Positions 1 to 64,000 of a DNA stretch of 64,000 nt are shown piece after piece. The stretch's first letter is position 1. Every line of letters begins with the position of its first letter. The notes beneath the pieces were generated by a model that saw nothing but the letters and a program-made list of their open reading frames with translations, made no database searches and was not told the DNA's origin. The stretch spans positions 1 through 64,000 of the forward strand of contig CALUQN010000006.1 of NCBI GenBank assembly GCA_944322945.1, read 5' to 3'. This DNA is from Candidatus Gastranaerophilales bacterium (GTDB taxonomy: Bacteria; Cyanobacteriota; Vampirovibrionia; Gastranaerophilales; Gastranaerophilaceae). The translations under genes and the position numbers were made by a program.

Positions 1-171
1 CCCTTGGTCTTTTAATTCTCTGATTATAAAAGACTTTATTGCAGTTGCCTTTGTGGCAAGGACTCCGCGAAATCGATTAAGTATCGATTGAGTGGAGGGA
101 GGGTAGCAGCACTCCCCTTGGTCTTTTAGTTCTTTGATATTTAAGCCCTTGTGGCAATTAGCCTTTGTGGC
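1..171 (+). repeat. Degenerate tandem copies of tRNA-Thr 5' part and leader
   Basis: Positions 1-57 and 115-171 align co-linearly. Both begin cccttggtctttta and both end gcctttgtggc, the first 11 bases of the intact tRNA-Thr. Between them, 102-116 resembles the D-arm and anticodon start of the tRNA (ggtagcagcactccc against ggtagcgcactccc). The region therefore looks like a decayed tandem array of partial tRNA-Thr units with a period of about 114 bp, and the window may begin inside another unit. Only the copy at 161-232 can fold as a complete tRNA. Confidence 0.55.
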
Positions 172-232
172 GCAGGGGTAGCGCACTCCCTTGGTAAGGG
201 AGAGGCCACGGGTTCAAATCCCGTCAAAGGCA
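161..232 (+). tRNA. tRNA-Thr(GGT)
   Basis: It folds as a full cloverleaf. The acceptor stem is GCCTTTG/CAAAGGC with discriminator A. The anticodon stem CTCCC/GGGAG closes the loop TTGGTAA, giving anticodon GGT. The T arm is ACGGG-TTCAAAT-CCCGT. CCA is not encoded. It lies 29 bases before tRNA-Tyr, probably on the same transcript. Confidence 0.96.
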
Positions 233-261
233 AATTTTGAAAATAAAATAATATAAAATAA

Positions 262-348
<87 letters not shown>

Positions 349-352
349 TATT

Positions 353-378
353 AAAGACTCCTTTTAGGAGTCTTTTTT
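353..378 (+). terminator. Rho-independent terminator of the tRNA operon
   Basis: AAAGACTCC, loop TTTTA, GGAGTCTTT, followed by a T run. It lies 6 bases after the tRNA-Tyr CCA. Confidence 0.9.
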
Positions 379-480
379 ATGTTAATGGGTGTTTCTCACC
401 ACCGTGGTGGTTCTTCCCTCCATTTTGAACAGACATTTAGTCAGTTCAAAACGGAGTCCTTACCCCTGCCCACCACTATT

Positions 481-506
481 AAAGACTCCTTTTAGGAGTC
501 TTTTTT
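481..506 (+). terminator. Second copy of tRNA-Tyr terminator
   Basis: Identical hairpin and T run exactly 128 bases after the first, carried by the tandem repeat. Confidence 0.8.
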
Positions 507-608
507 ATGTTAATGGGTGTTTCTCACCACCGTGGTGGTTCTTCCCTCCATTTTGAACAGACATTTAGTCAGTTCAAAACGGAGTCCTTACCCCTGCCCA
601 CCACTATT

Positions 609-634
609 TAAGACTTCTTTTAGGAGTCTTTTTT
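609..634 (+). terminator. Third, diverged copy of tRNA-Tyr terminator
   Basis: Same layout in the partial third repeat unit. The left arm changed from GACTCC to GACTTC, which turns one pair into a G-T wobble, so the hairpin still forms. Confidence 0.65.
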
Positions 635-738
635 ATTGAAGACGCTATAAAAGTAAAACACATTGCCGCAACAAAAAGCTCCTACTCATCTCAATCAAAA
701 AGCAGTGTGTCTGCAATTAATCTAAAGAATTTTAGCTA

Positions 739-1299
739 TTATTGCAGCAGTCTTTTTATTTTATCAAAAAGAGCGTGGAATATAGTTTTATATTTCGCAC
801 ATTCCGGATCTAAAAGATAGAGTTTCCCATCTTTAGATATGCCAATCTGGTTAATATCACCATCATATATATCAAAAGTTCTATAACCATTTTTTTTGAT
901 ACTATGTTTAACTTCTTCAACGAAAACATCAGAAAGTCCGTGCTGGTATAATTTTTCTTCTAAGTAGCAATGGACTTTTCCGCATTTAGTATGCTCATAA
1001 AGCGGCACATCAAAACTTTCAACAGGTCTGTTCAGCGGGAAATGGCTGCCCAGAGTAAGTTTTAAAATCTTTTCGTCAGGAGTCTCAAAAACAAGAGCGC
1101 TGTTTCCTTTACACAAATATTTTTTTACAAGTTTGTCTGCAACATTTTTATTTTTAGAAATCTCTTTTATAAAAATATCAGTAGTATCACTGGTTGCAGG
1201 ATAAGATTGGCGGAGAATTTGTAAAGCTTTAAGGAGCTTGACCGATTCTACTTTTTTTAAATTTGGGCTTAAATATATCTGCGGGATATTAATATTCAT
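739..1299 (-). CDS. Hypothetical protein with protein-kinase-like features
   Basis: No family is recognised with certainty. Two segments resemble a small-molecule or protein kinase fold. KGNSALVFE followed by ILKLT resembles a glycine-rich loop and ATP-binding lysine. DIYDGDINQIGI with GKLYLLDPE resembles the catalytic loop (D...N) and metal-binding D-P-E. The reading frame can start further upstream at a TTG (1350), but the ATG at 1299 is more credible, with GAGG about 14 nt upstream. No membrane segment is seen. The gene stands alone after the tRNA repeats, so context gives no function. The kinase reading is inference from motif shape. Confidence 0.65.
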   Translation of the reverse strand: MNINIPQIYLSPNLKKVESVKLLKALQILRQSYPATSDTTDIFIKEISKNKNVADKLVKKYLCKGNSALVFETPDEKILKLTLGSHFPLNRPVESFDVPLYEHTKCGKVHCYLEEKLYQHGLSDVFVEEVKHSIKKNGYRTFDIYDGDINQIGISKDGKLYLLDPECAKYKTIFHALFDKIKRLLQ

Positions 1300-1372
1300 A
1301 TAAAAGTATAAAACCTCGTAAAGAAAAAAATTTGTTACAACAATACGCAAACACGTGGATCTATATCGCAGT

Positions 1373-2671
1373 TTACACTAGAAAAGACTTAAATTGTCCC
1401 CCTGAACTTTCAAATAAATAATCTGTCAATTCTTTCATTGAATATATGTTGTTGATAACAAAAAACTCTTTGCCGGTTTGGTCTTTAACGTAAGATAAAG
1501 TCTTGCCGTCGAGAAAATCTTCGCTGTACGGACGGAGCATTACAGACGGTATTACGACAAAATCGCCGGATTTATCTTTGAGTGCTGAAATCAGGTCATC
1601 CGTTGTAATCAAACCGGCTACTGTGATATTCTGCCCCCAGTAGTTTGATTTAACCGGTACTACTTCTGTTGTCAGATTTTTTATTTTGTTTAATTTAGAA
1701 CAAATTTCTTTTAGTGCAGCCTCTGCGGCGAAAGATGTTGCGAACAGTATTTTTTTAGGCTTTGAAATACCCCGCGGCACCGCAAGCGATTTGAAATCTT
1801 CTAATAGCAATCTTATAGAACCGACACCGTCTTCCAATTGTGAAAAATTTCCGTAGTATTTTGCCGGCGGAATTTCGCGCCCCGCAAGCAGGAAAAATTC
1901 GTCAGAACAGCAAACCCGCTTGTATTTTGATGCAATATCAAGAGTTTTTATTGCGCACTCTCTGTCAACCTGTGTGAGATTTTCTTTTCTGAATTGAGTA
2001 ACTCCGACAGGCACAATCGCCACGGATAAAACGGTATTTTTTAATTTCGCGAGGTCTGAAAGTGTTCTTTCCAGCTCATCTCCGTCATTATATCCAGGAC
2101 AGAGGACTATTTGCGCGTGGAACGGAATTTTATTTTTTCTGAACCATTTTAATGTTTCAAGAGCCTTGCCGGCATTCGGATTTCTGAGCATTTTTACCCG
2201 TAAATCGGGATTTGTTGTGTGTACCGAGACATAAAACGGCCCGAGATGCAGCCTTTTTATCCTCTCTTTGTCCTGTTCCGTCAGGTTTGTGAGAGTAATA
2301 TAAGTTCCTTGCAGGTATGAAAGCCTGTAGTCATCATCTTTTATGTATAAAGTATCTCTCAAACCTTTTGGCTGCTGGTCAACAAAACAGAATATACACT
2401 TATTTAAACACGGCTTCACTCTGTCAAATACAGCGCTTTCAAATACAATCCCCAAATCTTCATCAAAATCTTTTTCCAGTTCAATTTCTTCAATCTCACC
2501 GGTGCTGTGTTTTTTTATTTCTACAGTCAAAAAATCAGATTTGCACAAAAAATTATAATCAATCATATCGGACATCTGAGTGCCGTCAATTGATAGAATT
2601 TCGTCACCGGCTTCAATTTCCAGCTCTTCTGCTATAGATCCTTCAAGAACTTTATTTACTATTGCCGGCAT
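1373..2671 (-). CDS. PDZ/radical SAM/DUF512 Fe-S protein
   Basis: The N-terminal ~75 residues form a PDZ-like domain (EAGDEILSIDGTQ). Residues ~87-100 carry the radical-SAM cluster motif CLNKCIFCFVDQQPKG (C-x3-C-x2-C). The C-terminal half matches DUF512. This architecture is known from Cyanobacteria and Clostridia but has no established substrate. I prefer the ATG at 2671 because the alternative TTG at 2683 has almost no space after GAAGGG. The start lies inside the end of the PadR-like gene (20-bp overlap), so the two are probably translationally coupled. Confidence 0.88.
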   Translation of the reverse strand: MPAIVNKVLEGSIAEELEIEAGDEILSIDGTQMSDMIDYNFLCKSDFLTVEIKKHSTGEIEEIELEKDFDEDLGIVFESAVFDRVKPCLNKCIFCFVDQQPKGLRDTLYIKDDDYRLSYLQGTYITLTNLTEQDKERIKRLHLGPFYVSVHTTNPDLRVKMLRNPNAGKALETLKWFRKNKIPFHAQIVLCPGYNDGDELERTLSDLAKLKNTVLSVAIVPVGVTQFRKENLTQVDRECAIKTLDIASKYKRVCCSDEFFLLAGREIPPAKYYGNFSQLEDGVGSIRLLLEDFKSLAVPRGISKPKKILFATSFAAEAALKEICSKLNKIKNLTTEVVPVKSNYWGQNITVAGLITTDDLISALKDKSGDFVVIPSVMLRPYSEDFLDGKTLSYVKDQTGKEFFVINNIYSMKELTDYLFESSGGQFKSFLV

Positions 2672-3179
2672 TTTCTTTTTCAAACCCTTCCACTAAATTT
2701 ATAAAATTGTTGTATTCACAAATCATATTATCAAGAACAATTCTTTGATAAAAGCTGACGGTGTTGTATTCGTTGTTAATTATGTTTTCAGCGCGGAATT
2801 TATGTTCCATCGCGAGGTTTTTGATGTTAAAGAACATTTGTTCACGCTCTTCTTTATCTAGAAAAGCTCCACAGCACAATTTGACTCTGGCATTGGATAG
2901 AAATTGGAGCGGATTTGTGCTCAAATCTTCTGTCAAAAGTCTTTTTAACTCTTCCAGACCGCTTCTGGTAACGGAATAGAATACAGAAAGTTTGCCGCCG
3001 TCAGACATTATTTTTCTTGAGGTTATAAATCCGGATTTTTCCAGTCTGACAAGAGCCGGCTTTATTGCGCCGAAACTCGGCTGGGTAAACGGTGAAAAGT
3101 TCTCCAGCACAAACTTATGCACCCCGTACATCGTCAAATCACGCTTTAATAATGAAAATAATATCATCAGCTCTATCAT
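2652..3179 (-). CDS. PadR-family transcriptional regulator
   Basis: The N-terminal winged helix has the PadR pattern: MIELMILFSLL, MYGVHKFV, SFGAIKPALVRLEKSGFI, then a wing ending in SVTRSGLEELKRLL. The C-terminal half is helical, as in longer PadR proteins with a dimerisation domain. The frame extends to 3215, but the start MIELMILF at 3179 matches the family and leaves room for a divergent promoter. Its 3' end overlaps the DUF512 gene, suggesting it regulates that operon, itself, or the divergent mla genes. The ligand is unknown. Confidence 0.82.
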   Translation of the reverse strand: MIELMILFSLLKRDLTMYGVHKFVLENFSPFTQPSFGAIKPALVRLEKSGFITSRKIMSDGGKLSVFYSVTRSGLEELKRLLTEDLSTNPLQFLSNARVKLCCGAFLDKEEREQMFFNIKNLAMEHKFRAENIINNEYNTVSFYQRIVLDNMICEYNNFINLVEGFEKENAGNSK

Positions 3180-3206
3180 AAGCATTAGGATAGCACAAAT
3201 TACAAA

Positions 3207-3236
3207 TTGACACAAATCCGCAATCTTTTATATAAT
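3207..3236 (+). promoter_or_regulatory. Consensus sigma-70 promoter of mlaE
   Basis: Perfect -35 TTGACA (3207-3212), 18-bp spacer, perfect -10 TATAAT (3231-3236). The predicted start of transcription is at or next to the ATG at 3243, so the mRNA would be leaderless. The promoter sits in the short gap to the divergent PadR gene. Confidence 0.85.
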
Positions 3237-3242
3237 AATAAA

Positions 3243-4052
3243 ATGATAACGCTACAAAAATATTATAAGCAATCTGCAACATACAGAATATTCAGAGGAA
3301 TTTTTGATGAGTTCACAGTCTTTGTGGAAACCTTAGGGCAGATTACGGAAAAACTCGGTCTGGTTGCAAAGTTCATTTTTAAAGGAGAAATCGAAAAAAA
3401 TGAACTAATTGAGCAGTGCAATCGTTTTGGAATTTCGTCATTACCTATTACGTTATCAATCACTGCAATGACTTCAATAATTATAGCGTCACAGGTTGCG
3501 GCCGAAATGGTTAAGCAGGGGGGAAGCAATTTTGTGGGGCTGTTGCTTACGATATTATTTGTGCGTGAAGCCGGAGCGGTTATGTCTGCATTTGCAATTA
3601 TATCAATGATAGGTTCTTCAATGGCTTCTGAAATCGCTACAATGCGTGTTACAGAACAAATCGACGCAATTCAGGTGTTAAAAGTAAATCCGGTCAGATA
3701 CTTGTTTGTACCGCGTGTGCTTTCAGGAATTATTATGATGCCGTTTATCGTGATTTTGGCGTCTGTAATCGGTGTAATTGCAGGGGCTGTCACATCAGAT
3801 TTATCGGCAGGATTGTCCTACAGAGCGTATTTTGATTCCGCTTGGCTTGGGGTTTATACAAAAGATTTGTTTGTAAGCCTCTTAAAGTCGTCCTGTTTTG
3901 GCGGCACGATAGCGCTCATCAGCTGTACATGCGGCTATCACGCATCAGGCGGAGCCAAAGGGGTTGGACTTGCCACTACAAAAGCAGTTGTGTGGTCATT
4001 TGTGGCAATTGTTATTATTGATATGATTTTTGCGATAGCATTTTTCTATTAA
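3243..4052 (+). CDS. mlaE: MlaE-family ABC transporter permease
   Basis: Inner-membrane permease of a phospholipid transport system of the Mla/TGD type. The MlaE-family core is visible: REAGAVMSAFAIISMIGSSMASEIATMRVTEQIDAIQVL, here cited as REAGAVMSAFA at ~125 and EIATMRVTEQIDAI at ~150, then PRVLSGIIMMP. Five to six hydrophobic segments follow an N-terminal amphipathic helix. About 269 residues is normal length. The ATG at 3243 fits the family and the promoter position; a TTG at 3207 would lie inside the -35 box. The ATPase gene follows after 21 bases. The usual MCE-domain (MlaD) gene is not in the window, so it must be elsewhere. Confidence 0.88.
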   Translation: MITLQKYYKQSATYRIFRGIFDEFTVFVETLGQITEKLGLVAKFIFKGEIEKNELIEQCNRFGISSLPITLSITAMTSIIIASQVAAEMVKQGGSNFVGLLLTILFVREAGAVMSAFAIISMIGSSMASEIATMRVTEQIDAIQVLKVNPVRYLFVPRVLSGIIMMPFIVILASVIGVIAGAVTSDLSAGLSYRAYFDSAWLGVYTKDLFVSLLKSSCFGGTIALISCTCGYHASGGAKGVGLATTKAVVWSFVAIVIIDMIFAIAFFY

Positions 4053-4073
4053 ACGAGGTATAATGGTTAAGTT

Positions 4074-4793
4074 ATGAGTATAGAAGTTAAAAATCTTGTA
4101 AAAATATACGATGACAGAAAAGTAATAGATAATGTATCATTCAAAGTTAATGACGGGGAGACGCTTGCAATAGTCGGGTTTAGCGGATCCGGCAAAAGTA
4201 CTATTCTGAAACTGATTTGCGGCTTGACCCCGCTTGATTCCGGCGAAATTATAACAGGCGACGGAGATATTGCAATGGTGTTCCAGTATTCGGCACTTTT
4301 TGATTCTTTGAATGTTGCGGATAACATAACTTTTGCACTACAGGAACGCAGAGAATTAAGAAAAAAATATTCATCCAAAGAGCTTGCGCAAATTGTAACT
4401 CAAAAGCTTGCACTTGTTGGTTTACAGGGGATTGAAAACAAATTTCCGTCAGAGTTGTCCGGCGGTATGCAAAAGCGTGTAAGTTTTGCGCGTGCTATTG
4501 TAACAGAACCAAAGACTATTTTGTATGACGAACCGACTGCAGGGCTTGATCCAATATCTTCCACTTTGATAGAAGATTACATTGTGCGGCTCAAAGATGA
4601 AACCAACGCCGCCTCAATTGTTGTTACCCACCAGATGTCAACTATCAGACGAACTGCTGACAGGGTAATTATGCTCTATGACGGAAAAATTGTATATGAA
4701 GGTACGCCTGATGATATGCTTAAAATGGAAACCGACTACACAAAACAATTTGTTACGGCATCTCTCGACGGCCCTATGAAAATGATTGCATAA
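4074..4793 (+). CDS. mlaF: MlaF-type ABC transporter ATPase
   Basis: Cytoplasmic ATPase partnered with the preceding permease. Walker A GFSGSGKST (~35-43), Q-loop VFQYSALFD, signature LSGGMQKRVSFARA, Walker B ILYDEPTAGLDP, H-loop VVTHQMST. The LFDSLNVADNI segment after the Q-loop is typical of MlaF. 239 residues is full length. A GAGG lies 15 nt before the ATG, and a TATAAT at 4059-4064 suggests an additional internal promoter. Confidence 0.93.
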   Translation: MSIEVKNLVKIYDDRKVIDNVSFKVNDGETLAIVGFSGSGKSTILKLICGLTPLDSGEIITGDGDIAMVFQYSALFDSLNVADNITFALQERRELRKKYSSKELAQIVTQKLALVGLQGIENKFPSELSGGMQKRVSFARAIVTEPKTILYDEPTAGLDPISSTLIEDYIVRLKDETNAASIVVTHQMSTIRRTADRVIMLYDGKIVYEGTPDDMLKMETDYTKQFVTASLDGPMKMIA

Positions 4794-4808
4794 GAAAAGA
4801 GGATAACT

Positions 4809-6062
4809 ATGAGAAATTTTGAAGAAGATTTATTTAATGAAAACGTAATGACACTTGATACATACATTATGTTTAAGCTGAAAGAGAAAACTACTCAGCT
4901 TACTCCGGAATTGAAGGCAAAAAACAGAGCCCCTATATCACTTTCAATGGGTGCGCCGACAGCCAACCCGCCTAAATATATTCTTGACAGCCTCAAAAAC
5001 TGCCTTGATGAGCCGGGTATTCACATGTATTCAGTACCAAAAGGCGAGCAATTTTTCCGCGAAGCTATCGGGAAATATATGAAAAGAAGATTTGATGTTG
5101 ATATGGATGTTAACACCGAAATCTTTTCTTTAATAGGTTCAAAAGAAGGTATTGCAAACCTGGTGCGAGCAATTGTTAACCCCAAACACGACGAAAAAGA
5201 AAAAGATATCATAATGGTTCCGGATCCGGGGTACGCTTCATATTCTCAATTTATCAAATGCTCAGGCGGTCTGGCATATCCTGTGCCGCTTACCGAAGAA
5301 AACAAATATATGCCGGATATGGAAGAAGTTTTTAACAATCTTGAAAAAGATGGCTTTGATAAAAACAAGGTTAAAGCTTTAATTATCAATTATCCGAATA
5401 ACCCGCTCGGTGCAAGCGCAACAAGAGAATATGTACAATCTGTAATTGATTTTTGCAAAAAACACGGCATACTCTTGATTTCTGACGCTGCATACTGCGA
5501 ATTATACTTTAGTGAAGATGAAAAGCCGTTCAGCGTATTTGAACTTGATGGCGCAAAAGATGTTGCTGTTGAATTTTTCTCCTTCTCAAAACCTTATGCA
5601 ATAACAGGCTGGCGTTTAGGCTGGATTTGCGGAAATAAGACTGTTATATCAAGGTTTGGAAAATGCAAATCAACAATTGATAACGGTATCTTTAAAGCAC
5701 TCCAAAAAGCTGCAGCAGATGTCCTTAATTCAAAAGAGGGTGATGAATACATCGCAGAAAGAAATGAAGGTTACAAACGCAAACAGGCAATCCTTGTAAA
5801 AGGCTTTAAAGAACTTGGCTGGAATATTGACGAAAACAAAGTTCCGCACACAACTTTCTATCTCTGGCTGCCGATACCTAGAAAATACTCAAATGCCTTT
5901 GATTTCTGTGCAGATTTACTGGAAAAATCCGGTATTGTTACAGTTCCGGGCAATGCCTTCGGCAACCACGGGGAAGGCTATTTCCGTGTTTCATTTGTTT
6001 GCAGCGATGAACAATTACAAGAAGTCATTGACAGAATGAAAGCTGACGGTTTTACATATTAA
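4809..6062 (+). CDS. Class I/II PLP-dependent aminotransferase, possibly DapL-like
   Basis: Fold-type I aminotransferase of 417 residues. Visible features are the substrate loop SMGAPTANPPKYI, PDPGYASYSQF, the PLP aspartate region NYPNNPLGA, the Schiff-base lysine in FSFSKPYAITGWRLGW, and the carboxylate-binding arginine in GYFRVSF. Aminotransferases of this type include LL-diaminopimelate aminotransferase, which would fit the meso-DAP type MurE at 61-63 kb, but aspartate or aromatic aminotransferase activity is equally possible from sequence alone. AGAGGA precedes the ATG. It follows mlaF after 15 bases and may share its transcript. Confidence 0.85.
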   Translation: MRNFEEDLFNENVMTLDTYIMFKLKEKTTQLTPELKAKNRAPISLSMGAPTANPPKYILDSLKNCLDEPGIHMYSVPKGEQFFREAIGKYMKRRFDVDMDVNTEIFSLIGSKEGIANLVRAIVNPKHDEKEKDIIMVPDPGYASYSQFIKCSGGLAYPVPLTEENKYMPDMEEVFNNLEKDGFDKNKVKALIINYPNNPLGASATREYVQSVIDFCKKHGILLISDAAYCELYFSEDEKPFSVFELDGAKDVAVEFFSFSKPYAITGWRLGWICGNKTVISRFGKCKSTIDNGIFKALQKAAADVLNSKEGDEYIAERNEGYKRKQAILVKGFKELGWNIDENKVPHTTFYLWLPIPRKYSNAFDFCADLLEKSGIVTVPGNAFGNHGEGYFRVSFVCSDEQLQEVIDRMKADGFTY

Positions 6063-6080
6063 AAGAAGGAATAAGTTACA

Positions 6081-7267
6081 GTGATGAACACAGACACCAA
6101 ATTAATCGACTACGTAAAAGAATGCAAATCACAACATGCCTTTACGCTTGCGGAGGTTCTTATAACACTTGGTATAATTGGTGTTGTGGCAGCACTCACA
6201 ATCCCGACACTGATTAATACATACAATGCAAAGGTTCGGGAGACTCAAATCAAAAAGCATATTTAGTCCTTTCCCAGGCAAACAGAATGATGGTTGCACA
6301 AGGGATAGACCCTTATAGTGAATTTGTGCTTGTATCAAATGAGCGGGAGACAGAAGAACCTGAAGATACTGATGATGACTCCGGCGAAACCGTCCAGCCC
6401 CCGGATCAGGGCGGCGATTCAGGTTCATCAGGCGGCGGTGAGGATGTTGGTGAAGAAGAAACTCCACCTGCAGTACCTGATATAAACGATGAGGGCACCA
6501 AAGAGCTTGTTGAACAAATTACAGACAACTTATTATGGGCGCTTTGGGGAAATAAAGAAGCAAAAGATAAAATTCAGGAAGCTTATGACAAACTCGTTGA
6601 TAAATACGGACATGACAATGTCGGAGATTTCTTGAAAGATTACATTGGCGGTACGTCAGGCGGCGGAAGTGACGACGGGAAAGGTGAAGACTCTAACAAC
6701 CCCGGCAGCGGCGGCTGGTGGGGTGGCGGTTTGTGGAACAGACGCGGTTTTATTGATTATAAACATGTCTTTGCTGCTGTTTCCGAAGCTCAAACTTCTT
6801 CAAATAATTACGTAGCTCGCAAAAAACGCCAGCTTGAAGCTCTCAAACGCAACCTTTCCGGTGCGCAGTACTGCGCAAGCTACAATAAATGCGGTAGTTC
6901 TTCTAACCCGATAACTTACTACAATGCAACCGGCACGGAGGAAGCCGCCATTGATTCTGCTGAATTTGAAAATTCGGCACTGGTTCTTGCCGACGGCTCT
7001 ATTGTTTGGGTTGGGGATGAAAATAATTCAGATCTGTATTTTGTTGATATAAATGGGGTTAAAAAGCCAAACAGGCTCGGGGTTGACGTATTTACATTTA
7101 AAATTACTCCTAAAAACGCTATTACGCCAGATAGAACAACAAATTGTACGCTGACCGGCTCACCTATTTCCGGTGAAGCTTATCGCGGTGCAGGATGCTC
7201 CGGCTATGCTTTGCTTAATGTAAATCCGGATAGCTACGAAGACGATTATTGGTCAAAGTTTAAATAA
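6081..7267 (+). pseudogene. Prepilin-like protein gene split by a one-base frame change
   Basis: The first part (6081-6266) encodes a class III prepilin leader, FTLAEVLITLGIIGVVAA, then stops after ...TQIKKHI. The second part is in the -1 frame. Re-reading G6257 gives KK-AYLVLSQANRMM, which matches the intact paralogue at 35930-36658 (KKAYSVLTQA). The rejoined product would be about 395 residues. It has two acidic/Gly-rich low-complexity stretches (about residues 88-120 and 185-220) and a C-terminal domain with VDINGVKKPNRLGVDVFTF, shared with two other window proteins. Start is GTG 6081 or ATG 6084 after AAGGA. It could be a true mutation, a sequencing error, or a programmed -1 frameshift (see the slippery-site entry). 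Confidence 0.8.
6238..6257 (+). promoter_or_regulatory. Possible -1 frameshift site
   Basis: C-AAA-AAG at 6251-6257 sits exactly at the break of the prepilin gene. GGGAG (6238-6242) lies 9 bases upstream, which recalls the SD-stimulated A-AAA-AAG site of E. coli dnaX. Slippage by -1 on AAA-AAG gives the expected protein sequence. A one-base deletion (AAAAAGGC to AAAAAGC) explains the data equally well. Confidence 0.35.
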
Positions 7268-7286
7268 ACTCCTTGAAGTTTTTGTC

Positions 7287-7327
7287 AATAAAAAGCTCCG
7301 ACTTTCGGTATCAGAGCTTTTTATTTT
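7287..7327 (+). terminator. Terminator after prepilin gene
   Basis: AAAAAGCTC ... GAGCTTTTT hairpin with a T-rich 3' side, between convergent genes. Confidence 0.75.
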
Positions 7328-7376
7328 ATATATGAAATTTTAAATTAGTTTTATTAATGTCTTTTATATTTATATA

Positions 7377-7760
7377 TTAACTAAGAGCCATCAAAGCTTT
7401 AACTGAACGAGCATTATCTCGAACTTCTTCATCTGAGTGCATATTAACGGTATCTTCCAAAACTCTCATTGCTTCTGTTTTGTCTTTCAATGACAACAAT
7501 TCATTGATAGTGCTCATTGCAACAACAGTATTCATATCGTTGATACCTTTGCCTTTGTTTGTAATAACAACAGCAAGTGAATCGTGCATATTCTTCTTAA
7601 CAAGAGCGCGTGCAGTCATTTCTCTGATAGTATCAATAGAAGAATTAGTACCGACTTCCTCAAGAAGATTGATAGATTCAGGATCTTCGTGCATTGAAAG
7701 CCCTTCTATGATATTGCTGATTTTTTTGAATGATTTATCAGTAGTATTTTTATTAAACAT
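7377..7760 (-). CDS. Small helical (HEAT-like) hypothetical protein
   Basis: 127 residues, all predicted helical. Repeated segments such as DPESINLLEEVGTNSSIDTIREMTARALV and a later EEVRDNARSVKALMAL resemble HEAT/armadillo-type repeats, although too few are present to be certain. There is no signal peptide or membrane segment. The ATG at 7760 is chosen because it is preceded by a perfect AAGGAGGT at 4-nt spacing. It is the second gene of a pair, 10 bases after the lineage-specific gene at 7771-8304. Function unknown. Confidence 0.78.
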   Translation of the reverse strand: MFNKNTTDKSFKKISNIIEGLSMHEDPESINLLEEVGTNSSIDTIREMTARALVKKNMHDSLAVVITNKGKGINDMNTVVAMSTINELLSLKDKTEAMRVLEDTVNMHSDEEVRDNARSVKALMALS

Positions 7761-7770
7761 CGAAACCTCC

Positions 7771-8304
7771 TTATGCTGCTGCCTTAGAAGCTGCAATAGA
7801 AGCTTCTTCGTTAATTAACATCGGTCTGATTTCCGCAATAGGCATTTGAGAAATTTGTTTTGCGGTAGGAACTTTGTCAAAGATTTTGCTAAAGTTTTCT
7901 TTTAGTGACTCTGCAGCCGTTCCCATAGCTTTTTTCACAGGATCAAGTGTAATTTCAGTATTCAAAGCTTTTTTAGCGGGTTCGAATGAAACTTCTGTAG
8001 TCTTCATCATGTTCCAGAAGTTAGAAATACCTTCTTTCATTCTGTTTCCGAAAGCGATAACAGATTCAATACCTTGTTGAATTCTGTTTCCGACATTAGC
8101 CAATGAGCCGACTAATGCACTGTAAGTCAGTTTGTCTTTTGCCTGAGCCGTAGCTGCCTTAGAGCTTTCAAAAACATCTGCTGTCAGTACATTACCCTTG
8201 AATGATGAAGCTGCAAATGGATTTGAAGATCTAGCAACTGTTTTTTCGTGCAAAGAAGTGTTGAAAATTCTTTGTCCGATTTTAGCGATTGATAAATTTG
8301 CCAT
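7771..8304 (-). CDS. Lineage-specific hypothetical protein with N-terminal NPF...SFKG
   Basis: 177 residues, not assigned to a known family. Near the N-terminus, residues ~28-38 read NPFAASSFKGN. This resembles a short F-x-G motif near the start of other unassigned proteins in the window (24823, 32482, 34196, 50676). The rest is Ala/Lys-rich and amphipathic, with no clear transmembrane helix. It forms an operon with the HEAT-like gene, which starts 10 bases downstream. An AGAGAGGTTATTAC leader supplies the ribosome binding site. Confidence 0.75.
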   Translation of the reverse strand: MANLSIAKIGQRIFNTSLHEKTVARSSNPFAASSFKGNVLTADVFESSKAATAQAKDKLTYSALVGSLANVGNRIQQGIESVIAFGNRMKEGISNFWNMMKTTEVSFEPAKKALNTEITLDPVKKAMGTAAESLKENFSKIFDKVPTAKQISQMPIAEIRPMLINEEASIAASKAAA

Positions 8305-8421
8305 GTAATAACCTCTCTTCTAAATTATCCACACATCTAGGATATCATAGAGTTTTTTAATTTGCTCAACCATAAGGTTGATTTTTCCGTTGCAAATTAA
8401 TACTTTAGTTAGAGATTTTCG

Positions 8422-8430
8422 TGATAAAAT
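8422..8430 (+). promoter_or_regulatory. Extended -10 promoter of mazG
   Basis: TGATAAAAT (TGn plus TAAAAT) ends 6 bases before the ATG at 8437. The mRNA is predicted leaderless, and no Shine-Dalgarno is visible. Confidence 0.6.
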
Positions 8431-8436
8431 CATGGT

Positions 8437-9201
8437 ATGGGATATAAGAACTTAGAAGAATTAATAGCGGTAATAGCAAAGCTGAGAGCACCTGACGGCT
8501 GTCAGTGGGACAGAGAGCAGACGCACAGTTCGCTGCGTCCGAATATGATTGAAGAAGCCTATGAGGCTGTGGATGCTATTGATGACAATGACATGACGCA
8601 TTTGAAAGAAGAATTGGGCGATGTGCTTTTGCAGGTTGTATTACACGCACAGATTGCGGAAGAAGAAGGCGCATTTACAATAGAAGACGTGGCTCAGGGT
8701 ATAAAAGACAAATTAATACACCGCCACCCGCATGTTTTTGGGAATGTAAAGGTTAATTCCACAAAAGACATCCTTGATAACTGGGAAAAACTTAAACAGG
8801 AAGAGAAAAAACACAGAAAATCAGCAATGGACGGGATATCAAAGGCACAATCAGCCTTGATGAGCGCACAAAAAATCAGTAAAAAGGCTGTCAAAACCGG
8901 CTTTGAATGGGATTGCGAGCAATCTTTGTACGACTGCATTAATTCGGAATTTGAAGAGTTTAAAGAAGCGAAAAAAGAAGGCTGCAAAGCCCACATGGAA
9001 GAGGAACTCGGCGATATTCTGTTCGCTGTGGTTAATTTAGCCAGATGGAACAAGATTGACGCTGAGCAGGCGCTTTTAAAATCAAATAAAAAATTTATGA
9101 CCAGATTTAGAAAAATGGAAGAATTAGCAGTCAAACCGCTCAACGAATATTCCTTTGAGGAGTTTGACGCCTTATGGAAGCAGGCGAAAAAGTCAGTATA
9201 G
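8437..9201 (+). CDS. mazG: Nucleoside triphosphate pyrophosphohydrolase MazG
   Basis: Hydrolyses (d)NTPs to NMP and pyrophosphate, as a nucleotide-pool house-cleaning enzyme. Two MazG domains are seen. The first has GCQWDREQTHSSLRPNMIEEAYE and the metal motif EELGDVLLQVVLHAQIA (~55-75). The second has GFEWD near 155 and EEELGDILFAVVNLARW (~190). It ends with the usual FEEFDALWKQAK tail. 254 residues is typical for the two-domain form. It is a single gene with its own promoter. Confidence 0.93.
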   Translation: MGYKNLEELIAVIAKLRAPDGCQWDREQTHSSLRPNMIEEAYEAVDAIDDNDMTHLKEELGDVLLQVVLHAQIAEEEGAFTIEDVAQGIKDKLIHRHPHVFGNVKVNSTKDILDNWEKLKQEEKKHRKSAMDGISKAQSALMSAQKISKKAVKTGFEWDCEQSLYDCINSEFEEFKEAKKEGCKAHMEEELGDILFAVVNLARWNKIDAEQALLKSNKKFMTRFRKMEELAVKPLNEYSFEEFDALWKQAKKSV

Positions 9202-9313
9202 CTTGCATATATACTTTTTGTTAACAAATGTAACACTAGATTAAACAAAAAAGGCAATTTTCAGAGCCAAAAATCCTTTATTATAATATATCGGAAAAGA
9301 GGATGTATAAATT

Positions 9314-9517
9314 ATGAAAGAACAAGAATTAAATACAATGATGTCAGTAGTTGCAGACCCAATCAAAAATGTATACACAATCAATTCAAGAAAAGACCTT
9401 GAAGAGATTCAGCGTATCATCAGAATCTTCAACATTTCAGAAGAGCAGCACAACAAACACACAATGCTCTCCATCAAAAATCTTGCTACTTTCAGACTTG
9501 TATTGAGCAACAACTAA
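9314..9517 (+). CDS. Small hypothetical protein
   Basis: 67 residues, soluble and probably helical. AGAGGAT lies about 11 bases before the ATG, and a strong terminator follows 47 bases after the stop, so it looks like an independent transcript. No family is recognised. The sequence (RKDLEEIQRIIRIFNISEEQ) suggests a small binding or regulatory protein but shows no DNA-binding motif. Confidence 0.7.
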   Translation: MKEQELNTMMSVVADPIKNVYTINSRKDLEEIQRIIRIFNISEEQHNKHTMLSIKNLATFRLVLSNN

Positions 9518-9563
9518 TTTTATACATCGCAAAAGAATAAAGAAAAAGAAAAATTTTATATAT

Positions 9564-9598
9564 AAAAAAATCCACCGGCTATATGGGTGGATTTTTTA
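9564..9598 (+). terminator. Rho-independent terminator, probably bidirectional
   Basis: AAAAATCCACC ... GGTGGATTTTTT with A and T runs on both sides, between convergent genes. Confidence 0.85.
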
Positions 9599-9637
9599 TA
9601 ATTTTTATAAGGGCGGCAAACGCAGTGTCTTCGCAGC

Positions 9638-11239
9638 TTATCCGAATATAAGTTTTAATACTTTGCCACACAAAGAACTTTTGGCAGGGTTATGCGAATA
9701 TATTTTAAAATTCGCACGATCAATACGGGCATTTGCTATACTTATGTCTTCTGGTTTTATGTTATTTTTCCATAAAACATAAGACAGAGATAATTGCTCT
9801 CGTTTTGAATAGCATTCAACCACAGACCACCATTTCTGCATAAGCGTTTTGACCTGCGGATTGTTGTGTTTCCTGTAAATTATATTTGTTTCATTTAAAC
9901 CGTAATTCACAGGCATACCGTGCTCTGCTAAATAATTCCGGATTTTTTGTAACGCTTGCGGCTCTTCTTTATTGCTCTGTTTTACAGCCTCAATTTCGTC
10001 AAAAATACAATTTCGCAGGTGGTGTTCAGGTATTAATATCTCTGAGTTTTGAACTTTAAGCGTTTTAAAAAGTTTGTCGGTTAATATATCTAAATTTGCA
10101 TCTATCCAGATACTCTCCGTAGAATTCGGGAAAAGAATATCCGGGTGTAACTTATGCCAGCGTGCATTTTTTGTGCTGTCCAGTTTTTCAAATTGCATTT
10201 TTTTAATTTCCCACATACCAATTTTTTTGTATAAAAGTAATTTTCTGTTATTTGTAAAACAAACATAACGCCAGTCTTTGGCATAATAAGTTTGTATAAC
10301 CGGCATTAAATCACAATCTCCTGAGATGCAGGTATAAATAACTTTTGTATTTGTAGTATGTTTTTGAAAATGTTTAAATAAATTTTTTATTGTATTTACA
10401 CGGCTTGCTTTTGTAAAAATATTATGTATTTTTATTAGAATTAAAGGTATAAATTTTAACCTGCCGAATCGTTCAGCAATAATTTCTTCAAATGCAATTG
10501 GTAAAAAACAAATCAGATTTGGATTTAAAGATTTTTTCCATTTAGAGTAAAAAATTTTTTGATTACGAATCATAAGTTCTTCTCTTTTTTGCCCGAAACT
10601 TCGGTTTCTTTTGTGTTTTACATATAAATCATCAATAAGCACACATTTTTTCTTCTTCATCTTTGCCATAAAACAAAAATCGACTTCTTCATAGTAACCC
10701 TTATCATAAATTTCATCAAACAATCCGTATTTATCAATAAATGACTTTCTTATGCAAAAACAAAATCCTTCGGAATTCGTAATTTCAGGATAGACAGGCT
10801 TTTTCTGCGATAAAATGAAATTCATAGTGCATAGAGGTAAAATTTGAGGGATAAAATAAGTTGCGCTATTGGACGCAATCGGAGAGGCAGCTACAATATC
10901 AGTACAGAAGTCAAAACATCTTATTATTTTCTCTGTAAAATTTGCCGGAATTTCGCAGTCACTGTTTAATAAAACTACGATTTCGGCATCAGTTTTGGTG
11001 ACTGCATTATTGCAGTTTTTTAGATAGCCCAAATTTATTTCATTTCTGAAAAGTTTTAATTTATTTTTATTTTGGGTGGTTATTTTTTTTAAGAATTTTT
11101 CTGTTCTCTTGTCCGAGCAGTCATCTGCTATTAAAACTTCACCAAGGTTAAAATCAAAATTCTTCAAAACACTTTTAATACACGCTTTGACTTCTTTTAA
11201 AGCATTAAACACCGGTATAATTACACAAATCTTTTTCAT
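9638..11239 (-). CDS. Glycosyltransferase family 2 fused to DUF616
   Basis: 533 residues. Residues ~1-240 form a GT-A domain of family 2: VIIPVFNALKEVKACI, the ADDCSD nucleotide-binding turn, LNSDCEIP, and a C-terminal catalytic segment DEIYDKGYYEEVDFC. Residues ~300-520 match DUF616 (YTCISGDCDLMPVIQTYY, YVCFTNN, WHKLHPDILFPNSTESIWIDANLDI), a predicted second glycosyltransferase-like domain. GGAG sits 7 nt before the ATG. The fusion suggests one protein adding two sugars, or polymer elongation on surface glycans. No other polysaccharide genes are adjacent. Some rare codons and a lower GC hint at transfer, but not strongly. Confidence 0.88.
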   Translation of the reverse strand: MKKICVIIPVFNALKEVKACIKSVLKNFDFNLGEVLIADDCSDKRTEKFLKKITTQNKNKLKLFRNEINLGYLKNCNNAVTKTDAEIVVLLNSDCEIPANFTEKIIRCFDFCTDIVAASPIASNSATYFIPQILPLCTMNFILSQKKPVYPEITNSEGFCFCIRKSFIDKYGLFDEIYDKGYYEEVDFCFMAKMKKKKCVLIDDLYVKHKRNRSFGQKREELMIRNQKIFYSKWKKSLNPNLICFLPIAFEEIIAERFGRLKFIPLILIKIHNIFTKASRVNTIKNLFKHFQKHTTNTKVIYTCISGDCDLMPVIQTYYAKDWRYVCFTNNRKLLLYKKIGMWEIKKMQFEKLDSTKNARWHKLHPDILFPNSTESIWIDANLDILTDKLFKTLKVQNSEILIPEHHLRNCIFDEIEAVKQSNKEEPQALQKIRNYLAEHGMPVNYGLNETNIIYRKHNNPQVKTLMQKWWSVVECYSKREQLSLSYVLWKNNIKPEDISIANARIDRANFKIYSHNPAKSSLCGKVLKLIFG

Positions 11240-11381
11240 GTACAGTCTCCATTTAAGTATTCTTAATATGAGTATTTTTACAATTAACTACTACTGCAAT
11301 AATACTTATTTTATTAAATGTAATTATGTCATGAGGTTTTATGTCTGTCAAATAATTTATATGATAGCAAAGGGTACAAAT

Positions 11382-11705
11382 ATGAAATCCACAAAAGAAT
11401 TATTAGCCATAAGAATAAAACAATTACGTAAAAGCCGCGGACTGACGCAGGAAAAACTTGCCGAATTGATTGGTAGAGATACAAAACATATTTCAAAGTT
11501 GGAAATTGCAGGTTCCTATCCTTCCATTGATACATTGGAAAGAATTGCTGCAGCATTGAATATTGAGATAAAAGAATTTTTTAACTTTGACGGTCTAAAT
11601 GATGCAAACTATATACGTGAAGAGTTTAAAAAGATGCTTAAATATTCTGACGAAAAGCATTTGCAGTTATTGTACAAAATTCATAATGACATAATAAATT
11701 TATAA
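11382..11705 (+). CDS. XRE-family helix-turn-helix regulator
   Basis: 107 residues. The XRE domain spans ~10-65: IRIKQLRKSRGLTQEKLAEL, IGRDTKHISKLEIAGSYPSIDTLERIAAALNI, here cited as ISKLEIAGSYPS for the recognition region. A helical tail of ~40 residues follows. I chose the ATG at 11382 (MKSTKELLAIRIKQL), because longer upstream reading frame has no gene-like content. No toxin gene or partner is adjacent, so it is probably a stand-alone repressor of unknown target. A related mini-XRE gene lies at 36724. Confidence 0.85.
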   Translation: MKSTKELLAIRIKQLRKSRGLTQEKLAELIGRDTKHISKLEIAGSYPSIDTLERIAAALNIEIKEFFNFDGLNDANYIREEFKKMLKYSDEKHLQLLYKIHNDIINL

Positions 11706-11777
11706 AAATTGTTGGTTTATAAGGTAAACAAAGAAATATATGGCGGGCATACTATAGCTTTCACTCCATAATCAGAA

Positions 11778-12365
11778 TTACGGCATCCATTCTGAAATGC
11801 CGGTGAGCGGGTTTTCAGAATGCAAGCGGCTTAATTCGTCAAATGTTCTGACTTTACCTTCAATTACAGCTCTATAATATTCAACACCTGCTATCTTTTC
11901 ATCATCAGGAGTTTCGTATTTTAACCTCAGTATAGTTTCACGCTCTTCATCTGTCATAACCGTAAGAAGCCGTTCTGCAAATTTTTCAAAATATCCGTCA
12001 TGCTTTGAACCCTTTGGCATGTGGATTATATCAATCTGCCAGTCATTTCCTGTATCATCTGTGTATGTCAAATGCCATTCAAGGCACTGCTCATCCGTCT
12101 CAAGAAGATTTTTGAAGCTGAACCGTCTGACGCCTTGCATTTTGGATAATTTTAAAATAACAGAAAAGCTTTCAGCCAGCGAAACCTCTTTTGTATAAAC
12201 GTGAAAATCAATATCACGGTGCTTTACGAGTAAACCGGTCTTCATGGAGCCGACAAGGTTAACCTCCGCACCGATTTCCTGCCATAAAGGAATTATCCTT
12301 AAATTTTCAATAATCTTATGTGCGCTTTGCTGGTTTTCTTCTGAAATACGTCTATATTCCTGCAT
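11778..12365 (-). CDS. Nucleotidyltransferase-fold protein
   Basis: 195 residues. GSMKTGLLVKHRDIDFHVY (~38-56) is the G-S-x(n)-D-x-D signature of the polymerase-beta-like nucleotidyltransferase superfamily, and DWQIDIIHMP near 108-117 can supply the third carboxylate. No HEPN or MNT antitoxin partner is adjacent. Proteins of this type are often annotated vaguely, and the substrate (nucleotide, antibiotic or protein) cannot be told. Its start is the ATG at 12365. Confidence 0.75.
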   Translation of the reverse strand: MQEYRRISEENQQSAHKIIENLRIIPLWQEIGAEVNLVGSMKTGLLVKHRDIDFHVYTKEVSLAESFSVILKLSKMQGVRRFSFKNLLETDEQCLEWHLTYTDDTGNDWQIDIIHMPKGSKHDGYFEKFAERLLTVMTDEERETILRLKYETPDDEKIAGVEYYRAVIEGKVRTFDELSRLHSENPLTGISEWMP

Positions 12366-12400
12366 AGAATAATTATAAAATAAAAAAAATCATATTTTCT

Positions 12401-12420
12401 GTCAGGCGGTGCCTGACCTA
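12401..12420. repeat. Dispersed palindrome family, copy 1
   Basis: The reverse complement reads taggtcaggcaccgcctgac. It matches 19 of 20 bases at 29483-29502 (taggtcaggcactgcctgac). The core GTCAGGC-n3-GCCTGAC folds as a hairpin. Only two copies are in this window. Confidence 0.75.
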
Positions 12421-12540
12421 CATAACTAACGGGTATGGTTGCACATCAAAAGCTCTTTATGATAAAGATTATTTTAAAAATCTGCCCAAATAGTAGGATA
12501 AGTTGAACAATTAACATTTTTATATCAGAAGCATAACAAT

Positions 12541-12571
12541 AGGGTGGGCAAAGCGCAAGCGTGCCCACGCG
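12541..12571 (+). repeat. REP palindrome, left of RAYT
   Basis: agggtgggcaaagcgcaagc then gtgcccacgcg. GTGGGCA and TGCCCAC pair across a GC-rich loop, giving a typical REP hairpin. Confidence 0.85.
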
Positions 12572-12577
12572 AAATTA

Positions 12578-12586
12578 TGTTATAAT
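12578..12586 (+). promoter_or_regulatory. Extended -10 of RAYT
   Basis: TGTTATAAT ends 7 bases before the ATG at 12594, next to the REP. A leaderless mRNA is predicted. Confidence 0.5.
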
Positions 12587-12593
12587 TATGTAT

Positions 12594-13124
12594 ATGTCAG
12601 AGTATAGAAGATTTTATCATAATGATTACAAATATATATTTCTTACCATCGTTACAAACAATCGGTTGCCAATATTGATTGAAAACATTGATTTATTACG
12701 TTCGGCTTTTAAATATGCAATAAAAAAACATCCTTGCAAAATTTTTGCCTGTAGTATTTTAAAAGACCATATACATATTATTTTAGAATTAGATAATATC
12801 AGTGATACTGCTGAAATAATCAGACTAATGAAATATTACTTTTCCAGAAAATTTACCAATGCAGTGACACCATCAGAGAGTAAATTAAGAAAACGTGAAA
12901 AAGGAATTTGGCAAAGAAGATTTTGGGCACATACTATTATAAATGAAAAAGATTTATACCGGCATATTGATTATATCCATTATAATTCATATAAACATTA
13001 TGATATTTCTCCGCAAAATTGGATTTATTCAACTTTCAATAAATTTGTTAATGATGGATATTACTCAGAAGGTTGGTGTAACTTTAATGATGTAAATAAT
13101 ATCGAAAATTTGAATTTGGAATAA
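12594..13124 (+). CDS. REP-associated tyrosine transposase (RAYT, Y1/HUH)
   Basis: 176 residues of the IS200-like Y1 transposase family. The HUH motif is HIHIILE (in CSILKDHIHIILE, ~64), followed by the conserved GIWQRRFWAHTI (~116) and the catalytic tyrosine segment YRHIDYIHYNSYKHY (~135-149). The ATG at 12594 (MSEYRRFYHNDYKYIFL) matches RAYT N-termini; a GTG at 12561 lies inside the REP. RAYTs cleave and join single-stranded REP DNA and are thought to spread REPs. The gene appears intact. Confidence 0.92.
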   Translation: MSEYRRFYHNDYKYIFLTIVTNNRLPILIENIDLLRSAFKYAIKKHPCKIFACSILKDHIHIILELDNISDTAEIIRLMKYYFSRKFTNAVTPSESKLRKREKGIWQRRFWAHTIINEKDLYRHIDYIHYNSYKHYDISPQNWIYSTFNKFVNDGYYSEGWCNFNDVNNIENLNLE

Positions 13125-13128
13125 TTTG

Positions 13129-13155
13129 GTGGGCACGCTACGCTTTGCCCACCCT
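13129..13155 (-). repeat. REP palindrome, right of RAYT (inverted)
   Basis: The reverse complement reads agggtgggcaaagcgtagcg then tgcccac, differing from the left copy by one substitution and one missing base in the loop. Confidence 0.85.
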
Positions 13156-13191
13156 ATATTAATAACAAAAAGTTAAAATAGGACAAATATT

Positions 13192-13479
13192 ATGACAGAC
13201 AAAGAACAACGCAAAATCAAACTAACACCAATGAAAATAGAGATGCTTCTGGCAACAACAAACTTCAATATACAAATGGATTCAGCAACAGACCAATTTA
13301 TGCAGCGGGGAATGGACAAGGATACAGCAATGCGCAAAGCCTGGGATATTCTACAACCAAAAGTGCAAGCGAAATACAAGGAAATCGAGGAGAGATACGC
13401 CAGAATAGAGAGGGAGGGACTGAAACTGGAAGACCAGGACTGGTACAAAAAGATGTTCGGGGAGAGGAAGTTCGATTAA
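13192..13479 (+). CDS. Hypothetical helical protein (dual open frame)
   Basis: 95 residues, charged and helical (AKYKEIEERYARIEREG), with no recognised family. It starts 37 bases after the right REP with only a weak GGA upstream. A second frame (+2 relative to this one) is open over the same DNA and continues past the stop to 13627. That frame ends in a hydrophobic stretch, ALIMLILVLGAIVLTCSI, encoded in and after the third REP copy. The second frame has no ATG start, so I favour the 13192 frame, but one of them may be a remnant. Confidence 0.55.
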   Translation: MTDKEQRKIKLTPMKIEMLLATTNFNIQMDSATDQFMQRGMDKDTAMRKAWDILQPKVQAKYKEIEERYARIEREGLKLEDQDWYKKMFGERKFD

Positions 13480-13543
13480 CACCTGAACAAGAATACGAAA
13501 ACGCAAAAAATAATTACCAAGCTGACTTCCTCCTCTCAAATAT

Positions 13544-13574
13544 AGGGTGGGCAAAGCGCAAGCGTGCCCACGCG
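13544..13574 (+). repeat. Solo REP palindrome, third copy
   Basis: Identical over 31 bases to the REP left of the RAYT. Downstream similarity (attatgtta) extends past the palindrome, so it looks like a copy of the element's left end. Confidence 0.85.
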
Positions 13575-13740
13575 CTCATTATGTTAATCTTGGTACTTGG
13601 CGCGATTGTCTTAACCTGCTCGATTTAAACGTGACTACGGTTGAGTGTTTCAAGAACTTTGGTCTTTACACACTCAAGCCTCCGCACTCTGCTCGCAGGT
13701 CGCTCAAACACAATAAACGTTCTCATCTTGGCGAAACAGC

Positions 13741-13776
13741 AAAATAAAAGAGGTCTGTTTTGACCTCTTTTATTTT
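13741..13776 (-). terminator. Strong terminator of tRNA-Lys (symmetrical)
   Basis: A 15-bp perfect stem (AAAATAAAAGAGGTC / GACCTCTTTTATTTT) with loop TGTTTT. It abuts the tRNA 3' end, sharing the discriminator base. Confidence 0.88.
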
Positions 13777-13848
13777 GCGCTTGGCGCGATTCGAACGCGC
13801 GACCTATCCCTTAAAAGGGGAGTGCTCTACCTGCTGAGCTACAAGCGC
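13776..13848 (-). tRNA. tRNA-Lys(TTT)
   Basis: Acceptor GCGCTTG/CAAGCGC, discriminator A, no encoded CCA. The anticodon loop CTTTTAA gives TTT. T arm GCGCG-TTCGAAT-CGCGC. The outermost anticodon-stem pair is a C-T mismatch. Twelve bases of its 3' part (cttggcgcgatt on the plus strand, 13780-13791) recur at 13596-13607, which may be a fragment. Confidence 0.95.
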
Positions 13849-14089
13849 TTATTTCTATTCTTCTTTTTCGTCTCCGAAATTCCGGCAGTAAAATTTAACC
13901 GCTATTCATTTCGTCCGTATTTATAATCTAACAAGAAAAAAAATTAATGTCAACCGTTTTGTTTTGAAATTTATATATCAAATTCCGTAGAGACTTTAAA
14001 AAACATCATACTGAGGGGGTTAGAGCGAAGAATCTATTTTATTCTGATACTTCGTTCACCCACAAAACGATACTGCAAACATCGCTCTA

Positions 14090-14749
14090 TCATGCTAATG
14101 GAATTTTTATTTCAAAAATGGTTTTTTCCTCGGTTGACTTTAACAATCGCAACTCGGCGCCCTGCTGCTTTAAATTATTTTTGCATATATATAGCCCGAG
14201 ACCGCTTCCTGTTTTTTTTGTTGTGTAACCGTTATTAAATATTTCCGACTGTTTTTCCGCAGGTATTGGTTTTCCATTGTTAGATATCTGCACGTACGCA
14301 AATGCTTTATCTTTCTTCGTTTCTATTTTAAGCCATCCATCCTTGCCTATGGATTCAACAGCGTTTTTGATTATGTTTACAACACACGCCAGAAACTTAT
14401 TCTCGTCAATTTTCACCTCACAGCCATCTGCAGCTTCTAGTGTAAAATTTATAACCTTGTCATTTACATAGACTTTTGACATTTCAAGAGCGTGAAACAA
14501 TAATTCTCTCAAATCATAATTGCTAATGTTTATGTTATCTAATGATTTTAAATCAGTTAGGGTATTTGAAATTATTTTAAGAGACTTGCCAATACAGTCA
14601 AGGGCATTATTGACTGATTGATTTTCTACACCGGAATTTGCAAGCTGCCTTCTGATAATTTCAGTATAAACATCACAGATAGAAATATGGTTTCTTATCT
14701 CGTGCGCTATACATCTTGCCTGCTCCTGAATTAAGTTTTTTTCTGTCAT
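14090..14749 (-). CDS. Soluble sensor histidine kinase without sensor domain
   Basis: 219 residues, starting almost directly at the phosphoacceptor helix: CIAHEIRNHISICDVY with His ~16. The ATPase domain has the N-box NIIKNAVESIG, NNGKPIP, and the G2 box TGSGLGLYICKNNL. No transmembrane or PAS/GAF domain is present, so the signal must come from another protein or from the cytoplasm. It lies 78 bases downstream of a NarL-type regulator, with a terminator-like hairpin between them. Confidence 0.88.
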   Translation of the reverse strand: MTEKNLIQEQARCIAHEIRNHISICDVYTEIIRRQLANSGVENQSVNNALDCIGKSLKIISNTLTDLKSLDNINISNYDLRELLFHALEMSKVYVNDKVINFTLEAADGCEVKIDENKFLACVVNIIKNAVESIGKDGWLKIETKKDKAFAYVQISNNGKPIPAEKQSEIFNNGYTTKKTGSGLGLYICKNNLKQQGAELRLLKSTEEKTIFEIKIPLA

Positions 14750-14767
14750 ATCCCCCTCAAATTTGGT

Positions 14768-14806
14768 AAAAAAAAGGTTTGAAACTTTTCATCAATTCCA
14801 AACCTC
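14768..14806 (-). terminator. Terminator or attenuator between response regulator and kinase
   Basis: Read on the minus strand: AGGTTTG ... CAAACCT followed by a run of T. It would reduce kinase expression relative to the regulator. Confidence 0.65.
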
Positions 14807-14827
14807 TATACGTTACTATATTAACAA

Positions 14828-15526
14828 TTAAACTGCAACTTTTGATCTTTTTCTATTACCGAAGCCGTTATTAATAGCATATAACACAGCCTGGGTTCTA
14901 TCGTTTACCTGAAGTTTTTGGAAGATATTATTTACGTGGGTTTTTACGGTCGTTTCGGAGATGAATAATTTACCGGCAATCCCTTTGTAATTATTACCTT
15001 GAGTCAGAAGTTCCAAAACTTCTTCTTCTCTTGATGTCAGGTAAGTGAGTAAATTTTCTTCGTCTGACACAACAGCTTCGTTTTTGAATGAGCGTTGAAA
15101 ATATTCAAAAAATCTTGAGGACAACGCTGACGGCAGATAAACTTTTCCTGCGGCGACTTCATCAATCGCATAAATAAGCTGTGCTGATGCCATTGTTTTT
15201 AACACATATCCTTTTGCACCAATTTTCATAGCACGGAAAATCAAATCAGCGTCATCATAACCGCTTAGCGCAATCACTCTTGTATCAAGACCGAGCTTTT
15301 CAATTTCCTGTATAGCTTGCAAGCCGTCTTTTTCAGGCATATTAATATCCATAAGAACAATATCAGGACGATATTTTTTTATCAAATTTATCGCTACATT
15401 TGCACTTGTAGTTGTACCCACCACATCATAACACCCTTCAAGAGTTACGAGCTCCTTGATACCCCTCAAATGATCGGCATTATCATCAACCAATAACACT
15501 CTTGATTTTCTTTTAAACTCTCTCAT
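14828..15526 (-). CDS. NarL/LuxR-family response regulator
   Basis: 232 residues. The receiver domain has the acidic pair DD (LLVDDNADH), the phosphoacceptor Asp in DIVLMDINMPEKDG (~58), the Thr/Ser switch region (VIALSGYDD) and Lys in GAKGYVLK. The C-terminal LuxR HTH (~165-225) is LTSREEEVLELLTQG ... ISETTVKTHVNNIFQKL. It probably acts with the adjacent histidine kinase. The leader contains an inverted repeat at 15606-15634. Targets are unknown. Confidence 0.92.
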   Translation of the reverse strand: MREFKRKSRVLLVDDNADHLRGIKELVTLEGCYDVVGTTTSANVAINLIKKYRPDIVLMDINMPEKDGLQAIQEIEKLGLDTRVIALSGYDDADLIFRAMKIGAKGYVLKTMASAQLIYAIDEVAAGKVYLPSALSSRFFEYFQRSFKNEAVVSDEENLLTYLTSREEEVLELLTQGNNYKGIAGKLFISETTVKTHVNNIFQKLQVNDRTQAVLYAINNGFGNRKRSKVAV

Positions 15527-15605
15527 TTATCCATCTCCCGTTTTTATTTTTGAGTTCCATCCCTCTACAGTATTCATACTACACTTTTTACATGACACTT
15601 TCTAT

Positions 15606-15634
15606 CCATGACCTGATTTATATTCTAGTCATGG
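15606..15634. promoter_or_regulatory. Inverted repeat in response-regulator/rmuC intergenic region
   Basis: CCATGAC ... GTCATGG with a 15-base AT-rich loop, in the 279-bp gap between divergent genes. It is a possible operator. The rest of 15527-15805 holds only the rmuC promoter and AT-rich sequence. Confidence 0.35.
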
Positions 15635-15764
15635 CAGTTTGAGAATTCGTTCTAAATCTTTAGATTGATAAAATATCTCAATCCCTTGCGCTGACATGAT
15701 TAGCGGCATGGTTGATATTTTGTGCGAATATTTTTACGTTAATATTTTTGAAGTAGATTAAGTG

Positions 15765-15773
15765 TGGTATAAT
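15765..15773 (+). promoter_or_regulatory. Extended -10 of rmuC
   Basis: TGGTATAAT, 32 bases before the start codon. No convincing -35. Confidence 0.55.
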
Positions 15774-15805
15774 AGTGAAGTAAAATAATTTTTGCGAGGG
15801 ATTGT

Positions 15806-16873
15806 ATGGATATTTTAGTTTTTCTTGCAGGGTTTGGAATTGGTGCGGTGTGTGTACTTGTACCGGCGGTTATAATTATGAGGCAGGCAAAAAATTCCCA
15901 AGATACTATAAAAGAGCAGCTAAGGCTGTATTTTGAAACTTCTGCAAACAAAATATTTGAACACAGCACAAACAGATTAACAGAACAGAACAAAGAAAAA
16001 CTGGAAGAATTTTTCACACGTTTCCGCGACAGAATAGAAAACTTTGAAAAACTAGCAAAAGAAAATATTGAAAAGGAAGCAGAACATTTTAATCTGTTTG
16101 ACCGAAATATAAAAAGTTTTCTTGAAGCAGGCAATAAAATTTCAAATGATGCAAATATACTCGTGAATGTAATGAAATCAGACAACCGTACACAGGGGCG
16201 CTGGGGTGAAATTATACTTGACAGAGTGCTGGAATCTTCCGGTCTAAGAAAAGACATTGAATACACCACACAAAAAAATGCGCCGGAGGGCAGACCTGAT
16301 GCCACTGTTTTTCTGCCGGACAACAGGTGCGTGTATATAGATTCAAAGACTTCTTTTTCTTCCTGGGATGGATATGTTAACGCCCAAACTGATGAGGAAA
16401 AATCCGAATGTCTAAAAGCTTTTACAGAGTCAACAAAGTCGCATATCACAGGACTTGCAAAACGTGATTACAGTGCTGATGAGAAATCTCCTGATTATGT
16501 TTTGATGTTTATTCCGATTGAAAGCTGCTACTCTCTGCTATTTTGTGAAAATTGTGCATTGTGGGATTATGCGTGGAAAAACAATGTTATGCCGGTTTCA
16601 CCGTCGACATTGCTTGCTGCGTTGAAAATTATTAACGCATTTTATGTAACTGAGCGCAAAAATAAAAACGCACAGGAAATAGCACAATTGTGTTCCGCAA
16701 TGATGGATAAGTTCAGTTCACTGCTGGCTGAAATGATTAAAGCTAAAACAAACATTGACGATGCACTCAAAAAGTTAAACGGAAAAGGGAACATCCTAAG
16801 CCAGCTTGAAAAAATAGAGGAGCTCGGCGTAAAAGGCACCAAACAACTACCATCCCTGCCGGAAGATTTATAG
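15806..16873 (+). CDS. rmuC: DNA recombination protein RmuC
   Basis: 355 residues. An N-terminal hydrophobic anchor (ILVFLAGFGIGAVCVLVPAVIIM) comes before a long coiled coil (~30-130) and the RmuC nuclease-like core: MKSDNRTQGRWGEIILDRVLESSGL, YIDSKTSF, PDYVLMFIPIE, and VMPVSPSTLLAALKII. RmuC limits inversions at short inverted repeats in E. coli, which is notable in a window rich in palindromes. GAGGG sits 7 nt before the ATG. Convergent with the LysR gene. Confidence 0.93.
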   Translation: MDILVFLAGFGIGAVCVLVPAVIIMRQAKNSQDTIKEQLRLYFETSANKIFEHSTNRLTEQNKEKLEEFFTRFRDRIENFEKLAKENIEKEAEHFNLFDRNIKSFLEAGNKISNDANILVNVMKSDNRTQGRWGEIILDRVLESSGLRKDIEYTTQKNAPEGRPDATVFLPDNRCVYIDSKTSFSSWDGYVNAQTDEEKSECLKAFTESTKSHITGLAKRDYSADEKSPDYVLMFIPIESCYSLLFCENCALWDYAWKNNVMPVSPSTLLAALKIINAFYVTERKNKNAQEIAQLCSAMMDKFSSLLAEMIKAKTNIDDALKKLNGKGNILSQLEKIEELGVKGTKQLPSLPEDL

Positions 16874-16894
16874 CAGTACAGCCTCAAAGGGGAG

Positions 16895-17788
16895 TTAAGA
16901 AGAGAACTTTTCTTTCAGTTTATTCAAAAATAACGCAGCAGCCGGAGAAAATACCTGATATTTTTTCCAGACAATATCCAAACTTGATTCCAATTTTGGT
17001 TTTAGCGGGCGAAAACACAGCTCACTCTTTTCCGAAACATCAACAAGCTTGTCAAGAGTAATCGCATAACCGATACCCGCCTTAACCATTATTGCTGCAT
17101 TATAAACAAGATTTATCGTTGCAACCGTATTTAAACTTTCAAATTCGCCTTGAAACCATTCAATAAACTCATTTTTTGAAGCAGTTTTGCGCATCGCCTG
17201 TCTGGAATTAATCAGCGGCAGCCCGTATAAGTCGTCAAGCTCCACAAAATCTTTTGTGGCAAGCGGGCTGTCTTTACGCATAACAACACCCCAGACATCT
17301 TTACCCGGCAGGGTAATATTATCATACTTTGCCAAATCTACAGGCTGAATTAGCACGCCAAAATCCAAAAGCCCTCTGTCTAATTTTTCAGTTACATCTT
17401 CTGCGTTACCGGAATGAAGGTGAAATTTTATCTCCGGATAATCTGCCTGTATATCTTTGATAACTTCCGCAATATATTTCATACAGTCGGATTCGCCGCC
17501 GCCGATATAAATATCACCACTCACAGTGTCGCTGATTGACTGAAATTCCGCCTCGGTCTTTTCAACCATATCAACAATTTCTTCAGCACGCTTCCTCAGC
17601 ATCATCCCTTCAGGCGTGAGAGTAACTTTATATTTTCCTCGGATAAGAAGTTTTTGCTTCAGTTCTTTTTCCAAATCCTGCAATTGCCTGGTCAATGTCG
17701 GCTGAGTCAGGTGAAGAGAATTGGCAGCACCTGTTATGCTGCCCTCTCTTGCTACTGCCAGAAAATATTTCAAAACTCTGATTTCCAT
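16895..17788 (-). CDS. LysR-family transcriptional regulator
   Basis: 297 residues. The N-terminal winged helix reads MEIRVLKYFLAVAREGSITGAANSLHLTQPTLTRQLQDLE, here noted as GSITGAANSLHLTQPTLTRQ. The C-terminal periplasmic-binding-like effector domain runs from ~90 on. It is transcribed divergently from the two alpha/beta hydrolase genes with a 140-bp shared region, the usual layout for a LysR regulator and its target operon. The effector is unknown. Confidence 0.93.
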   Translation of the reverse strand: MEIRVLKYFLAVAREGSITGAANSLHLTQPTLTRQLQDLEKELKQKLLIRGKYKVTLTPEGMMLRKRAEEIVDMVEKTEAEFQSISDTVSGDIYIGGGESDCMKYIAEVIKDIQADYPEIKFHLHSGNAEDVTEKLDRGLLDFGVLIQPVDLAKYDNITLPGKDVWGVVMRKDSPLATKDFVELDDLYGLPLINSRQAMRKTASKNEFIEWFQGEFESLNTVATINLVYNAAIMVKAGIGYAITLDKLVDVSEKSELCFRPLKPKLESSLDIVWKKYQVFSPAAALFLNKLKEKFSS

Positions 17789-17928
17789 AGTTAAATTTTA
17801 CATTACCTAAATATGCCCGTCAAGCATTTTTAATTATTTGATATAAGTATTTGCTATTTTTCAGAGAATAATTAATAATTATAAGCAATAGTGCAAAATA
17901 TAAAAACAAAATCTGTTAAGGAGCTGAA

Positions 17929-18804
17929 ATGGATATAATAAATGTAATCACCCCGCGCGGGCTGGAACTCAAAGGGGCAATATTTGGTGATGAAACAAAT
18001 GATACAGTACTAATTATGGTTACCGGAATTTGTTCTAATGTTTTTCAAAATGAGCTTTTATATACAACAGGGAAATTACTTGAAGAAAACGGGATATCCT
18101 GCATAATTGCACACGCACATGATTCATTTTCCTGTTTTGCATACAGCGATTTTTCCATAGGAAAACAAAGACATGCCGGCGTCTTTAACGATGATTTCAA
18201 TATGGTTTACGAAGATGTTGAAAGCTATGTAAAATACGCAAAAGATATAGGATTTAAAAATATAATACTTGGCGGACATTCGCTCGGGTCAAACAAAATT
18301 ATCCACTATCTCGGCAATACGCCTGACGATTTTGTGGATTATTTTATAGTATCTTCACCGGTTGATATTATGCACTGGTGGAATGTAATGCCGAATATAA
18401 ACAAATGCTGTGAAATGGCGGAATCCTGGATTAAAGACGGAAGGGGCGATGATATTTTGCCGTTTTTATTCGGCGGATTTTCACCGATGACGGCAAATAC
18501 AGTTCTCGGATTTTACAATGCCGACAACCTGAAAAATTGCCCGGTATTGAGCCATCAAGGCGAAACAAATTCCATGTATAAAATAAAACCGGCAGGCACA
18601 TTTATTATCGGTTCAAAAGATTCCGTGACAGGCGACAGCCCGAAAGGATTTATGGAGACATTGAACAGCTGGACAAAACATCCTGAACTAAATCAGGTAA
18701 TTGAAGTTCCGGGTGCGTCGCATATTTTCTTCGGCAAACACGATATTTATGCACAAACGGTTCTGAATTGCATTCAGACACATTTTTGTGCTATAAACGC
18801 TTAA
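17929..18804 (+). CDS. Alpha/beta hydrolase
   Basis: 291 residues, cytoplasmic, no signal peptide. Nucleophile elbow GGHSLGSNK (~121-129), acid in IGSKDSVTGDSP (~225-232), catalytic His in PGASHIFFG (~261). The fold and the size resemble esterases of the DUF1749/siderophore-esterase type. AAGGAGC precedes the ATG. First gene of a two-hydrolase operon divergent from the LysR regulator. Confidence 0.86.
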   Translation: MDIINVITPRGLELKGAIFGDETNDTVLIMVTGICSNVFQNELLYTTGKLLEENGISCIIAHAHDSFSCFAYSDFSIGKQRHAGVFNDDFNMVYEDVESYVKYAKDIGFKNIILGGHSLGSNKIIHYLGNTPDDFVDYFIVSSPVDIMHWWNVMPNINKCCEMAESWIKDGRGDDILPFLFGGFSPMTANTVLGFYNADNLKNCPVLSHQGETNSMYKIKPAGTFIIGSKDSVTGDSPKGFMETLNSWTKHPELNQVIEVPGASHIFFGKHDIYAQTVLNCIQTHFCAINA

Positions 18805-18819
18805 ATAGGAGGGTTAATT

Positions 18820-19839
18820 TTGCAAAAACTGTTAATTTCGATTATTTCTTTACTACTGCTGACAGGAGGTTTAGTTATGGCAAAAAGTAATGATTGGGAC
18901 AAAACATTCCCGAAAAGTGACAAAGTAAATGTTGAAAAAGTACATTTCAAAAACAGATACGGTATAAATTTGACAGGTGATCTTTACATCCCGAAAGAAA
19001 AATCCAATGAGCAAATGCCGGCAATAGCAATCAGCGGACCATTTGGCGCAGTAAAAGAGCAGGCATCAGGTTTATATGCACAAACACTTGCTCAACGAGG
19101 ATTTATAACGCTGGCGTTTGACCCGTCATACACCGGAGAAAGCGGCGGAGAACCAAGAAACGTTGCCTCTCCGGACATTAACACGGAAGACTTTTCTGCG
19201 GCTGTTGACTATCTTTCAAACAGAGAAGATGTTAATCCTGAGAGAATAGGTATCCTCGGGATTTGCGGGTTTGGCGGATTCGGCTTGAACGCAGCGGCTA
19301 TTGATACAAGAATCAAAGCTACAGTCACATCAACAATGTATGATATGACCCGTGTTACCGCTCAAGGCTACTTTGATTCTATGGATGAAAAAGCCCGCAA
19401 GGAGCTAAGAAAATCACTTAACAAACAAAGAACAGAAGACTTTAAAACCGGCACCTTTGCTAAAGCTCCCGGACTTCCGGAAAAATTAACAGGCGACGAA
19501 CCGCAGTTTGTTCAGGACTACTACGGCTACTATAAAACTCCGCGCGGCTTCCACGAACGGTCCATAAATTCCAACGGAAATTGGAATGTAACGTCTTCGC
19601 TGTCGCTTCTTAATATGCCGATACTTCAATACAGTGACGAAATCCAAAGCGCAGTACTGATGATACACGGAGAAAAAGCTCACAGCCGCTACTTCTCTGA
19701 AGATGCTTTCAAAAAACTCAAAGGGGATAATAAAGAACTCTATATCGTGCCAGATGCTAACCACGTTGATTTGTACGATAACCTCGAAAAAATCCCGTTT
19801 GATAAAATTGAAGCTTTCTACAAAGAAAACTTGAAATAA
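18820..19839 (+). CDS. Secreted alpha/beta hydrolase with Cys at nucleophile position
   Basis: 339 residues. TTG start with an excellent AGGAGGG 6 nt upstream; the N-terminus is a signal peptide (KLLISIISLLLLTGGLVMAKS, cleavage near residue 21). The core has DPSYTGESGGEP and the elbow GILGICGFGGFG, where the usual Ser is Cys, as in dienelactone-hydrolase relatives. The acid and His are in MLIHGEKAHSR and VPDANHVDLYD. Family members act on ester or peptide bonds; the substrate is unknown. Follows the previous gene after 15 bases. Confidence 0.86.
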   Translation: MQKLLISIISLLLLTGGLVMAKSNDWDKTFPKSDKVNVEKVHFKNRYGINLTGDLYIPKEKSNEQMPAIAISGPFGAVKEQASGLYAQTLAQRGFITLAFDPSYTGESGGEPRNVASPDINTEDFSAAVDYLSNREDVNPERIGILGICGFGGFGLNAAAIDTRIKATVTSTMYDMTRVTAQGYFDSMDEKARKELRKSLNKQRTEDFKTGTFAKAPGLPEKLTGDEPQFVQDYYGYYKTPRGFHERSINSNGNWNVTSSLSLLNMPILQYSDEIQSAVLMIHGEKAHSRYFSEDAFKKLKGDNKELYIVPDANHVDLYDNLEKIPFDKIEAFYKENLK

Positions 19840-19856
19840 TAACAACGGTATTTCTA

Positions 19857-19899
19857 AAGGCAGAAGATATAATGATATTTATATTTCCTGCCTTTTTTG
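19857..19899 (+). terminator. Terminator after hydrolase operon
   Basis: AAAGGCAG ... CTGCCTTTTTT. The next promoter (TGCTATAAT, 19898-19906) overlaps its end. Confidence 0.8.
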
Positions 19900-19906
19900 C
19901 TATAAT
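19898..19906 (+). promoter_or_regulatory. Extended -10 of tatA
   Basis: TGCTATAAT, 24 bases before the start codon. Confidence 0.55.
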
Positions 19907-19930
19907 TTTGATTGAAAAGCGAGGTGCAAA

Positions 19931-20092
19931 ATGTCTTTGGGTATAACCGAAATTCTACTTATATTAGTTATAATTCTGCTTCTGTTCGGCTCTAAGAAAA
20001 TTCCGGAACTTGCGAAATCACTCGGCAAAGCTAAACAAGAGTTTGACAATGCTAAAAAATCCGCAGAAAAAGATGACGAACAGCAAAAATAA
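19931..20092 (+). CDS. tatA: Sec-independent protein translocase TatA/TatE
   Basis: 53 residues. N-terminal membrane helix [21 protein letters not shown] followed by the TatA hinge and amphipathic helix: [20 protein letters not shown], then a short charged tail. The motif F-G-x-K-K-(I/L)-P-E-L is diagnostic. TatA oligomers form the pore for folded proteins. GCGAGG lies 6 nt before the ATG. tatC is not in the window. The gene is short and easily missed. Confidence 0.93.
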
Positions 20093-20160
20093 GTTCGGAT
20101 TGTAACAATATACGATTGAAGCTTTGGACTGAAAACATCTAACGTTGTTGACTGGTTAGA

Positions 20161-21555
20161 TTACTTATTGAACATTTTGAAGATTTTGTCAATAAGCCCT
20201 TCTTCCTCTTCCATAGTTGTATTTTCCAGCTTGGCAAGTTTAGCCTTAACCTGTTCGTAGTCATTTGCACCTTTTGAAAGTTCAAGATACTTTGTATAGA
20301 ACTCGGTCGCTGCTGGTTTGTTTTTAATTTTTTCGTAAGCGATTGCGAGTTTCTTTATAACGCTGGTGTTACGCTTGTCCAATTCATAGAGCTGTTCCAA
20401 ATAATCAGCCTGCATTCTGTAATCCCCGAGACCTTCGCGGAAATCAGCAAGTTTTTCCAATGATTTTTTATTTGTGGGCTCAAGTTTTGCTAACTTTTCA
20501 TAAAATTCGACAGCGTGAATATTATCACCAGTTTCTTCCAGAAGCATTGCAATAGTTGAGATTAAATCAGTATCTTTGTCATTAAGTTGATGAGCGTTCA
20601 AAAATTCATTAATCGCAACGTCTTTGTTTTTTCTTACAAGATTGTATTTTCCCCAGTTGAGGTGAGCGTTGAAGTCATCATTTTTGTTTTCGTATATCAA
20701 AGCTCTCATCTGGTATGTGAGCGGTGAATTTTTCTCAAGGTTATCATATTGTTTTACGCAGTCCAGAGCTCTGTCATAATCGCCTTTTTCAAAGAAATAC
20801 TGTGCTTTTACAGAATAAAATTGAGCATTGTTTTGGTACTGCAATTCGTTTTTTATAATATTTTTGTAAGCTTCATCAGTTTCACCGGTTTCAAGAAGGC
20901 ATTTAATCTTCATCAATTCATCTTCTGTCACTTCAAGCGCTTTTTCCGGCTGGTTATTTTTCAGATACAGCTGCGCCAGAGTTTCTTTGACTGCAGGAAT
21001 GTCATATTGTTTTTTTGCGGCTTCCAGCATATCAATTGCACTCGGGAGCGCATCTTCTTTTACATAAAGGTTTGCAAGTTTCAGATAAACTTCAACAGGG
21101 ACATCACCGTGATCAATAATTTTTAAATATTCATCAATAGCTTTCATCTCTTTGCCGGTTTGTTCATACAAGTTTGCAAGGACAAACCGTGTTGTTATCA
21201 TTTGTTTTTCTTCTTCTGCGTAAGAAAGAGCTTTTTTAAAGTCGTTAATTGCGTGTTCAAGATGGTGTTCTACACTGTGAAGATTACCTCTTGATATGTA
21301 ATATTTGTACTTGTCAGTTGTGACATAAATATCCATTAACTGCTCATAAGCCATTGTATTTGTCATGTCTTTTTCAATTATTTTAGAATAATATTCTGCT
21401 GCCTCATCCTTTTTATCAAGCACCATAGCCGTGTGTCCGAGACGTTCCAAAAGTGATAAATCATCAGGGTTCTTGGCGTGTAATCTTTTATATTCCTCGT
21501 ACGCTTTGTCGTACTGTTCGTTTTCTTCGTACTGTTCTGCAAGTTGTAAACTCAT
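20161..21555 (-). CDS. Tetratricopeptide-repeat protein
   Basis: 464 residues made almost entirely of about 11-12 TPR units, such as YDKAYEEYKRLHAKNPDDLSL, KDEAAEYYSKIIEKD, GDNIHAVEFYEKLAKLEPTN. No signal peptide or enzymatic domain is present. The C-terminus is a short helical tail. TPR proteins act as scaffolds; the partner is unknown. GGAGTC precedes the ATG, with TATATAAT upstream. Next to pth but separated by 74 bases. Confidence 0.88.
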   Translation of the reverse strand: MSLQLAEQYEENEQYDKAYEEYKRLHAKNPDDLSLLERLGHTAMVLDKKDEAAEYYSKIIEKDMTNTMAYEQLMDIYVTTDKYKYYISRGNLHSVEHHLEHAINDFKKALSYAEEEKQMITTRFVLANLYEQTGKEMKAIDEYLKIIDHGDVPVEVYLKLANLYVKEDALPSAIDMLEAAKKQYDIPAVKETLAQLYLKNNQPEKALEVTEDELMKIKCLLETGETDEAYKNIIKNELQYQNNAQFYSVKAQYFFEKGDYDRALDCVKQYDNLEKNSPLTYQMRALIYENKNDDFNAHLNWGKYNLVRKNKDVAINEFLNAHQLNDKDTDLISTIAMLLEETGDNIHAVEFYEKLAKLEPTNKKSLEKLADFREGLGDYRMQADYLEQLYELDKRNTSVIKKLAIAYEKIKNKPAATEFYTKYLELSKGANDYEQVKAKLAKLENTTMEEEEGLIDKIFKMFNK

Positions 21556-21629
21556 TATGTAAGACTCCTTTTTGTTTCTTATTATATAATAATTCCTGCA
21601 AAAATTAAAATACTCTTTACCGGCAAAAT

Positions 21630-22187
21630 TTAATTAAATTTATTCTGCGCTTTTTCCATCCCGTTATCAATCAGATAAAATACGGCTTCTTCCGCTTTTT
21701 TTAAAGTTTCTTTTAAAATCTCCAGATGTTCTTTCGGAAAATTTTGAAGCACGTAATTTTCTGAAGGTATCGGCGGCTGCGGGCCTATACCGATTTTGAG
21801 ACGATTAAAATCTTTTGTACCAAGGTGTTTGATGATTGATTTAATCCCGTTATGCCCGCCGTCAGACCCGTTTGCACGCAGTCTGATTCTGCCCAAATCA
21901 AGCGCAATATCATCATAAACGACTATGATATCTTTAATATCAATTTTGTAATAATTCATAACCGCGCTGACAGCTTCGCCTGATAAATTCATAAAAGTTG
22001 TCGGTTTTATGATAAGGATATCCTCACTTTTATAACGGAATTTTGTAAGCATACATTTTAATTTTGATTCTGTTTTGAAAGTAAGATTGTTATCCAGCGC
22101 GATTTTATCCGCAAGCATAAAGCCGGCGTTGTGCCTTGTAAAACAATATTTGTCCCCTATATTTCCTAGTCCTGTTATTAATTTCAT
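21630..22187 (-). CDS. pth: Peptidyl-tRNA hydrolase
   Basis: 185 residues. Recycles peptidyl-tRNA. The N-terminus GLGNIGDKYCFTRHNAGF contains the catalytic His (~20), with N-I-G in place of the usual N-P-G. Further conserved segments are KPTTFMNLSGEAV, VYDDIALDLGRIRLR, GSDGGHNGIKSII and FNRLKIGIG. Full length. Confidence 0.95.
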   Translation of the reverse strand: MKLITGLGNIGDKYCFTRHNAGFMLADKIALDNNLTFKTESKLKCMLTKFRYKSEDILIIKPTTFMNLSGEAVSAVMNYYKIDIKDIIVVYDDIALDLGRIRLRANGSDGGHNGIKSIIKHLGTKDFNRLKIGIGPQPPIPSENYVLQNFPKEHLEILKETLKKAEEAVFYLIDNGMEKAQNKFN

Positions 22188-22319
22188 CAGAATTATCCTT
22201 TATATTTATTATTTTAACGTAAATAAATATTACCGTTCAGATTTACCGAATATGAGCTTAACAAATTGATAAAATAAATTTAATTTGTAAATAGCAAGGA
22301 CAAAGACGAGGAAAAATTT

Positions 22320-22895
22320 ATGAGTTTAAGAGATAAACCAATAATACAGGAAACAAGTTCAGAAAAGGTAGCAAAATTTTTGGAGAAAAATTCTCTGCAC
22401 AAAAAAGATTTTGCGGAAATGATAGGAGTAACACTTTCTTACGTTTACAACCTTATAGATAATACAATACCGTTTTCAAGCCGAGGAACGACACTGGAAC
22501 GAATTGCGACAGTGATGGAGATTTTACCTGAGGAATTTGAAGAGTATAAAATTCCGCAAGAGCCGATACTGATAGACGATTCAGTTGAATTTTTCAAAGA
22601 TGTAATGCGGGAAAAGAAAATGAATACAGTGAGTTTTTTAAAAGCGTTTCCGCGGAAAAAACGTATAGATATCGTGGATATGCTTCGCGGTGCAATGCCG
22701 ATACCTATAGACTTCAAAGAACTGAGCATGATAGCAAAGGTGCTTGATTTGAGCAAAGATGAAATCTACACAATGTGGGAAAAACGAATGAAACAGGTAT
22801 TGGAAACCAACGGCATGAACATTTACGCGAATGCGACGCTTGTAAATTCAATGTTTGATTGTGCAAAAAAGTTTATCCATCTGGATAAAGAATAA
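22320..22895 (+). CDS. Double XRE-like DNA-binding protein
   Basis: 191 residues with two helix-turn-helix-like halves. The first (~15-75) is KVAKFLEKNSLHKKDFAEM, IGVTLSYVYNLIDNTIPFSSRGTTLERIATVM, here noted as GVTLSYVYNLID. The second (~95-160) is weaker (MNTVSFLKAF, MIAKVLDLSKDEIYTMW). No enzymatic domain and no adjacent partner. GACGAGGAAAAATTT leads the ATG. Probable regulator of unknown target. Confidence 0.78.
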   Translation: MSLRDKPIIQETSSEKVAKFLEKNSLHKKDFAEMIGVTLSYVYNLIDNTIPFSSRGTTLERIATVMEILPEEFEEYKIPQEPILIDDSVEFFKDVMREKKMNTVSFLKAFPRKKRIDIVDMLRGAMPIPIDFKELSMIAKVLDLSKDEIYTMWEKRMKQVLETNGMNIYANATLVNSMFDCAKKFIHLDKE

Positions 22896-22900
22896 TTTTA

Positions 22901-22931
22901 AAAAGAGGCGGCATAAATCCGCCTCTTTTTT
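22901..22931 (+). terminator. Rho-independent terminator
   Basis: AAAAGAGGCGG, loop CATAAAT, CCGCCTCTTTTTT. Confidence 0.92.
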
Positions 22932-23037
22932 GATGCCGTTACATAGCAACCTGGCTTTCCTGTTATTTTTGGCAATAAAAAAGGGAGATTGCCTCCCCTC
23001 AGACACTTTTGTCAGCACAAGAAAAATTGGTTTGTTT

Positions 23038-23271
23038 TTATATTGGAGTCATTTGCGGTTCACCACAAGATGCCAAAAGTTGTTTTACAACTCTCGGCAT
23101 CTGACATATAAAGGAATAATTTCCTTTCGATAATGAACACTTTTTGCAATTTGCGCATATCGTATAGCATTCTATTGCTTGCTCAGTCCAGTTTTGCGTG
23201 ATTGATTCCGATATCTCGCCGTTATTTTGAGGGTAATATTCTTCATCATCTATAATATCAATATTATTCAT
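23038..23271 (-). CDS. Small cysteine-rich hypothetical protein
   Basis: 77 residues. An acidic N-terminus (IDIIDDEEYYPQNNGE) precedes a cysteine cluster, ECYTICANCKKCSLSKG, with a later QMPRVVKQLLASC. The C-x3-C-x2-C-x2-C spacing suggests metal or Fe-S binding. GAGGGGGC at 4 nt from the ATG makes the start clear. No homologous family is recognised. Confidence 0.7.
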   Translation of the reverse strand: MNNIDIIDDEEYYPQNNGEISESITQNWTEQAIECYTICANCKKCSLSKGNYSFICQMPRVVKQLLASCGEPQMTPI

Positions 23272-23593
23272 AATGCCCCCTCTTTTTGTTAAACACTAAT
23301 TCAGCCAGACTGTCTTGCTTTAGGTTTTTACTTAGACCTAGCCCCTATATTAATTATATTCAATAAAGTTATATTTTAATCCTACAGATGTATGATTTTT
23401 ATTACCGCAAAGTATATCGCTCCGGCATATTTGAGGACAAAAATTTTATAACAAGCGGTTTGAAAGGGATGTATGCGAAATACCCGTCTGAAGTAAATAC
23501 TTATGCTTACTAAAATTTTTCAGCATAATTCAAGCATAACTCAACGGTAAAATAGTTGATACGTTCAATCGCTTAATTTAAAACACTTGAGGG
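23272..23593. other. Intergenic region, 322 bp
   Basis: AT-rich. Apart from the possible small gene at 23388-23513, I see a short inverted repeat (TAGGTTT...AGACCTA near 23310-23340) and no clear promoter or terminator. Confidence 0.4.
23388..23513 (+). CDS. Possible small protein or gene fragment
   Basis: 41 codons with protein-like composition (YRKVYRSGIFEDKN ... MYAKYPSEVNTYAY). No Shine-Dalgarno; TTTAAT ends 7 bases before the ATG, as at other apparently leaderless genes here. It may be a fragment of a lost gene. Weak evidence. Confidence 0.25.
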   Translation: MYDFYYRKVYRSGIFEDKNFITSGLKGMYAKYPSEVNTYAY

Positions 23594-24139
23594 TTAGTTC
23601 ATCGGGATAGATAACTTTTGCCCGATTGCAATTCTGTCAAGGCTTGGCAATGAATTTGCTTCCTGTATTAGTTTTGCTTTTTCCGGGCTGTATGACCCGT
23701 AAAATCTGATTAATATGCTTTCTATTGTATCTCCGCTCTGCACGGTATAAATTTCGTTGATAGTAGATACGGGTTCCTCTGCAACCGGTTCACTTGCCGG
23801 AATTAAGCTGATGTTTTCTTTTGTAACTTTTGCTTTAGGTGCTGCTGTATTATCAGCAATGTTTATACCTCTAACTGAAAAGCTTATTAATGAAGTCACA
23901 ATTAACATTGCAACAGCGCCTGCGATGAAGCCTGTTGCTAAATATACGCTCGGGGATTTTTCAGCTTTTTGGCTGACTTTAAAATTTTGCCATAACAAAT
24001 CAAGTTCTTTTTCTTTGTTTGGTCTTACATATACCCGCGGCGAATTATCGTAAGATTCTTGTCTGTATTTAGAAAGTGCTTCCAAAACAGCCATTTTTTC
24101 TTTTGATAAATTTGATCTCCTTAATGTTGAGCTTTTCAT
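23594..24139 (-). CDS. Membrane-anchored LysM protein
   Basis: 181 residues. A basic cytoplasmic N-terminus (~1-65) precedes one membrane helix, VYLATGFIAGAVAMLIVTSL (~67-87). The C-terminal LysM domain (~130-180) is YTVQSGDTIESILIRFYG ... LDRIAIGQKLSIP. The topology puts the LysM domain outside the inner membrane, where it can bind peptidoglycan. Role probably structural or in envelope organisation. Divergent from ruvC. Confidence 0.88.
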   Translation of the reverse strand: MKSSTLRRSNLSKEKMAVLEALSKYRQESYDNSPRVYVRPNKEKELDLLWQNFKVSQKAEKSPSVYLATGFIAGAVAMLIVTSLISFSVRGINIADNTAAPKAKVTKENISLIPASEPVAEEPVSTINEIYTVQSGDTIESILIRFYGSYSPEKAKLIQEANSLPSLDRIAIGQKLSIPMN

Positions 24140-24238
24140 AGGTTAACCTCACTACCCTAATTCTAAATTGCTTAGTTTAATTGTTCTGATGTCAATATAA
24201 CATGAGTTTTTTTTTAATTCAAGTATTTGTAAAGTAAG

Positions 24239-24267
24239 TTGAATTATGCCGTAATTTGCTCTACAAT
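24239..24267 (+). promoter_or_regulatory. Promoter of ruvC
   Basis: -35 TTGAAT (24239-24244), 17-bp spacer, -10 TACAAT (24262-24267), which ends 7 bases before the ATG. The mRNA is predicted leaderless. Confidence 0.65.
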
Positions 24268-24274
24268 AGCGGGT

Positions 24275-24745
24275 ATGAAGATTTTGGGAATTGATCCGGG
24301 AATGGCAATAGTCGGTTACAGCCTCGTTGAATTTGACGGGGAAGGGTGTACTCTTCTCACATCAGGCTCTATCCAAACTCCTAAGGGTGAGCGGGAATCA
24401 GCCCGTTTGCTCGAAATTTTTAATGACATGACTACTATTATCGAAAAATATACTCCGGATGTGGCGGCAATAGAAAAACTGTTTTTCTTCCGTAACAGAA
24501 CTACAGTCATGCCGGTTGCCCATGCCAGAGGAGTAATTTTGACCGTACTTGAGTCACATAATATTCCTATTTATGAATACACGCCCATGGAGGTTAAACA
24601 GGTTCTCACAGGATACGGCAGAGCGGATAAAAAAGAGGTTGAACACATGGTGCAGCTTTCACTAAATACGGAAAAACTGCCTAAGCTTGATGATACCGTA
24701 GATTCTATCGCTATTGCAATTTGCCACACCAGATCTTTTAGGTAA
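24275..24745 (+). CDS. ruvC: Holliday junction resolvase RuvC
   Basis: 156 residues. Endonuclease resolving Holliday junctions. Catalytic acids are D7 in ILGIDPGMAIVGY, the Glu in AAIEKLFFFRN (~68), and the Asp pair in LDDTVDSIAIAICH (~138-142). The ATG at 24275 begins exactly at the family start; 12 in-frame upstream codons would overlap the promoter. ruvA and ruvB are not in the window. Confidence 0.95.
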   Translation: MKILGIDPGMAIVGYSLVEFDGEGCTLLTSGSIQTPKGERESARLLEIFNDMTTIIEKYTPDVAAIEKLFFFRNRTTVMPVAHARGVILTVLESHNIPIYEYTPMEVKQVLTGYGRADKKEVEHMVQLSLNTEKLPKLDDTVDSIAIAICHTRSFR

Positions 24746-24822
24746 ACTTTTGTAAAAAATATGGCAAAAAAATATTTTCAGGGACATTATCATATCATCC
24801 ACATCTTATAAGGAGTATAAAT

Positions 24823-25311
24823 TTGAATAGAATATCTTTTACTGCAAATTTACTGGTTACGCCAAAGGCGGATGAAGACCGTACAAAACTCGCTAACCGC
24901 GGTCTTGATATATCAAACGCTTTTTTTGAAAAGACAAGATACGATAACTATCATACTATGGTGCTTATAAACAGCAACGACACCGGCAGCGATGAGTTTA
25001 TTCTCAAACGTAATGAGTGGGAAGGTGATACTGTTGTCTCTCGTTTCAGAACAAATTTTACTTGTGATTTGGATAAATTGTCAAACAATGATGCAGTAAA
25101 AAGACTTGTTGATATTTTTGAATTGATGAAAATTAAGGCGGAGCAAAACAGAAAGCTTAAAAAGAAAATTGATACCCGTGATTCTATTGTAGAAAAAAGA
25201 GATAAAGAAATCAGAGAACTTGACACCGAACAAAAATTGGAATTTCTTTATCAAATGCAAAAAAGAGGGTTAACCTCAGATACAATTGAGTTTCCTGATT
25301 TGGCAAGCTAA
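24823..25311 (+). CDS. Lineage-specific hypothetical protein, N-terminal ISFTA
   Basis: 162 residues. TTG start (24823) after AAGGAG. The N-terminus NRISFTANLLVTP resembles the F-x-G/A motif near the start of other unassigned window proteins. The middle is probably an alpha/beta domain, and residues ~105-140 form a charged coiled coil (RKLKKKIDTRDSIVEKRDKE). Soluble. Function unknown; the gene stands alone. Confidence 0.72.
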   Translation: MNRISFTANLLVTPKADEDRTKLANRGLDISNAFFEKTRYDNYHTMVLINSNDTGSDEFILKRNEWEGDTVVSRFRTNFTCDLDKLSNNDAVKRLVDIFELMKIKAEQNRKLKKKIDTRDSIVEKRDKEIRELDTEQKLEFLYQMQKRGLTSDTIEFPDLAS

Positions 25312-25464
25312 CAACAAGAATAAAATAGAGTCGACAGGCAAAAGCCCACAGAATGACAAGCTTTTTATAGTATCTGTGAAATTTGCAATATAAATCCAAG
25401 AATTTACATCTCCGGCTTTTTGAGATTTTTGTGGTAGAATATTGAAGAAAAAGACGGAGAGTTT

Positions 25465-25950
25465 ATGAATAAATTACTATTCCAGCAGATAACCTTTTTT
25501 TCTTCGGTATTAGGCGGACTGCTTGCCTTGATAACACTTTTGCCTTTCATCGGACAGATTGGATTTTTTATCCTGATGTGCTTTGCATCCGTTGTAGTTA
25601 TTTTGCTGATGATGAAGCTTGAATTGATTGAGTTTTACGAAGTAAAAGAAAGCGTTGTTGTCGGGGCTTTAATCGGCGCAATTTCCTACATTGCATTTTC
25701 TATTATTTACATCCCGATAGTAATAATCTTGATGAAATTTTTCGGACTTTACACAAACTACGGTGTGTCCTTAATATTAAGCAGCGCAAGTTTTTGGATT
25801 TTGGTTGTACTCACTGTATTCATGGCAGTTTTGAGCGCGACGGTGAACGCTTTTTCAGCATTTTTAACTTACTATATAAACGATATTATAAAAGGTATGA
25901 ATCATAACAATACCACTGATAAAAATGATAACGAGCAATTCAAATTATAA
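25465..25950 (+). CDS. Membrane protein with four transmembrane helices
   Basis: 161 residues. Hydrophobic helices at roughly 8-30, 32-50, 60-90 and 105-135, with a hydrophilic tail of about 20 residues (MNHNNTTDKNDNEQ). GGAGAG precedes the ATG and an extended -10 (TGGTAGAAT, 25432-25440) lies upstream. mtnA follows after 17 bases and probably shares the transcript. No family recognised. Confidence 0.78.
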   Translation: MNKLLFQQITFFSSVLGGLLALITLLPFIGQIGFFILMCFASVVVILLMMKLELIEFYEVKESVVVGALIGAISYIAFSIIYIPIVIILMKFFGLYTNYGVSLILSSASFWILVVLTVFMAVLSATVNAFSAFLTYYINDIIKGMNHNNTTDKNDNEQFKL

Positions 25951-25967
25951 ATAGCAAAGGAGACATA

Positions 25968-27023
25968 ATGGCAGAATTTCATTCCAAAATAAAAACAATC
26001 GAATGGGTAGAAAATTATTCTAAAATGGTAGACCAGACGCTTCTGCCTTATGAATTCAAATACGTAAATATTACCGGCGGGCAGCAAATGTACGATGCCA
26101 TCAAAACAATGATAGTCAGAGGCGCTCCGGCAATCGGGGTTGCAGGCGCGCACGGGGTTGCGCTTTATGCGCAGGAACTTGCTAAAGAAAATTTGTCGCG
26201 TGATGAATTTGTAAAAGAATTGCTGGAAAAAGCTGATTATATGGCTACCTCCAGACCTACTGCCGTAAACCTCATGTGGGCAGTAGAAAGACAAAAAGAA
26301 ATTATCAAAAATTCAACCTCTGACATTGACGGTATTATAAATGAATTAATCACAAACTGTACAAAACTTGAAAATGAAGACATAGCAATCAACAAAAAAA
26401 TAGGTGATTACGGTGCGGAAGTTGTCCCTAAAGGTGCAACAATCCTCACCCACTGCAACGCCGGCGGACTTGCAACAGTCGGATATGGTACGGCACTCGG
26501 CGTTGTCCGCTCTGCATTTGCAAAAGATAACACCATACAGGTTTTTGCTGACGAAACCCGCCCGAGACAACAAGGCGCAAGGATTACAACATTTGAACTC
26601 ACCATGGACGGAATTCCAACCACACTCATCACTGACGGGATGTGCTCTTATTTCATGAAAAAGGGTATGATTGATATGGTTGTTGTCGGCGCAGACAGGA
26701 TTGCCGCAAACGGAGACGCTGCAAACAAAATCGGAACCTACACCGTTGCCATTGCTGCAAAATACCATAATATTCCGTTCTACGTCGCAGCTCCGCTCTC
26801 TACTATTGATACAAGTATTAAAACAGGCGACGAAATAGTGATTGAAGAACGCTCGCACGATGAAGTCACACACATAAACGGTAAAATTATATGCGCGCCG
26901 GAGGTGAATGTAATTAACCCCGGATTTGACGTTACCCCTCACGAATTAATTACCGGAATAATTACTGAAAAAGGAATTCTCCGTCCTGATTACAATACTT
27001 CAATTGCAAAAGCGTTTAATTAA
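25968..27023 (+). CDS. mtnA: S-methyl-5-thioribose-1-phosphate isomerase
   Basis: 351 residues, methionine salvage, eIF2B-related fold. Conserved segments are MIVRGAPAIGVAGAHG, SRPTAVNLMWA, ILTHCNAGGLATVGYGTALG with the catalytic Cys, ADETRPRQQGAR, and GADRIAANGDAANKIGTY with the catalytic Asp. AAGGAG precedes the ATG. No other methionine-salvage genes are adjacent, so the enzyme may serve a general role in 5'-methylthioadenosine disposal. Confidence 0.95.
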   Translation: MAEFHSKIKTIEWVENYSKMVDQTLLPYEFKYVNITGGQQMYDAIKTMIVRGAPAIGVAGAHGVALYAQELAKENLSRDEFVKELLEKADYMATSRPTAVNLMWAVERQKEIIKNSTSDIDGIINELITNCTKLENEDIAINKKIGDYGAEVVPKGATILTHCNAGGLATVGYGTALGVVRSAFAKDNTIQVFADETRPRQQGARITTFELTMDGIPTTLITDGMCSYFMKKGMIDMVVVGADRIAANGDAANKIGTYTVAIAAKYHNIPFYVAAPLSTIDTSIKTGDEIVIEERSHDEVTHINGKIICAPEVNVINPGFDVTPHELITGIITEKGILRPDYNTSIAKAFN

Positions 27024-27041
27024 AACTTTTCATTAAAGTTT

Positions 27042-27413
27042 TTAATTGTAAAGCTCTCTAACTTTTGTTTCCAGAGCCTCTGAGTCAGGTCCCTTGCATT
27101 TTATGCGCTGCAAAATTCTGTCACCGTAATAAAACGCACGGCAAGAAGTTTCGCCTTCAATATGTTTTTCTGACAAAATCGGCTCGCATTCTCCTGCTTC
27201 ATAAGCGCGAAACATTTTGTTATATTCGTTTAAACATAAATTGTACCCGTCAGTTCCGTTCAGCCATTTGCAGCCTTCTTCAGCCCCCTGCTCCGGTGAA
27301 TAAATATACCCTTTGTCAAATCCGTCACAATGGAATTGCGGCACATTGCAGGCATTCACACTGAATCCGCCTATGCAAAAAACAATACTTAAAAGTACAA
27401 ATCTGTTAATCAT
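27042..27413 (-). CDS. Small secreted cysteine-rich protein
   Basis: 123 residues. Signal peptide FVLLSIVFCIGGFSVNA, cleavage near residue 21. The mature part has eight Cys, suggesting disulfide bonds in the periplasm or outside. No family is recognised. The gene is convergent with mtnA, 18 bases away. Confidence 0.72.
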   Translation of the reverse strand: MINRFVLLSIVFCIGGFSVNACNVPQFHCDGFDKGYIYSPEQGAEEGCKWLNGTDGYNLCLNEYNKMFRAYEAGECEPILSEKHIEGETSCRAFYYGDRILQRIKCKGPDSEALETKVRELYN

Positions 27414-27638
27414 ATAACTCCTAATTAAGAAACACTAAATTTACCGGAATTATACCACATTACGCCAGTTTTGTCTACTATATTTTTTAGAGCCTTATAT
27501 ACAAAATTTCACCCAAAAATTTCAAAACAGTGTCATACCGAGCACTCTGCAGAACAAACCGATTAATAATATATATAAGGCTCTTTTTCTTTGCGGTATA
27601 ATTGTTCCGTAATTACGTTATTATTGAGGTTTTACTTT

Positions 27639-27980
27639 ATGTTTAATCATATAGCTCCAATTGTTTTACTCACAATTTCAAATGTATTCATGACATTTGC
27701 GTGGTACGGACACTTGAAGTTTAAGTCTCCTGCGCTTTGGATTGTCATTCTTGTCAGCTGGGGAATTGCATTTTTTGAATATTGTTTTCAGGTGCCGGCA
27801 AACCGCATAGGACATGAAGTCTATTCTGCAGCTCAACTGAAAACAATTCAGGAGATTATTACCCTTGTTGTATTTAGCGGTTTTTCTGTCTGGTTTCTCA
27901 AAGAACAATTCCGTTGGAATTATCTTGTCGGTTTTTTATTCATTGTTCTGGCTGCATTTTTTATTTTTAAAAAGTGGTAA
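27639..27980 (+). CDS. DMT-superfamily small membrane protein (DUF486-like)
   Basis: 113 residues with four membrane helices. NVFMTFAWYGHLKF, SWGIAFFEYCFQVPANRIG and QLKTIQEIITLVVF are typical of the DUF486 (COG3169) family. Start ATG 27639 because TTGAGG lies 8 nt upstream; the frame extends upstream without gene character. Transport substrate unknown. Confidence 0.88.
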   Translation: MFNHIAPIVLLTISNVFMTFAWYGHLKFKSPALWIVILVSWGIAFFEYCFQVPANRIGHEVYSAAQLKTIQEIITLVVFSGFSVWFLKEQFRWNYLVGFLFIVLAAFFIFKKW

Positions 27981-28026
27981 CCATACAACTTATACTGAAC
28001 CTTTTCTGTATTTAATAAACTAAATT

Positions 28027-28119
28027 TGCGTAGATAATTTCACAAATCGACGCAAAATATGCGTCGATAAGCATTGATTTTGCGTTGATAATATTGTATA
28101 ATATACGCAGAAAGTGCGT
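28027..28119 (+). promoter_or_regulatory. Promoter and operator cluster of the Fic gene
   Basis: -35 TTGATT (28074-28079), 17-bp spacer, -10 TATAAT (28097-28102). TGCGTnGATAA occurs at 28027, 28060 and 28081, and the third copy lies inside the spacer. A perfect palindrome with 9-bp arms, ATCGACGCA/TGCGTCGAT, spans 28047-28069, and ACGCA-n5-TGCGT follows the -10. This is a repressor site array, presumably for the C-terminal winged helix of the Fic protein. Confidence 0.75.
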
Positions 28120-28125
28120 TAATTT

Positions 28126-29223
28126 ATGAAAAAATATATCTGGCAAAATCCTGAATATCCTGATTTTACTTATGATAAAGACCTAATTATTACCTTGTTG
28201 TCAGAAGTTCGATTGAGACAAGGACTTTTGCTTGGAAAAATGCAGCGGCTCGGGTTTGAAAACAGCAAGCATACAGTATTGAATGTTTTGACGGAAGATG
28301 TTATCAAGTCAAGCGAAATAGAAGGTGTAAAGTTGAATATAGAGCAGGTGAGGTCATCTATAGCGCAAAGATTAGGACTTGATATCGGCGGCGATGTTTA
28401 TGTTGAACGTGATGTTCAGGGTATTGTTGATATGATGCTGGATGCAACTTTAAATTATGACAAGCCTGTTACAGAAGATAGATTATTTGGCTGGCAGGCG
28501 TCGATGTTTCCGGGCGGAAGAAGCGGGCTTTACAGAATTAATGTCGGAAAATACCGGGATGACAGAAACGGACCTATGCAGGTTGTGTCAGGACCAGTGG
28601 GGCATGAAAAAGTTCATTATGAGGCGCCGCCGGCTTCTTCTTTGGACGCTGAAATGGAACGCCTGCTTAATTTTATAAATAATGATAACAGTACGGATTT
28701 AGTTCTCAAAGCAGGCATTGTGCATTTGTGGTTTGTAATTATTCACCCGTTCGAGGATGGTAACGGACGGATAGCGCGAGCTTTAACTGATTTAATACTT
28801 GCACGCAGTGAAAATTCATCCGAACGCTTTTATTCTATGTCTTCTCAGATTAAAAAGGAGCGAAAATCTTATTATGAGATTTTGCAGTTGACACAGACTG
28901 ACAATTTAGACATAACCTTGTGGTTAAAATGGTTTCTTGAAAACATGATTGCGGCGATTAACAGTTCAGAAAATTTGTTAAATGATGTTTTTAAAAAGAC
29001 AGAATTTTGGAATTTAAATAAATCAGTAACTTTTAATGAGCGGCAAATAAAAGTTCTAAAAAAAATATTAGATAATTTTGAAGGTAATTTAACTACACAA
29101 AAATGGGCTAAGATTTGTAATTGCTCACACGACACTGCCAATAGAGATATTACTGATTTAATCAATAAAAATATTTTGATTAAGCAGGGCGAGGCAAGGT
29201 CAACACATTATATTCTTAAATGA
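28126..29223 (+). CDS. Fic-family protein with DUF4172 and C-terminal winged helix
   Basis: 365 residues. N-terminal DUF4172-like region (WQNPEYPDFTYD, LRQGLLLGKMQRLG). The inhibitory helix has SSEIEGVKLN (~63-72), the (S/T)xxxE(G/N) motif of class II Fic proteins. The active-site loop HPFEDGNGRIARAL is complete (~203-216), so adenylylation of protein targets is expected. The C-terminal ~60 residues form a winged helix (WAKICNCSHDTANRDITDL). The cis inhibitory helix means no separate antitoxin is needed. Probably autoregulated through the upstream TGCGT sites. Confidence 0.93.
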   Translation: MKKYIWQNPEYPDFTYDKDLIITLLSEVRLRQGLLLGKMQRLGFENSKHTVLNVLTEDVIKSSEIEGVKLNIEQVRSSIAQRLGLDIGGDVYVERDVQGIVDMMLDATLNYDKPVTEDRLFGWQASMFPGGRSGLYRINVGKYRDDRNGPMQVVSGPVGHEKVHYEAPPASSLDAEMERLLNFINNDNSTDLVLKAGIVHLWFVIIHPFEDGNGRIARALTDLILARSENSSERFYSMSSQIKKERKSYYEILQLTQTDNLDITLWLKWFLENMIAAINSSENLLNDVFKKTEFWNLNKSVTFNERQIKVLKKILDNFEGNLTTQKWAKICNCSHDTANRDITDLINKNILIKQGEARSTHYILK

Positions 29224-29300
29224 GAGAACCGTTGACTAAGTGAATAGTGATTAAATATAGAGTCTTCTCTTTGCACAGAATGACAGACAGCAAAGAATAC

Positions 29301-29453
29301 AGAAAAATTATTTTCGGAACACGCGACTCACTTTGTTCGCGCATCTTGCTTACTCGCGATTAACGGGTCTGCGGACTGCTCCGCCGGCTCATCGCCGCCG
29401 TGTGCGTCCTCGCCCTTAGCTCGTTCGCGTTATCGTCCTCAAATAATTTTTCT
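29301..29453 (+). repeat. GC-rich structured dispersed element, copy 1
   Basis: Arms AGAAAAATTATTT (29301-29313) and AAATAATTTTTCT (29441-29453) are perfectly complementary. The interior shares GGAACACG, GTTCGCGC, ACTCGCGATTAACGGGTCTG and AGCTCGTTCGC with the copy at 51339-51493, but the central part differs. The terminal arms differ in sequence between copies while staying paired. It could be a structured RNA or a hairpin-forming mobile repeat. Confidence 0.7.
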
Positions 29454-29482
29454 ATATTCTTTTTATGAGGTGACTGTTACAG

Positions 29483-29502
29483 TAGGTCAGGCACTGCCTG
29501 AC
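29483..29502. repeat. Dispersed palindrome family, copy 2
   Basis: taggtcaggcactgcctgac, 19/20 identical to the reverse complement of 12401-12420. Confidence 0.75.
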
Positions 29503-29556
29503 GGAGCCTGATGTATGTTAAAACTCAATAAGTTAAAAGAGAAACTATTATTTAAT

Positions 29557-29586
29557 AAAAAAGAGCCACTAATGTGACTCTTTTTT
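29557..29586 (-). terminator. Terminator of tRNA-Gly
   Basis: Minus strand: AAAAAAGAGTCAC ATTA GTGGCTCTTTTTT with T run. Confidence 0.85.
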
Positions 29587-29587
29587 A

Positions 29588-29662
29588 TGGAGCGGGAGAC
29601 GAGGCTCGAACTCGCGACATCCTCCTTGGCAAGGAGGCATTCTACCACTGAATTACCCCCGC
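29588..29662 (-). tRNA. tRNA-Gly(GCC), CCA encoded
   Basis: Acceptor GCGGGGG/CTCCCGC (one G-T pair), discriminator T, encoded CCA. The anticodon stem CCTCC/GGAGG closes TTGCCAA, anticodon GCC. T arm GCGAG-TTCGAGC-CTCGT. Confidence 0.95.
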
Positions 29663-29733
29663 TTATTTATCGCTTTTGCAAGTTTTATTATTACATGAAG
29701 AATTTTTTTTTGCAAGCACTTTTTTTGGGGGAG

Positions 29734-29940
29734 TTATATATATGTTTCCACCAAATACTATTGTCATTCCGAACGTCGGATTGGCCTCCGTGTTTCGGAA
29801 TCTTACCACTATAGCGATTTACATACACTTTTCACAATATAAGACCCTGAAACAAGTTCAGGGTGACAATTTTAGCTATTATTAGTGGAATTTGCTATAT
29901 AAGTTCCTTTTTTGTGGAACTTATATAGTAAATTCCACAG
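29734..29940 (+). repeat. Dispersed intergenic repeat B, copy 1
   Basis: Matches, in inverted orientation, the two ends of 42733-43086. Shared blocks include atatatgtttccaccaaat, gaacgtcgga, cctccgtgtttcgga, aaacaagttcagggtgacaa and tagctattattag variants. Contains the hairpin ACCCTGAA-n5-TTCAGGGT. No coding content. Confidence 0.75.
29885..29938. repeat. Long palindrome, 23-bp arms
   Basis: Arms at 29885-29907 and 29916-29938 pair over 23 positions with a single G-T, around loop TTTTTTGT. Half of it (tatatagtaaattcc) recurs at 42735. There is no T run after the stem, so it is not a normal terminator. Confidence 0.8.
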
Positions 29941-30064
29941 TTGTTATTAAAAGCTCGTCATTCTGAGGGCTTTAGCCCGAAGAAACTCTTTTATTCATAT
30001 ACGTTTGACAGATTTTCACAAAATCTTTGATTTTGTTATATTATTTATATAGAAAGGAGCTGCT

Positions 30065-30817
30065 GTGCCGCATTTTTTTATTAAATCTTCGGATGTTAAT
30101 AATAATTCAGTGATTATTTCCGATAAAGATAATTACAATCATATCGCAAAATCACTCCGTGCAAAGCCGGGCGAAAAACTTCTGTTGATTGATGAAAATT
30201 CTGTTCAATATGAAACCGTTATCAAACAGATTAATTCAGGTTCTATCATTGCAGAAGTGCTGGATAAATATCTTTCCCGGAGAAAACTTTCGTTTAATCT
30301 ATATCTAGCGCAATCACCGCTTAGAAATAATGACGCTCAAAATTTTCTTATTGAAAAAGCTACAGAATTAGGTGCAAATGCTCTTTATCCGATTTATACA
30401 GACAATTGTGCGTTGAATAAATCTGTTATTGATAAAAAAACAGAAAAGTGGCAGAGGATTATGTACGAATCGTCAAAGCAATGCGAACGCGCAGATATCC
30501 CTGTTTGTAATCCGCTTACGTCTGTTGAAAAGCTTCTCTCGGAGATAAATTTTGATAAAGTTTTTGCGTTTTGTGAACGCAAAGCCAGCATGACATTAAG
30601 AGAATATTGTGCTGTTAACCCGATAAAACAGGATGAAAATATCTTGCTGATTATCGGACCGGAAGGCGGATTTTCAGAAAGAGAATTTGACTTTTTCTCT
30701 CAAAATCCGGATATTAAAATGCTGACTCTCGGCAATTTGATTCTCCGTGCTGAAACTGCTGCTACTGTTGCACTTGGTAATGTGATTTATGAATACGAAA
30801 ATTATAAACAAAATTAA
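30065..30817 (+). CDS. rsmE: 16S rRNA (uracil(1498)-N(3))-methyltransferase
   Basis: 250 residues. SPOUT methyltransferase. N-terminal PUA-like region (HIAKSLRAKPGEKLLLID), then LAQSPLRNNDAQNFLIEKATELGA, the SAM-binding knot LLIIGPEGGFSEREFDFF and LGNLILRAETAATVALG. GTG start after AAAGGAG with an extended -10 TGTTATATT (30034-30042). Its 3' end overlaps cca by 29 bases. Confidence 0.95.
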   Translation: MPHFFIKSSDVNNNSVIISDKDNYNHIAKSLRAKPGEKLLLIDENSVQYETVIKQINSGSIIAEVLDKYLSRRKLSFNLYLAQSPLRNNDAQNFLIEKATELGANALYPIYTDNCALNKSVIDKKTEKWQRIMYESSKQCERADIPVCNPLTSVEKLLSEINFDKVFAFCERKASMTLREYCAVNPIKQDENILLIIGPEGGFSEREFDFFSQNPDIKMLTLGNLILRAETAATVALGNVIYEYENYKQN

Positions 30818-32192
30818 AAATGATGAATTGCTGAATATTATAATCAAAAATTTCGATGAAGAAATTTATCTGGTAGGCGGCTCTGTACGTGATTTTTTAA
30901 TGGATAAGGCTTCCTATGACAGGGATTTGATTGTCTGCGGTGTGGAGGCTCGTGATTTTTCAATCAGGCTCGCAGAATTTTTTGATGCGGTTTTTGTTCC
31001 GTTAGATGAAGAGAACAAAATTTACAGGGTCGTTTTGCCGGACAAAATTAATTATTTTGATATCACAAATCCGCTTGAAAATTCTATTGAAAAAGATTTG
31101 GCTCGCCGCGACTTGACGATAAATGCAATAGCCGTCAATTTAAAGACTGCGGAAGTTATAGATTTGTTTGGCGGGATTGAGGACATAAAAAATAAACGTT
31201 TAAACAGTATCAGTGAACAGAATATTCTGGATGACCCGCTCAGAATTTTGAGAGCATTCAGATTTATGTCTGTCTTGGGTTTTGAGTTGTCAGAGGAGCT
31301 TTCGGGACAAATCCAAAAGCACATAACTCTAATCAGCAAGCCTGCTGTTGAGAGGGTTAATTATGAGCTTATGAAACTTTTCGGCGGGAAATTTGCCATT
31401 GACGCTCTTGTCGGTTTTGATAAAGCAGGCGGGCTTGAACTTATTTTCCCATTTGTAAAAGAATTAAAACAGGTTCCGCCAAATACTCACCACCACCTTG
31501 ACCTGTTTCACCATTCGTTGGAAACTATGCGGCAAATTCAGATGCTCTATGAAGAGTCATGCACAGAAGTTACATCCCACCTGGAAGAAATAGTTTTTGG
31601 TGCACATCCGAGACTTGCTTTTTTGAAGTTTGCGGCATTTATACATGACATCGGGAAATTTTCAACCTGGACTATTGAAGAAGAAACCGGACGCCACAGA
31701 TTTATCAAACACGAAGATATAGGAGCACGGCTTGCGGTGCCTTATCTAAAAAAAATGAACTTCTCTAACAAACAGATTGACTACATAACTTGCCTGATAA
31801 AAAATCACATGTACCCGTCACAGGTAATTGCCGCACCCGAATTAAACGAAAAAGTGATGATGAGGTTTGTCAGAAAAATGGAAGACAATGCCATTGATGT
31901 AATATTGCTTGCTATGGCTGACAGGTTTTCTGCGCGCGGGGCATTTGTTACAGATGAAATGGTCAACGAAAATATTTCAGGGCTGAATAAACTTTTAAAT
32001 TTTTATCTTTCCGTAAAAGATACCCTGGAGCCGCTTCCAAAACTCCTTTCCGGTAATGATATCATGCAGCTGCTGAATATTCCGCCTTCACCTGTTCTGG
32101 GTAAAATTATATCAGAACTCCATGACGCTCAACTCTCCGGGGACGTCATGACTAAAGACCAAGCTGTTAACTTTGTTATGAAATTCAAGTAA
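30789..32192 (+). CDS. cca: CCA tRNA nucleotidyltransferase with HD domain
   Basis: 467 residues. Adds or repairs the tRNA 3' CCA. LVGGSVRDFLMDKASYDRDLIV gives the G-G-x-V-R-D and D-x-D motifs (~30-50, cited as GGSVRDFLMD and YDRDLIV). RRDLTINAIAVN and DDPLRILRAFRFMS follow. The HD domain has HHSLETM and FIHDIGKFST (~290). Two of the window's four tRNA genes (Thr, Lys) lack an encoded CCA, so this enzyme is needed. Overlapping rsmE suggests coupled translation. Confidence 0.94.
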   Translation: MNTKIINKIKNDELLNIIIKNFDEEIYLVGGSVRDFLMDKASYDRDLIVCGVEARDFSIRLAEFFDAVFVPLDEENKIYRVVLPDKINYFDITNPLENSIEKDLARRDLTINAIAVNLKTAEVIDLFGGIEDIKNKRLNSISEQNILDDPLRILRAFRFMSVLGFELSEELSGQIQKHITLISKPAVERVNYELMKLFGGKFAIDALVGFDKAGGLELIFPFVKELKQVPPNTHHHLDLFHHSLETMRQIQMLYEESCTEVTSHLEEIVFGAHPRLAFLKFAAFIHDIGKFSTWTIEEETGRHRFIKHEDIGARLAVPYLKKMNFSNKQIDYITCLIKNHMYPSQVIAAPELNEKVMMRFVRKMEDNAIDVILLAMADRFSARGAFVTDEMVNENISGLNKLLNFYLSVKDTLEPLPKLLSGNDIMQLLNIPPSPVLGKIISELHDAQLSGDVMTKDQAVNFVMKFK

Positions 32193-32441
32193 ATTTCTCG
32201 TTTTTTGTACTTTTTAAACAAAAAATTTACAAAAATTTACAAAAATTTTACGTTTAATTTTACCGTATTTTTTCTTTAAACTTGCTCCTTTTGTGATAGT
32301 TTTTCTCTTTTTTTTAGAAAAATTATTTAAAAAGTATTTATTTTTATAAAAATAAGCAAATCCAACTCTTAATATAAACTTTACATTGAACTAAAATATA
32401 GCAAGTTTTTTTTTGCCCGACTTTTAATATGACTGTGCTCT

Positions 32442-32450
32442 TGTTATAAT
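32442..32450 (+). promoter_or_regulatory. Extended -10 upstream of tandem paralogue genes
   Basis: TGTTATAAT, 31 bases before the ATG. The preceding 32193-32440 is AT-rich with three copies of AAATTTACAAAA-like sequence near 32220-32250 and nothing else recognisable. Confidence 0.5.
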
Positions 32451-32481
32451 GTTTTTACAAGAAAGCCGGACTTAATAATTT

Positions 32482-34182
32482 ATGATTGATAAAATTAATT
32501 TAGGTAATGTAAATAGTAAAAATACCCCTTATAAAAAACAGGGCAAATTTATGTCAGATACCAGAACATCTTTTGGCGGATTTGGCGAGTTTGCTTCTGC
32601 TGCTATGCAGACAATAGGCAACGGCGTTATAAAAGGGGTTCAATACTGTGAAAAATACCCGATGGTAAACGTTTCGGTATTGGATTTATCTACAGCAATC
32701 ATTCCAAGAACAATTATTGAGACAAAAGAATCAAATGCTTACGCAGGTATGGAAGCATTCAGACGTGAATCTTCCGGATTAATAGTAAACTGCATTATTC
32801 CAAGCTTTATTGTATGGGGCTTGGCTGCAGCTATGAAAAAACCGGTTATGGGAGCTTTCGGAAACGCTGCTATCTCAAAAGTCTGGGCAAATTCCGATAC
32901 TCTCGATGTCGTAAATGAATATTATACAAAAGCGGAAGGTACCGGCAAACAAAAAGTTCGTAATACAATTGTTAATATCTTTAATTCATTAGAAGGCGCT
33001 GACGGTGACTTTACCAAAGACGGCAAAAAATCGTTCAAACAAATGTATGAAGCAGCTCCGGAAAAGTTTGACAAACACTTTGATGATATGGCAGACGCCC
33101 TCTTTGACGGTAAAAAAATTGATTCTAAAAAATTAACAAAAGCGATAAAAGAAATAGTTAAAGAAACAAATATCAACGAAAATGTCAAATTTCTCGGACA
33201 GGAAAAATTCTTCTCAAATAATTTTTCATCACTGTTCAGTGAAGGTTTAAAAATTATTAAAGGTTCAATGCAGGCCGGTATTTCAGAAACTAACCCCGGT
33301 GCGTTTTCTGAATATATAACTAAAGCCAAAAGACTTGTTAAATATAAATCACTTGCAGGCCTCGGCATTGTAATTCCGCTTGCAATCTCAATGCAGCCTA
33401 TCAACAGATGGCTCACCGAGCGCAGTTCAGGTGTTAAAGGCGCACCGATTTACAAAGATTATGCAAAAGATAAGCACAACAAGCCTGCTAATGAAAATAA
33501 TACCCCGAAAGATAAAAAAGAGTCTGGTGCACTTTTAAAACAAAAATTTATTTCAATAGGTTCAATGGTCGGAGTTGCTCTTCTTTCAATGATGAAGATG
33601 CCGACAGCAAAAATGCTTGAGTTTAACAGCATTTTCCCGTCAATGGATCAGGCAAGAATTATCTCAACCGCAACCTTTGCCAGCCGCATGGGTGCTGCTG
33701 ATGACAAAAATGAACTTAGAGAAGCAACCGTTAGAGATATTGCTACCTTCTGCAGCTTGTATTTCCTTGGTGATTATGCTGCAAAAGGCATTGCCTCATA
33801 CATAGAACGGTTAGGCATAAAAGATGAAAACGGCAATGCTGTAAAACTTATCAACAGACTTAAAAATCCGAAAGAAAATGCAAATTCATTGCAAAAATTC
33901 TGGAGCTGGGTCAAAGATACCACCCTCAAAGCTTCGGACGAATTAGCTACAAGCAAAGCTAAAAATTTGAGAACGGTATGCCAGCTGGGTAATATCGCAT
34001 TCTCATTGATTGCACTAGGCGTATTTATTCCGTTATATACGCGGACAACTACTAATAAGAAGAGAGAAGCTGAACTTGCAGCAATAGCTGCTGAAAATGC
34101 AAATGCCGCGCAAGGCTTCACGCGTGAACTGATAAAAAATGATTCACCGGCATTCCAATCGTTCTTCAAGTCATATAATTAG
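32482..34182 (+). CDS. Lineage-specific membrane protein, paralogue A
   Basis: 566 residues, no known family recognised. N-terminus has DTRTSFGGFGEF, a member of the recurrent F-x-G motif. Landmarks shared with the next gene are VLDLSTAIIPRTIIETKE, AGMEAFRRESSG, ISMQPINRW and ASRMGAADDKNELREATVRD. Hydrophobic helices lie near 95-115, 288-305, 352-372 and 515-540. The C-terminal tail is charged and Ala-rich. The gene starts without a clear Shine-Dalgarno. Probably an inner-membrane or envelope protein; function unknown. Confidence 0.8.
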   Translation: MIDKINLGNVNSKNTPYKKQGKFMSDTRTSFGGFGEFASAAMQTIGNGVIKGVQYCEKYPMVNVSVLDLSTAIIPRTIIETKESNAYAGMEAFRRESSGLIVNCIIPSFIVWGLAAAMKKPVMGAFGNAAISKVWANSDTLDVVNEYYTKAEGTGKQKVRNTIVNIFNSLEGADGDFTKDGKKSFKQMYEAAPEKFDKHFDDMADALFDGKKIDSKKLTKAIKEIVKETNINENVKFLGQEKFFSNNFSSLFSEGLKIIKGSMQAGISETNPGAFSEYITKAKRLVKYKSLAGLGIVIPLAISMQPINRWLTERSSGVKGAPIYKDYAKDKHNKPANENNTPKDKKESGALLKQKFISIGSMVGVALLSMMKMPTAKMLEFNSIFPSMDQARIISTATFASRMGAADDKNELREATVRDIATFCSLYFLGDYAAKGIASYIERLGIKDENGNAVKLINRLKNPKENANSLQKFWSWVKDTTLKASDELATSKAKNLRTVCQLGNIAFSLIALGVFIPLYTRTTTNKKREAELAAIAAENANAAQGFTRELIKNDSPAFQSFFKSYN

Positions 34183-34195
34183 TAGAAAAGGCGTT

Positions 34196-35917
34196 ATGAA
34201 CATCCAACAACTAAATACACCCCGAATACAAAATAGCAAAACCGACAACAAGCGTGCCGGAAATTCTGATGTACATTTTACAGGTATATTAGAAAACGGA
34301 TTGTCAATGGGTCTGAGATATCTTGACACAAATCAGGCTGTCGGCGCAAACCTTGTGGACTTAGGCTCTATGGTTATCCCGAGAACCTGGGTAGATTTTA
34401 GAGACAGAGGCACTGCAGCAGGTTTGGAAACAGGTCGTCGTGAAGTCTCAGGCACCACAAACCACTCACTCGTTGGTGTTTACGGAACGCTGGGCGGACT
34501 TGCCGTTGCTGCTGCTACCGGCTTAAACAGCAAATTCGGAATCCGCGCTCATAAAATTTTTGCCGACGATAATACTTTAAATATTATCGCAAAAAGCTGG
34601 CACGATGCCGTACACTCTGCCGGAGATGATAAGGATGCTGTCCTCAAAAAACATATCGACACTATTGTTGACAGAATTCGTGTTTTTAATACTGATGCTG
34701 ACAGAGTTAACGGATATGTTAAAATTCCTGATGACGCTAAAAAACTTGTCAGCGAATCTTTGTGTGATGCCTTGAAAAATGCCAATTCTAAAACAACTCT
34801 ACCGGATGATGTTGCAAAATATATTTATAATATTATCACAGCACACACAGGCGGAGAAAAAAATGTTGTTCTGCTGGCGGAAGAGGGCGGCAAAGACGCC
34901 GGTAATACGTTAAAAACTCTTGTTAAAAACATATTTAACCTGACAAATGCGTTCAAGACTGACAACGCGTTTGCAGAATTTAAGGCTGCAACAAAATTTG
35001 AAACAAACGATCTGTTGAAGCGCTTGCGCAGTATGAACAGCACCCGTTCAAAAATCGGGCTTGGTATCGCAACCCTTGTTGGTGTTTCTACACAACCTAT
35101 CAATATGTACCTGACTAAGAAGAAAACAGGCAGCGACGGCTTTGTCGGCGTTGAAGGAAGAGAAAAAGACAAAACTCACACATTTAAAGTTTTAAAAACA
35201 GTTATGGCATTAATCTTTGGCGCCGGAACTCTGTCTACCATTACAACCAATCCGCGTAAATTCGCAAGCAAGTTGCAATTCCAGGGAATGATGCCGACAA
35301 TCAACCAGCTAAAATTTGTTTATGGTATGACAATTACATCACGTCTTTTGGCAGCCCGTGACAAAGATGAATTGCGTGAATCTGCGGTCAAAGATTCCCT
35401 CGGGTTCCTGAACCTGCTTGTTCTTGGGGCTCTTGTTTCTAAATATTCAGCCCGCATATTCAATTCAAAACTTGTTAACAAGCTTGATGACACAGGTAAA
35501 TCATTCTGGGGTAAAGTTAAAAATGAACTTAACAGCTCTCTCAAAACCCGTGATGAAGTCTTGATGTCAACTCTCAGACAGCAAGGAATAGATGTTGTAA
35601 AAGACGGTAAAGCAATTTCTGTATATCAGCTTCTTAAAAAAGTTAATGACATCAAAGATCCTGCAGTTAAAGACTCCCTAAAAGAACAGCTCCGTGCGCT
35701 CAACTTCTCGCAGGCAATCGGGTACGCATATTCCGGTCTGATTCTCGGGTTAGGTATCCCTAAATTGAATATCTATATGACAAAGCAATCAGAAGCTAAG
35801 CGGAAAGCAAGACTTGCCGCGCAAAAAGCGGCAGGAGAAAAACAGCCGCTGATGCTTAATATTGATAACCAAAAATTCCTTAAAACCTTTGGAATGCAAG
35901 GTGTTTCGCTTTCTTAA
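34196..35917 (+). CDS. Lineage-specific membrane protein, paralogue B
   Basis: 573 residues. Homologous along its length to the preceding gene: VHFTGILENGLSMG near the N-terminus, VDLGSMVIPRTWVDFRDRGT, AGLETGRREVSG, GVSTQPINMYLTKK, TSRLLAARDKDELRESAVKD. Hydrophobic segments lie in corresponding places. Start is the ATG at 34196 (AAAAGGCG upstream); the frame also runs through the end of paralogue A without meaning. A 13-bp gap makes the pair an operon that arose by tandem duplication and diverged strongly. Confidence 0.8.
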   Translation: MNIQQLNTPRIQNSKTDNKRAGNSDVHFTGILENGLSMGLRYLDTNQAVGANLVDLGSMVIPRTWVDFRDRGTAAGLETGRREVSGTTNHSLVGVYGTLGGLAVAAATGLNSKFGIRAHKIFADDNTLNIIAKSWHDAVHSAGDDKDAVLKKHIDTIVDRIRVFNTDADRVNGYVKIPDDAKKLVSESLCDALKNANSKTTLPDDVAKYIYNIITAHTGGEKNVVLLAEEGGKDAGNTLKTLVKNIFNLTNAFKTDNAFAEFKAATKFETNDLLKRLRSMNSTRSKIGLGIATLVGVSTQPINMYLTKKKTGSDGFVGVEGREKDKTHTFKVLKTVMALIFGAGTLSTITTNPRKFASKLQFQGMMPTINQLKFVYGMTITSRLLAARDKDELRESAVKDSLGFLNLLVLGALVSKYSARIFNSKLVNKLDDTGKSFWGKVKNELNSSLKTRDEVLMSTLRQQGIDVVKDGKAISVYQLLKKVNDIKDPAVKDSLKEQLRALNFSQAIGYAYSGLILGLGIPKLNIYMTKQSEAKRKARLAAQKAAGEKQPLMLNIDNQKFLKTFGMQGVSLS

Positions 35918-35929
35918 ATAACAACCAGC

Positions 35930-36658
35930 TTATCTCGGTAGATTTTTGAAATAATCTTTTTCTGTTAATGCGCGGTAGGCACATCCTATCCCGTTTTGGC
36001 GGCTCGGAGTATTTTTATCGCACATAATACCACTCCAGCCTCCCCAGTTAGAAGTGGATTCAGGGGAACCCATCGGAATTAATTTTCCCTGATGTGTTAT
36101 CTGAAATGAAAATAAATCATGCCCCCAAGCATTTGGGCCTTTTGCAATTCCGTTGACATCAATAGATAAAACTATGCCGTTCTCACGTGCGTTGGAATTT
36201 TGTATCATCAAAAACATTCCATCTCCTAAAATCGCCTGCCCTTCATCAAACCATTCCATTGTAACATTCTGGGTTAAATCATATGTCCTGTAACTTGATA
36301 CCCTGTTGAATACAGGATTATCCTCATCTTCTATATCCGCAGTCAGGCATCCGTTTGTACCGCAATTAAAGAAATCACGTACATATTTCTTAAATACAGG
36401 CGCAAATTTACGGCTAGGATAATTATCCCAATTAACGGTCTGCCCTTCTTCCCTTTCCATTATCAAAACAGCCTGAGTCAGGACAGAATAAGCCTTTTTA
36501 AATGCAGCTTCCAATTCTTTTCCCTCTGTCGCATTTATTAATGAGGGAATTGTCATTGCCGCAACAACTCCGATTATTCCAAGAGTTATTAAAACCTCAG
36601 CAAGCGTAAAACCTTTTTTAACAGGAATACTTAGCTTATTAGCTCCTTTTATATTCAT
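35930..36658 (-). CDS. Prepilin-like protein
   Basis: 242 residues. Class III prepilin leader KKGFTLAEVLITLGIIGVVAA with cleavage before Phe ~16 (after G). Then FKKAYSVLTQAV, equivalent to the break in the 6081-7267 gene. The globular domain has DVNGIAKGPNAWGHDLFSF (D-x-N-G...P-N-x-x-G-x-D-hydrophobic-F), shared with the proteins at 6081 and 57565, and several Cys (FNCGTNGC, MCDKNTPSRQNGIGC). Likely minor pilin or type II secretion-like pseudopilin. Convergent with paralogue B. Confidence 0.88.
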   Translation of the reverse strand: MNIKGANKLSIPVKKGFTLAEVLITLGIIGVVAAMTIPSLINATEGKELEAAFKKAYSVLTQAVLIMEREEGQTVNWDNYPSRKFAPVFKKYVRDFFNCGTNGCLTADIEDEDNPVFNRVSSYRTYDLTQNVTMEWFDEGQAILGDGMFLMIQNSNARENGIVLSIDVNGIAKGPNAWGHDLFSFQITHQGKLIPMGSPESTSNWGGWSGIMCDKNTPSRQNGIGCAYRALTEKDYFKNLPR

Positions 36659-36723
36659 AATTGCCCTCTTTTGTTCTCTTTTAGACTACATACTTTAATA
36701 AAACAATACCATAAAATAAAAAT

Positions 36724-36942
36724 GTGGACAATAAGACTACAAAAATTTTACAATTAGGGCGGAATATCTTTAACAAAAGAAAGCAAAAAGGATATTCGCA
36801 AAACGAACTTGCAGAAATGCTTGATATTTCCAGAGAACACCTTGCAAAAATAGAAACAGCAAAAAGATGTATAAGCCTTGGATTATTGATTGATATAGCA
36901 GAAAAACTTGATATACCGGTCAGAGATTTCTTTGATTTTTAA
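36724..36942 (+). CDS. Small XRE-family regulator
   Basis: 72 residues, almost only an XRE HTH: LGRNIFNKRKQKGYSQNELAEMLDISREHLAKIETAKRC, here noted as YSQNELAEMLDISREHLAKI. GTG start; TAAAAT (36712-36717) ends 6 bases upstream and no Shine-Dalgarno is seen. It resembles the N-terminal domain of the protein at 11382. No toxin or other partner is adjacent. Confidence 0.8.
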   Translation: MDNKTTKILQLGRNIFNKRKQKGYSQNELAEMLDISREHLAKIETAKRCISLGLLIDIAEKLDIPVRDFFDF

Positions 36943-36961
36943 GAGAGAACATAAAAAGCAA

Positions 36962-36987
36962 AGGCGGGATTAAACCCGCCTTTTTGT
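36962..36987. terminator. Bidirectional terminator
   Basis: AAAGGCGGG, loop ATTAAA, CCCGCCTTT with A and T runs, serving the XRE gene and accC. Confidence 0.88.
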
Positions 36988-38339
36988 TATTTTTTACCTT
37001 TACGTTTATAATATTCTTCAATAAATCCTGTATTGAAATTTCCGCTAATAAAGACATCGTCTTCAATAATATCCTGATGGAACGGAATAGTTGTTTCAAT
37101 ACCTGTTACAACGTATTCTTTCAGCGCTCTGTACATTCTGCGGCGCGCCTCGTTACGTGTTCTACCCCAGCAGATGAGTTTGCCTATCATTGAATCATAA
37201 TACGGCGGGATTGAATAATCCTGATAAACATGAGAATCAACTCTTACGCCAAACCCGCCCGGAGTTACATATCCTGTAATTTTACCCGGATTAGGCATAA
37301 AGTCTTTTTCAGGATTTTCAGCGTTTATACGGCATTCAATAGCATGTCCGCGAAGTACAATATCATCTTGGGTAAAATCAAGTTTTTCGCCTGACGCAAC
37401 AAGGATTTGTTCTCGGACTAAGTCAATGTTGGAAATCATTTCAGTTACGCAGTGTTCAACCTGAATACGAGTGTTCATTTCCATAAAATACCATTTGCCG
37501 TCGTGATCAAGCAAAAATTCACATGTGCCGGCACCTTCATATTTGATAGCCTTAGCCGCACGAACAGCTGCCGCACCCATTTCCTGACGGGTTTTAGCAT
37601 CAATAGCCGGAGACGGAGCTTCTTCAATAAGTTTCTGGTGTCTGCGCTGAATTGAACAATCTCTTTCACCTAAGTGAACAACATTTCCATACTGGTCACC
37701 GAGAATTTGCACCTCAATGTGACGCGGATTTTCAAGATATTTTTCCGCATAAACATCAGGGTTGCCGAAGAAATTCTGAGCTTCAGACTGGCAAAGATTC
37801 ATATTAGTTTCAACTTCATCATCATTTCTGACAATTCTCATACCTTTGCCGCCGCCGCCTGCCGTTGCTTTAAGAATAATAGGATAACCGACTCTGTGCG
37901 CAAAGTCTTTAACTTCTTCAACTGTTTTGACAATCCCAGTCCCCGGAGTAACAGGGACATCATTTTCAATCATAGTTTTGCGCGCAGTTGCTTTATCACC
38001 CATTTTTCTCATAGCTTCAGCAGTCGGACCTATGAATTTTATGTGGTGCTGAGCACAGATTTCTGCAAAATCAGCTCTTTCAGACATAAAACCGTATCCC
38101 GGGTGAATTGCATCAGCGCCTGCAACCAGAGCGGCAGAAATAATTGCCGGAATACTCAGGTAGCTTTTAGAACTTTGAGCCGGGCCTATGCAATATGCCT
38201 CTGTTGCCAATCTTACGTGAAGAGAATTTGCATCAGCCTGTGAGTATATAGCGACAGTCGGAATACCCAGCTCTCTGCAAGCTCTTATAATTCTAACGGC
38301 AATTTCGCCTCTGTTAGCTATTAAAACTTTTCTAAACAT
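36987..38339 (-). CDS. accC: Biotin carboxylase, acetyl-CoA carboxylase subunit
   Basis: 450 residues. Carboxylates biotin on BCCP with ATP and bicarbonate. N-terminal [23 protein letters not shown]-grasp loop [10 protein letters not shown]; biotin/bicarbonate site MNTRIQVEH followed by CVTEM, where most homologues have [21 protein letters not shown]. Full length. Third gene of efp-accB-accC with a 61-bp gap containing a hairpin. Confidence 0.96.
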
Positions 38340-38352
38340 ATCCTTTTCCCTA

Positions 38353-38394
38353 AAAGTTAAAGGGTAACAGCAAAATCGTTACCCTTTATAACTT
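38353..38394 (-). other. Intercistronic hairpin between accB and accC
   Basis: AAAGGGTAAC ... GTTACCC TTT with an 8-10 base loop and extra flanking pairs. No T run follows on the transcribed strand, so mRNA processing or stabilisation is more likely than termination. Confidence 0.55.
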
Positions 38395-38400
38395 AAATAA

Positions 38401-38862
38401 CTATTCTATATACATCAAAACCTGACCGAATTCAACCGGCTGACCGTCTTCAACACAAATTTCAACGACTTTACCTGAAAATTCGGATTCGATTTCGTTC
38501 ATAAGCTTCATAGCTTCAACAATACAAACCACATCACCTTGAGAAACGGTTTGACCGACTTCAACAAATGGTTTAGCATCCGGAGACGCAGCCTTGTAGA
38601 AAGTACCAACCATCGGAGAAGTCAGCGGTTTGCCTTGCTTAGCAGGTTCAGCCGCAGCCGGAGCCGCAGGCTGTGCAGCCGGAGCAGATGCCGGGGCTGC
38701 TGCAGCAGGAACAGCCTGCTGAACAACCGGTGCACTAACAACCGGCGGAAGATCTTTTCTCATTGTCAAAGCTTGTTCGCCGTCTTCTAAAGAAATCTCA
38801 GTCAGTGAAGTTTCTTCAAGAATTTTAGCTAATTTTTCAATATAATCAACATCAAATTTCAT
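38401..38862 (-). CDS. accB: Biotin carboxyl carrier protein of acetyl-CoA carboxylase
   Basis: 153 residues. N-terminal helical region, then an Ala/Pro linker (~50-75) and the biotinyl domain. [22 protein letters not shown] and the biotinylation site [12 protein letters not shown] (Lys ~117) are clear. Operon with efp upstream (26-bp gap) and accC downstream. Works with AccC in the first step of fatty acid synthesis; accA and accD lie elsewhere. Confidence 0.96.
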
Positions 38863-38888
38863 TTTTTATAAGCCTTTCTAACTAAAAA

Positions 38889-39446
38889 TTAACATCTGTC
38901 AAGATATTCATTTGTTCTGGTATCAACTCTGATTTTGTCACCGTTGGAGATGAAGAACGGAACGTTAACAACAGCGCCGGTTTCCAGAGTCGCAGGTTTT
39001 GTACCGCCTTGAGCAGTGTTACCTTTTTCAGACGGAGGGGTATCAACAACTTCAAGTTCAACGTGCGCAGGGATATCAACCCCGATAATTCTGGAATCGT
39101 GCATCAGAACTTGAACAACCATATTTTCTTTCAGGTATTTGATACCGTCGCCGACTTGATCTTTTGTCAATTGTAATTGTTCGTAGGATTCCATATCCAT
39201 CATAACGTAGTCATTACCTTCTTTGTAGAGGTATTGCATTTCGCGGCGGTTAAGCATAGCTTTACCGACTTTTTCACCGGCTCTGAATGTTTTTTCAATA
39301 ACCTGACCGGTTTCAACGTTTTTAAGTTTAGTTCTGACGAATGCAGCACCTTTGCCCGGTTTTACGTGCAAAAATTCTACAACAGACCACAAGCCGTTAT
39401 CTAAATCCAACGTCAAGCCTGTTTTTAAATCATTTACTGATATCAT
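38889..39446 (-). CDS. efp: Translation elongation factor P
   Basis: 185 residues, three OB-like domains. The loop that reaches the peptidyl-transferase centre is HVKPGKGAAFVRTKLKN with a lysine at the tip. YLYKEGNDYVMMDMESYEQ and the C-terminal GDKIRVDTRTNEYLDR are typical. Relieves stalling at polyproline. AAAAGGGG precedes the ATG. efp heading accB-accC is a common bacterial arrangement. No EpmA/EpmB gene is in the window. Confidence 0.96.
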   Translation of the reverse strand: MISVNDLKTGLTLDLDNGLWSVVEFLHVKPGKGAAFVRTKLKNVETGQVIEKTFRAGEKVGKAMLNRREMQYLYKEGNDYVMMDMESYEQLQLTKDQVGDGIKYLKENMVVQVLMHDSRIIGVDIPAHVELEVVDTPPSEKGNTAQGGTKPATLETGAVVNVPFFISNGDKIRVDTRTNEYLDRC

Positions 39447-39534
39447 ATTTTTCCCCTTTTAAAAGTATAAACAATTATATGTAAACAAATAATAGCATAA
39501 ATATAGAATTTTTCAAACAATGTAACAAGAATTA

Positions 39535-40281
39535 TTAAGAACGTTTGACTTTAGAAACGGTTTTGCCGTCTTCTTCATAGAAGAATGTTGCTATTTTCTT
39601 TCGTGTTTTGAGGTCAAAAATTTCTTCCATAGCTTTTGTGCCGTTTTCACGGAACCAGTTGTAATTTATTCTTTTGTTTACATAGTCATAAGCTTCTATT
39701 GTTGCAGGCTTTTTAGTCCCGGGGTAATATTCAATTACTTTTAGTATTCTGTTGTTTTCGTTATCAATAATCTTTTTACCGACGACTTTTCCCATAGAGT
39801 CAAAGATAGCCTGCATAATTTTTTTTGGTTTTTCTTTTGGTTTAATAGCAATATCTCCGTCGGCTTCGTTGGCTATTTGTGCTGCACGGCGCATGGAGGC
39901 TTCAATTACCTCCTGCATCTGCTGGGCAGCCTGCTGCATTTCGGCGCGCATTTTAGCGGGAGAACGATAGTTGAATAAAAAGTTCACCAAAGTTATTCCG
40001 CCGATTATTGATAATATCGTACCGACAATGCCCTGTGATGACGATTGGGGTTTCTGTGTTTTTTGAGTTTGAAGACTATTGATTTTATCATTTTGTAATT
40101 TTATAAGCCGTTTTTGTTTTTCAATCAGATCCTGTTCTTTAGTCCGCGGGGTAACAGATGCCGATACACCGGGCAAAGATGCGTTTGCCGCAGAAATCAC
40201 AGGCAGCGCCGGGGAGGCGGCGTTTTGCGCTGATATGTATTTGCTTAAAAGATTTGTACTACCTACAGGATTGATTGCCAT
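39535..40281 (-). CDS. Lineage-specific membrane-anchored hypothetical protein
   Basis: 248 residues. Low-complexity Ala/Ser/Pro N-terminus with INPVGSTNLLSKY, then a short coiled coil (EKQKRLIKLQNDKINSLQTQ), a membrane helix (QGIVGTILSIIGGITLVNFLF, ~88-108), and a C-terminal region with repeats resembling the MORN/YD-like pattern (YYPGTKKPATIEAYDYVNKR). ATG 40281 is chosen because TAAAAT ends 7 bases before it; an upstream in-frame start is unsupported. Function unknown. Confidence 0.7.
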   Translation of the reverse strand: MAINPVGSTNLLSKYISAQNAASPALPVISAANASLPGVSASVTPRTKEQDLIEKQKRLIKLQNDKINSLQTQKTQKPQSSSQGIVGTILSIIGGITLVNFLFNYRSPAKMRAEMQQAAQQMQEVIEASMRRAAQIANEADGDIAIKPKEKPKKIMQAIFDSMGKVVGKKIIDNENNRILKVIEYYPGTKKPATIEAYDYVNKRINYNWFRENGTKAMEEIFDLKTRKKIATFFYEEDGKTVSKVKRS

Positions 40282-40354
40282 AACAAGTATTTTAAGTCGA
40301 AACAAGTTAAAAATTGCCTGAAAAGAAACGTTTTTTTACAAATTTTAATATACG

Positions 40355-40363
40355 TGATAAAAT
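40355..40363 (+). promoter_or_regulatory. Extended -10 of rsgA operon
   Basis: TGATAAAAT, ending 9 bases before the ATG at 40373. No Shine-Dalgarno. Confidence 0.55.
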
Positions 40364-40372
40364 TGATTTGCA

Positions 40373-41377
40373 ATGAAACAGGGACAGATATATAAAATAC
40401 ATTCAGATTTTTATTATATAGATGCAGACGGAGCCTCCGTCGAGTGCAAGGCGCGCGAGATTTTAAAAAAAAGAAAAGAAAAAATTCTTGTAGGTGATAT
40501 TGTCAAATTCAACAACGGGTATATTGAAGAAATTTTAACAAGAAAAAATTACATCTCACGCCCAAGCGTCTCTAATATTGATCAAATAATAATCGTCTCA
40601 GCGCTTAAAGAACCTGAACTTGACCTGCACCAATTAAACAGATACATCGCTCTTTCAAAATACTATAAAATTCCTGCAGTATTGTGTTTCAACAAAGATG
40701 ACCTTGAAATAAGCAAAGCTGATATAAAAAGAATTTTAAGTATATATGAGCCGCTCGGATTTAAAACAGTATTTACATCAGCAACCGAAAAACACGGAAT
40801 AAAAGCTTTCCGTGCACTGTTGGAAAACAAGACCAGCGTACTGTGCGGCAATTCCGGTGTCGGTAAATCAAGTCTGATTAATGCAATAAATCCGGAGTTG
40901 AATCTTCGCACAAAAGCTGTCAGCGAAAAACTTCAGCGAGGTACTCATACTACACGCCACTGTGAAATTATAAAACTGGATGATACTTCAAAAATTGTTG
41001 ACACTCCGGGCTTCAGCAACGTAAAATTTGATTTTATTCTTCCGGCTGATGTTGATTTATTATTTGATGAAATGATTCAGTACCGTGACTTTTGCAAATA
41101 CGCCGACTGCCTGCATATAAATGAGGACGGGTGTGCGGTGATTAATAATCTTGATAAAATTGAGTCAAGCCGCTATGAAAGCTACCTTGAATTTATAAAA
41201 GAGGCAAAGGAATATAAAGAGCGTATAAAATATGAAGGCAAAAAAACAGAGCAGGCAAAAAAAATTGTGCACAACCGCGAGATGACCAAAATAAGTGAAA
41301 AAAAACGCCGAAGTTCCAGACGCCGGACAAAACAAGATATTTATAAGGACATAGAATACCATGATGAAGATGAATGA
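40373..41377 (+). CDS. rsgA: Ribosome small-subunit-dependent GTPase RsgA
   Basis: 334 residues. Circularly permuted GTPase: G4 CFNKDDLE and G5 TSAT before G1 GNSGVGKSSLIN, then G2 and G3 VDTPGF. N-terminal OB domain (VGDIVKFNNGYIEEIL). The C-terminal zinc knuckle is CKYADCLHINEDGCAV. A lysine/arginine-rich tail follows. Helps 30S maturation. First gene of a three-gene overlapping operon. Confidence 0.95.
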   Translation: MKQGQIYKIHSDFYYIDADGASVECKAREILKKRKEKILVGDIVKFNNGYIEEILTRKNYISRPSVSNIDQIIIVSALKEPELDLHQLNRYIALSKYYKIPAVLCFNKDDLEISKADIKRILSIYEPLGFKTVFTSATEKHGIKAFRALLENKTSVLCGNSGVGKSSLINAINPELNLRTKAVSEKLQRGTHTTRHCEIIKLDDTSKIVDTPGFSNVKFDFILPADVDLLFDEMIQYRDFCKYADCLHINEDGCAVINNLDKIESSRYESYLEFIKEAKEYKERIKYEGKKTEQAKKIVHNREMTKISEKKRRSSRRRTKQDIYKDIEYHDEDE

Positions 41378-42239
41378 TTATATTGAATTGATAGACAAAA
41401 AACTTGACGAATACATGCCGGTTGAGTATCCGGAAAACATTTTTAAATCAATGAAATATACTGTTACACTGCCGGGTAAAAGACTGCGGCCTGTGATGTG
41501 TCTGGAAGCTTGCAGAATGTTCGGCGGGGATTTTGAAGACGCGATTCCGACAGCCTGCGCAATAGAGATGCTTCACGCTCAAACCCTCATACACGACGAC
41601 CTGCCGTGTATGGATAACGATGATTTCAGACGCGGAAAACCGACAAATCATAAAGTGTTCGGTGACGCGATTGCTACACTTGCCGGCGATGCACTTTTAA
41701 CTTTTGCTCCGCAAATTATCCTGAAAAATTCAAGAAATTTAGGCGCTGAAAAACTGTTAAAAATAATGGAAGAGTATTTTCATGCAGCCGGCGCATACGG
41801 GGTAATCGCCGGACAAGTAGTAGATATAGAAAGCGAACATTCAACACCTGAAAATCCGCAGAAAACCCTTGATTACATTCATACACACAAAACAGCCGAC
41901 TTATTTAAACTTGCCCTCAGAACCGGTGCAATAATTGCGGATGCAACGGATGAGCAATTAAAAGAAATCACGGAGTTCGGACAATGTCTGGGCGTAGCAT
42001 TCCAGGTTTCTGACGATATACTTGATGAGATTTCAACATTCGAAGAAATGGGCAAAACTCTCGGCAAAGATAAAGAGGCCGGAAAACTTACCTATACAAG
42101 TTTGTATGGACTAGAAGATGCAAAATGTAAAGTCGCTTGCATGTTGAAAAAATGTTATGATATAATGGAAAAGTACAATATTGACTCTTTAGTCTTTGAT
42201 GAAATAATTACAGGAATAAAAAAGAGAGTAGGAAACTAA
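41361..42239 (+). CDS. Polyprenyl (farnesyl/geranylgeranyl) diphosphate synthase
   Basis: 292 residues. First aspartate-rich motif DDLPCMDNDDFRRGKPT (~77-93), second DDILD in FQVSDDILDE (~216). LIHDDLPCMDND is characteristic of the IspA/CrtE short-chain group. GQVVDIES and TYTSLYGLE are also conserved. Makes C15-C20 prenyl diphosphates for undecaprenyl, quinone or carotenoid pathways. Starts inside the end of rsgA (ATG 41361 or 41364). Confidence 0.92.
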   Translation: MMKMNDYIELIDKKLDEYMPVEYPENIFKSMKYTVTLPGKRLRPVMCLEACRMFGGDFEDAIPTACAIEMLHAQTLIHDDLPCMDNDDFRRGKPTNHKVFGDAIATLAGDALLTFAPQIILKNSRNLGAEKLLKIMEEYFHAAGAYGVIAGQVVDIESEHSTPENPQKTLDYIHTHKTADLFKLALRTGAIIADATDEQLKEITEFGQCLGVAFQVSDDILDEISTFEEMGKTLGKDKEAGKLTYTSLYGLEDAKCKVACMLKKCYDIMEKYNIDSLVFDEIITGIKKRVGN

Positions 42240-42712
42240 TGCTATCACACCTGTCAAGCATAACTAACACCGGCTATGAAGTATTATCGTGCGGAATTTT
42301 ATCGGCTTTTTTTGCCCAGATAATAAAATTCTGCGTATTTACCATAAAAAATAAGAGAATTAACTTTAAAATATTTGCAACAACCGGCGGAATGCCAAGT
42401 TCACACAGCGCAGGCGTAATAGGATTATCAATATCAACAGCTATTATAACAGGCTATGACTCAATCGCATTTGCCATTGCAATGGGGTATTCTCTCATAA
42501 CAATGTACGACGCGGCAGGCTTGAGGCAGGCAGCAGGTAAAACCGCAGCATGTCTGAACAGGGTTATGGATGATTTTTACAAGCACGATATGCAGGCTGC
42601 CGGAGGAAGATTAAAAGAACTTCTCGGGCATACACCGTTTGAAGTCATTGCCGGTGCTGTGTTCGGATTCGGATTTGCTTACCTTTATCATAATATCCTT
42701 CTCGGATTTTAA
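42239..42712 (+). CDS. Divergent PAP2-family membrane protein
   Basis: 157 residues. TTGGMPSSHSAGVIGLS, DAAGLRQAAGKTA and LKELLGHTPFEVIAGAVFG define the divergent PAP2 (YuiD-like) family. Three or four hydrophobic segments. Possibly a phosphatase acting on prenyl diphosphates, which would match its position directly after a prenyl synthase (TAATG overlap of stop and start). The exact substrate is unproven. Confidence 0.93.
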   Translation: MLSHLSSITNTGYEVLSCGILSAFFAQIIKFCVFTIKNKRINFKIFATTGGMPSSHSAGVIGLSISTAIITGYDSIAFAIAMGYSLITMYDAAGLRQAAGKTAACLNRVMDDFYKHDMQAAGGRLKELLGHTPFEVIAGAVFGFGFAYLYHNILLGF

Positions 42713-42732
42713 TTTGTAACCGGTAAAAATTA

Positions 42733-43086
42733 GAGTTTTATATAGTAAATTCCGCATATACTAGCTAAAATTGTCACCCTGAACTTGTTTGATTACTTTT
42801 TCCAAAATCTTTGATTTTGTGAAAAATGTCCGGTTTTCCGCAGAGGCTTGTCAACATGAAACATCTGCTTTCCGGTGGTAAGATCCCGAAATAAATTCGG
42901 GATGACATATTACTTTTTGTCACCCTGAACTTGTTTAAAACTCCTTCCCCAACTTGGGGAAGGTAGGGATGGGGGACAGCAGGGTCTTGTCTGTGACAAG
43001 CTTCCGAAACACGGAGGTCATTCCGACGTTCGGATTGACCTTATGCTTATCTTTTAATAATATTTGGTGGAAACATATATATGAGT
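42733..43086 (-). repeat. Dispersed intergenic repeat B, copy 2 (inverted, with insertion)
   Basis: Its two ends match 29734-29940 in reverse complement; about 150 bp of extra sequence lies between. The extra part holds two hairpins, ATCCCGAA-n5-TTCGGGAT and CTTCCCCAA/TTGGGGAAG. The whole 503-bp gap between genes (42713-43215) consists of this repeat, the SNF2 promoter and its leader. Confidence 0.72.
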
Positions 43087-43101
43087 CCGTAAAATAAAAA
43101 C

Positions 43102-43129
43102 TTGCCTTTTTTTAATGTTCGTGTATAAT
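43102..43129 (+). promoter_or_regulatory. Promoter of SNF2 helicase gene
   Basis: -35 TTGCCT (43102-43107), 16-bp spacer, -10 TATAAT (43124-43129). Leader of about 80 nt. Confidence 0.65.
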
Positions 43130-43140
43130 GTTTATATTGG

Positions 43141-43197
43141 TAAGGGTTTATAGATTTAAGGTCTATATCCGAAGTTTGTACCCTTAGAAAAGAAAGT
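43141..43197 (+). other. Structured leader RNA of SNF2 gene
   Basis: The outer pair TAAGGGT/ACCCTTA closes an inner hairpin TATAGA-n7-TCTATA. Possible regulatory structure; no known riboswitch recognised. Confidence 0.4.
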
Positions 43198-43215
43198 GAT
43201 ACTCAAAAGAAAAAG

Positions 43216-46200
43216 ATGAGTGCTGAGGAATTTAATTATCAGTATATAAAAGATAGAGCCGGAGCGGGAAGCTGGCGCAGAGGTTATGAATACCATTTGA
43301 AAGATATGGTATATGACACTTACCCTGAAAAAAACTTTTACAAAGGCAAAGTAAAAGGTAATTTTCAGGAATATTACAATACTGATTTAATTTTTAAAAA
43401 GAACAAAGTTGAAGCCCGCTGCAATTGCCCATTGAAAGAAGAATGGTGCAAACACGCAGTAGCTGTAGGTTTAAGAGCAATTGACGAGCACGCTTATGAA
43501 GACTGGCTTGAGACAAAATTCGGGATGGAATTTGATTTCCCGGACGAAAATACGGCTCTCACAACACCGCCGCAGGGGAATTACATTTTCCACTTTAACC
43601 CTAAGCGAAAAGCAAATTTCTTTTCTATCCTTGTAATGTCAAGAGAAACAGGAAAAATTGTCAGACAAATTGAACCTATTCTCCGTGGTTTGATAGAAGC
43701 ACAAAAACAGGATCCCTCTTTTGAGCTTAATAATACACAAAAAGTAGAGGTTGCCATATTTCAGCAGCTTTTAACAATTTCCAGACAGGACAAAAAAGCA
43801 GGCTGGTATGATATTCCGATTACAAAATTTGCACCGATGTTCAATCTTCTGGCTATGGCTGATGAAGTTCTGGATGAAAAAACAAAAGAACGCCTGAAAT
43901 TTACAGATGAAGAATGGAAACTTGTACTTTATGTTAATACAGGCGCGTCCGGCACGCTTTTGCTTTCTCTTGAGTGGAAGCGGCCTGATAAGGAAGATGC
44001 TTATCCGCTGGAGGAGGTCAGATATTTTTCACGACACCTCAAATGGGGACGTTATAAAAATATTATTTTCCCGACGAATATAGCGATGCAAGCTATACCG
44101 CAAAATATTATCAAATCATCGTTTACGGATTTGAAAGATTCAGAGGGCGGAAAATTTATCTACGAAGAACTGCCGAAGCTCCGTGAAATTATGGACGTCG
44201 TAATCGACGATAATATCAGCAAACTAATGCTGGAAGAACGCCCGCCAATCAAGGTTGTCACTCTCGGAATTGATTACGACCAGTCTCTAAAAGCGTCTTT
44301 GGAATTTGAATATGACGGCGTCCGTGTTCCGTTTTCCAAAACAAGTGATAAATCTCCATATATCACAGTCAAAAAGGCTGATGAGGATCTTATATACTGG
44401 GTAAAACGCAACACCCAGCATGAATTGGAGGCTTACCAGATGCTGCTGGCATGCAAGTTTGTACCGATGCAGACAAACAACCTTGCTCTGGAAAAGGAAA
44501 ACGCTATAGATTTCTATAACTACTATATGCACCAGGCTGATGATACATGGAAGTTTGAAGAAAAAGATGACATGTCGTTCTTCAAACTTATGGAAGAACC
44601 TTTCAGACTGTGTGCTAAAATTGATTTCAGTGAAGAAGCTCAGGATTGCTTTGACGTAAGTCTTTACGGTCAGGTCGGCGAAGAAATTATAAACTTTGAC
44701 GATATATATGACACAATTCAGAGCGGTGAAAAATATGCGCGTATCAGAAGCCTCGGTTTTGTCGAATATCCCGCGCAGGATATTTATGCAATGATGAAGG
44801 CGTTCAATTCGTTTGACGTATACAGAACACCTGATAACAAATATACGGTTAAAACTTACCGCGCAGGTATTATCAACGAGCTGAAAAATTTGAATGTTGA
44901 ACTTGTGTTGAGTGAAAACTTTGAAAAATTCTGGTCACAGATGTCAACCTTCTCAACAAGTGAGGATTTAAAACTACCTAAAGGTATCAACGCTGATTTT
45001 CGTGAATACCAGGTCAAGGGTTTTGGCTGGCTGTGGTTTATGTATAAATACGGCTTGAACGGAATCCTTGCAGATGACATGGGGCTTGGTAAAACTTTGC
45101 AGGCTTTAACCGTGCTTGAAAAAGCAAAAGAAGAAGACGGACCTATGCCTACTCTTGTAATTTGCCCGACAACCGTTGTCTTCAACTGGGAATCAGAAAT
45201 CCAAAAATTCGCACCTGGACTTACCTGCCTGAAACTGTCCGGCGTCGACAGAAAACAGTTTTTCAAAGAAATACCTAATTACGATGTTGTTATTACAAGT
45301 TATGCACTTGTAAGGCGCGATGTTGAAAAATTAAAAGCCTACAATTTCAGATACATAATTCTTGATGAATCACAAAATATTAAAAACGCAATGTCACAGA
45401 CTGCGCAGGCAGTGAAAAAACTCAATGCGCAGCACAAACTTGCACTATCAGGTACGCCTATTGAAAATAAATTGGAAGAGTTATGGTCTGTATTTGATTT
45501 TCTTATGCCGGGATTTTTGTTTAATGTTGCGGAGTTTAACCACCGCTATGTTAACCCGATTATGGAAAGACAGGATAAAACCGTTGAAAAACGCCTTAAA
45601 CTCCAGATTTATCCGTTTATCCTGCGCCGTATGAAACGTGATGTTGCAAAAGACCTGCCGGATAAAGTTGAAAATATTGCATACTGCGAACTTACTGATG
45701 AACAAAAAGACTTTTATCTGCAAGTTCTTGACAGCACAAAAGAAGAATTGTTCAAATCTATTGAACAAAATGGACTTGAAAAGAGCAGATTGTCTATCTT
45801 CTCAGCACTTCTCAGACTCCGTCAAATTTGCTGTCACCCGCGCCTTTACGACAAAGAAAATATTAAAAATATTACCTCAAGCGGTAAATTTGAAAAACTC
45901 AAAGTCTTGCTGGAAGAAATTATCTCTGAAGGTCACAGAATACTTTTGTTCAGCCAGTTTGTTGATATGCTTGACATAATCAAAGCCTGGCTGGAACGTG
46001 AAGATATACCGTATGAGTACCTGACAGGTAAAACAAAAGATCGTCAGGGTGCGGTTGAAAGATTTAATTCAACGCCGTCTATTCCGATATTCCTTATAAG
46101 TCTGAAAGCCGGAGGAACAGGTTTGAACCTGACCGGTGCGGATTACGTAATCCACTACGACCCGTGGTGGAACCCTGCTGTTGAAGATCAGGCAACAGAC

Positions 46201-46392
46201 AGAGCTTATCGTATCGGACAGACAAAGAAAGTATTTGTTTACAGGCTTATTACGAAAAACACGGTTGAAGAAAAAATTCAAAAACTCAAAACAGTTAAGC
46301 GCAACCTTGTTGACAGTGTAATTTCTGTAGACAGAAATATTGTAAAATCCCTCACTATGGATGACATCAAAGAAATCTTTTCTGTAGACTAA
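43216..46392 (+). CDS. SNF2/Rad54 helicase with SWIM zinc finger
   Basis: 1058 residues. N-terminal SWIM finger CNCPLKEEWCKHAV (~69-82), then a bacterial SNF2-associated region. The ATPase core (~600-1050) has DDMGLGKTLQAL (motif I), PTTVVFNW (Ia), ILDESQNIKN (II), LSGTPIENKLEELWSVFDFL (III), LLFSQFVDMLDII (IV), and FLISLKAGGTGLNLTGA, YDPWWNPAVEDQATDRAYRIGQ (V-VI, cited as DQATDRAYRIGQ). Probably a DNA translocase that remodels protein-DNA or RNA polymerase complexes, as with HepA/RapA relatives. No methylase or nuclease of a known defence system adjoins it. Confidence 0.94.
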   Translation: MSAEEFNYQYIKDRAGAGSWRRGYEYHLKDMVYDTYPEKNFYKGKVKGNFQEYYNTDLIFKKNKVEARCNCPLKEEWCKHAVAVGLRAIDEHAYEDWLETKFGMEFDFPDENTALTTPPQGNYIFHFNPKRKANFFSILVMSRETGKIVRQIEPILRGLIEAQKQDPSFELNNTQKVEVAIFQQLLTISRQDKKAGWYDIPITKFAPMFNLLAMADEVLDEKTKERLKFTDEEWKLVLYVNTGASGTLLLSLEWKRPDKEDAYPLEEVRYFSRHLKWGRYKNIIFPTNIAMQAIPQNIIKSSFTDLKDSEGGKFIYEELPKLREIMDVVIDDNISKLMLEERPPIKVVTLGIDYDQSLKASLEFEYDGVRVPFSKTSDKSPYITVKKADEDLIYWVKRNTQHELEAYQMLLACKFVPMQTNNLALEKENAIDFYNYYMHQADDTWKFEEKDDMSFFKLMEEPFRLCAKIDFSEEAQDCFDVSLYGQVGEEIINFDDIYDTIQSGEKYARIRSLGFVEYPAQDIYAMMKAFNSFDVYRTPDNKYTVKTYRAGIINELKNLNVELVLSENFEKFWSQMSTFSTSEDLKLPKGINADFREYQVKGFGWLWFMYKYGLNGILADDMGLGKTLQALTVLEKAKEEDGPMPTLVICPTTVVFNWESEIQKFAPGLTCLKLSGVDRKQFFKEIPNYDVVITSYALVRRDVEKLKAYNFRYIILDESQNIKNAMSQTAQAVKKLNAQHKLALSGTPIENKLEELWSVFDFLMPGFLFNVAEFNHRYVNPIMERQDKTVEKRLKLQIYPFILRRMKRDVAKDLPDKVENIAYCELTDEQKDFYLQVLDSTKEELFKSIEQNGLEKSRLSIFSALLRLRQICCHPRLYDKENIKNITSSGKFEKLKVLLEEIISEGHRILLFSQFVDMLDIIKAWLEREDIPYEYLTGKTKDRQGAVERFNSTPSIPIFLISLKAGGTGLNLTGADYVIHYDPWWNPAVEDQATDRAYRIGQTKKVFVYRLITKNTVEEKIQKLKTVKRNLVDSVISVDRNIVKSLTMDDIKEIFSVD

Positions 46393-46404
46393 ATGTACAG
46401 ATAA

Positions 46405-46447
46405 AAACCCTCACCCCCGGCCCCTCTCCCAGAGGTAGAGGGGAGAG
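46405..46447 (+). repeat. CCTCTCCC-type palindromic repeat, left of DUF559
   Basis: Begins aaaccctcacccccggcccc; contains CCTCTCCC-AGAGGTA-GAGGGGAGAG. About 40 of 43 positions match the reverse complement of the right copy. A diverged copy is at 61380-61446. Confidence 0.88.
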
Positions 46448-46448
46448 T

Positions 46449-46811
46449 TTACTTGATATTGTTATACGTATTTACTATATACTCTAACACATTATCTATA
46501 TTATTAAAAATCTCATTATTATAGATTCTTATTACAGTGAATCCCAGCTTTTTTAAAATATTTGTCCTTACTTCATCATATTTAATATTTTGATTTTCAG
46601 TATGCTGCGAGCCATCCAACTCTATTATTATTTTTTTATCAGCTATTAAAAAATCTACAATATATTTTCCTATCGGAACCTGTCTGCGTACTTTTATATT
46701 ATTTAATCTACGATTACGTAAATAAAACCATAATGTGCTTTCAGCATCACTTTGGTTGTTTCTTAATGCTTTTGCATTCTGTAATGATTTTTTCAAATAA
46801 TATCTTTTCAC
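46449..46811 (-). CDS. DUF559-domain endonuclease-like protein
   Basis: 120 residues, Vsr/restriction-endonuclease-like fold. N-terminal LRNNQSDAESTLWFYLRNRRL; core YIVDFLIADKKIIIELDGSQH with the acidic pair (VDF, ELDG) that would bind metal; then RTNILKKLGFTVIRIYNNEI. GTG start; a GATAAT-like -10 ends 8 bases upstream, no Shine-Dalgarno. Often predicted as a nuclease; no experimental role is known to me. It is flanked closely by inverted repeats. Confidence 0.88.
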   Translation of the reverse strand: MKRYYLKKSLQNAKALRNNQSDAESTLWFYLRNRRLNNIKVRRQVPIGKYIVDFLIADKKIIIELDGSQHTENQNIKYDEVRTNILKKLGFTVIRIYNNEIFNNIDNVLEYIVNTYNNIK

Positions 46812-46942
46812 AATACAAAATTATCATAAATATTTACGCCCCTCTACTTTGTTGCGGCAACTTTGAACCAGTAAAATAGACGCCGTGTTGAGCAAGACGG
46901 TATGCAGGCACATGTTAACAGCGTGGGTAAGAATTACTATCG

Positions 46943-46984
46943 CTCTCCCCTCTACCTCTGGGAGAGGGGCAGGGGTGAGGGTTT
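46943..46984 (-). repeat. CCTCTCCC-type palindromic repeat, right of DUF559 (inverted)
   Basis: The reverse complement begins aaaccctcacccctgcccct and matches the left copy apart from one or two positions and one missing base. Confidence 0.88.
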
Positions 46985-46998
46985 AAAAATTTTCATAT

Positions 46999-47034
46999 AA
47001 AAAGAGTCTGTAACTCGTCAGCTACAGACTCTTT
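46999..47034 (-). terminator. Terminator of the HU gene
   Basis: AAAGAGTCTGTA ... TACAGACTCTTT with T run on the minus strand. Confidence 0.9.
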
Positions 47035-47054
47035 AAAATTTACACAGTTAAAGA

Positions 47055-47333
47055 CTATTTGCCGTTAACCATTTCTTTGAATTTTTTACCTGCAGAGAAA
47101 GCCGGAACTGTAGAAGCAGGGATTTTAAGTTCTTTGCCGGTTTGCGGGTTTCTGCCGATTCTAGCAGCTCTTTTGCGAGCTTCGAAAGTACCAAAACCAA
47201 CTAAAGTAACTTTTTTGCCTTTAGAAACTGTTTTTTGGATAGTTTCAATCAAAGCGCCCAATACTTCAGCAGCTTCTTTTTGTGTAACACTAGCTTTTTT
47301 AGCAATCTCTTGTACTAATTCTTCTTTGTTCAT
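47055..47333 (-). CDS. hup: DNA-binding protein HU
   Basis: 92 residues. MNKEELVQEIAKKASVTQKE, VTLVGFGTFEARKRAARIGRN with the DNA-intercalating arm GRNPQTGKELKIPAS and a C-terminal FSAGKKFKEMVN. The nucleoid protein bends DNA. AAGGAG precedes the ATG. Strong terminator downstream. Confidence 0.96.
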   Translation of the reverse strand: MNKEELVQEIAKKASVTQKEAAEVLGALIETIQKTVSKGKKVTLVGFGTFEARKRAARIGRNPQTGKELKIPASTVPAFSAGKKFKEMVNGK

Positions 47334-47531
47334 AATGTAAACTCCTTCTTCTTATGTACAAACCAATTATAGCTTATCTTTTTTAATTGGCAAGTGTTTT
47401 TAACTTATTTTAACATTTAAAACCTCTGAATGGTGGATAAATTAAACATTTCGCAACAAAAAGTAATTATTTTCTCAAATATTCTAACACTTTTGGCAGG
47501 TTTTTGATAAAATAAATAATGGATTGGAATT

Positions 47532-48902
47532 TTGATAGAGGATAAAACAGAAAAAAGCATGAAAGAAAGAATCTTATTATTTATAATAGTTTTCGGACTT
47601 GGTGTTTTTATATACATTTTCCAAAGTTATTTTAATACAGTATGGGGATTGGGATTTTTATGCGCACTGATGACATTGTATGCTGGTGTGACCACACTTG
47701 CGTCAAACATAAAAAAAAGACAGCTGGCAAAACATCCTGAAGTTGTTAACAATGACTATAAACCCTTTGTATCGGTCTTAATCCCATGTCACAATGAAGA
47801 AACCGTCATTGCGCATACTGTAGAAAATATAAGGGCTATGGATTATGATAATTTTGAGATAATTTTAATAGATGACAGAAGCACAGACAGCACCGCACAA
47901 ATTTTACAAGAACTTGAAAAAAAATATGATAATGTAAAAGCCTTAATCCGTCCGTCTGACGCTTTTCCCGGAAAATCAGCTGTTTTAAACGATGCCTATC
48001 AATATGCAAAAGGCGAGGCAATTCTTGTTTTTGACGCAGATGCAACTGTTGATTCAGATTTTCTCAAAAAACTTCTGCCAAAACTGGAGCCGAAAGACGT
48101 CGGAGCTGTTCAGGCAAGAAAGATTATAAGAAATAAAAGTTTTAATATACTTACACGCTGCCAGAACAACGAATACACAATGGATTCATATTTTCAGACA
48201 GGCAGAGACTCTGTTAAAGGCGCGGTAGAGCTCCGCGGTAACGGCGAATTGATTAAACGTCAGGCAATAGATGATATTGGAGGCTGGAACAATTATACAA
48301 TCACCGACGACCTTGACATGTCAACAAGATTGCACATTAAGGGCTGGGACATCAGATTTTGTCCGGAGGCAAAAGTTTATGAAGAAGGGATAATTTACAT
48401 CCGACCGCTCTTCCGTCAGCGGCGCAGATGGCTGGAAGGCACAATCAGACGTTACCTTGAATACTGCGGGGATGTTTTAACTTCAAAAAAAATGTCACTC
48501 CGTGCAAGTCTTGATATGACAGCATATATTTCGCAGTTCATCATGCCCGGATGGTTCATTATGGAAATTTTAATCCGCGGATTTAAGGTGCTTGCAAAAG
48601 ATGCCCCGACTCAAACTCTATATTCATCCATCATTATCGCATGTTTTATAGGGCTGGGATTTTTTATAGCCGCAAGATATGCCTTGAGACGGTATGATAA
48701 CATTCCGAGGTTTGATGCGGCGTTTGAAGCTTTGGTAACATCGGTTTACCTGTTTATAATCTGGTTCCCGCTGGTGTTATTTATCTGCTTTAAGATTTTG
48801 TTCTGCAAAAAAGACATGAACTGGGGTAAAACCGCACATGGACTGGTGCTTGAAGCCGAACAGGAAATGAGAGAAGAAAAAGAATTACAGAAAATAAAAT
48901 AA
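47532..48902 (+). CDS. Processive family 2 glycosyltransferase
   Basis: 456 residues. One or two N-terminal membrane helices (~12-55), a GT-A domain with [48 protein letters not shown] and the QRRRW acceptor motif (~295), then three to four C-terminal membrane helices. This is the architecture of cellulose synthase/poly-N-acetylglucosamine synthase type enzymes. The start is uncertain: TTG 47532, or ATG 47559 ([13 protein letters not shown]). An 8-codon upstream reading frame begins at 47519, just after an extended -10 TGATAAAAT (47505-47513). Confidence 0.9.
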
Positions 48903-48919
48903 TCAGGAGAATAACTAAA

Positions 48920-49450
48920 ATGATTCAAACAATTGAAGATGTAAAGTCAAAAATCAGAGCAGTACCGGATTTTCCAAAACCCGGCATAATTTTCAGAGAT
49001 ATTACAACAGCATTCAAGGATGCAAAAACTTTGCAGACTATGATTGACTATTTTTGCGAACAGTTCAAAGATACAAAAATCGATTACGTTGCAGGTATTG
49101 AAAGCCGCGGATTTATTCTGGGGATGCCTATTGCATACAAATTAAACGCAGGATTTGTGCCTATAAGAAAACCGAACAAACTGCCAGCCGCAACATATTC
49201 GCAAGAATATGAACTTGAATACGGCACTGATAAAATAGAAGTTCACCAGGATGCCTTTGAGCAGGGCTCGAATGTTTTAATTGTGGATGACCTGCTTGCA
49301 ACCGGCGGGACTGCAGAAGCAGCATGCAAACTTGTCAAAAAAACAGGTGCTAATCTTGTCGGTATTGCGTTTTTGATTGAATTAACAGACCTCAACGGCC
49401 GCGAAAAATTGACGGATGCCCCGCAGATTATTTCCATGCTGAAATATTAA
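48920..49450 (+). CDS. apt: Adenine phosphoribosyltransferase
   Basis: 176 residues. [48 protein letters not shown] and the PRPP-binding loop [20 protein letters not shown]. Converts adenine and PRPP to AMP; complementary to mtnA, since methylthioadenosine breakdown frees adenine. AGGAG precedes the ATG; 17 bases after the glycosyltransferase. Confidence 0.96.
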
Positions 49451-49480
49451 AATTAACAGATACCCTGTATCAATATTTCG

Positions 49481-49489
49481 TGCTAAAAT
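49481..49489 (+). promoter_or_regulatory. Extended -10 of GlcF-like gene
   Basis: TGCTAAAAT ends 7 bases before the ATG at 49497; a leaderless mRNA is predicted. Confidence 0.5.
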
Positions 49490-49496
49490 TCCTGTT

Positions 49497-50576
49497 ATGG
49501 AAAGATTGCAAGATTTTGCCGATGAAATTAACAAATGTTCCAAATGTGGATTATGCCAGTCTGTTTGCCCTGTTTATAAAATTACGGGGAACGACTGTGC
49601 TGTTTCGCGCGGCAAATTTGTTATGCTTGACGGCGTCTTAAAAGGTGACTTAAAGCTAAATAAAAACATTGAAAAATACCTTGATTTGTGCCTTAATTGC
49701 GGGAAATGCAAAAACTTTTGCCCGAGCAGTATTGACGTGTGCAAAATTTTTGCTGCAGCAAAAAATGAGTGTGCAAAAAAAAATATCCAAAGCAAATTTA
49801 TATTTTTTCTTGAATCTAAATTTATATTTGGGAATTTGCTAAATATTTTAAAATCCTTAAAAAAAATCTTTTGGTGCAAACAGGCAGGCATGCCGGATAA
49901 AACTTTGAAACTTTTGTATTTCAAAGGCTGCGTAAATGAAATCACAACTACGACAGACAGCTCGCTTTCTAAAATTCTAAAAAATACTGATATCCAAATA
50001 ATCGAAAAAGATTTTGACTGCTGCGGAACTCCTTTTCTGTCAAGCGGGAATTTAAAACGATATGAACAAGCCAGAGAACACAATCTCCGGCAAATAAAAA
50101 ATACTGAATATGATTACCTCGTAGCAGATTGTGCGAGCTGTCAGGACGCCCTGAACAATTACGGAGATGACATTTATTGCACAAACATTCTTGAAATTAT
50201 CGCAGAACAAAAACTGAAATTTGTATATAAAAAGCCGCATAAAGTTACATTCCACAAACCATGCCATCTGCAAAACGATGATTTTGTGAAAAAACTTTTT
50301 GAAAAATGTGAAAATGTTGAATATGTAGAGATGAAAGATTACGATGAATGCTGCGGTTTTGCCGGTGAATTTGTCTTAAATAATTTTGCAATGTCACGTA
50401 CTATATCAAATAAAAAAGCTGATAATGCTGTCAATTGTGGTGCAGACATAGTTTTGACAACTTGTCCGGCTTGTATTTTGGGACTGAAAGCAGGACTTTT
50501 AAACAGAAAATCAGCCCCAAAAGTAAAATCACTAATAGAGTTTTTGGCGGATGCTGACGAAATAATTAATTGTTAA
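49497..50576 (+). CDS. GlcF/CCG-domain iron-sulfur oxidoreductase subunit
   Basis: 359 residues. Two 4Fe-4S motifs, CSKCGLCQSVCPVYK (~17-31) and CLNCGKCKNFCPS (~64-76). Two cysteine-rich CCG domains follow: FDCCGTPFLSSG (~176) and DECCGFAGEF (~283). This is the pattern of glycolate oxidase GlcF and lactate-utilisation LutA. The FAD-containing partner (GlcD-like) is not in the window, so it is a lone subunit here or the partner is distant. The substrate is not determinable. Confidence 0.9.
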   Translation: MERLQDFADEINKCSKCGLCQSVCPVYKITGNDCAVSRGKFVMLDGVLKGDLKLNKNIEKYLDLCLNCGKCKNFCPSSIDVCKIFAAAKNECAKKNIQSKFIFFLESKFIFGNLLNILKSLKKIFWCKQAGMPDKTLKLLYFKGCVNEITTTTDSSLSKILKNTDIQIIEKDFDCCGTPFLSSGNLKRYEQAREHNLRQIKNTEYDYLVADCASCQDALNNYGDDIYCTNILEIIAEQKLKFVYKKPHKVTFHKPCHLQNDDFVKKLFEKCENVEYVEMKDYDECCGFAGEFVLNNFAMSRTISNKKADNAVNCGADIVLTTCPACILGLKAGLLNRKSAPKVKSLIEFLADADEIINC

Positions 50577-50675
50577 TATATGTAACAAAGCGTATAATAT
50601 ATAGCAAAAAAAATTATTTTCGTATTTTAATGGTAATACAAAACAATATATAGAAGTAGAAAGGTGTAATAAATT

Positions 50676-51248
50676 ATGCAAATGAACGTAACAGCCCCTG
50701 CATTTACAGGTAAAACCGCTTACACAAGACAAGGCAACGAGTACAACAAAACCAATACTTTCGCAAAAGTAGGTTTTGGCGTAGGACTTGCTGCAGCAGC
50801 TGGTGTAGCTGCTTATGACAACAGAGAAGCTCTTGGTAAAGTTTTTACTAAAGAAAATGGTCAAAAAACATTAGACTCTATCAGTAAATTTTTCACAGAA
50901 ACAATCCCGAATTTATTCAAAAAAGCTCCAAAAGTAGCAGAAGAAACCGCAGAAGCTGCAACAGCAGCAGTTGATGAAGCTATTGATGCTGCAGCAAAAC
51001 CGGCAGCAGAAGCAGCTGAAGCAGTTGCAGATGCCGCTGCAGAAACAGCTAAAAAACCAAACAAAATTAAAGCTTTCTTTAATTCAATCGGAGAAGCTTT
51101 CAGCAAGATTGATATGAAAAAAGCTGGCAAAGCTACCGGTAAAATTGCAGTTATAGCTGCTCCGCTTGTTGTATTGACTGCCGCAGGCTTGATTGCTGAT
51201 AAAGTTATCAACGGCAAAAAAGCTCGCGAAGCTGATTTGAATGCGTAG
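50676..51248 (+). CDS. Lineage-specific Ala-rich membrane protein, N-terminal AFTG
   Basis: 190 residues. N-terminus VTAPAFTGKTAYTRQ carries the recurrent F-x-G motif. A first hydrophobic helix (FAKVGFGVGLAAAAGVAAY, ~30-48), an Ala/Glu-rich amphipathic middle (~90-130) like a long helix, and a second hydrophobic helix (IAVIAAPLVVLTAAGLIAD, ~160-178). AAAGGTG precedes the ATG. Related in composition to the 7771-8304 protein. Function unknown. Confidence 0.75.
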   Translation: MQMNVTAPAFTGKTAYTRQGNEYNKTNTFAKVGFGVGLAAAAGVAAYDNREALGKVFTKENGQKTLDSISKFFTETIPNLFKKAPKVAEETAEAATAAVDEAIDAAAKPAAEAAEAVADAAAETAKKPNKIKAFFNSIGEAFSKIDMKKAGKATGKIAVIAAPLVVLTAAGLIADKVINGKKAREADLNA

Positions 51249-51276
51249 TTTAGTTGATTAAATAAGAGATATGCAG

Positions 51277-51307
51277 AAAAGACCCGAATATTATTCGGGG
51301 CTTTTTC
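51277..51307 (+). terminator. Rho-independent terminator
   Basis: AAAAGACCCGAATA/TATTCGGGGCTTTTT, stem with one A-G mismatch and T run. Confidence 0.85.
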
Positions 51308-51338
51308 TATTTTTATTAATTAGCTTCCACAAAAAAGT

Positions 51339-51493
51339 AATGTATTTTCGGAACACGAGCCTCACTGACGTTCGCGCTTTTTGCTCACTCGCGATTAACG
51401 GGTCTGGGCATTGCCTGCTTGTCTTGCTTCCGCAAGCCAACTCTGCAATGCCGGCGCCCTCAGCTCGTTCGCTCTATCGTCCTCAAATACATT
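51339..51493 (+). repeat. GC-rich structured dispersed element, copy 2
   Basis: Arms AATGTATTT (51339-51347) and AAATACATT (51485-51493) are complementary but different from copy 1 (29301-29453). The interior shares GGAACACG, GTTCGCGC, ACTCGCGATTAACGGGTCTG, AGCTCGTTCGC and TATCGTCCTC. The central part here forms GGCATTGC/GCAATGCC with an inner CTTGC/GCAAG hairpin. Confidence 0.7.
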
Positions 51494-51528
51494 TCATCTT
51501 TTACTTATATTCTTATTATATTATTAAA

Positions 51529-52929
51529 TTATGCTTGCAGAATGTAATTCAAAAGAGTTCTTACCCCTGCACCTGTTGCACCCTTGATAAGCTCTTTCTG
51601 CGGTTTATCAAGGTAGGCAACGCCGGCGATATCAATGTGTGCCCATTTAACATCTTTTACAAATTCTTTTAAGAATACACCGGCAATAGAAGCTCCGCCG
51701 TTTCTTGAACCTGTATTTTTCATGTCGGCAATATCGCTTTTAAGGCTGTCTTTATATTCAGGGAAAAGCGGAAGTTTCCACATTGTTTCGCCGTTTTTGC
51801 ATCCTGTTTCAATGAGTCTTGATATCATATCGTCATCGTTACCCATAATACCTGCGGCAATAGTTCCTAAAGCTACCATACATGCGCCTGTAAGAGTTGC
51901 GATATCAATTACTTCATCAACTCCGAGTTCAGAGGCAAAACATAGAGCGTCAGCAAGTGTTAGTCTGCCTTCTGCGTCAGTGTTATCAACTTCAATGGTT
52001 TTGCCGTTTTTAGCTGTGAGAATATCGCCCGGTTTGTAGGATGAACCGCTTGGCATGTTTTCGCATGCTGCGATAATGCCGTGAACTTCAACCTGAGGAT
52101 TAAAGTATTTTAACGCTCTCATTACTGCAAGAACGCATGCCGCGCCAGACATATCATCTTTCATTGTAAGCATTGATGCCGGCGGTTTGATATCAAGTCC
52201 GCCGCTGTCAAAGCAGATACCTTTACCGATGATTGCGATTTTTTTCTTAGGATTTTCGCAATAATGTTTCATGTGGATAAATTTCGGAGGTTTAGGGCTG
52301 CCCTGTGCAACAGCAAGATATGCACCCATTCCCATTTGTTTAATTTTTTCGTAATCAAAAACTTCAGTTTCAATTCCGTCAAAACTTTTTGCGTATTCAG
52401 CAAGCTTTTCAGGTGTTGCAAATTCTGCCGGCTCATTCGCCAAATCTCTTGCAAAATTCATTGCTTCCCCGAAGGTTCTGCCTGAATTTATTCCGTCTTC
52501 AGAAACATTTGACATCATAATTTTTTCAACTCTGTCTGCTTTTTCTGATTTGTATTTGTCAAAAGCGTAGTTGCCAATCATAGCACCGATAGTTGCAGCC
52601 CAGCCGTAGTCAAACGGTGTTTCAAAATCATAACAGAGAGTTTTGGCTTTAATTTGCTGGCATTTTTTTATAGCTTTTGCAGAAATTTCTCTCATTTTAT
52701 TTTCATTGAATTCATCACGTTTACCCAAACCTATCACCAAAATTTTAGCGGCAGGTATTGCGCCGTATGTCTGGAGCAGGTATGTTTGACCGAATTTACC
52801 TTTAAATCCGTCTTTTTCTATTGCATAAGTATTTGCAATTTCATGTGCTGTTTGTTCGCCTTCATACAGACCTGCAACGATTACATCACATTCTGTGTTG
52901 CGCACATCTGATACAATTTTAATTTCCAT
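51529..52929 (-). CDS. pepA: Leucyl aminopeptidase
   Basis: 466 residues, M17 family. Metal ligands and active site: GKGICFDSGGLDIKPPASM with Asp and Lys ligand region, MKDDMSGAACVL, and the NTDAEGRLTLADAL signature (~318-331). C-terminal WAHIDIAGVAYLDKP. ATG 52929 follows GGAGAG at 6 nt; a longer frame has no support. Cytoplasmic zinc/manganese aminopeptidase of peptide turnover. Confidence 0.95.
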   Translation of the reverse strand: MEIKIVSDVRNTECDVIVAGLYEGEQTAHEIANTYAIEKDGFKGKFGQTYLLQTYGAIPAAKILVIGLGKRDEFNENKMREISAKAIKKCQQIKAKTLCYDFETPFDYGWAATIGAMIGNYAFDKYKSEKADRVEKIMMSNVSEDGINSGRTFGEAMNFARDLANEPAEFATPEKLAEYAKSFDGIETEVFDYEKIKQMGMGAYLAVAQGSPKPPKFIHMKHYCENPKKKIAIIGKGICFDSGGLDIKPPASMLTMKDDMSGAACVLAVMRALKYFNPQVEVHGIIAACENMPSGSSYKPGDILTAKNGKTIEVDNTDAEGRLTLADALCFASELGVDEVIDIATLTGACMVALGTIAAGIMGNDDDMISRLIETGCKNGETMWKLPLFPEYKDSLKSDIADMKNTGSRNGGASIAGVFLKEFVKDVKWAHIDIAGVAYLDKPQKELIKGATGAGVRTLLNYILQA

Positions 52930-53029
52930 ATAATGCTCTCCTTTTTTCAAGTTTATTATAGCACATTTATATACAGTGTAAATTATATTGCAAGGTAGCA
53001 AAAAATATCTTGCCGTGGTTTATATAGGT

Positions 53030-54094
53030 ATGAAAATTTTACCAGTCGCAAATTTGTATACTCCAAACTCCGGTTTTAAAAGACGCAGAGAAAATTCATC
53101 GCTCAGTGTCAAACAGCCTCCGACTGCTGCTATTCCTGCCGAAAATTACAGGGCAAATTTTCTTCCGTCTTTTACAAGTTTAAAATTCAAAGAGGGCGAG
53201 AATAATTATTGTGACACATCGTTTTTTAGAGATTATGAAACTCTTGAAGCGGCTGCAAAAATTCTCAAGCGAAATTTCCCGCATGGAACTGATATTCTTG
53301 ACTTTGCCTCCTCAAACGGTGAAGAGGCTGTTTCGCTTTACGCAATTTTGAATAGCGGTCAAAAAGGTAAATATAAAATTCTCTGTTTTGACAAATCTCA
53401 AAATATAATTGATATAGCAAATAAAGGGGTTTATACCGTTTATAACGGAGTCAGCGAGGACGGATTTTTGCTGATGGATGAGCTCAAGGATAAAAGAAAC
53501 AGAAAACTCAAAGCCTATTTTGATAAAATGATGGAAGAAGTTCCGGCACCTTCTCACAAGATTAATGATGAACATTTTATGAATTTTATTTCTCAAATGT
53601 TTGAGTATGAATTCAAAATTAAACATTACAAAATTCGTGACGAGTACAAAGATAATTTCAAATTCAATGTTGGCGATATCAATGATATTGAAAAACTTTA
53701 TCCAGAAAAACAGGCCGGCGCAATACTTTTCAGAAACGCATTTTATATCCCGACACACAATCTTGCCTTGAATGAATACAATATGAATGTGCGTGATGAT
53801 ATAAATAAGCAGGAAGTTGTTGATAAGATTATTGACAAAGTGTATGAGAAACTATTGCCCGGCGGGCTTTTTATAATGGGTGACAATGAAAAAGACCACG
53901 TATTTCTTGCTGATGAAAATTTGACGGAGGCTGAAACTTTGTTTATTCCTTTATATTGTGCTTCGATTTATATATGTCCGCCTGTATATAGAGCGCTTGC
54001 CCGTGATAAAAGGTTTAAAACCGTTTATGGCAAAACAATCGACTGTGCTATGGGAAAGACTGGAATTTTTACTGTATGGCAAAAAAATAAATAA
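53030..54094 (+). CDS. CheR-like SAM-dependent methyltransferase
   Basis: 354 residues. NYCDTSFFRDYETLEAA resembles the CheR TxFFR entry, and DILDFASSNGEEAVSLYAIL matches motif I (CheR CSTGEE with an N in place of T). The later segments GAILFRNAFYIP and LLPGGLFIMGDNE fit the CheR fold. The N-terminal ~60 residues are low complexity and end with LPSFTSLKFKEG. No chemotaxis gene is in the window, so glutamate methylation of a receptor is unproven. Divergent from pepA. Confidence 0.8.
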   Translation: MKILPVANLYTPNSGFKRRRENSSLSVKQPPTAAIPAENYRANFLPSFTSLKFKEGENNYCDTSFFRDYETLEAAAKILKRNFPHGTDILDFASSNGEEAVSLYAILNSGQKGKYKILCFDKSQNIIDIANKGVYTVYNGVSEDGFLLMDELKDKRNRKLKAYFDKMMEEVPAPSHKINDEHFMNFISQMFEYEFKIKHYKIRDEYKDNFKFNVGDINDIEKLYPEKQAGAILFRNAFYIPTHNLALNEYNMNVRDDINKQEVVDKIIDKVYEKLLPGGLFIMGDNEKDHVFLADENLTEAETLFIPLYCASIYICPPVYRALARDKRFKTVYGKTIDCAMGKTGIFTVWQKNK

Positions 54095-54298
54095 TCTGTA
54101 TCAAAATATAAATTTTTACTATACAAAATTAAATAACCATGTTAATATATTGACAGATGTAGTAGACAATATTTTTTGGATGTATATGCAATGAAATTCT
54201 TTTAAATAACCAAATAGAAGAAAGCTCGATAGGTTAAATGTATCGGGCGTTGCGTGTATTATTTTAAAAAATAGAAAAGGATAAGGTAAAAAAACTTT
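54095..54298. other. Intergenic region upstream of rny
   Basis: AT-rich. An inverted repeat GCTCGATA ... TATCGGGC (54225-54249) could be a leader hairpin of the RNase Y mRNA. No clear promoter consensus. Confidence 0.35.
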
Positions 54299-55819
54299 AT
54301 GGACTTTTTAACAATTATTGCGATTATTGCAGTAATAGCACTAATCGCTGTACTTGCAATTCAGCGTACAAAATATAAAGCGGTTCTGCAAAGTACTGAA
54401 AAAGAGAGATTAGCTTTGGAAGAGAAGGAAAAAATACTTTTAAAAGAAGCTAAAATTAAAGCCATAGAAGAGCTTAAAGATGACAGAGAAAAACTTAACG
54501 AAGAAGAGAGAGAACGCAGACAAGAGCTTGCAAGACAAGAACAAAAATTGATGAAACGCGAGGATATGCTCGAAGATAAAATCCAAGAGTATACCGACAA
54601 AAATATTCAGGTTGAAAGAAAACTTGATGAACTTCTTGAAAAAGAAGATTACCTCGCTGAAATTGTTCAAAAACAAACAGTAGAACTGGAACGCATTGCA
54701 GGTATGTCTGCCGAAGATGCAAAAAATATGCTTCTTGAACAATTGAAACATGATTTGGCTCAGGAACAACTTACTCTAATCAGAGAAAATGAAGCAAAGA
54801 TAAAAGAAGTTTCACTTGAAAAAGCAAAAGAAATTCTCTCAACAACAATGCAAAGATGTATGATAGAACAGGTTGTAGAAACTACAGTTTCTGTTGTAGC
54901 TTTGCCGAATGATGAGATGAAAGGTCGTATAATAGGTCGTGAGGGACGTAATATCAGAGCACTTGAAACATTGACCGGTGTTGACTTGATTATTGATGAT
55001 ACTCCTGAAGCCGTTGTATTATCAAGCTTTGATCCTGTCCGCCGCGAAATTGCTAAACTCGCACTTGAAAAACTTATTGTTGACGGTCGTATTCACCCTG
55101 TCCGCATTGAGGAAATGGTTGAAAAGGCCCGTGAAGAAATTGAAAAGAAAATCTGGGATGAGGGTGAAAGTGCTGCCCTTGATATGGGTGTTATGGGCTT
55201 GAATAAAGAACTCATAAAAACACTCGGTCGCTTATACTATAGAACAAGTTACGGTCAAAACGTTCTGAAACACTCGCTTGAAGTCGGTCATATTGCCGGC
55301 ATGCTGGCAGGAGAACTTGGGGCAAATGTAGCTGTTGCAAAACGTGCAGGACTTTTACACGATATAGGAAAAGCCGTTGACCAAACCCAAGAAGGCACAC
55401 ACATTCAACTCGGTGTTGAACTTGCTGCACGATACGGAGAGCGTCCGGATGTAATTCACGCTATAGAAGCTCACCACGATGATGTTGTTGCAAACACAAT
55501 AGAAGCTGTACTTGTCAAAGTCGCAGATGCGATTTCAGCAGGCAGACCGGGAGCAAGACGCGATACACTTGAAATTTATATCAAACGTCTTGAAAAAATT
55601 GAAGAAATCGTTAACAGCTATGACGGTATCAAACAGTCATTTGCAGTACAGGCAGGACGTGAGGTTAGAATTATAGTTGAAGCTGAAATGTTTGACGACC
55701 TCGCTTCTCAAAAGCTTGCAAGAGATGTTGCAAAACGTATTGAGGATGAGCTTGATTATCCGGGACAAATTCGGGTAACAGTTGTACGAGAATTCAGAAC
55801 TACAGAAATAGCTAAATAG
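54299..55819 (+). CDS. rny: Ribonuclease Y
   Basis: 506 residues. N-terminal membrane helix ([19 protein letters not shown]), long coiled coil (~30-190), KH domain [21 protein letters not shown] (~208-228), HD domain [15 protein letters not shown] and [10 protein letters not shown]. Endoribonuclease that starts mRNA decay at the membrane. Presence of RNase Y rather than an RNase E-type enzyme here fits Firmicutes and part of the Cyanobacteria-related groups. A hairpin follows the stop codon. Confidence 0.97.
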
Positions 55820-55820
55820 T

Positions 55821-55849
55821 AAATGAGCAGGTTTATTCCTGCTCATTTT
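55821..55849 (+). terminator. Hairpin between rny and ymdB
   Basis: AAATGAGCAGG, loop TTTATT-like, CCTGCTCATTTT. Short T run, so a partial terminator or an mRNA 3' end. Confidence 0.6.
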
Positions 55850-55865
55850 AAGGAATAAAAATATT

Positions 55866-56690
55866 ATGTCTGATGATGATAAAATAATAAAAATTTTATT
55901 TTTCGGAGATATGGTTGGAAAACCTGGCAGATATGCCGTGCGTGATTTTTTGGAAGAACACAAAGCCGAATATGATTTTGTTATTGCAAACGTTGAAAAT
56001 GCGTCACACGGTTTTGGATTAACCGAAAAAAATTATAACGACCTGATATCTTACGGTGTGAATGCAATGACTTCCGGCAATCACATTTGGGATAAGCGTG
56101 ATATTTTTACATATATTCAGAATGCTGATAAACTTATCCGTCCGATAAATTATCCCGCCACAACTCCGGGTGCGGGCAGCAGGGTGTTTGACTGCGGAGA
56201 TTATAAAATTGCTGTTTTGAATATTTTGGGAAAAGTTTTTGTAAATATTGTAGACTTTCAATGGGAAAAAATTCTTGAAGAAATCAAACGATTGAAAGAA
56301 ATTACGCCGATTGTGGTAGTGGATTTTCACGGAGAAGCAACGGCAGAAAAGATTTGTTTTGGCAGATACTGCTCAGAGTTAGGTGTAAGTGCGTTTTTGG
56401 GAACACATACGCACGTGCAGACTGCTGATGAAAAAATTTTGAATGGAACGACCGGGTACATTACAGACGCGGGATTTTGCGGTGCTGTTGACAGTGTTAT
56501 CGGGATGGATTACAAGACATCTCTCACACGTTTTATCACAAATATTCCGGAGCGTTATGAGGTAGCTGAAAGCAATGAGGTGCAGATAAACGCGGTTGAA
56601 ATTGATATTGACGTAAATACCGGATGTGCTAAAGCTATAAAAAGGATTTTTTGTAGTAGAGATAATGAGAAAGAGGATGAAAGTCAATGA
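55866..56690 (+). CDS. YmdB-family metallophosphoesterase (TIGR00282)
   Basis: 274 residues. Metal ligands in LFFGDMVGKPGRYAV, NVENASHGFG, MTSGNHIWDKR, VVDFHGEATAEK and GTHTHVQTADE. Relatives in Firmicutes hydrolyse cyclic nucleotides and influence RNase Y-dependent processes, and rny-ymdB neighbours are common. The start ATG follows AAGGAAT. Ends with an overlap of 4 bases with the next gene (ATGA). Confidence 0.93.
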   Translation: MSDDDKIIKILFFGDMVGKPGRYAVRDFLEEHKAEYDFVIANVENASHGFGLTEKNYNDLISYGVNAMTSGNHIWDKRDIFTYIQNADKLIRPINYPATTPGAGSRVFDCGDYKIAVLNILGKVFVNIVDFQWEKILEEIKRLKEITPIVVVDFHGEATAEKICFGRYCSELGVSAFLGTHTHVQTADEKILNGTTGYITDAGFCGAVDSVIGMDYKTSLTRFITNIPERYEVAESNEVQINAVEIDIDVNTGCAKAIKRIFCSRDNEKEDESQ

Positions 56691-57547
56691 AAACTGATTT
56701 GCACATTCATACGTATTATTCGGATGGTGTCTTTTCGCCTGAAAAAATCGTTGATACGGCAATAGATGTCGGACTTCAGGTTATAGCGCTGACAGATCAC
56801 GACAATGTTTTGTCTTATAAAGTTGCAAATGATTATTTGAAAAAAGAAGGCAAAGAAGATAAGCTCCAGATTATTCAGGGTGTAGAAATAAATACACTCT
56901 ATAAAAATTATGAAATCCATATTCTTGGATATTTTATGAATACGGAAAACAGTGATTTTAAAAACTTGCTAAAAGTTCAGCAGCACGCACGTGTAAAGCA
57001 AACCAAAGAAATCATTTCGCTGCTTGCTAAAAAAGAGGGAATTAAAATCAAATTTGAAGACATAAAAAAACAGGTGGCAGAAGGCGGCAGTATCGGGCGT
57101 CCTCATATTGCAAAAGCCATAACGAGTGCCGGCGGAACGCACAGTATTATGGACGCTTATGCTAAATACATCCACGATGATTCGCCGGTTTATGTCCCAA
57201 GAAAAACCGTCACTCCGCACGATGCTGTTGAAATTATCTACGATGCCGGCGGAATACCTGTCATAGCTCACCCGCATGATTTGGATATCGCTGAAACTCT
57301 GATTAAAGAATTGATGAATTATGGCTTGCGCGGAATTGAGGCTTATCACAGAAAGCATTCTCCTGCCTGTGTTGAATATTTTTCTTCTATGGCGGAGGAA
57401 TTAGGGTTAATTGTCACAGGCGGTTCAGATTTTCACGCGCCAAATATTATGAACGGACAAATTATTCTTGGCAAAAATTTTGTGCCTGATTGGATTTACG
57501 ACAAGTTAATCGAAGAGAAAAAACATATTGATATGGCAAATCTTTAA
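56687..57547 (+). CDS. PHP-domain phosphoesterase (TrpH/RNase AM-like)
   Basis: 286 residues. PHP motifs: DLHIHTYYSDG (~4-14), ALTDHDNV (~31), GRPHIAKAI, VIAHPHD, and GGSDFHAP (~245). Family members are 5'-3' exonucleases or phosphatases; an RNA role would fit its position after rny-ymdB. ATGA overlap with the previous gene. Confidence 0.92.
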   Translation: MKTDLHIHTYYSDGVFSPEKIVDTAIDVGLQVIALTDHDNVLSYKVANDYLKKEGKEDKLQIIQGVEINTLYKNYEIHILGYFMNTENSDFKNLLKVQQHARVKQTKEIISLLAKKEGIKIKFEDIKKQVAEGGSIGRPHIAKAITSAGGTHSIMDAYAKYIHDDSPVYVPRKTVTPHDAVEIIYDAGGIPVIAHPHDLDIAETLIKELMNYGLRGIEAYHRKHSPACVEYFSSMAEELGLIVTGGSDFHAPNIMNGQIILGKNFVPDWIYDKLIEEKKHIDMANL

Positions 57548-57564
57548 AAAAAAGTGAGGCTATA

Positions 57565-58200
57565 GTGGGTAAAAAACGTTTCTGGAAACTTCAATATTCT
57601 GTAACAATTTTTGTTATAATCGGCGTACTGTTAATGCTTGCGCCGGTATCAATAGAGAGTTCACGCCAGGCGTATTTTATCTCGCGATGGAAAGAAACTT
57701 TTTCGAGGATGGAATATGTTCTGCAGGTTATAAGGACGCATATTTCAGACGATATGGTTAAAAACTACAATCAGGCATCGACACCGGAAGAAAAAGAACA
57801 GATTGTGCTGATGCTTTTAAAACCCTATTTGCGTCTTACTCCTGCAAAACTGCCGCGGAGCTACAAAATTTCTTATATGGATAAAAAGAAAGTTGACAGT
57901 GACGATACCTGGCATTTTAAAGAATATTATTACACGGATAAAGGCATCATTGCCGGCATAAAAAATTTGAATCGTAAAAGTGATAAAGAACCCGTTTTTA
58001 TAATGATGTTCGATGTAAACGGAATACTTCCGCCAAACACCTGGGGGAAAGATGTTTACGGAATAGTTGTTTATAATGCACGAGTTACGGCTATCGGAGC
58101 GGAAGAGCCTATGGATAAACTCCCGCACGATTGTTCGACCAGCGGCAGAGGGTTGTATTGTTCTTATTATTATCTAATCGGAGGGGAATTTGAAGAATAA
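57565..58200 (+). CDS. Pilin-like protein lacking canonical leader
   Basis: 211 residues. GTG start after GTGAGGC. N-terminus KKRFWKLQYSVTIFVIIGVLLMLAPVSIE is a short basic segment with one membrane helix, not the usual FTLAEVLI leader. The C-terminal domain carries FDVNGILPPNTWGKDVYGI, the motif shared with the prepilin-like proteins at 6081 and 35930. Perhaps a pseudopilin-like envelope protein with another anchor. Overlaps the LOG gene by 11 bases. Confidence 0.8.
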   Translation: MGKKRFWKLQYSVTIFVIIGVLLMLAPVSIESSRQAYFISRWKETFSRMEYVLQVIRTHISDDMVKNYNQASTPEEKEQIVLMLLKPYLRLTPAKLPRSYKISYMDKKKVDSDDTWHFKEYYYTDKGIIAGIKNLNRKSDKEPVFIMMFDVNGILPPNTWGKDVYGIVVYNARVTAIGAEEPMDKLPHDCSTSGRGLYCSYYYLIGGEFEE

Positions 58201-58792
58201 TAATATAAAATCAGTATGCGTGTTCGCGTCATCAAGTGATTTTCTGGAAAAAAGTTATTACAAAGACGCTGCCAGGCTGGGAGAGCTACTTGCAGCAGCC
58301 GGAATGGATATGGTCTATGGCGGGAGCACACTCGGACTTATGTGGGCTTGCGCAAACGCAGTTAAATCAAACGGCGGAAAAATTACAGGTGTTATGCCGC
58401 AAAAACTTTGTGATTTCGGGGTTTCTTCAAAACTCTGCGATGAGTTTCACCTGACAACCGGAATGAGGGAAAGAAAAGCCAAAATGGATGAGCTTTCAGA
58501 CGCTCTCATTGCACTTGCCGGCGGGTTCGGCACTTTGGAAGAACTCGCGGAAATGATTGTGCAAAAACAACTCGGGTATAACAACAAGGCGATTGTAATT
58601 TTGAATACTAATAACTTTTACGACAAATTGATTGAATTTTTTGATGTAATAATTTCGCAAAACTTCTGTAAATGCGCGCCAGACGGGTTGTATTATGTAG
58701 CGCAGACACCTGAAGATGCCGTTGAATATCTGAAAAATTATACACCTGTATTCAAAGCTTTGACCCGTGAAGAATTGTATGCAAAACAATAG
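58190..58792 (+). CDS. LOG-family phosphoribohydrolase (TIGR00730)
   Basis: 200 residues. VYGGSTLGLMWACANA, MRERKAKM, and LAGGFGTLEELAEM, the PGGxGTxxE motif with Ala in place of Pro. LOG/YvdD-like enzymes release the base from nucleoside 5'-monophosphates (cytokinin-type or AMP). TTG start with GAGGGG 6 nt upstream, inside the end of the previous gene. Last gene of the rny group. Confidence 0.93.
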   Translation: MKNNNIKSVCVFASSSDFLEKSYYKDAARLGELLAAAGMDMVYGGSTLGLMWACANAVKSNGGKITGVMPQKLCDFGVSSKLCDEFHLTTGMRERKAKMDELSDALIALAGGFGTLEELAEMIVQKQLGYNNKAIVILNTNNFYDKLIEFFDVIISQNFCKCAPDGLYYVAQTPEDAVEYLKNYTPVFKALTREELYAKQ

Positions 58793-58800
58793 AAAAATTT

Positions 58801-60450
58801 TTAAACTATTGCACCGTGGGAAGCGTCCTGAACATTTTTTGCATATTTAGCAAGATAGCCTGATTTTACTTTCGGAACGAATGGAGGCAGAGTTTTTTTG
58901 CGTTCTTCAAGCTCGGTGTCAGAAACAAGAAGGTCAATTTTTCTTGAATTAATATCAATTTTAATTTTGTCGCCGTCTTTAATCAGAGCAATAGTGCCGC
59001 CGTTTGCCGCTTCCGGACAGATGTGTCCGACACAGACCCCGCGTGTGGCACCAGAAAATCTTCCGTCAGTGATAAGCGCACATTTTTTGCCTAAGCCTTT
59101 CCCGACAAGAAGTGAAGTCGGCGCGAGCATCTCTCTCATGCCGGGACCGCCTTTGGGACCTTCATAGCGGATTACAATAACATCGCCGGCTTGAATTTCG
59201 TCATTTTCCAATGCTGACATTGCCTCTTCTTCACTGTCAAAAGTTCTTGCAACCCCTTCAAACTCGTAGCATTCCGGAGCCACACCGGAAGTTTTTATAA
59301 CACAGCCGTCTTTTGCAAGGTTTCCGTAAAGAACAGCAAGTCCGGGCTGCGTATATGATGATTTGTCATAAGGAGGAATTATTTCTTCATCAGCCCAAGC
59401 GGAAGCCGCAATATTTTTCACTGATATACCGCAAACCGTCGGAGATTCAACCAGAAAATCTTTTAAAGATTTCAATACCGCCGGAACCCCGCCTGCATTA
59501 TGGAAATCTGTCATTGTAAGTGTTGATGACGGGTTTATTTTTACTATCTGGTGAATTTTGCCGCTCAATTCTTCAAAATCATTCAGCGTAATATCAATTT
59601 CTCCGGCATTTGCAATGGCAAGCGTGTGCAGGAATGTGTTTGTAGAGCCGCCGAGTGCCAAATCTGCTATGATTGCATTTCTCAAAGAGTCTCTTGTTAT
59701 AATGTCAGATGGTTTTATATCTTTTTCAACGAGTTTCACGATTTGCATGCCGCTTTCAAAAGCTATTCTGCGTTTTTGTGAAGACACGGCAGACGCTGAA
59801 GCGCAATAAGGAAGGCTCATTCCCATAACTTCTGTCAGACACGCCATTGTATTTGCAGTATACATTCCCTGACAGGCACCGGCGGACGGGCAGGAATTTT
59901 CTTCCAATGCAAGCAGGTGCTCTTCTGTAATTTCACCTTTTCTAAATCTTCCGACAGCCTCAAATGAGCCTGTTACCATAGTAAGCTTATTTTCACCTCT
60001 GCACATACCGTCGAGCATCGGTCCTGCTGTCACAATAATTGCCGGAATATTCAGTCTTAATGCACCAATCAGCATCCCCGGAGTAATCTTATCGCAATTT
60101 GAAAGCAACACAACACCATCAAGCTGATGCGCAGCTGCAACACTTTCCACGCAATCGGCAATTAAATCCCGCGAAGGAAGAGAATATCTCATTCCGCTGT
60201 GTCCCATTGCAATTCCGTCACAGATTGCCGGTACCCCGAATACAAAAGCCTGCCCGCCGGCAGAATGTATTCCCTTTTCAATCTGCCTTTCCAAATCCCG
60301 CATACCGATATGCCCCGGAACTAAATCCGAAAATGAACTTGCAATCCCGATAAACGGCGCATTCATATTTTTTTTACTGACTCCTGTTGCCATCAATAGT
60401 CCGCGGTGCGGTGTTCTTGCTATCCCTTTTTTTATACTGTCGCTTCTCAT
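58801..60450 (-). CDS. ilvD: Dihydroxy-acid dehydratase
   Basis: 549 residues. Branched-chain amino acid synthesis. Fe-S cysteines in [11 protein letters not shown] and [44 protein letters not shown] and GGPGMREML are conserved. No other ilv genes are adjacent. Overlaps nagA by 4 bases (ATGA), so the two are co-translated although their pathways differ. Confidence 0.97.
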
Positions 60451-61373
60451 AATTGTTTAACCTCAATAATATTCCAGTCATCATCCCATTCAATTGAGCC
60501 TTTTATGTCAAGATTATGGTAATGATAAGGATTTTCAATCAACTGTTCAAATTCTTCATAAGAGAACAGAAGCCCGGATTTATAGAGCCTTTTTATAATC
60601 TCAGGAAGAAGAGTAGTGCTTCCGGCAATTGTTCCATCCGCAGAAGCCGCTCTCTCTCCGTCGTAATAGACTTTTTCGTCTGCAAAAATCATCTCTTTTT
60701 TATCACTTTTTGTTATCGGGAGAGAATCACTCACCAGAATAATTTTATCCAGCGGTTTTGATTTAAAAAGTAATTTCAAAGCGTCCTGTGAAACGTGCAC
60801 TCCGTCAGCGATAATTTCTGTATATAAATTATCATCAATCAAAGCTGAAAGAGCAGTTGTTTTCCCGCGGTGAACAACTCCGCTCATTGCGTTATAGAGA
60901 TGTGTTGCTCCTGTGCAGCAGGCTAAATCCCCGCCCGTGCAGTGACCTGCCTGAACTTTTATCCCTTTTGATAACAGATATTTGGAAAGTTCAAAATCTC
61001 TGTCCAGTTCCGGAGCAATAGTCACTATTTTGATAAAATCATCTTCTATAAGTTTATAGTTTTCTACAGCCGGAACAAGAAAATGTTTTACGTTATGAAT
61101 ACCTTTTTTTTCAGGATTTAGAAAAATCCCCTCAAGGTGCACACCTAAAATTTTTGCCATATCTGCCGTTTGAATTTCGGCAGCAGCTTTAATTACATCT
61201 ATAGCGCGGCGGGTATTTTCAACTGTATCGGTCACTATTGTCGGAAAAATTCCGCCGATACCGTATTGGAAGATTTTTTTTGATAATTCCAGCACCTGTT
61301 CAACTGTTGCTTTGTTGAAATCAACACCGAAACATCCGTGGAAATGCTGCTCTATTAATAATTTTGTTTTCAT
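60447..61373 (-). CDS. nagA: N-acetylglucosamine-6-phosphate deacetylase, short form
   Basis: 308 residues against about 380 for usual NagA. The N-terminal beta domain is missing: the protein starts with [16 protein letters not shown], the metal-binding H-x-H strand. [33 protein letters not shown] and the catalytic Asp in LVSDSLPIT are present. The Shine-Dalgarno GAGGG at 6 nt lies inside the adjoining repeat (61380-61446). Recycles amino sugars, perhaps from peptidoglycan. Confidence 0.9.
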
Positions 61374-61379
61374 CTTGAA

Positions 61380-61446
61380 CCCTCACCCGAATTTTTAACG
61401 CTCGTTCCGCGCTTTAAAATTCTACCCTCTCCCAAAGGTAGAGGGT
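61380..61446. repeat. Diverged CCTCTCCC-type repeat between nagA and murE
   Basis: ccctcaccc, a 30-base insertion (gaatttttaacgctcgttcc...), then ccctctcccaaaggtagagg. Same family as the repeats flanking DUF559. Supplies the Shine-Dalgarno of nagA. Confidence 0.7.
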
Positions 61447-61454
61447 AATTATTT

Positions 61455-62927
61455 TTAAATAACACTGCCTTCAAAGACTTTTCTTGCTTCTTCCCTATCG
61501 TCAAAGTGGATAGTGCGGTCTTTAAGAATTTGATAATCCTCGTGACCTTTACCGGCAATCACAACAACGTCATTGTTAGCTGCAATAGTTTTCAAAAGCT
61601 GAATAGCCTTGCCTCTATCGGGTTCAACAGTGACTTTGTCGGAATCAACCGATTTTAATCCTGCAATAATATCAGTGATAATAGTCTGAGGGTCTTCACT
61701 TCTCGGATTATCGCTTGTAATAACAATTCTGTCCGCAATTCTTTCGGCAATTGCGCCCATTTTAGGACGTTTAGTTGCATCGCGGTCACCGCCGCAGCCA
61801 AACAGGCAAATCAATCTGCCGTCTTTAGGTGTAATTTCTCTTGCTGAATTTAAAACGTTTTCCAAGCCGTCAGGAGTGTGCGCGTAATCAACAATGACAA
61901 GCGGCTTTTTGACTACAACCTCAAATCTTCCGGCAACACCTTTTACATTTTCCAGAGCTTTCACTGCAATATCAAGGTGAATGCCCATAGCCATAGCCGC
62001 CGCAACAGATGCAAGCACGTTGTAAACACTGAACATTCCGTTCATGTGAAGATTAACTTTCTTTTCACCTTCCGGAGTTACAAGTGTAAATGTTGCACCG
62101 TTCAGTGAAAATTCAATGTCTTTTGCCATAATGTCAGCCTGTTGTTTTACCCCGTAGGTAATTTTTTTCACGCCGTCAGGCACTACAGACAAAAATCTTT
62201 CTCCGTAAGAATCATCAACATTGATTACTGCAAAAGAACCTTCTTCAAGATGTCTGAATAACAGAGCTTTTGCCTCAAAGTAATTATCCATTGTTATGTG
62301 ATAATCCAGATGATCTTGTGTCAAGTTTGTCAAAACAGCGCCGTTAAAACGGCAGCCGCCGACTCTGTTTTGATCCAGAGAGTGTGAACTGACCTCCATT
62401 ACAACATTATCAATTTTTTCAACATCTTTAATCATTCTTAATGTTGCTTGAAGTTCAGGTGCTTGCGGAGTGGTGTGTTTTGCATCGCGATACTCGCCGT
62501 TTGAGGATAATTTATACCCTAAAGTACCGATGAGTGCACATCTTTGACCATTTTCTTCCATAATTTTTTGGATAAGGTGGGTAACTGATGTTTTACCGTT
62601 TGTGCCTGTAATACCGATGAGATTAATACCTTTTGACGGGCTTGAATAAAATCTGTCAGCAATATCAGCCATTTTGTGGCGGGTTGAGGAGACAACAACC
62701 TGCGGGATTTTTATATCAAGTATTCTTTCAACAAGCAAAGCTGCCGCACCATTGTCGATGGCGTTTTGTGCAAAATCATGACCGTCTGCGTATTCGCCGG
62801 GCAGGCAGATAAATATATCGCCTTTCTTGGTCGTTTTGGAGTTATAAGAAATCCCGCTTATCTCTACATTTTTGAAATTTGCCAAATCTTTATAGTCTAA
62901 ATGTTCAATTAATTCTTCCAGTTTCAT
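61455..62927 (-). CDS. murE: UDP-MurNAc-L-Ala-D-Glu:meso-DAP ligase
   Basis: 490 residues. ATP site GITGTNGKTSVTHLI; ENGQRCALIGTLG; TTPQAPELQATLR; carbamylated Lys region ADIMAKD; DYAHTPDGL; and TSDNPRSEDP, the DNPR motif of meso-diaminopimelate-adding MurE. Cytoplasmic step of peptidoglycan synthesis. AGGAG precedes the ATG, 16 bases after the PBP gene. Confidence 0.97.
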   Translation of the reverse strand: MKLEELIEHLDYKDLANFKNVEISGISYNSKTTKKGDIFICLPGEYADGHDFAQNAIDNGAAALLVERILDIKIPQVVVSSTRHKMADIADRFYSSPSKGINLIGITGTNGKTSVTHLIQKIMEENGQRCALIGTLGYKLSSNGEYRDAKHTTPQAPELQATLRMIKDVEKIDNVVMEVSSHSLDQNRVGGCRFNGAVLTNLTQDHLDYHITMDNYFEAKALLFRHLEEGSFAVINVDDSYGERFLSVVPDGVKKITYGVKQQADIMAKDIEFSLNGATFTLVTPEGEKKVNLHMNGMFSVYNVLASVAAAMAMGIHLDIAVKALENVKGVAGRFEVVVKKPLVIVDYAHTPDGLENVLNSAREITPKDGRLICLFGCGGDRDATKRPKMGAIAERIADRIVITSDNPRSEDPQTIITDIIAGLKSVDSDKVTVEPDRGKAIQLLKTIAANNDVVVIAGKGHEDYQILKDRTIHFDDREEARKVFEGSVI

Positions 62928-62943
62928 TTTCTTTTTCTATCTC

Positions 62944-64000
62944 CTAGTTAGTCTTTTTCTCAATAGTTTTAACTTCTTCTTTATCAGGTTTCAGGTTCAT
63001 AATTCTTGCGATTTGAGAAGCTACCTCGTGGAATACAGGTCCTGCTACAGTATTGCCCCAGATAGCACCGACTTTTGCACTGTCAACCATTACATAAATC
63101 AGTACCTGAGGGTCTGACGCCGGCAGATAGCCGATAGTTGAGGTGTAATTGTAGTGGGTGTAGCCTGCTCCGTTTTCTTTCGGTTTGTTTGATGTGCCGG
63201 TTTTGGCGGCTACATTGTATTTATCCATTTTTATAGAAGATTTTCCGTTATTGACGGACGCCGCAAGAAGTTTTGTTATGGTATGGGCTGTCTGCGGTGA
63301 TACAACCTGAACTCTTTGTACTTTTACAGCTTCTTCTTCGGGTGAATATTTGATAACATGCGGGGTTACACGGACACCGTCATTTGCAAGCGCAGATACT
63401 GCTGAAATCATCTGCATTGCAGTGACTGATGTTCCATAGCCGTAAGCCATTGTTGCCTGGATACCCTGATCCCATCTCGGCCAGTTTGGAAGAAGCCCGA
63501 CTGATTCTCCCGGCAAATCTATACCTGTACGCTGTCCAAAACCGAATTTTCTCAAATAATCGTAAAATTCCTTGGGGGACATTGTTTTTGCAATATTAAT
63601 AGAGCCTATATTGCTTGAGTGTTCAAACAAATATTCAAGTGAAATCATCCCCGGATATGGATGTGTGCTGTAGTCATAGTTTTTAATTTCCCATTTGCCG
63701 ATAGTCATTTTACCGGTATCAAGCACTTCCGTGTTTTCGGTAATTTTTCCGGCATCCATTGCACTTGCGACCGTGATTGTCTTAAACGTAGACCCCGGTG
63801 GGAATACATCAGTCAGAGTCCAATTTTTAATCTGCAAAGGGGTTGCATTCCGGTAATTGTTCGGGTCATAGGTAGGATAAACAGCATACGCAAGAATTTC
63901 GCCGTTTTTAGGGTTCATAACAATTACGGTTCCGCGAAGCGCCTCTTTTTCCGTAATCATTTTTTCCAATTCTTTTTCGCAGATATGCTGGATTGCAGCA
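62944..64000 (-). CDS. Penicillin-binding protein transpeptidase, 5' end missing
   Basis: 352 codons of the transpeptidase domain; the reading frame runs off the window end (first visible codons AAIQHICEKELEKM). S-x-x-K is PGSTFK, S-x-N is EHSSN, K-T-G is AAKTGTSN. Class B monofunctional PBP, probably FtsI or a SpoVD/PBP2-like protein given its place before murE, as in division/cell wall clusters. No PASTA domain follows the transpeptidase. A TTG at 63969 is an internal codon, not the start. Confidence 0.93.
   Translation of the reverse strand, partial: AAIQHICEKELEKMITEKEALRGTVIVMNPKNGEILAYAVYPTYDPNNYRNATPLQIKNWTLTDVFPPGSTFKTITVASAMDAGKITENTEVLDTGKMTIGKWEIKNYDYSTHPYPGMISLEYLFEHSSNIGSINIAKTMSPKEFYDYLRKFGFGQRTGIDLPGESVGLLPNWPRWDQGIQATMAYGYGTSVTAMQMISAVSALANDGVRVTPHVIKYSPEEEAVKVQRVQVVSPQTAHTITKLLAASVNNGKSSIKMDKYNVAAKTGTSNKPKENGAGYTHYNYTSTIGYLPASDPQVLIYVMVDSAKVGAIWGNTVAGPVFHEVASQIARIMNLKPDKEEVKTIEKKTN

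Follow-up and report, generated by a model that had tools for sequence, protein, structure and literature searches.

The stretch of DNA analyzed here (64,000 nucleotides from Candidatus Gastranaerophilales bacterium, hereafter the window) contains a gene for a small DUF559 nuclease enclosed by two inverted palindromes. This arrangement raises the question of whether the 580-bp unit, composed of the gene and the two inverted repeats, is mobile, and what part the nuclease might play in its movement. The observations described below suggest that the unit is probably a mobile element, in which one gene is bordered by two inverted BoxC/PIT repeats and the nuclease either disperses BoxC or homes to it.

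The two repeats form a single pair, one arm being longer by 1 base. The left end occupies positions 46405-46447 (minus strand) and the right end, its inverted copy, positions 46943-46984 (plus strand). The arms are 97% identical in inverted orientation over 33 nt (46415-46447 versus 46943-46975), and their 27-nt core has two exact occurrences in the window and none in 100 dinucleotide shuffles. The inverted repeats reported in the preliminary description are thus present at these positions, and their core is unique to the pair. The DUF559 gene (46449-46811, minus strand) is intact, has a GTG start and encodes 120 amino acids, with the conserved motif VDF..ELDGSQH and a match to PF04480 at E 2e-38. 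Its stop codon, already noted to lie close to the left repeat, is 1 nt away from it. In the spacer between the gene start and the right end (46812-46942) the promoter signal is not above chance; three promoter-like sites were found where 3.0 were expected, and the compact promoter formerly ascribed to the gene has to be dropped. Two solo copies of the repeat, which had been placed at 61380-61446 and about 42945, proved to be real. Both have the build of the element ends, a hairpin and a third G-rich strand. The gene-free copy at 42943-42974 (plus strand) reads CCTTCCCC..GGGGAAGG with TAGGGATGGGG, and the diverged copy at 61380-61446 (minus strand) has an extra hairpin between the main hairpin and the third strand (fold z -4.4).

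The palindrome was at first thought to be unnamed. Judged by its sequence, it belongs to a known repeat, variously called BoxC, the PIT element or the TM_ECO intrastrand triplex repeat (PMC4666352). BoxC/PIT repeats were already known in the 1990s; there are 23 copies in E. coli K-12, and the repeat has been reported from more than 260 genomes (PMC4666352). BoxC is built as CCCTCNCCC N3-6 GGGNGAGGG N3 GGGNGAGGG, that is, a pyrimidine arm, a purine arm and a third purine strand, and the E. coli sequence has been found to form a triplex in vitro as a single strand (PMC4666352). Both window ends have this build, in which a pyrimidine and a purine arm form the hairpin and the third purine strand follows in mirror order, and they are variants of the E. 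coli BoxC consensus without an exact match to it. The hairpin arms of the left end are accompanied by a third strand rich in G, which reads GGGTGAGGG on the minus strand and lies outermost; the third strand of the right end is outermost too. A scan of the whole window for the triplex motif found both element ends, the copy at 42943 and one tRNA-like false match, and the same scan gave zero matches on 20 local shuffles of the window. In several variants (L060, L067, L069, L150, L080 and the window copy at 61380-61446) a second hairpin stands in place of the loop that separates the hairpin from the third strand. That strand is retained in them, suggesting that the three-armed build as such is important.

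The unit resembles the REPtron (RAYT/REP/REPIN/BIME) in that a single gene lies between inverted palindromes and that there are numerous solo copies, doublets, and copies inside some genes (PMC2817692, PMC3116915, PMC3733652). Unlike the REPtron, which has a HUH tyrosine transposase, it carries a Vsr-like nuclease, and its palindrome has a third strand and lacks the GTAG tag. The gene of the unit is PF04480, and no HUH/Y1 transposase (PF01797) was found in the unit; likewise, no GTAG/CGTC-tagged palindrome was found at either window end or at the ends in relatives. As both the transposase and the tag are absent, the unit is not a member of the RAYT/REP family. The own genome has two Y1_Tnp genes, both away from the DUF559 unit, and a RAYT-like Y1_Tnp gene of the window (12561-13124) is flanked by GGTGGGCA..TGCCCACC palindromes (12528-13153). 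The RAYT palindrome differs from the DUF559 repeat, and the two are therefore distinct systems. The proposal that a second gene-plus-palindrome mobile unit exists beside the RAYT holds in the tests run, apart from the supposed novelty of the palindrome and the promoter, which did not survive. By analogy, the best reading is that the unit works like RAYT/REP with an unrelated enzyme.

The AlphaFold model of the DUF559 protein (pLDDT 88) has NGO0050 (3hrl, the best structural match), I-Bth0305I (3r3p) and Vsr as its nearest solved structures. The similarity to I-Bth0305I is seen in sequence (E 1.2e-4) as well as in the predicted fold (E 1.4e-5, TM 0.68), and on these grounds DUF559 is a Vsr/I-Bth0305I-like nuclease. 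I-Bth0305I is reportedly a homing endonuclease of the EDxHD type (Taylor et al. 2011). It is related to DUF559 in sequence and fold, whereas the DUF559 gene lies outside an intron or intein and has its own inverted repeats. A gene-free allele of the window site is present in a sister species. YcjD of E. coli and NGO0050 (PDB 3hrl) belong to the same protein family as the window protein. YcjD was treated as a member of the PD-(D/E)XK superfamily in 2005, and a Thermosynechococcus paper has already grouped a DUF559 gene with EDxHD homing endonucleases. We know of no role for DUF559/YcjD, for which a solved homolog exists; in the literature found, neither a function nor a link to a repeat has been proposed for YcjD or NGO0050. 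The PADLOC search for anti-phage defence genes gave weak matches only.

The own genome contains six strong DUF559 genes, all of which are enclosed by inverted G/C-rich palindromes of one build. Matching of the ends was examined more widely by aligning the left flank of each DUF559 locus to the reverse complement of its right flank. At 65 loci of the same family the median left-right score was 20.5, whereas mismatched loci gave 10.5 and shuffles 9, and scores of at least 18 were reached by 58%, 6.5% and 0%, respectively. Named genomes belonging to many phyla (Proteobacteria, Nitrospirota, Spirochaetes, Chloroflexota, Planctomycetes and candidate phyla) supplied 80 loci, which are a non-random set of best matches to the alignment and include one high score due to an N-run artefact (L135); their median was 24 versus 10.5. 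These medians indicate that the ends at each locus copy each other, yet differ from locus to locus.

A scanner for the triplex build found a motif within 300 bp of the gene at 107 of 135 DUF559 loci. The counts per side and orientation were 57, 77, 48 and 65, compared with 1.7 expected from the remaining sequence of the same loci, and relative to other parts of these contigs the motif is enriched about 30-45-fold next to DUF559. At 18 of the 28 motif-free loci an inverted repeat reaches a score of 18 or more, so that 125 of the 135 loci have one or the other and 10 have neither a motif nor a strong inverted repeat. The expectation that DUF559 genes would be flanked by such palindromes beyond chance in related genomes is thus borne out across phyla, far over background. 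The unit is far more widespread than had been supposed, and it is often found in frame inside genes. The DUF559 genes of two Azospirillum replicons and of P. aeruginosa PaLo11 have no BoxC ends; the link between DUF559 and BoxC is therefore not universal.

The orientation of the repeats varies. The two nearest motifs both point inward at 51 loci and both outward at 12, and 7 loci are mixed. In a 55-locus clade outside Gastranaerophilales, 46 of the 47 typed loci are inward, with the third strand beside the gene, and one is outward. The repeats are thus inward in most phyla and often outward in Gastranaerophilales, unlike a fixed transposon end. A fixed orientation of that kind was looked for and rejected, since inward, outward and mixed loci all occur. 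A conventional transposon with terminal inverted repeats (IS) was rejected as well, because the ends differ among loci and face either way and a transposase domain is lacking. The element of S. meliloti Ak57 looks young. Its arms are 114 nt long and 96% identical, full repeat doublets are present on each side, as in REPINs, and two related Sinorhizobium records seem to keep its gene.

Comparison with sister species, which had been proposed as a check for empty sites, revealed both empty and remnant sites. In G001 the window site is empty and consists of a repeat-free gap of 141 nt, and in G002 the repeat pair is retained, the gene is absent and another repeat is enclosed. The latter (L251) belongs to the GTCACCCTGAACTTGTTTCAGGGTC .. 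TCCGAAACACGGAGGTCA family, which takes the place of DUF559 between the repeat ends there and is recurrent in the window (42920-43040). The element in PriA is present in four of the family genomes searched (G000, G002, G030 and G046); it is inserted in the linker before the Walker A motif, and this linker is short in most other genomes. In alaS of the own genome a solo BoxC forms an exact 42-nt in-frame insert that is missing from G001, G002 and G003. No clean target-site duplication could be read, the sister sites being too diverged.

Forty-four of the 135 DUF559 loci lie inside open frames of at least 300 amino acids. In the own genome, three of the six DUF559 genes are in frame inside hosts that we take, from reading their sequences, to be PriA (909-aa frame), IspE (608 aa) and HydE (472 aa), IspE being backed by Pfam. 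Peptides such as PHPDPLPQGERE and PLTLNPSPAGRGK are translated repeats. Among the hosts that Pfam recognized are Mfd and a leucyl-type class I tRNA synthetase, both in one Rickettsiales bacterium, as well as MetH, HsdM, a GHMP kinase (IspE), UvrD-like helicases, M14 peptidases and a protein resembling HsdS. In ispE, DUF559 is found in each of the four species of the genus, and in the own genome this 608-aa IspE (L003) has several nested and duplicated repeat segments around DUF559.

The repeats sit close to the DUF559 domain on both sides. In 13 in-frame insertions Pfam recognized no domains other than those of the DUF559 type and of the hosts, with no intein domain around DUF559, and an intein- or intron-borne endonuclease was rejected on the absence of a splicing domain from these Pfam results. 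The embedded domains retain the conserved D, E, D and H residues. Their dN/dS values are 0.12 for the priA and hydE pairs and 0.04 for an ispE pair, and the embedded nuclease is therefore under purifying selection. Insertions in essential genes would survive because several frames of the repeat are free of stop codons and the linkers in which it lands are tolerant. The palindromic elements of Rickettsia (Ogata, Claverie; cited in PMC3733652) likewise are palindromes situated in frame in protein genes. Many in-frame insertions described here differ from these in carrying an intact nuclease. To our knowledge, no enzyme gene is present inside the Rickettsia elements.

The in-frame copies also bear on another view of the palindromes, namely, that they are transcription terminators or mRNA-protecting hairpins that border the gene by chance. 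A weak terminator-like site does overlap the left end. This view is nevertheless very improbable, because the same pairs occur within translated frames, where a terminator would be harmful, and because PIT elements had neither promoter nor terminator activity in published tests (reported in PMC4666352).

DUF559-positive genomes hold far more BoxC copies than negative ones. The strict motif pattern was searched in 97 genomes of the family and 146 genomes of the phylum, and the reversed pattern, used as a control, gave zero matches in all of them. Among the phylum genomes, at least three BoxC copies were present in 38 of 72 DUF559-positive and 3 of 74 DUF559-negative genomes (odds ratio 26, p 1e-11), and at least ten copies in 18 and 2 of them, respectively; the higher thresholds matter, as two copies may be the element's own ends. 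When permuted within genera, the observed overlap was reached in 0 of 20,000 trials. G030 has 64 copies, and one end of its single DUF559 element is identical to solo copies; several of these solos share their context and may have spread with the duplication of a pilin gene. DUF559 ends resemble the solos of their own genome with a mean rank of 2.8 of 12 (6.5 expected), although these are not always the best match. Many copies were also found without DUF559 in G048 (44), G132 (30) and G154 (12), and the genome of G084 is only 57% complete. In such genomes the gene may have been lost or another agent may be at work. A partial DUF559 of G048 was discarded as a weak match that, on reading, looks like a true Vsr gene.

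These BoxC-rich genomes without DUF559, together with the presence of RAYT in the own genome and the occurrence of DUF559/Vsr folds in restriction and repair, would fit a nuclease (e.g. a restriction or repair gene) that was caught as a passenger between BoxC repeats moved by RAYT, by replication slippage or in some other way. We regard this as improbable. The RAYT here has another palindrome, the association spans phyla, and no other gene family was found between close inverted BoxC pairs: among six pairs 250-1200 bp apart, chosen among the matches listed, five enclose DUF559 and one has no recognized gene. In G199 (L346, G199:C85:15000-17000) repeat copies about 825 bp apart occur in the same orientation at several places and are possibly a gene-carrying composite unit without DUF559.

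A more serious possibility, although we still favor it less than dispersal or homing by the unit's own nuclease taken together, is that the movement is homing only. The nuclease would cut a pre-existing solo BoxC, and the gene would be copied in by double-strand-break repair with BoxC as the homology arms, the repeats themselves having spread by other means. The homing endonuclease I-Bth0305I is the nearest characterized relative of the nuclease, there are more solo copies than gene copies, and the ends match within a locus and differ between loci, as expected for a gene that enters a locus-specific repeat or doublet; the full doublets on both sides of the S. meliloti element agree with this as well. 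Such homing leaves unexplained that many-copy genomes are nearly always DUF559-positive, and it does not account for the insertions in the priA linker, where gene-less relatives show no solo repeat. Sequence alone does not tell this homing variant from transposition.

For the mobile element in the broader sense, a possible course of events can be outlined. The DUF559 protein would recognize BoxC as a hairpin, triplex or duplex and break the DNA there or close by. The flanked gene would then be copied to a new place by repair or replication, and the repeat alone, acting in trans, may be copied in the same way. Solo BoxC would thus be non-autonomous offspring, as REPs are of RAYTs. From the sequence data we infer that cutting of BoxC structures by the nuclease is what drives their copying or movement. 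The recurrence of the pairing across phyla, in many cases in frame within housekeeping genes, makes this enzyme a strong candidate for the hitherto missing agent behind the spread of BoxC. A more general proposal is that DUF559 and BoxC/PIT constitute one trans-phylum mobile class, in which a single Vsr-like nuclease recognizes a triplex-forming palindrome, moves itself and the solos, and invades essential genes in frame without splicing; the chances for and against this proposal appear evenly balanced.

The repeat in E. coli is the same, but here it flanks DUF559 genes and sits in frame within genes, whereas E. coli BoxC has been described as always intergenic and without a linked gene (PMC4666352). 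In the 2015 survey the flanking genes had no consensus function, a mobility function was never found nearby, and neither ycjD nor any endonuclease was mentioned (PMC4666352). The DUF559 gene of K-12, ycjD (1351407-1351760), has as its neighbor BoxC copy no. 9 in the list of that paper (1351239-1351204), and half a BoxC copy abuts the end of ycjD. No link between DUF559 and BoxC was found in the open-access literature searched; an older paywalled note is possible. The ycjD locus was rejected as a clean empty-site test, because E. coli genomes that lack ycjD hold the eefRABCD operon there (PMC12817139), and the site is thus replaced and not empty. The site can be compared between K-12 (L158) and SMS-3-5 (L169), the eefRABCD efflux operon being found in other lineages (PMC12817139), and at least 80% of the ycjD region is retained in 3333 of 5426 genomes.

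The link between DUF559 and BoxC makes both questions, the role of the nuclease and the spread of the repeat, testable in E. coli K-12, which is home to ycjD and to its 23 BoxC copies. If the proposal is true, the few agents known to spread bacterial palindromes would be joined by a further enzyme class, essential genes would be open to an intein-like invasion without splicing, and many odd peptides in bacterial proteins (such as PHPNPLPQGERE) would be accounted for.

Numerous solo BoxC copies are found in frame in prepilin-like leaders of G030 (L269-L272, L274-L278, L281-L284) and G015 (L302, L305, L307). They sit directly before AFTLAEVLITLGIIG in these leaders, as do other repeats that are read as CHAELVSGSH-like peptides. 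The prepilin leader, which is expected to be removed by prepilin peptidase, seems to be a place where repeats can land safely.
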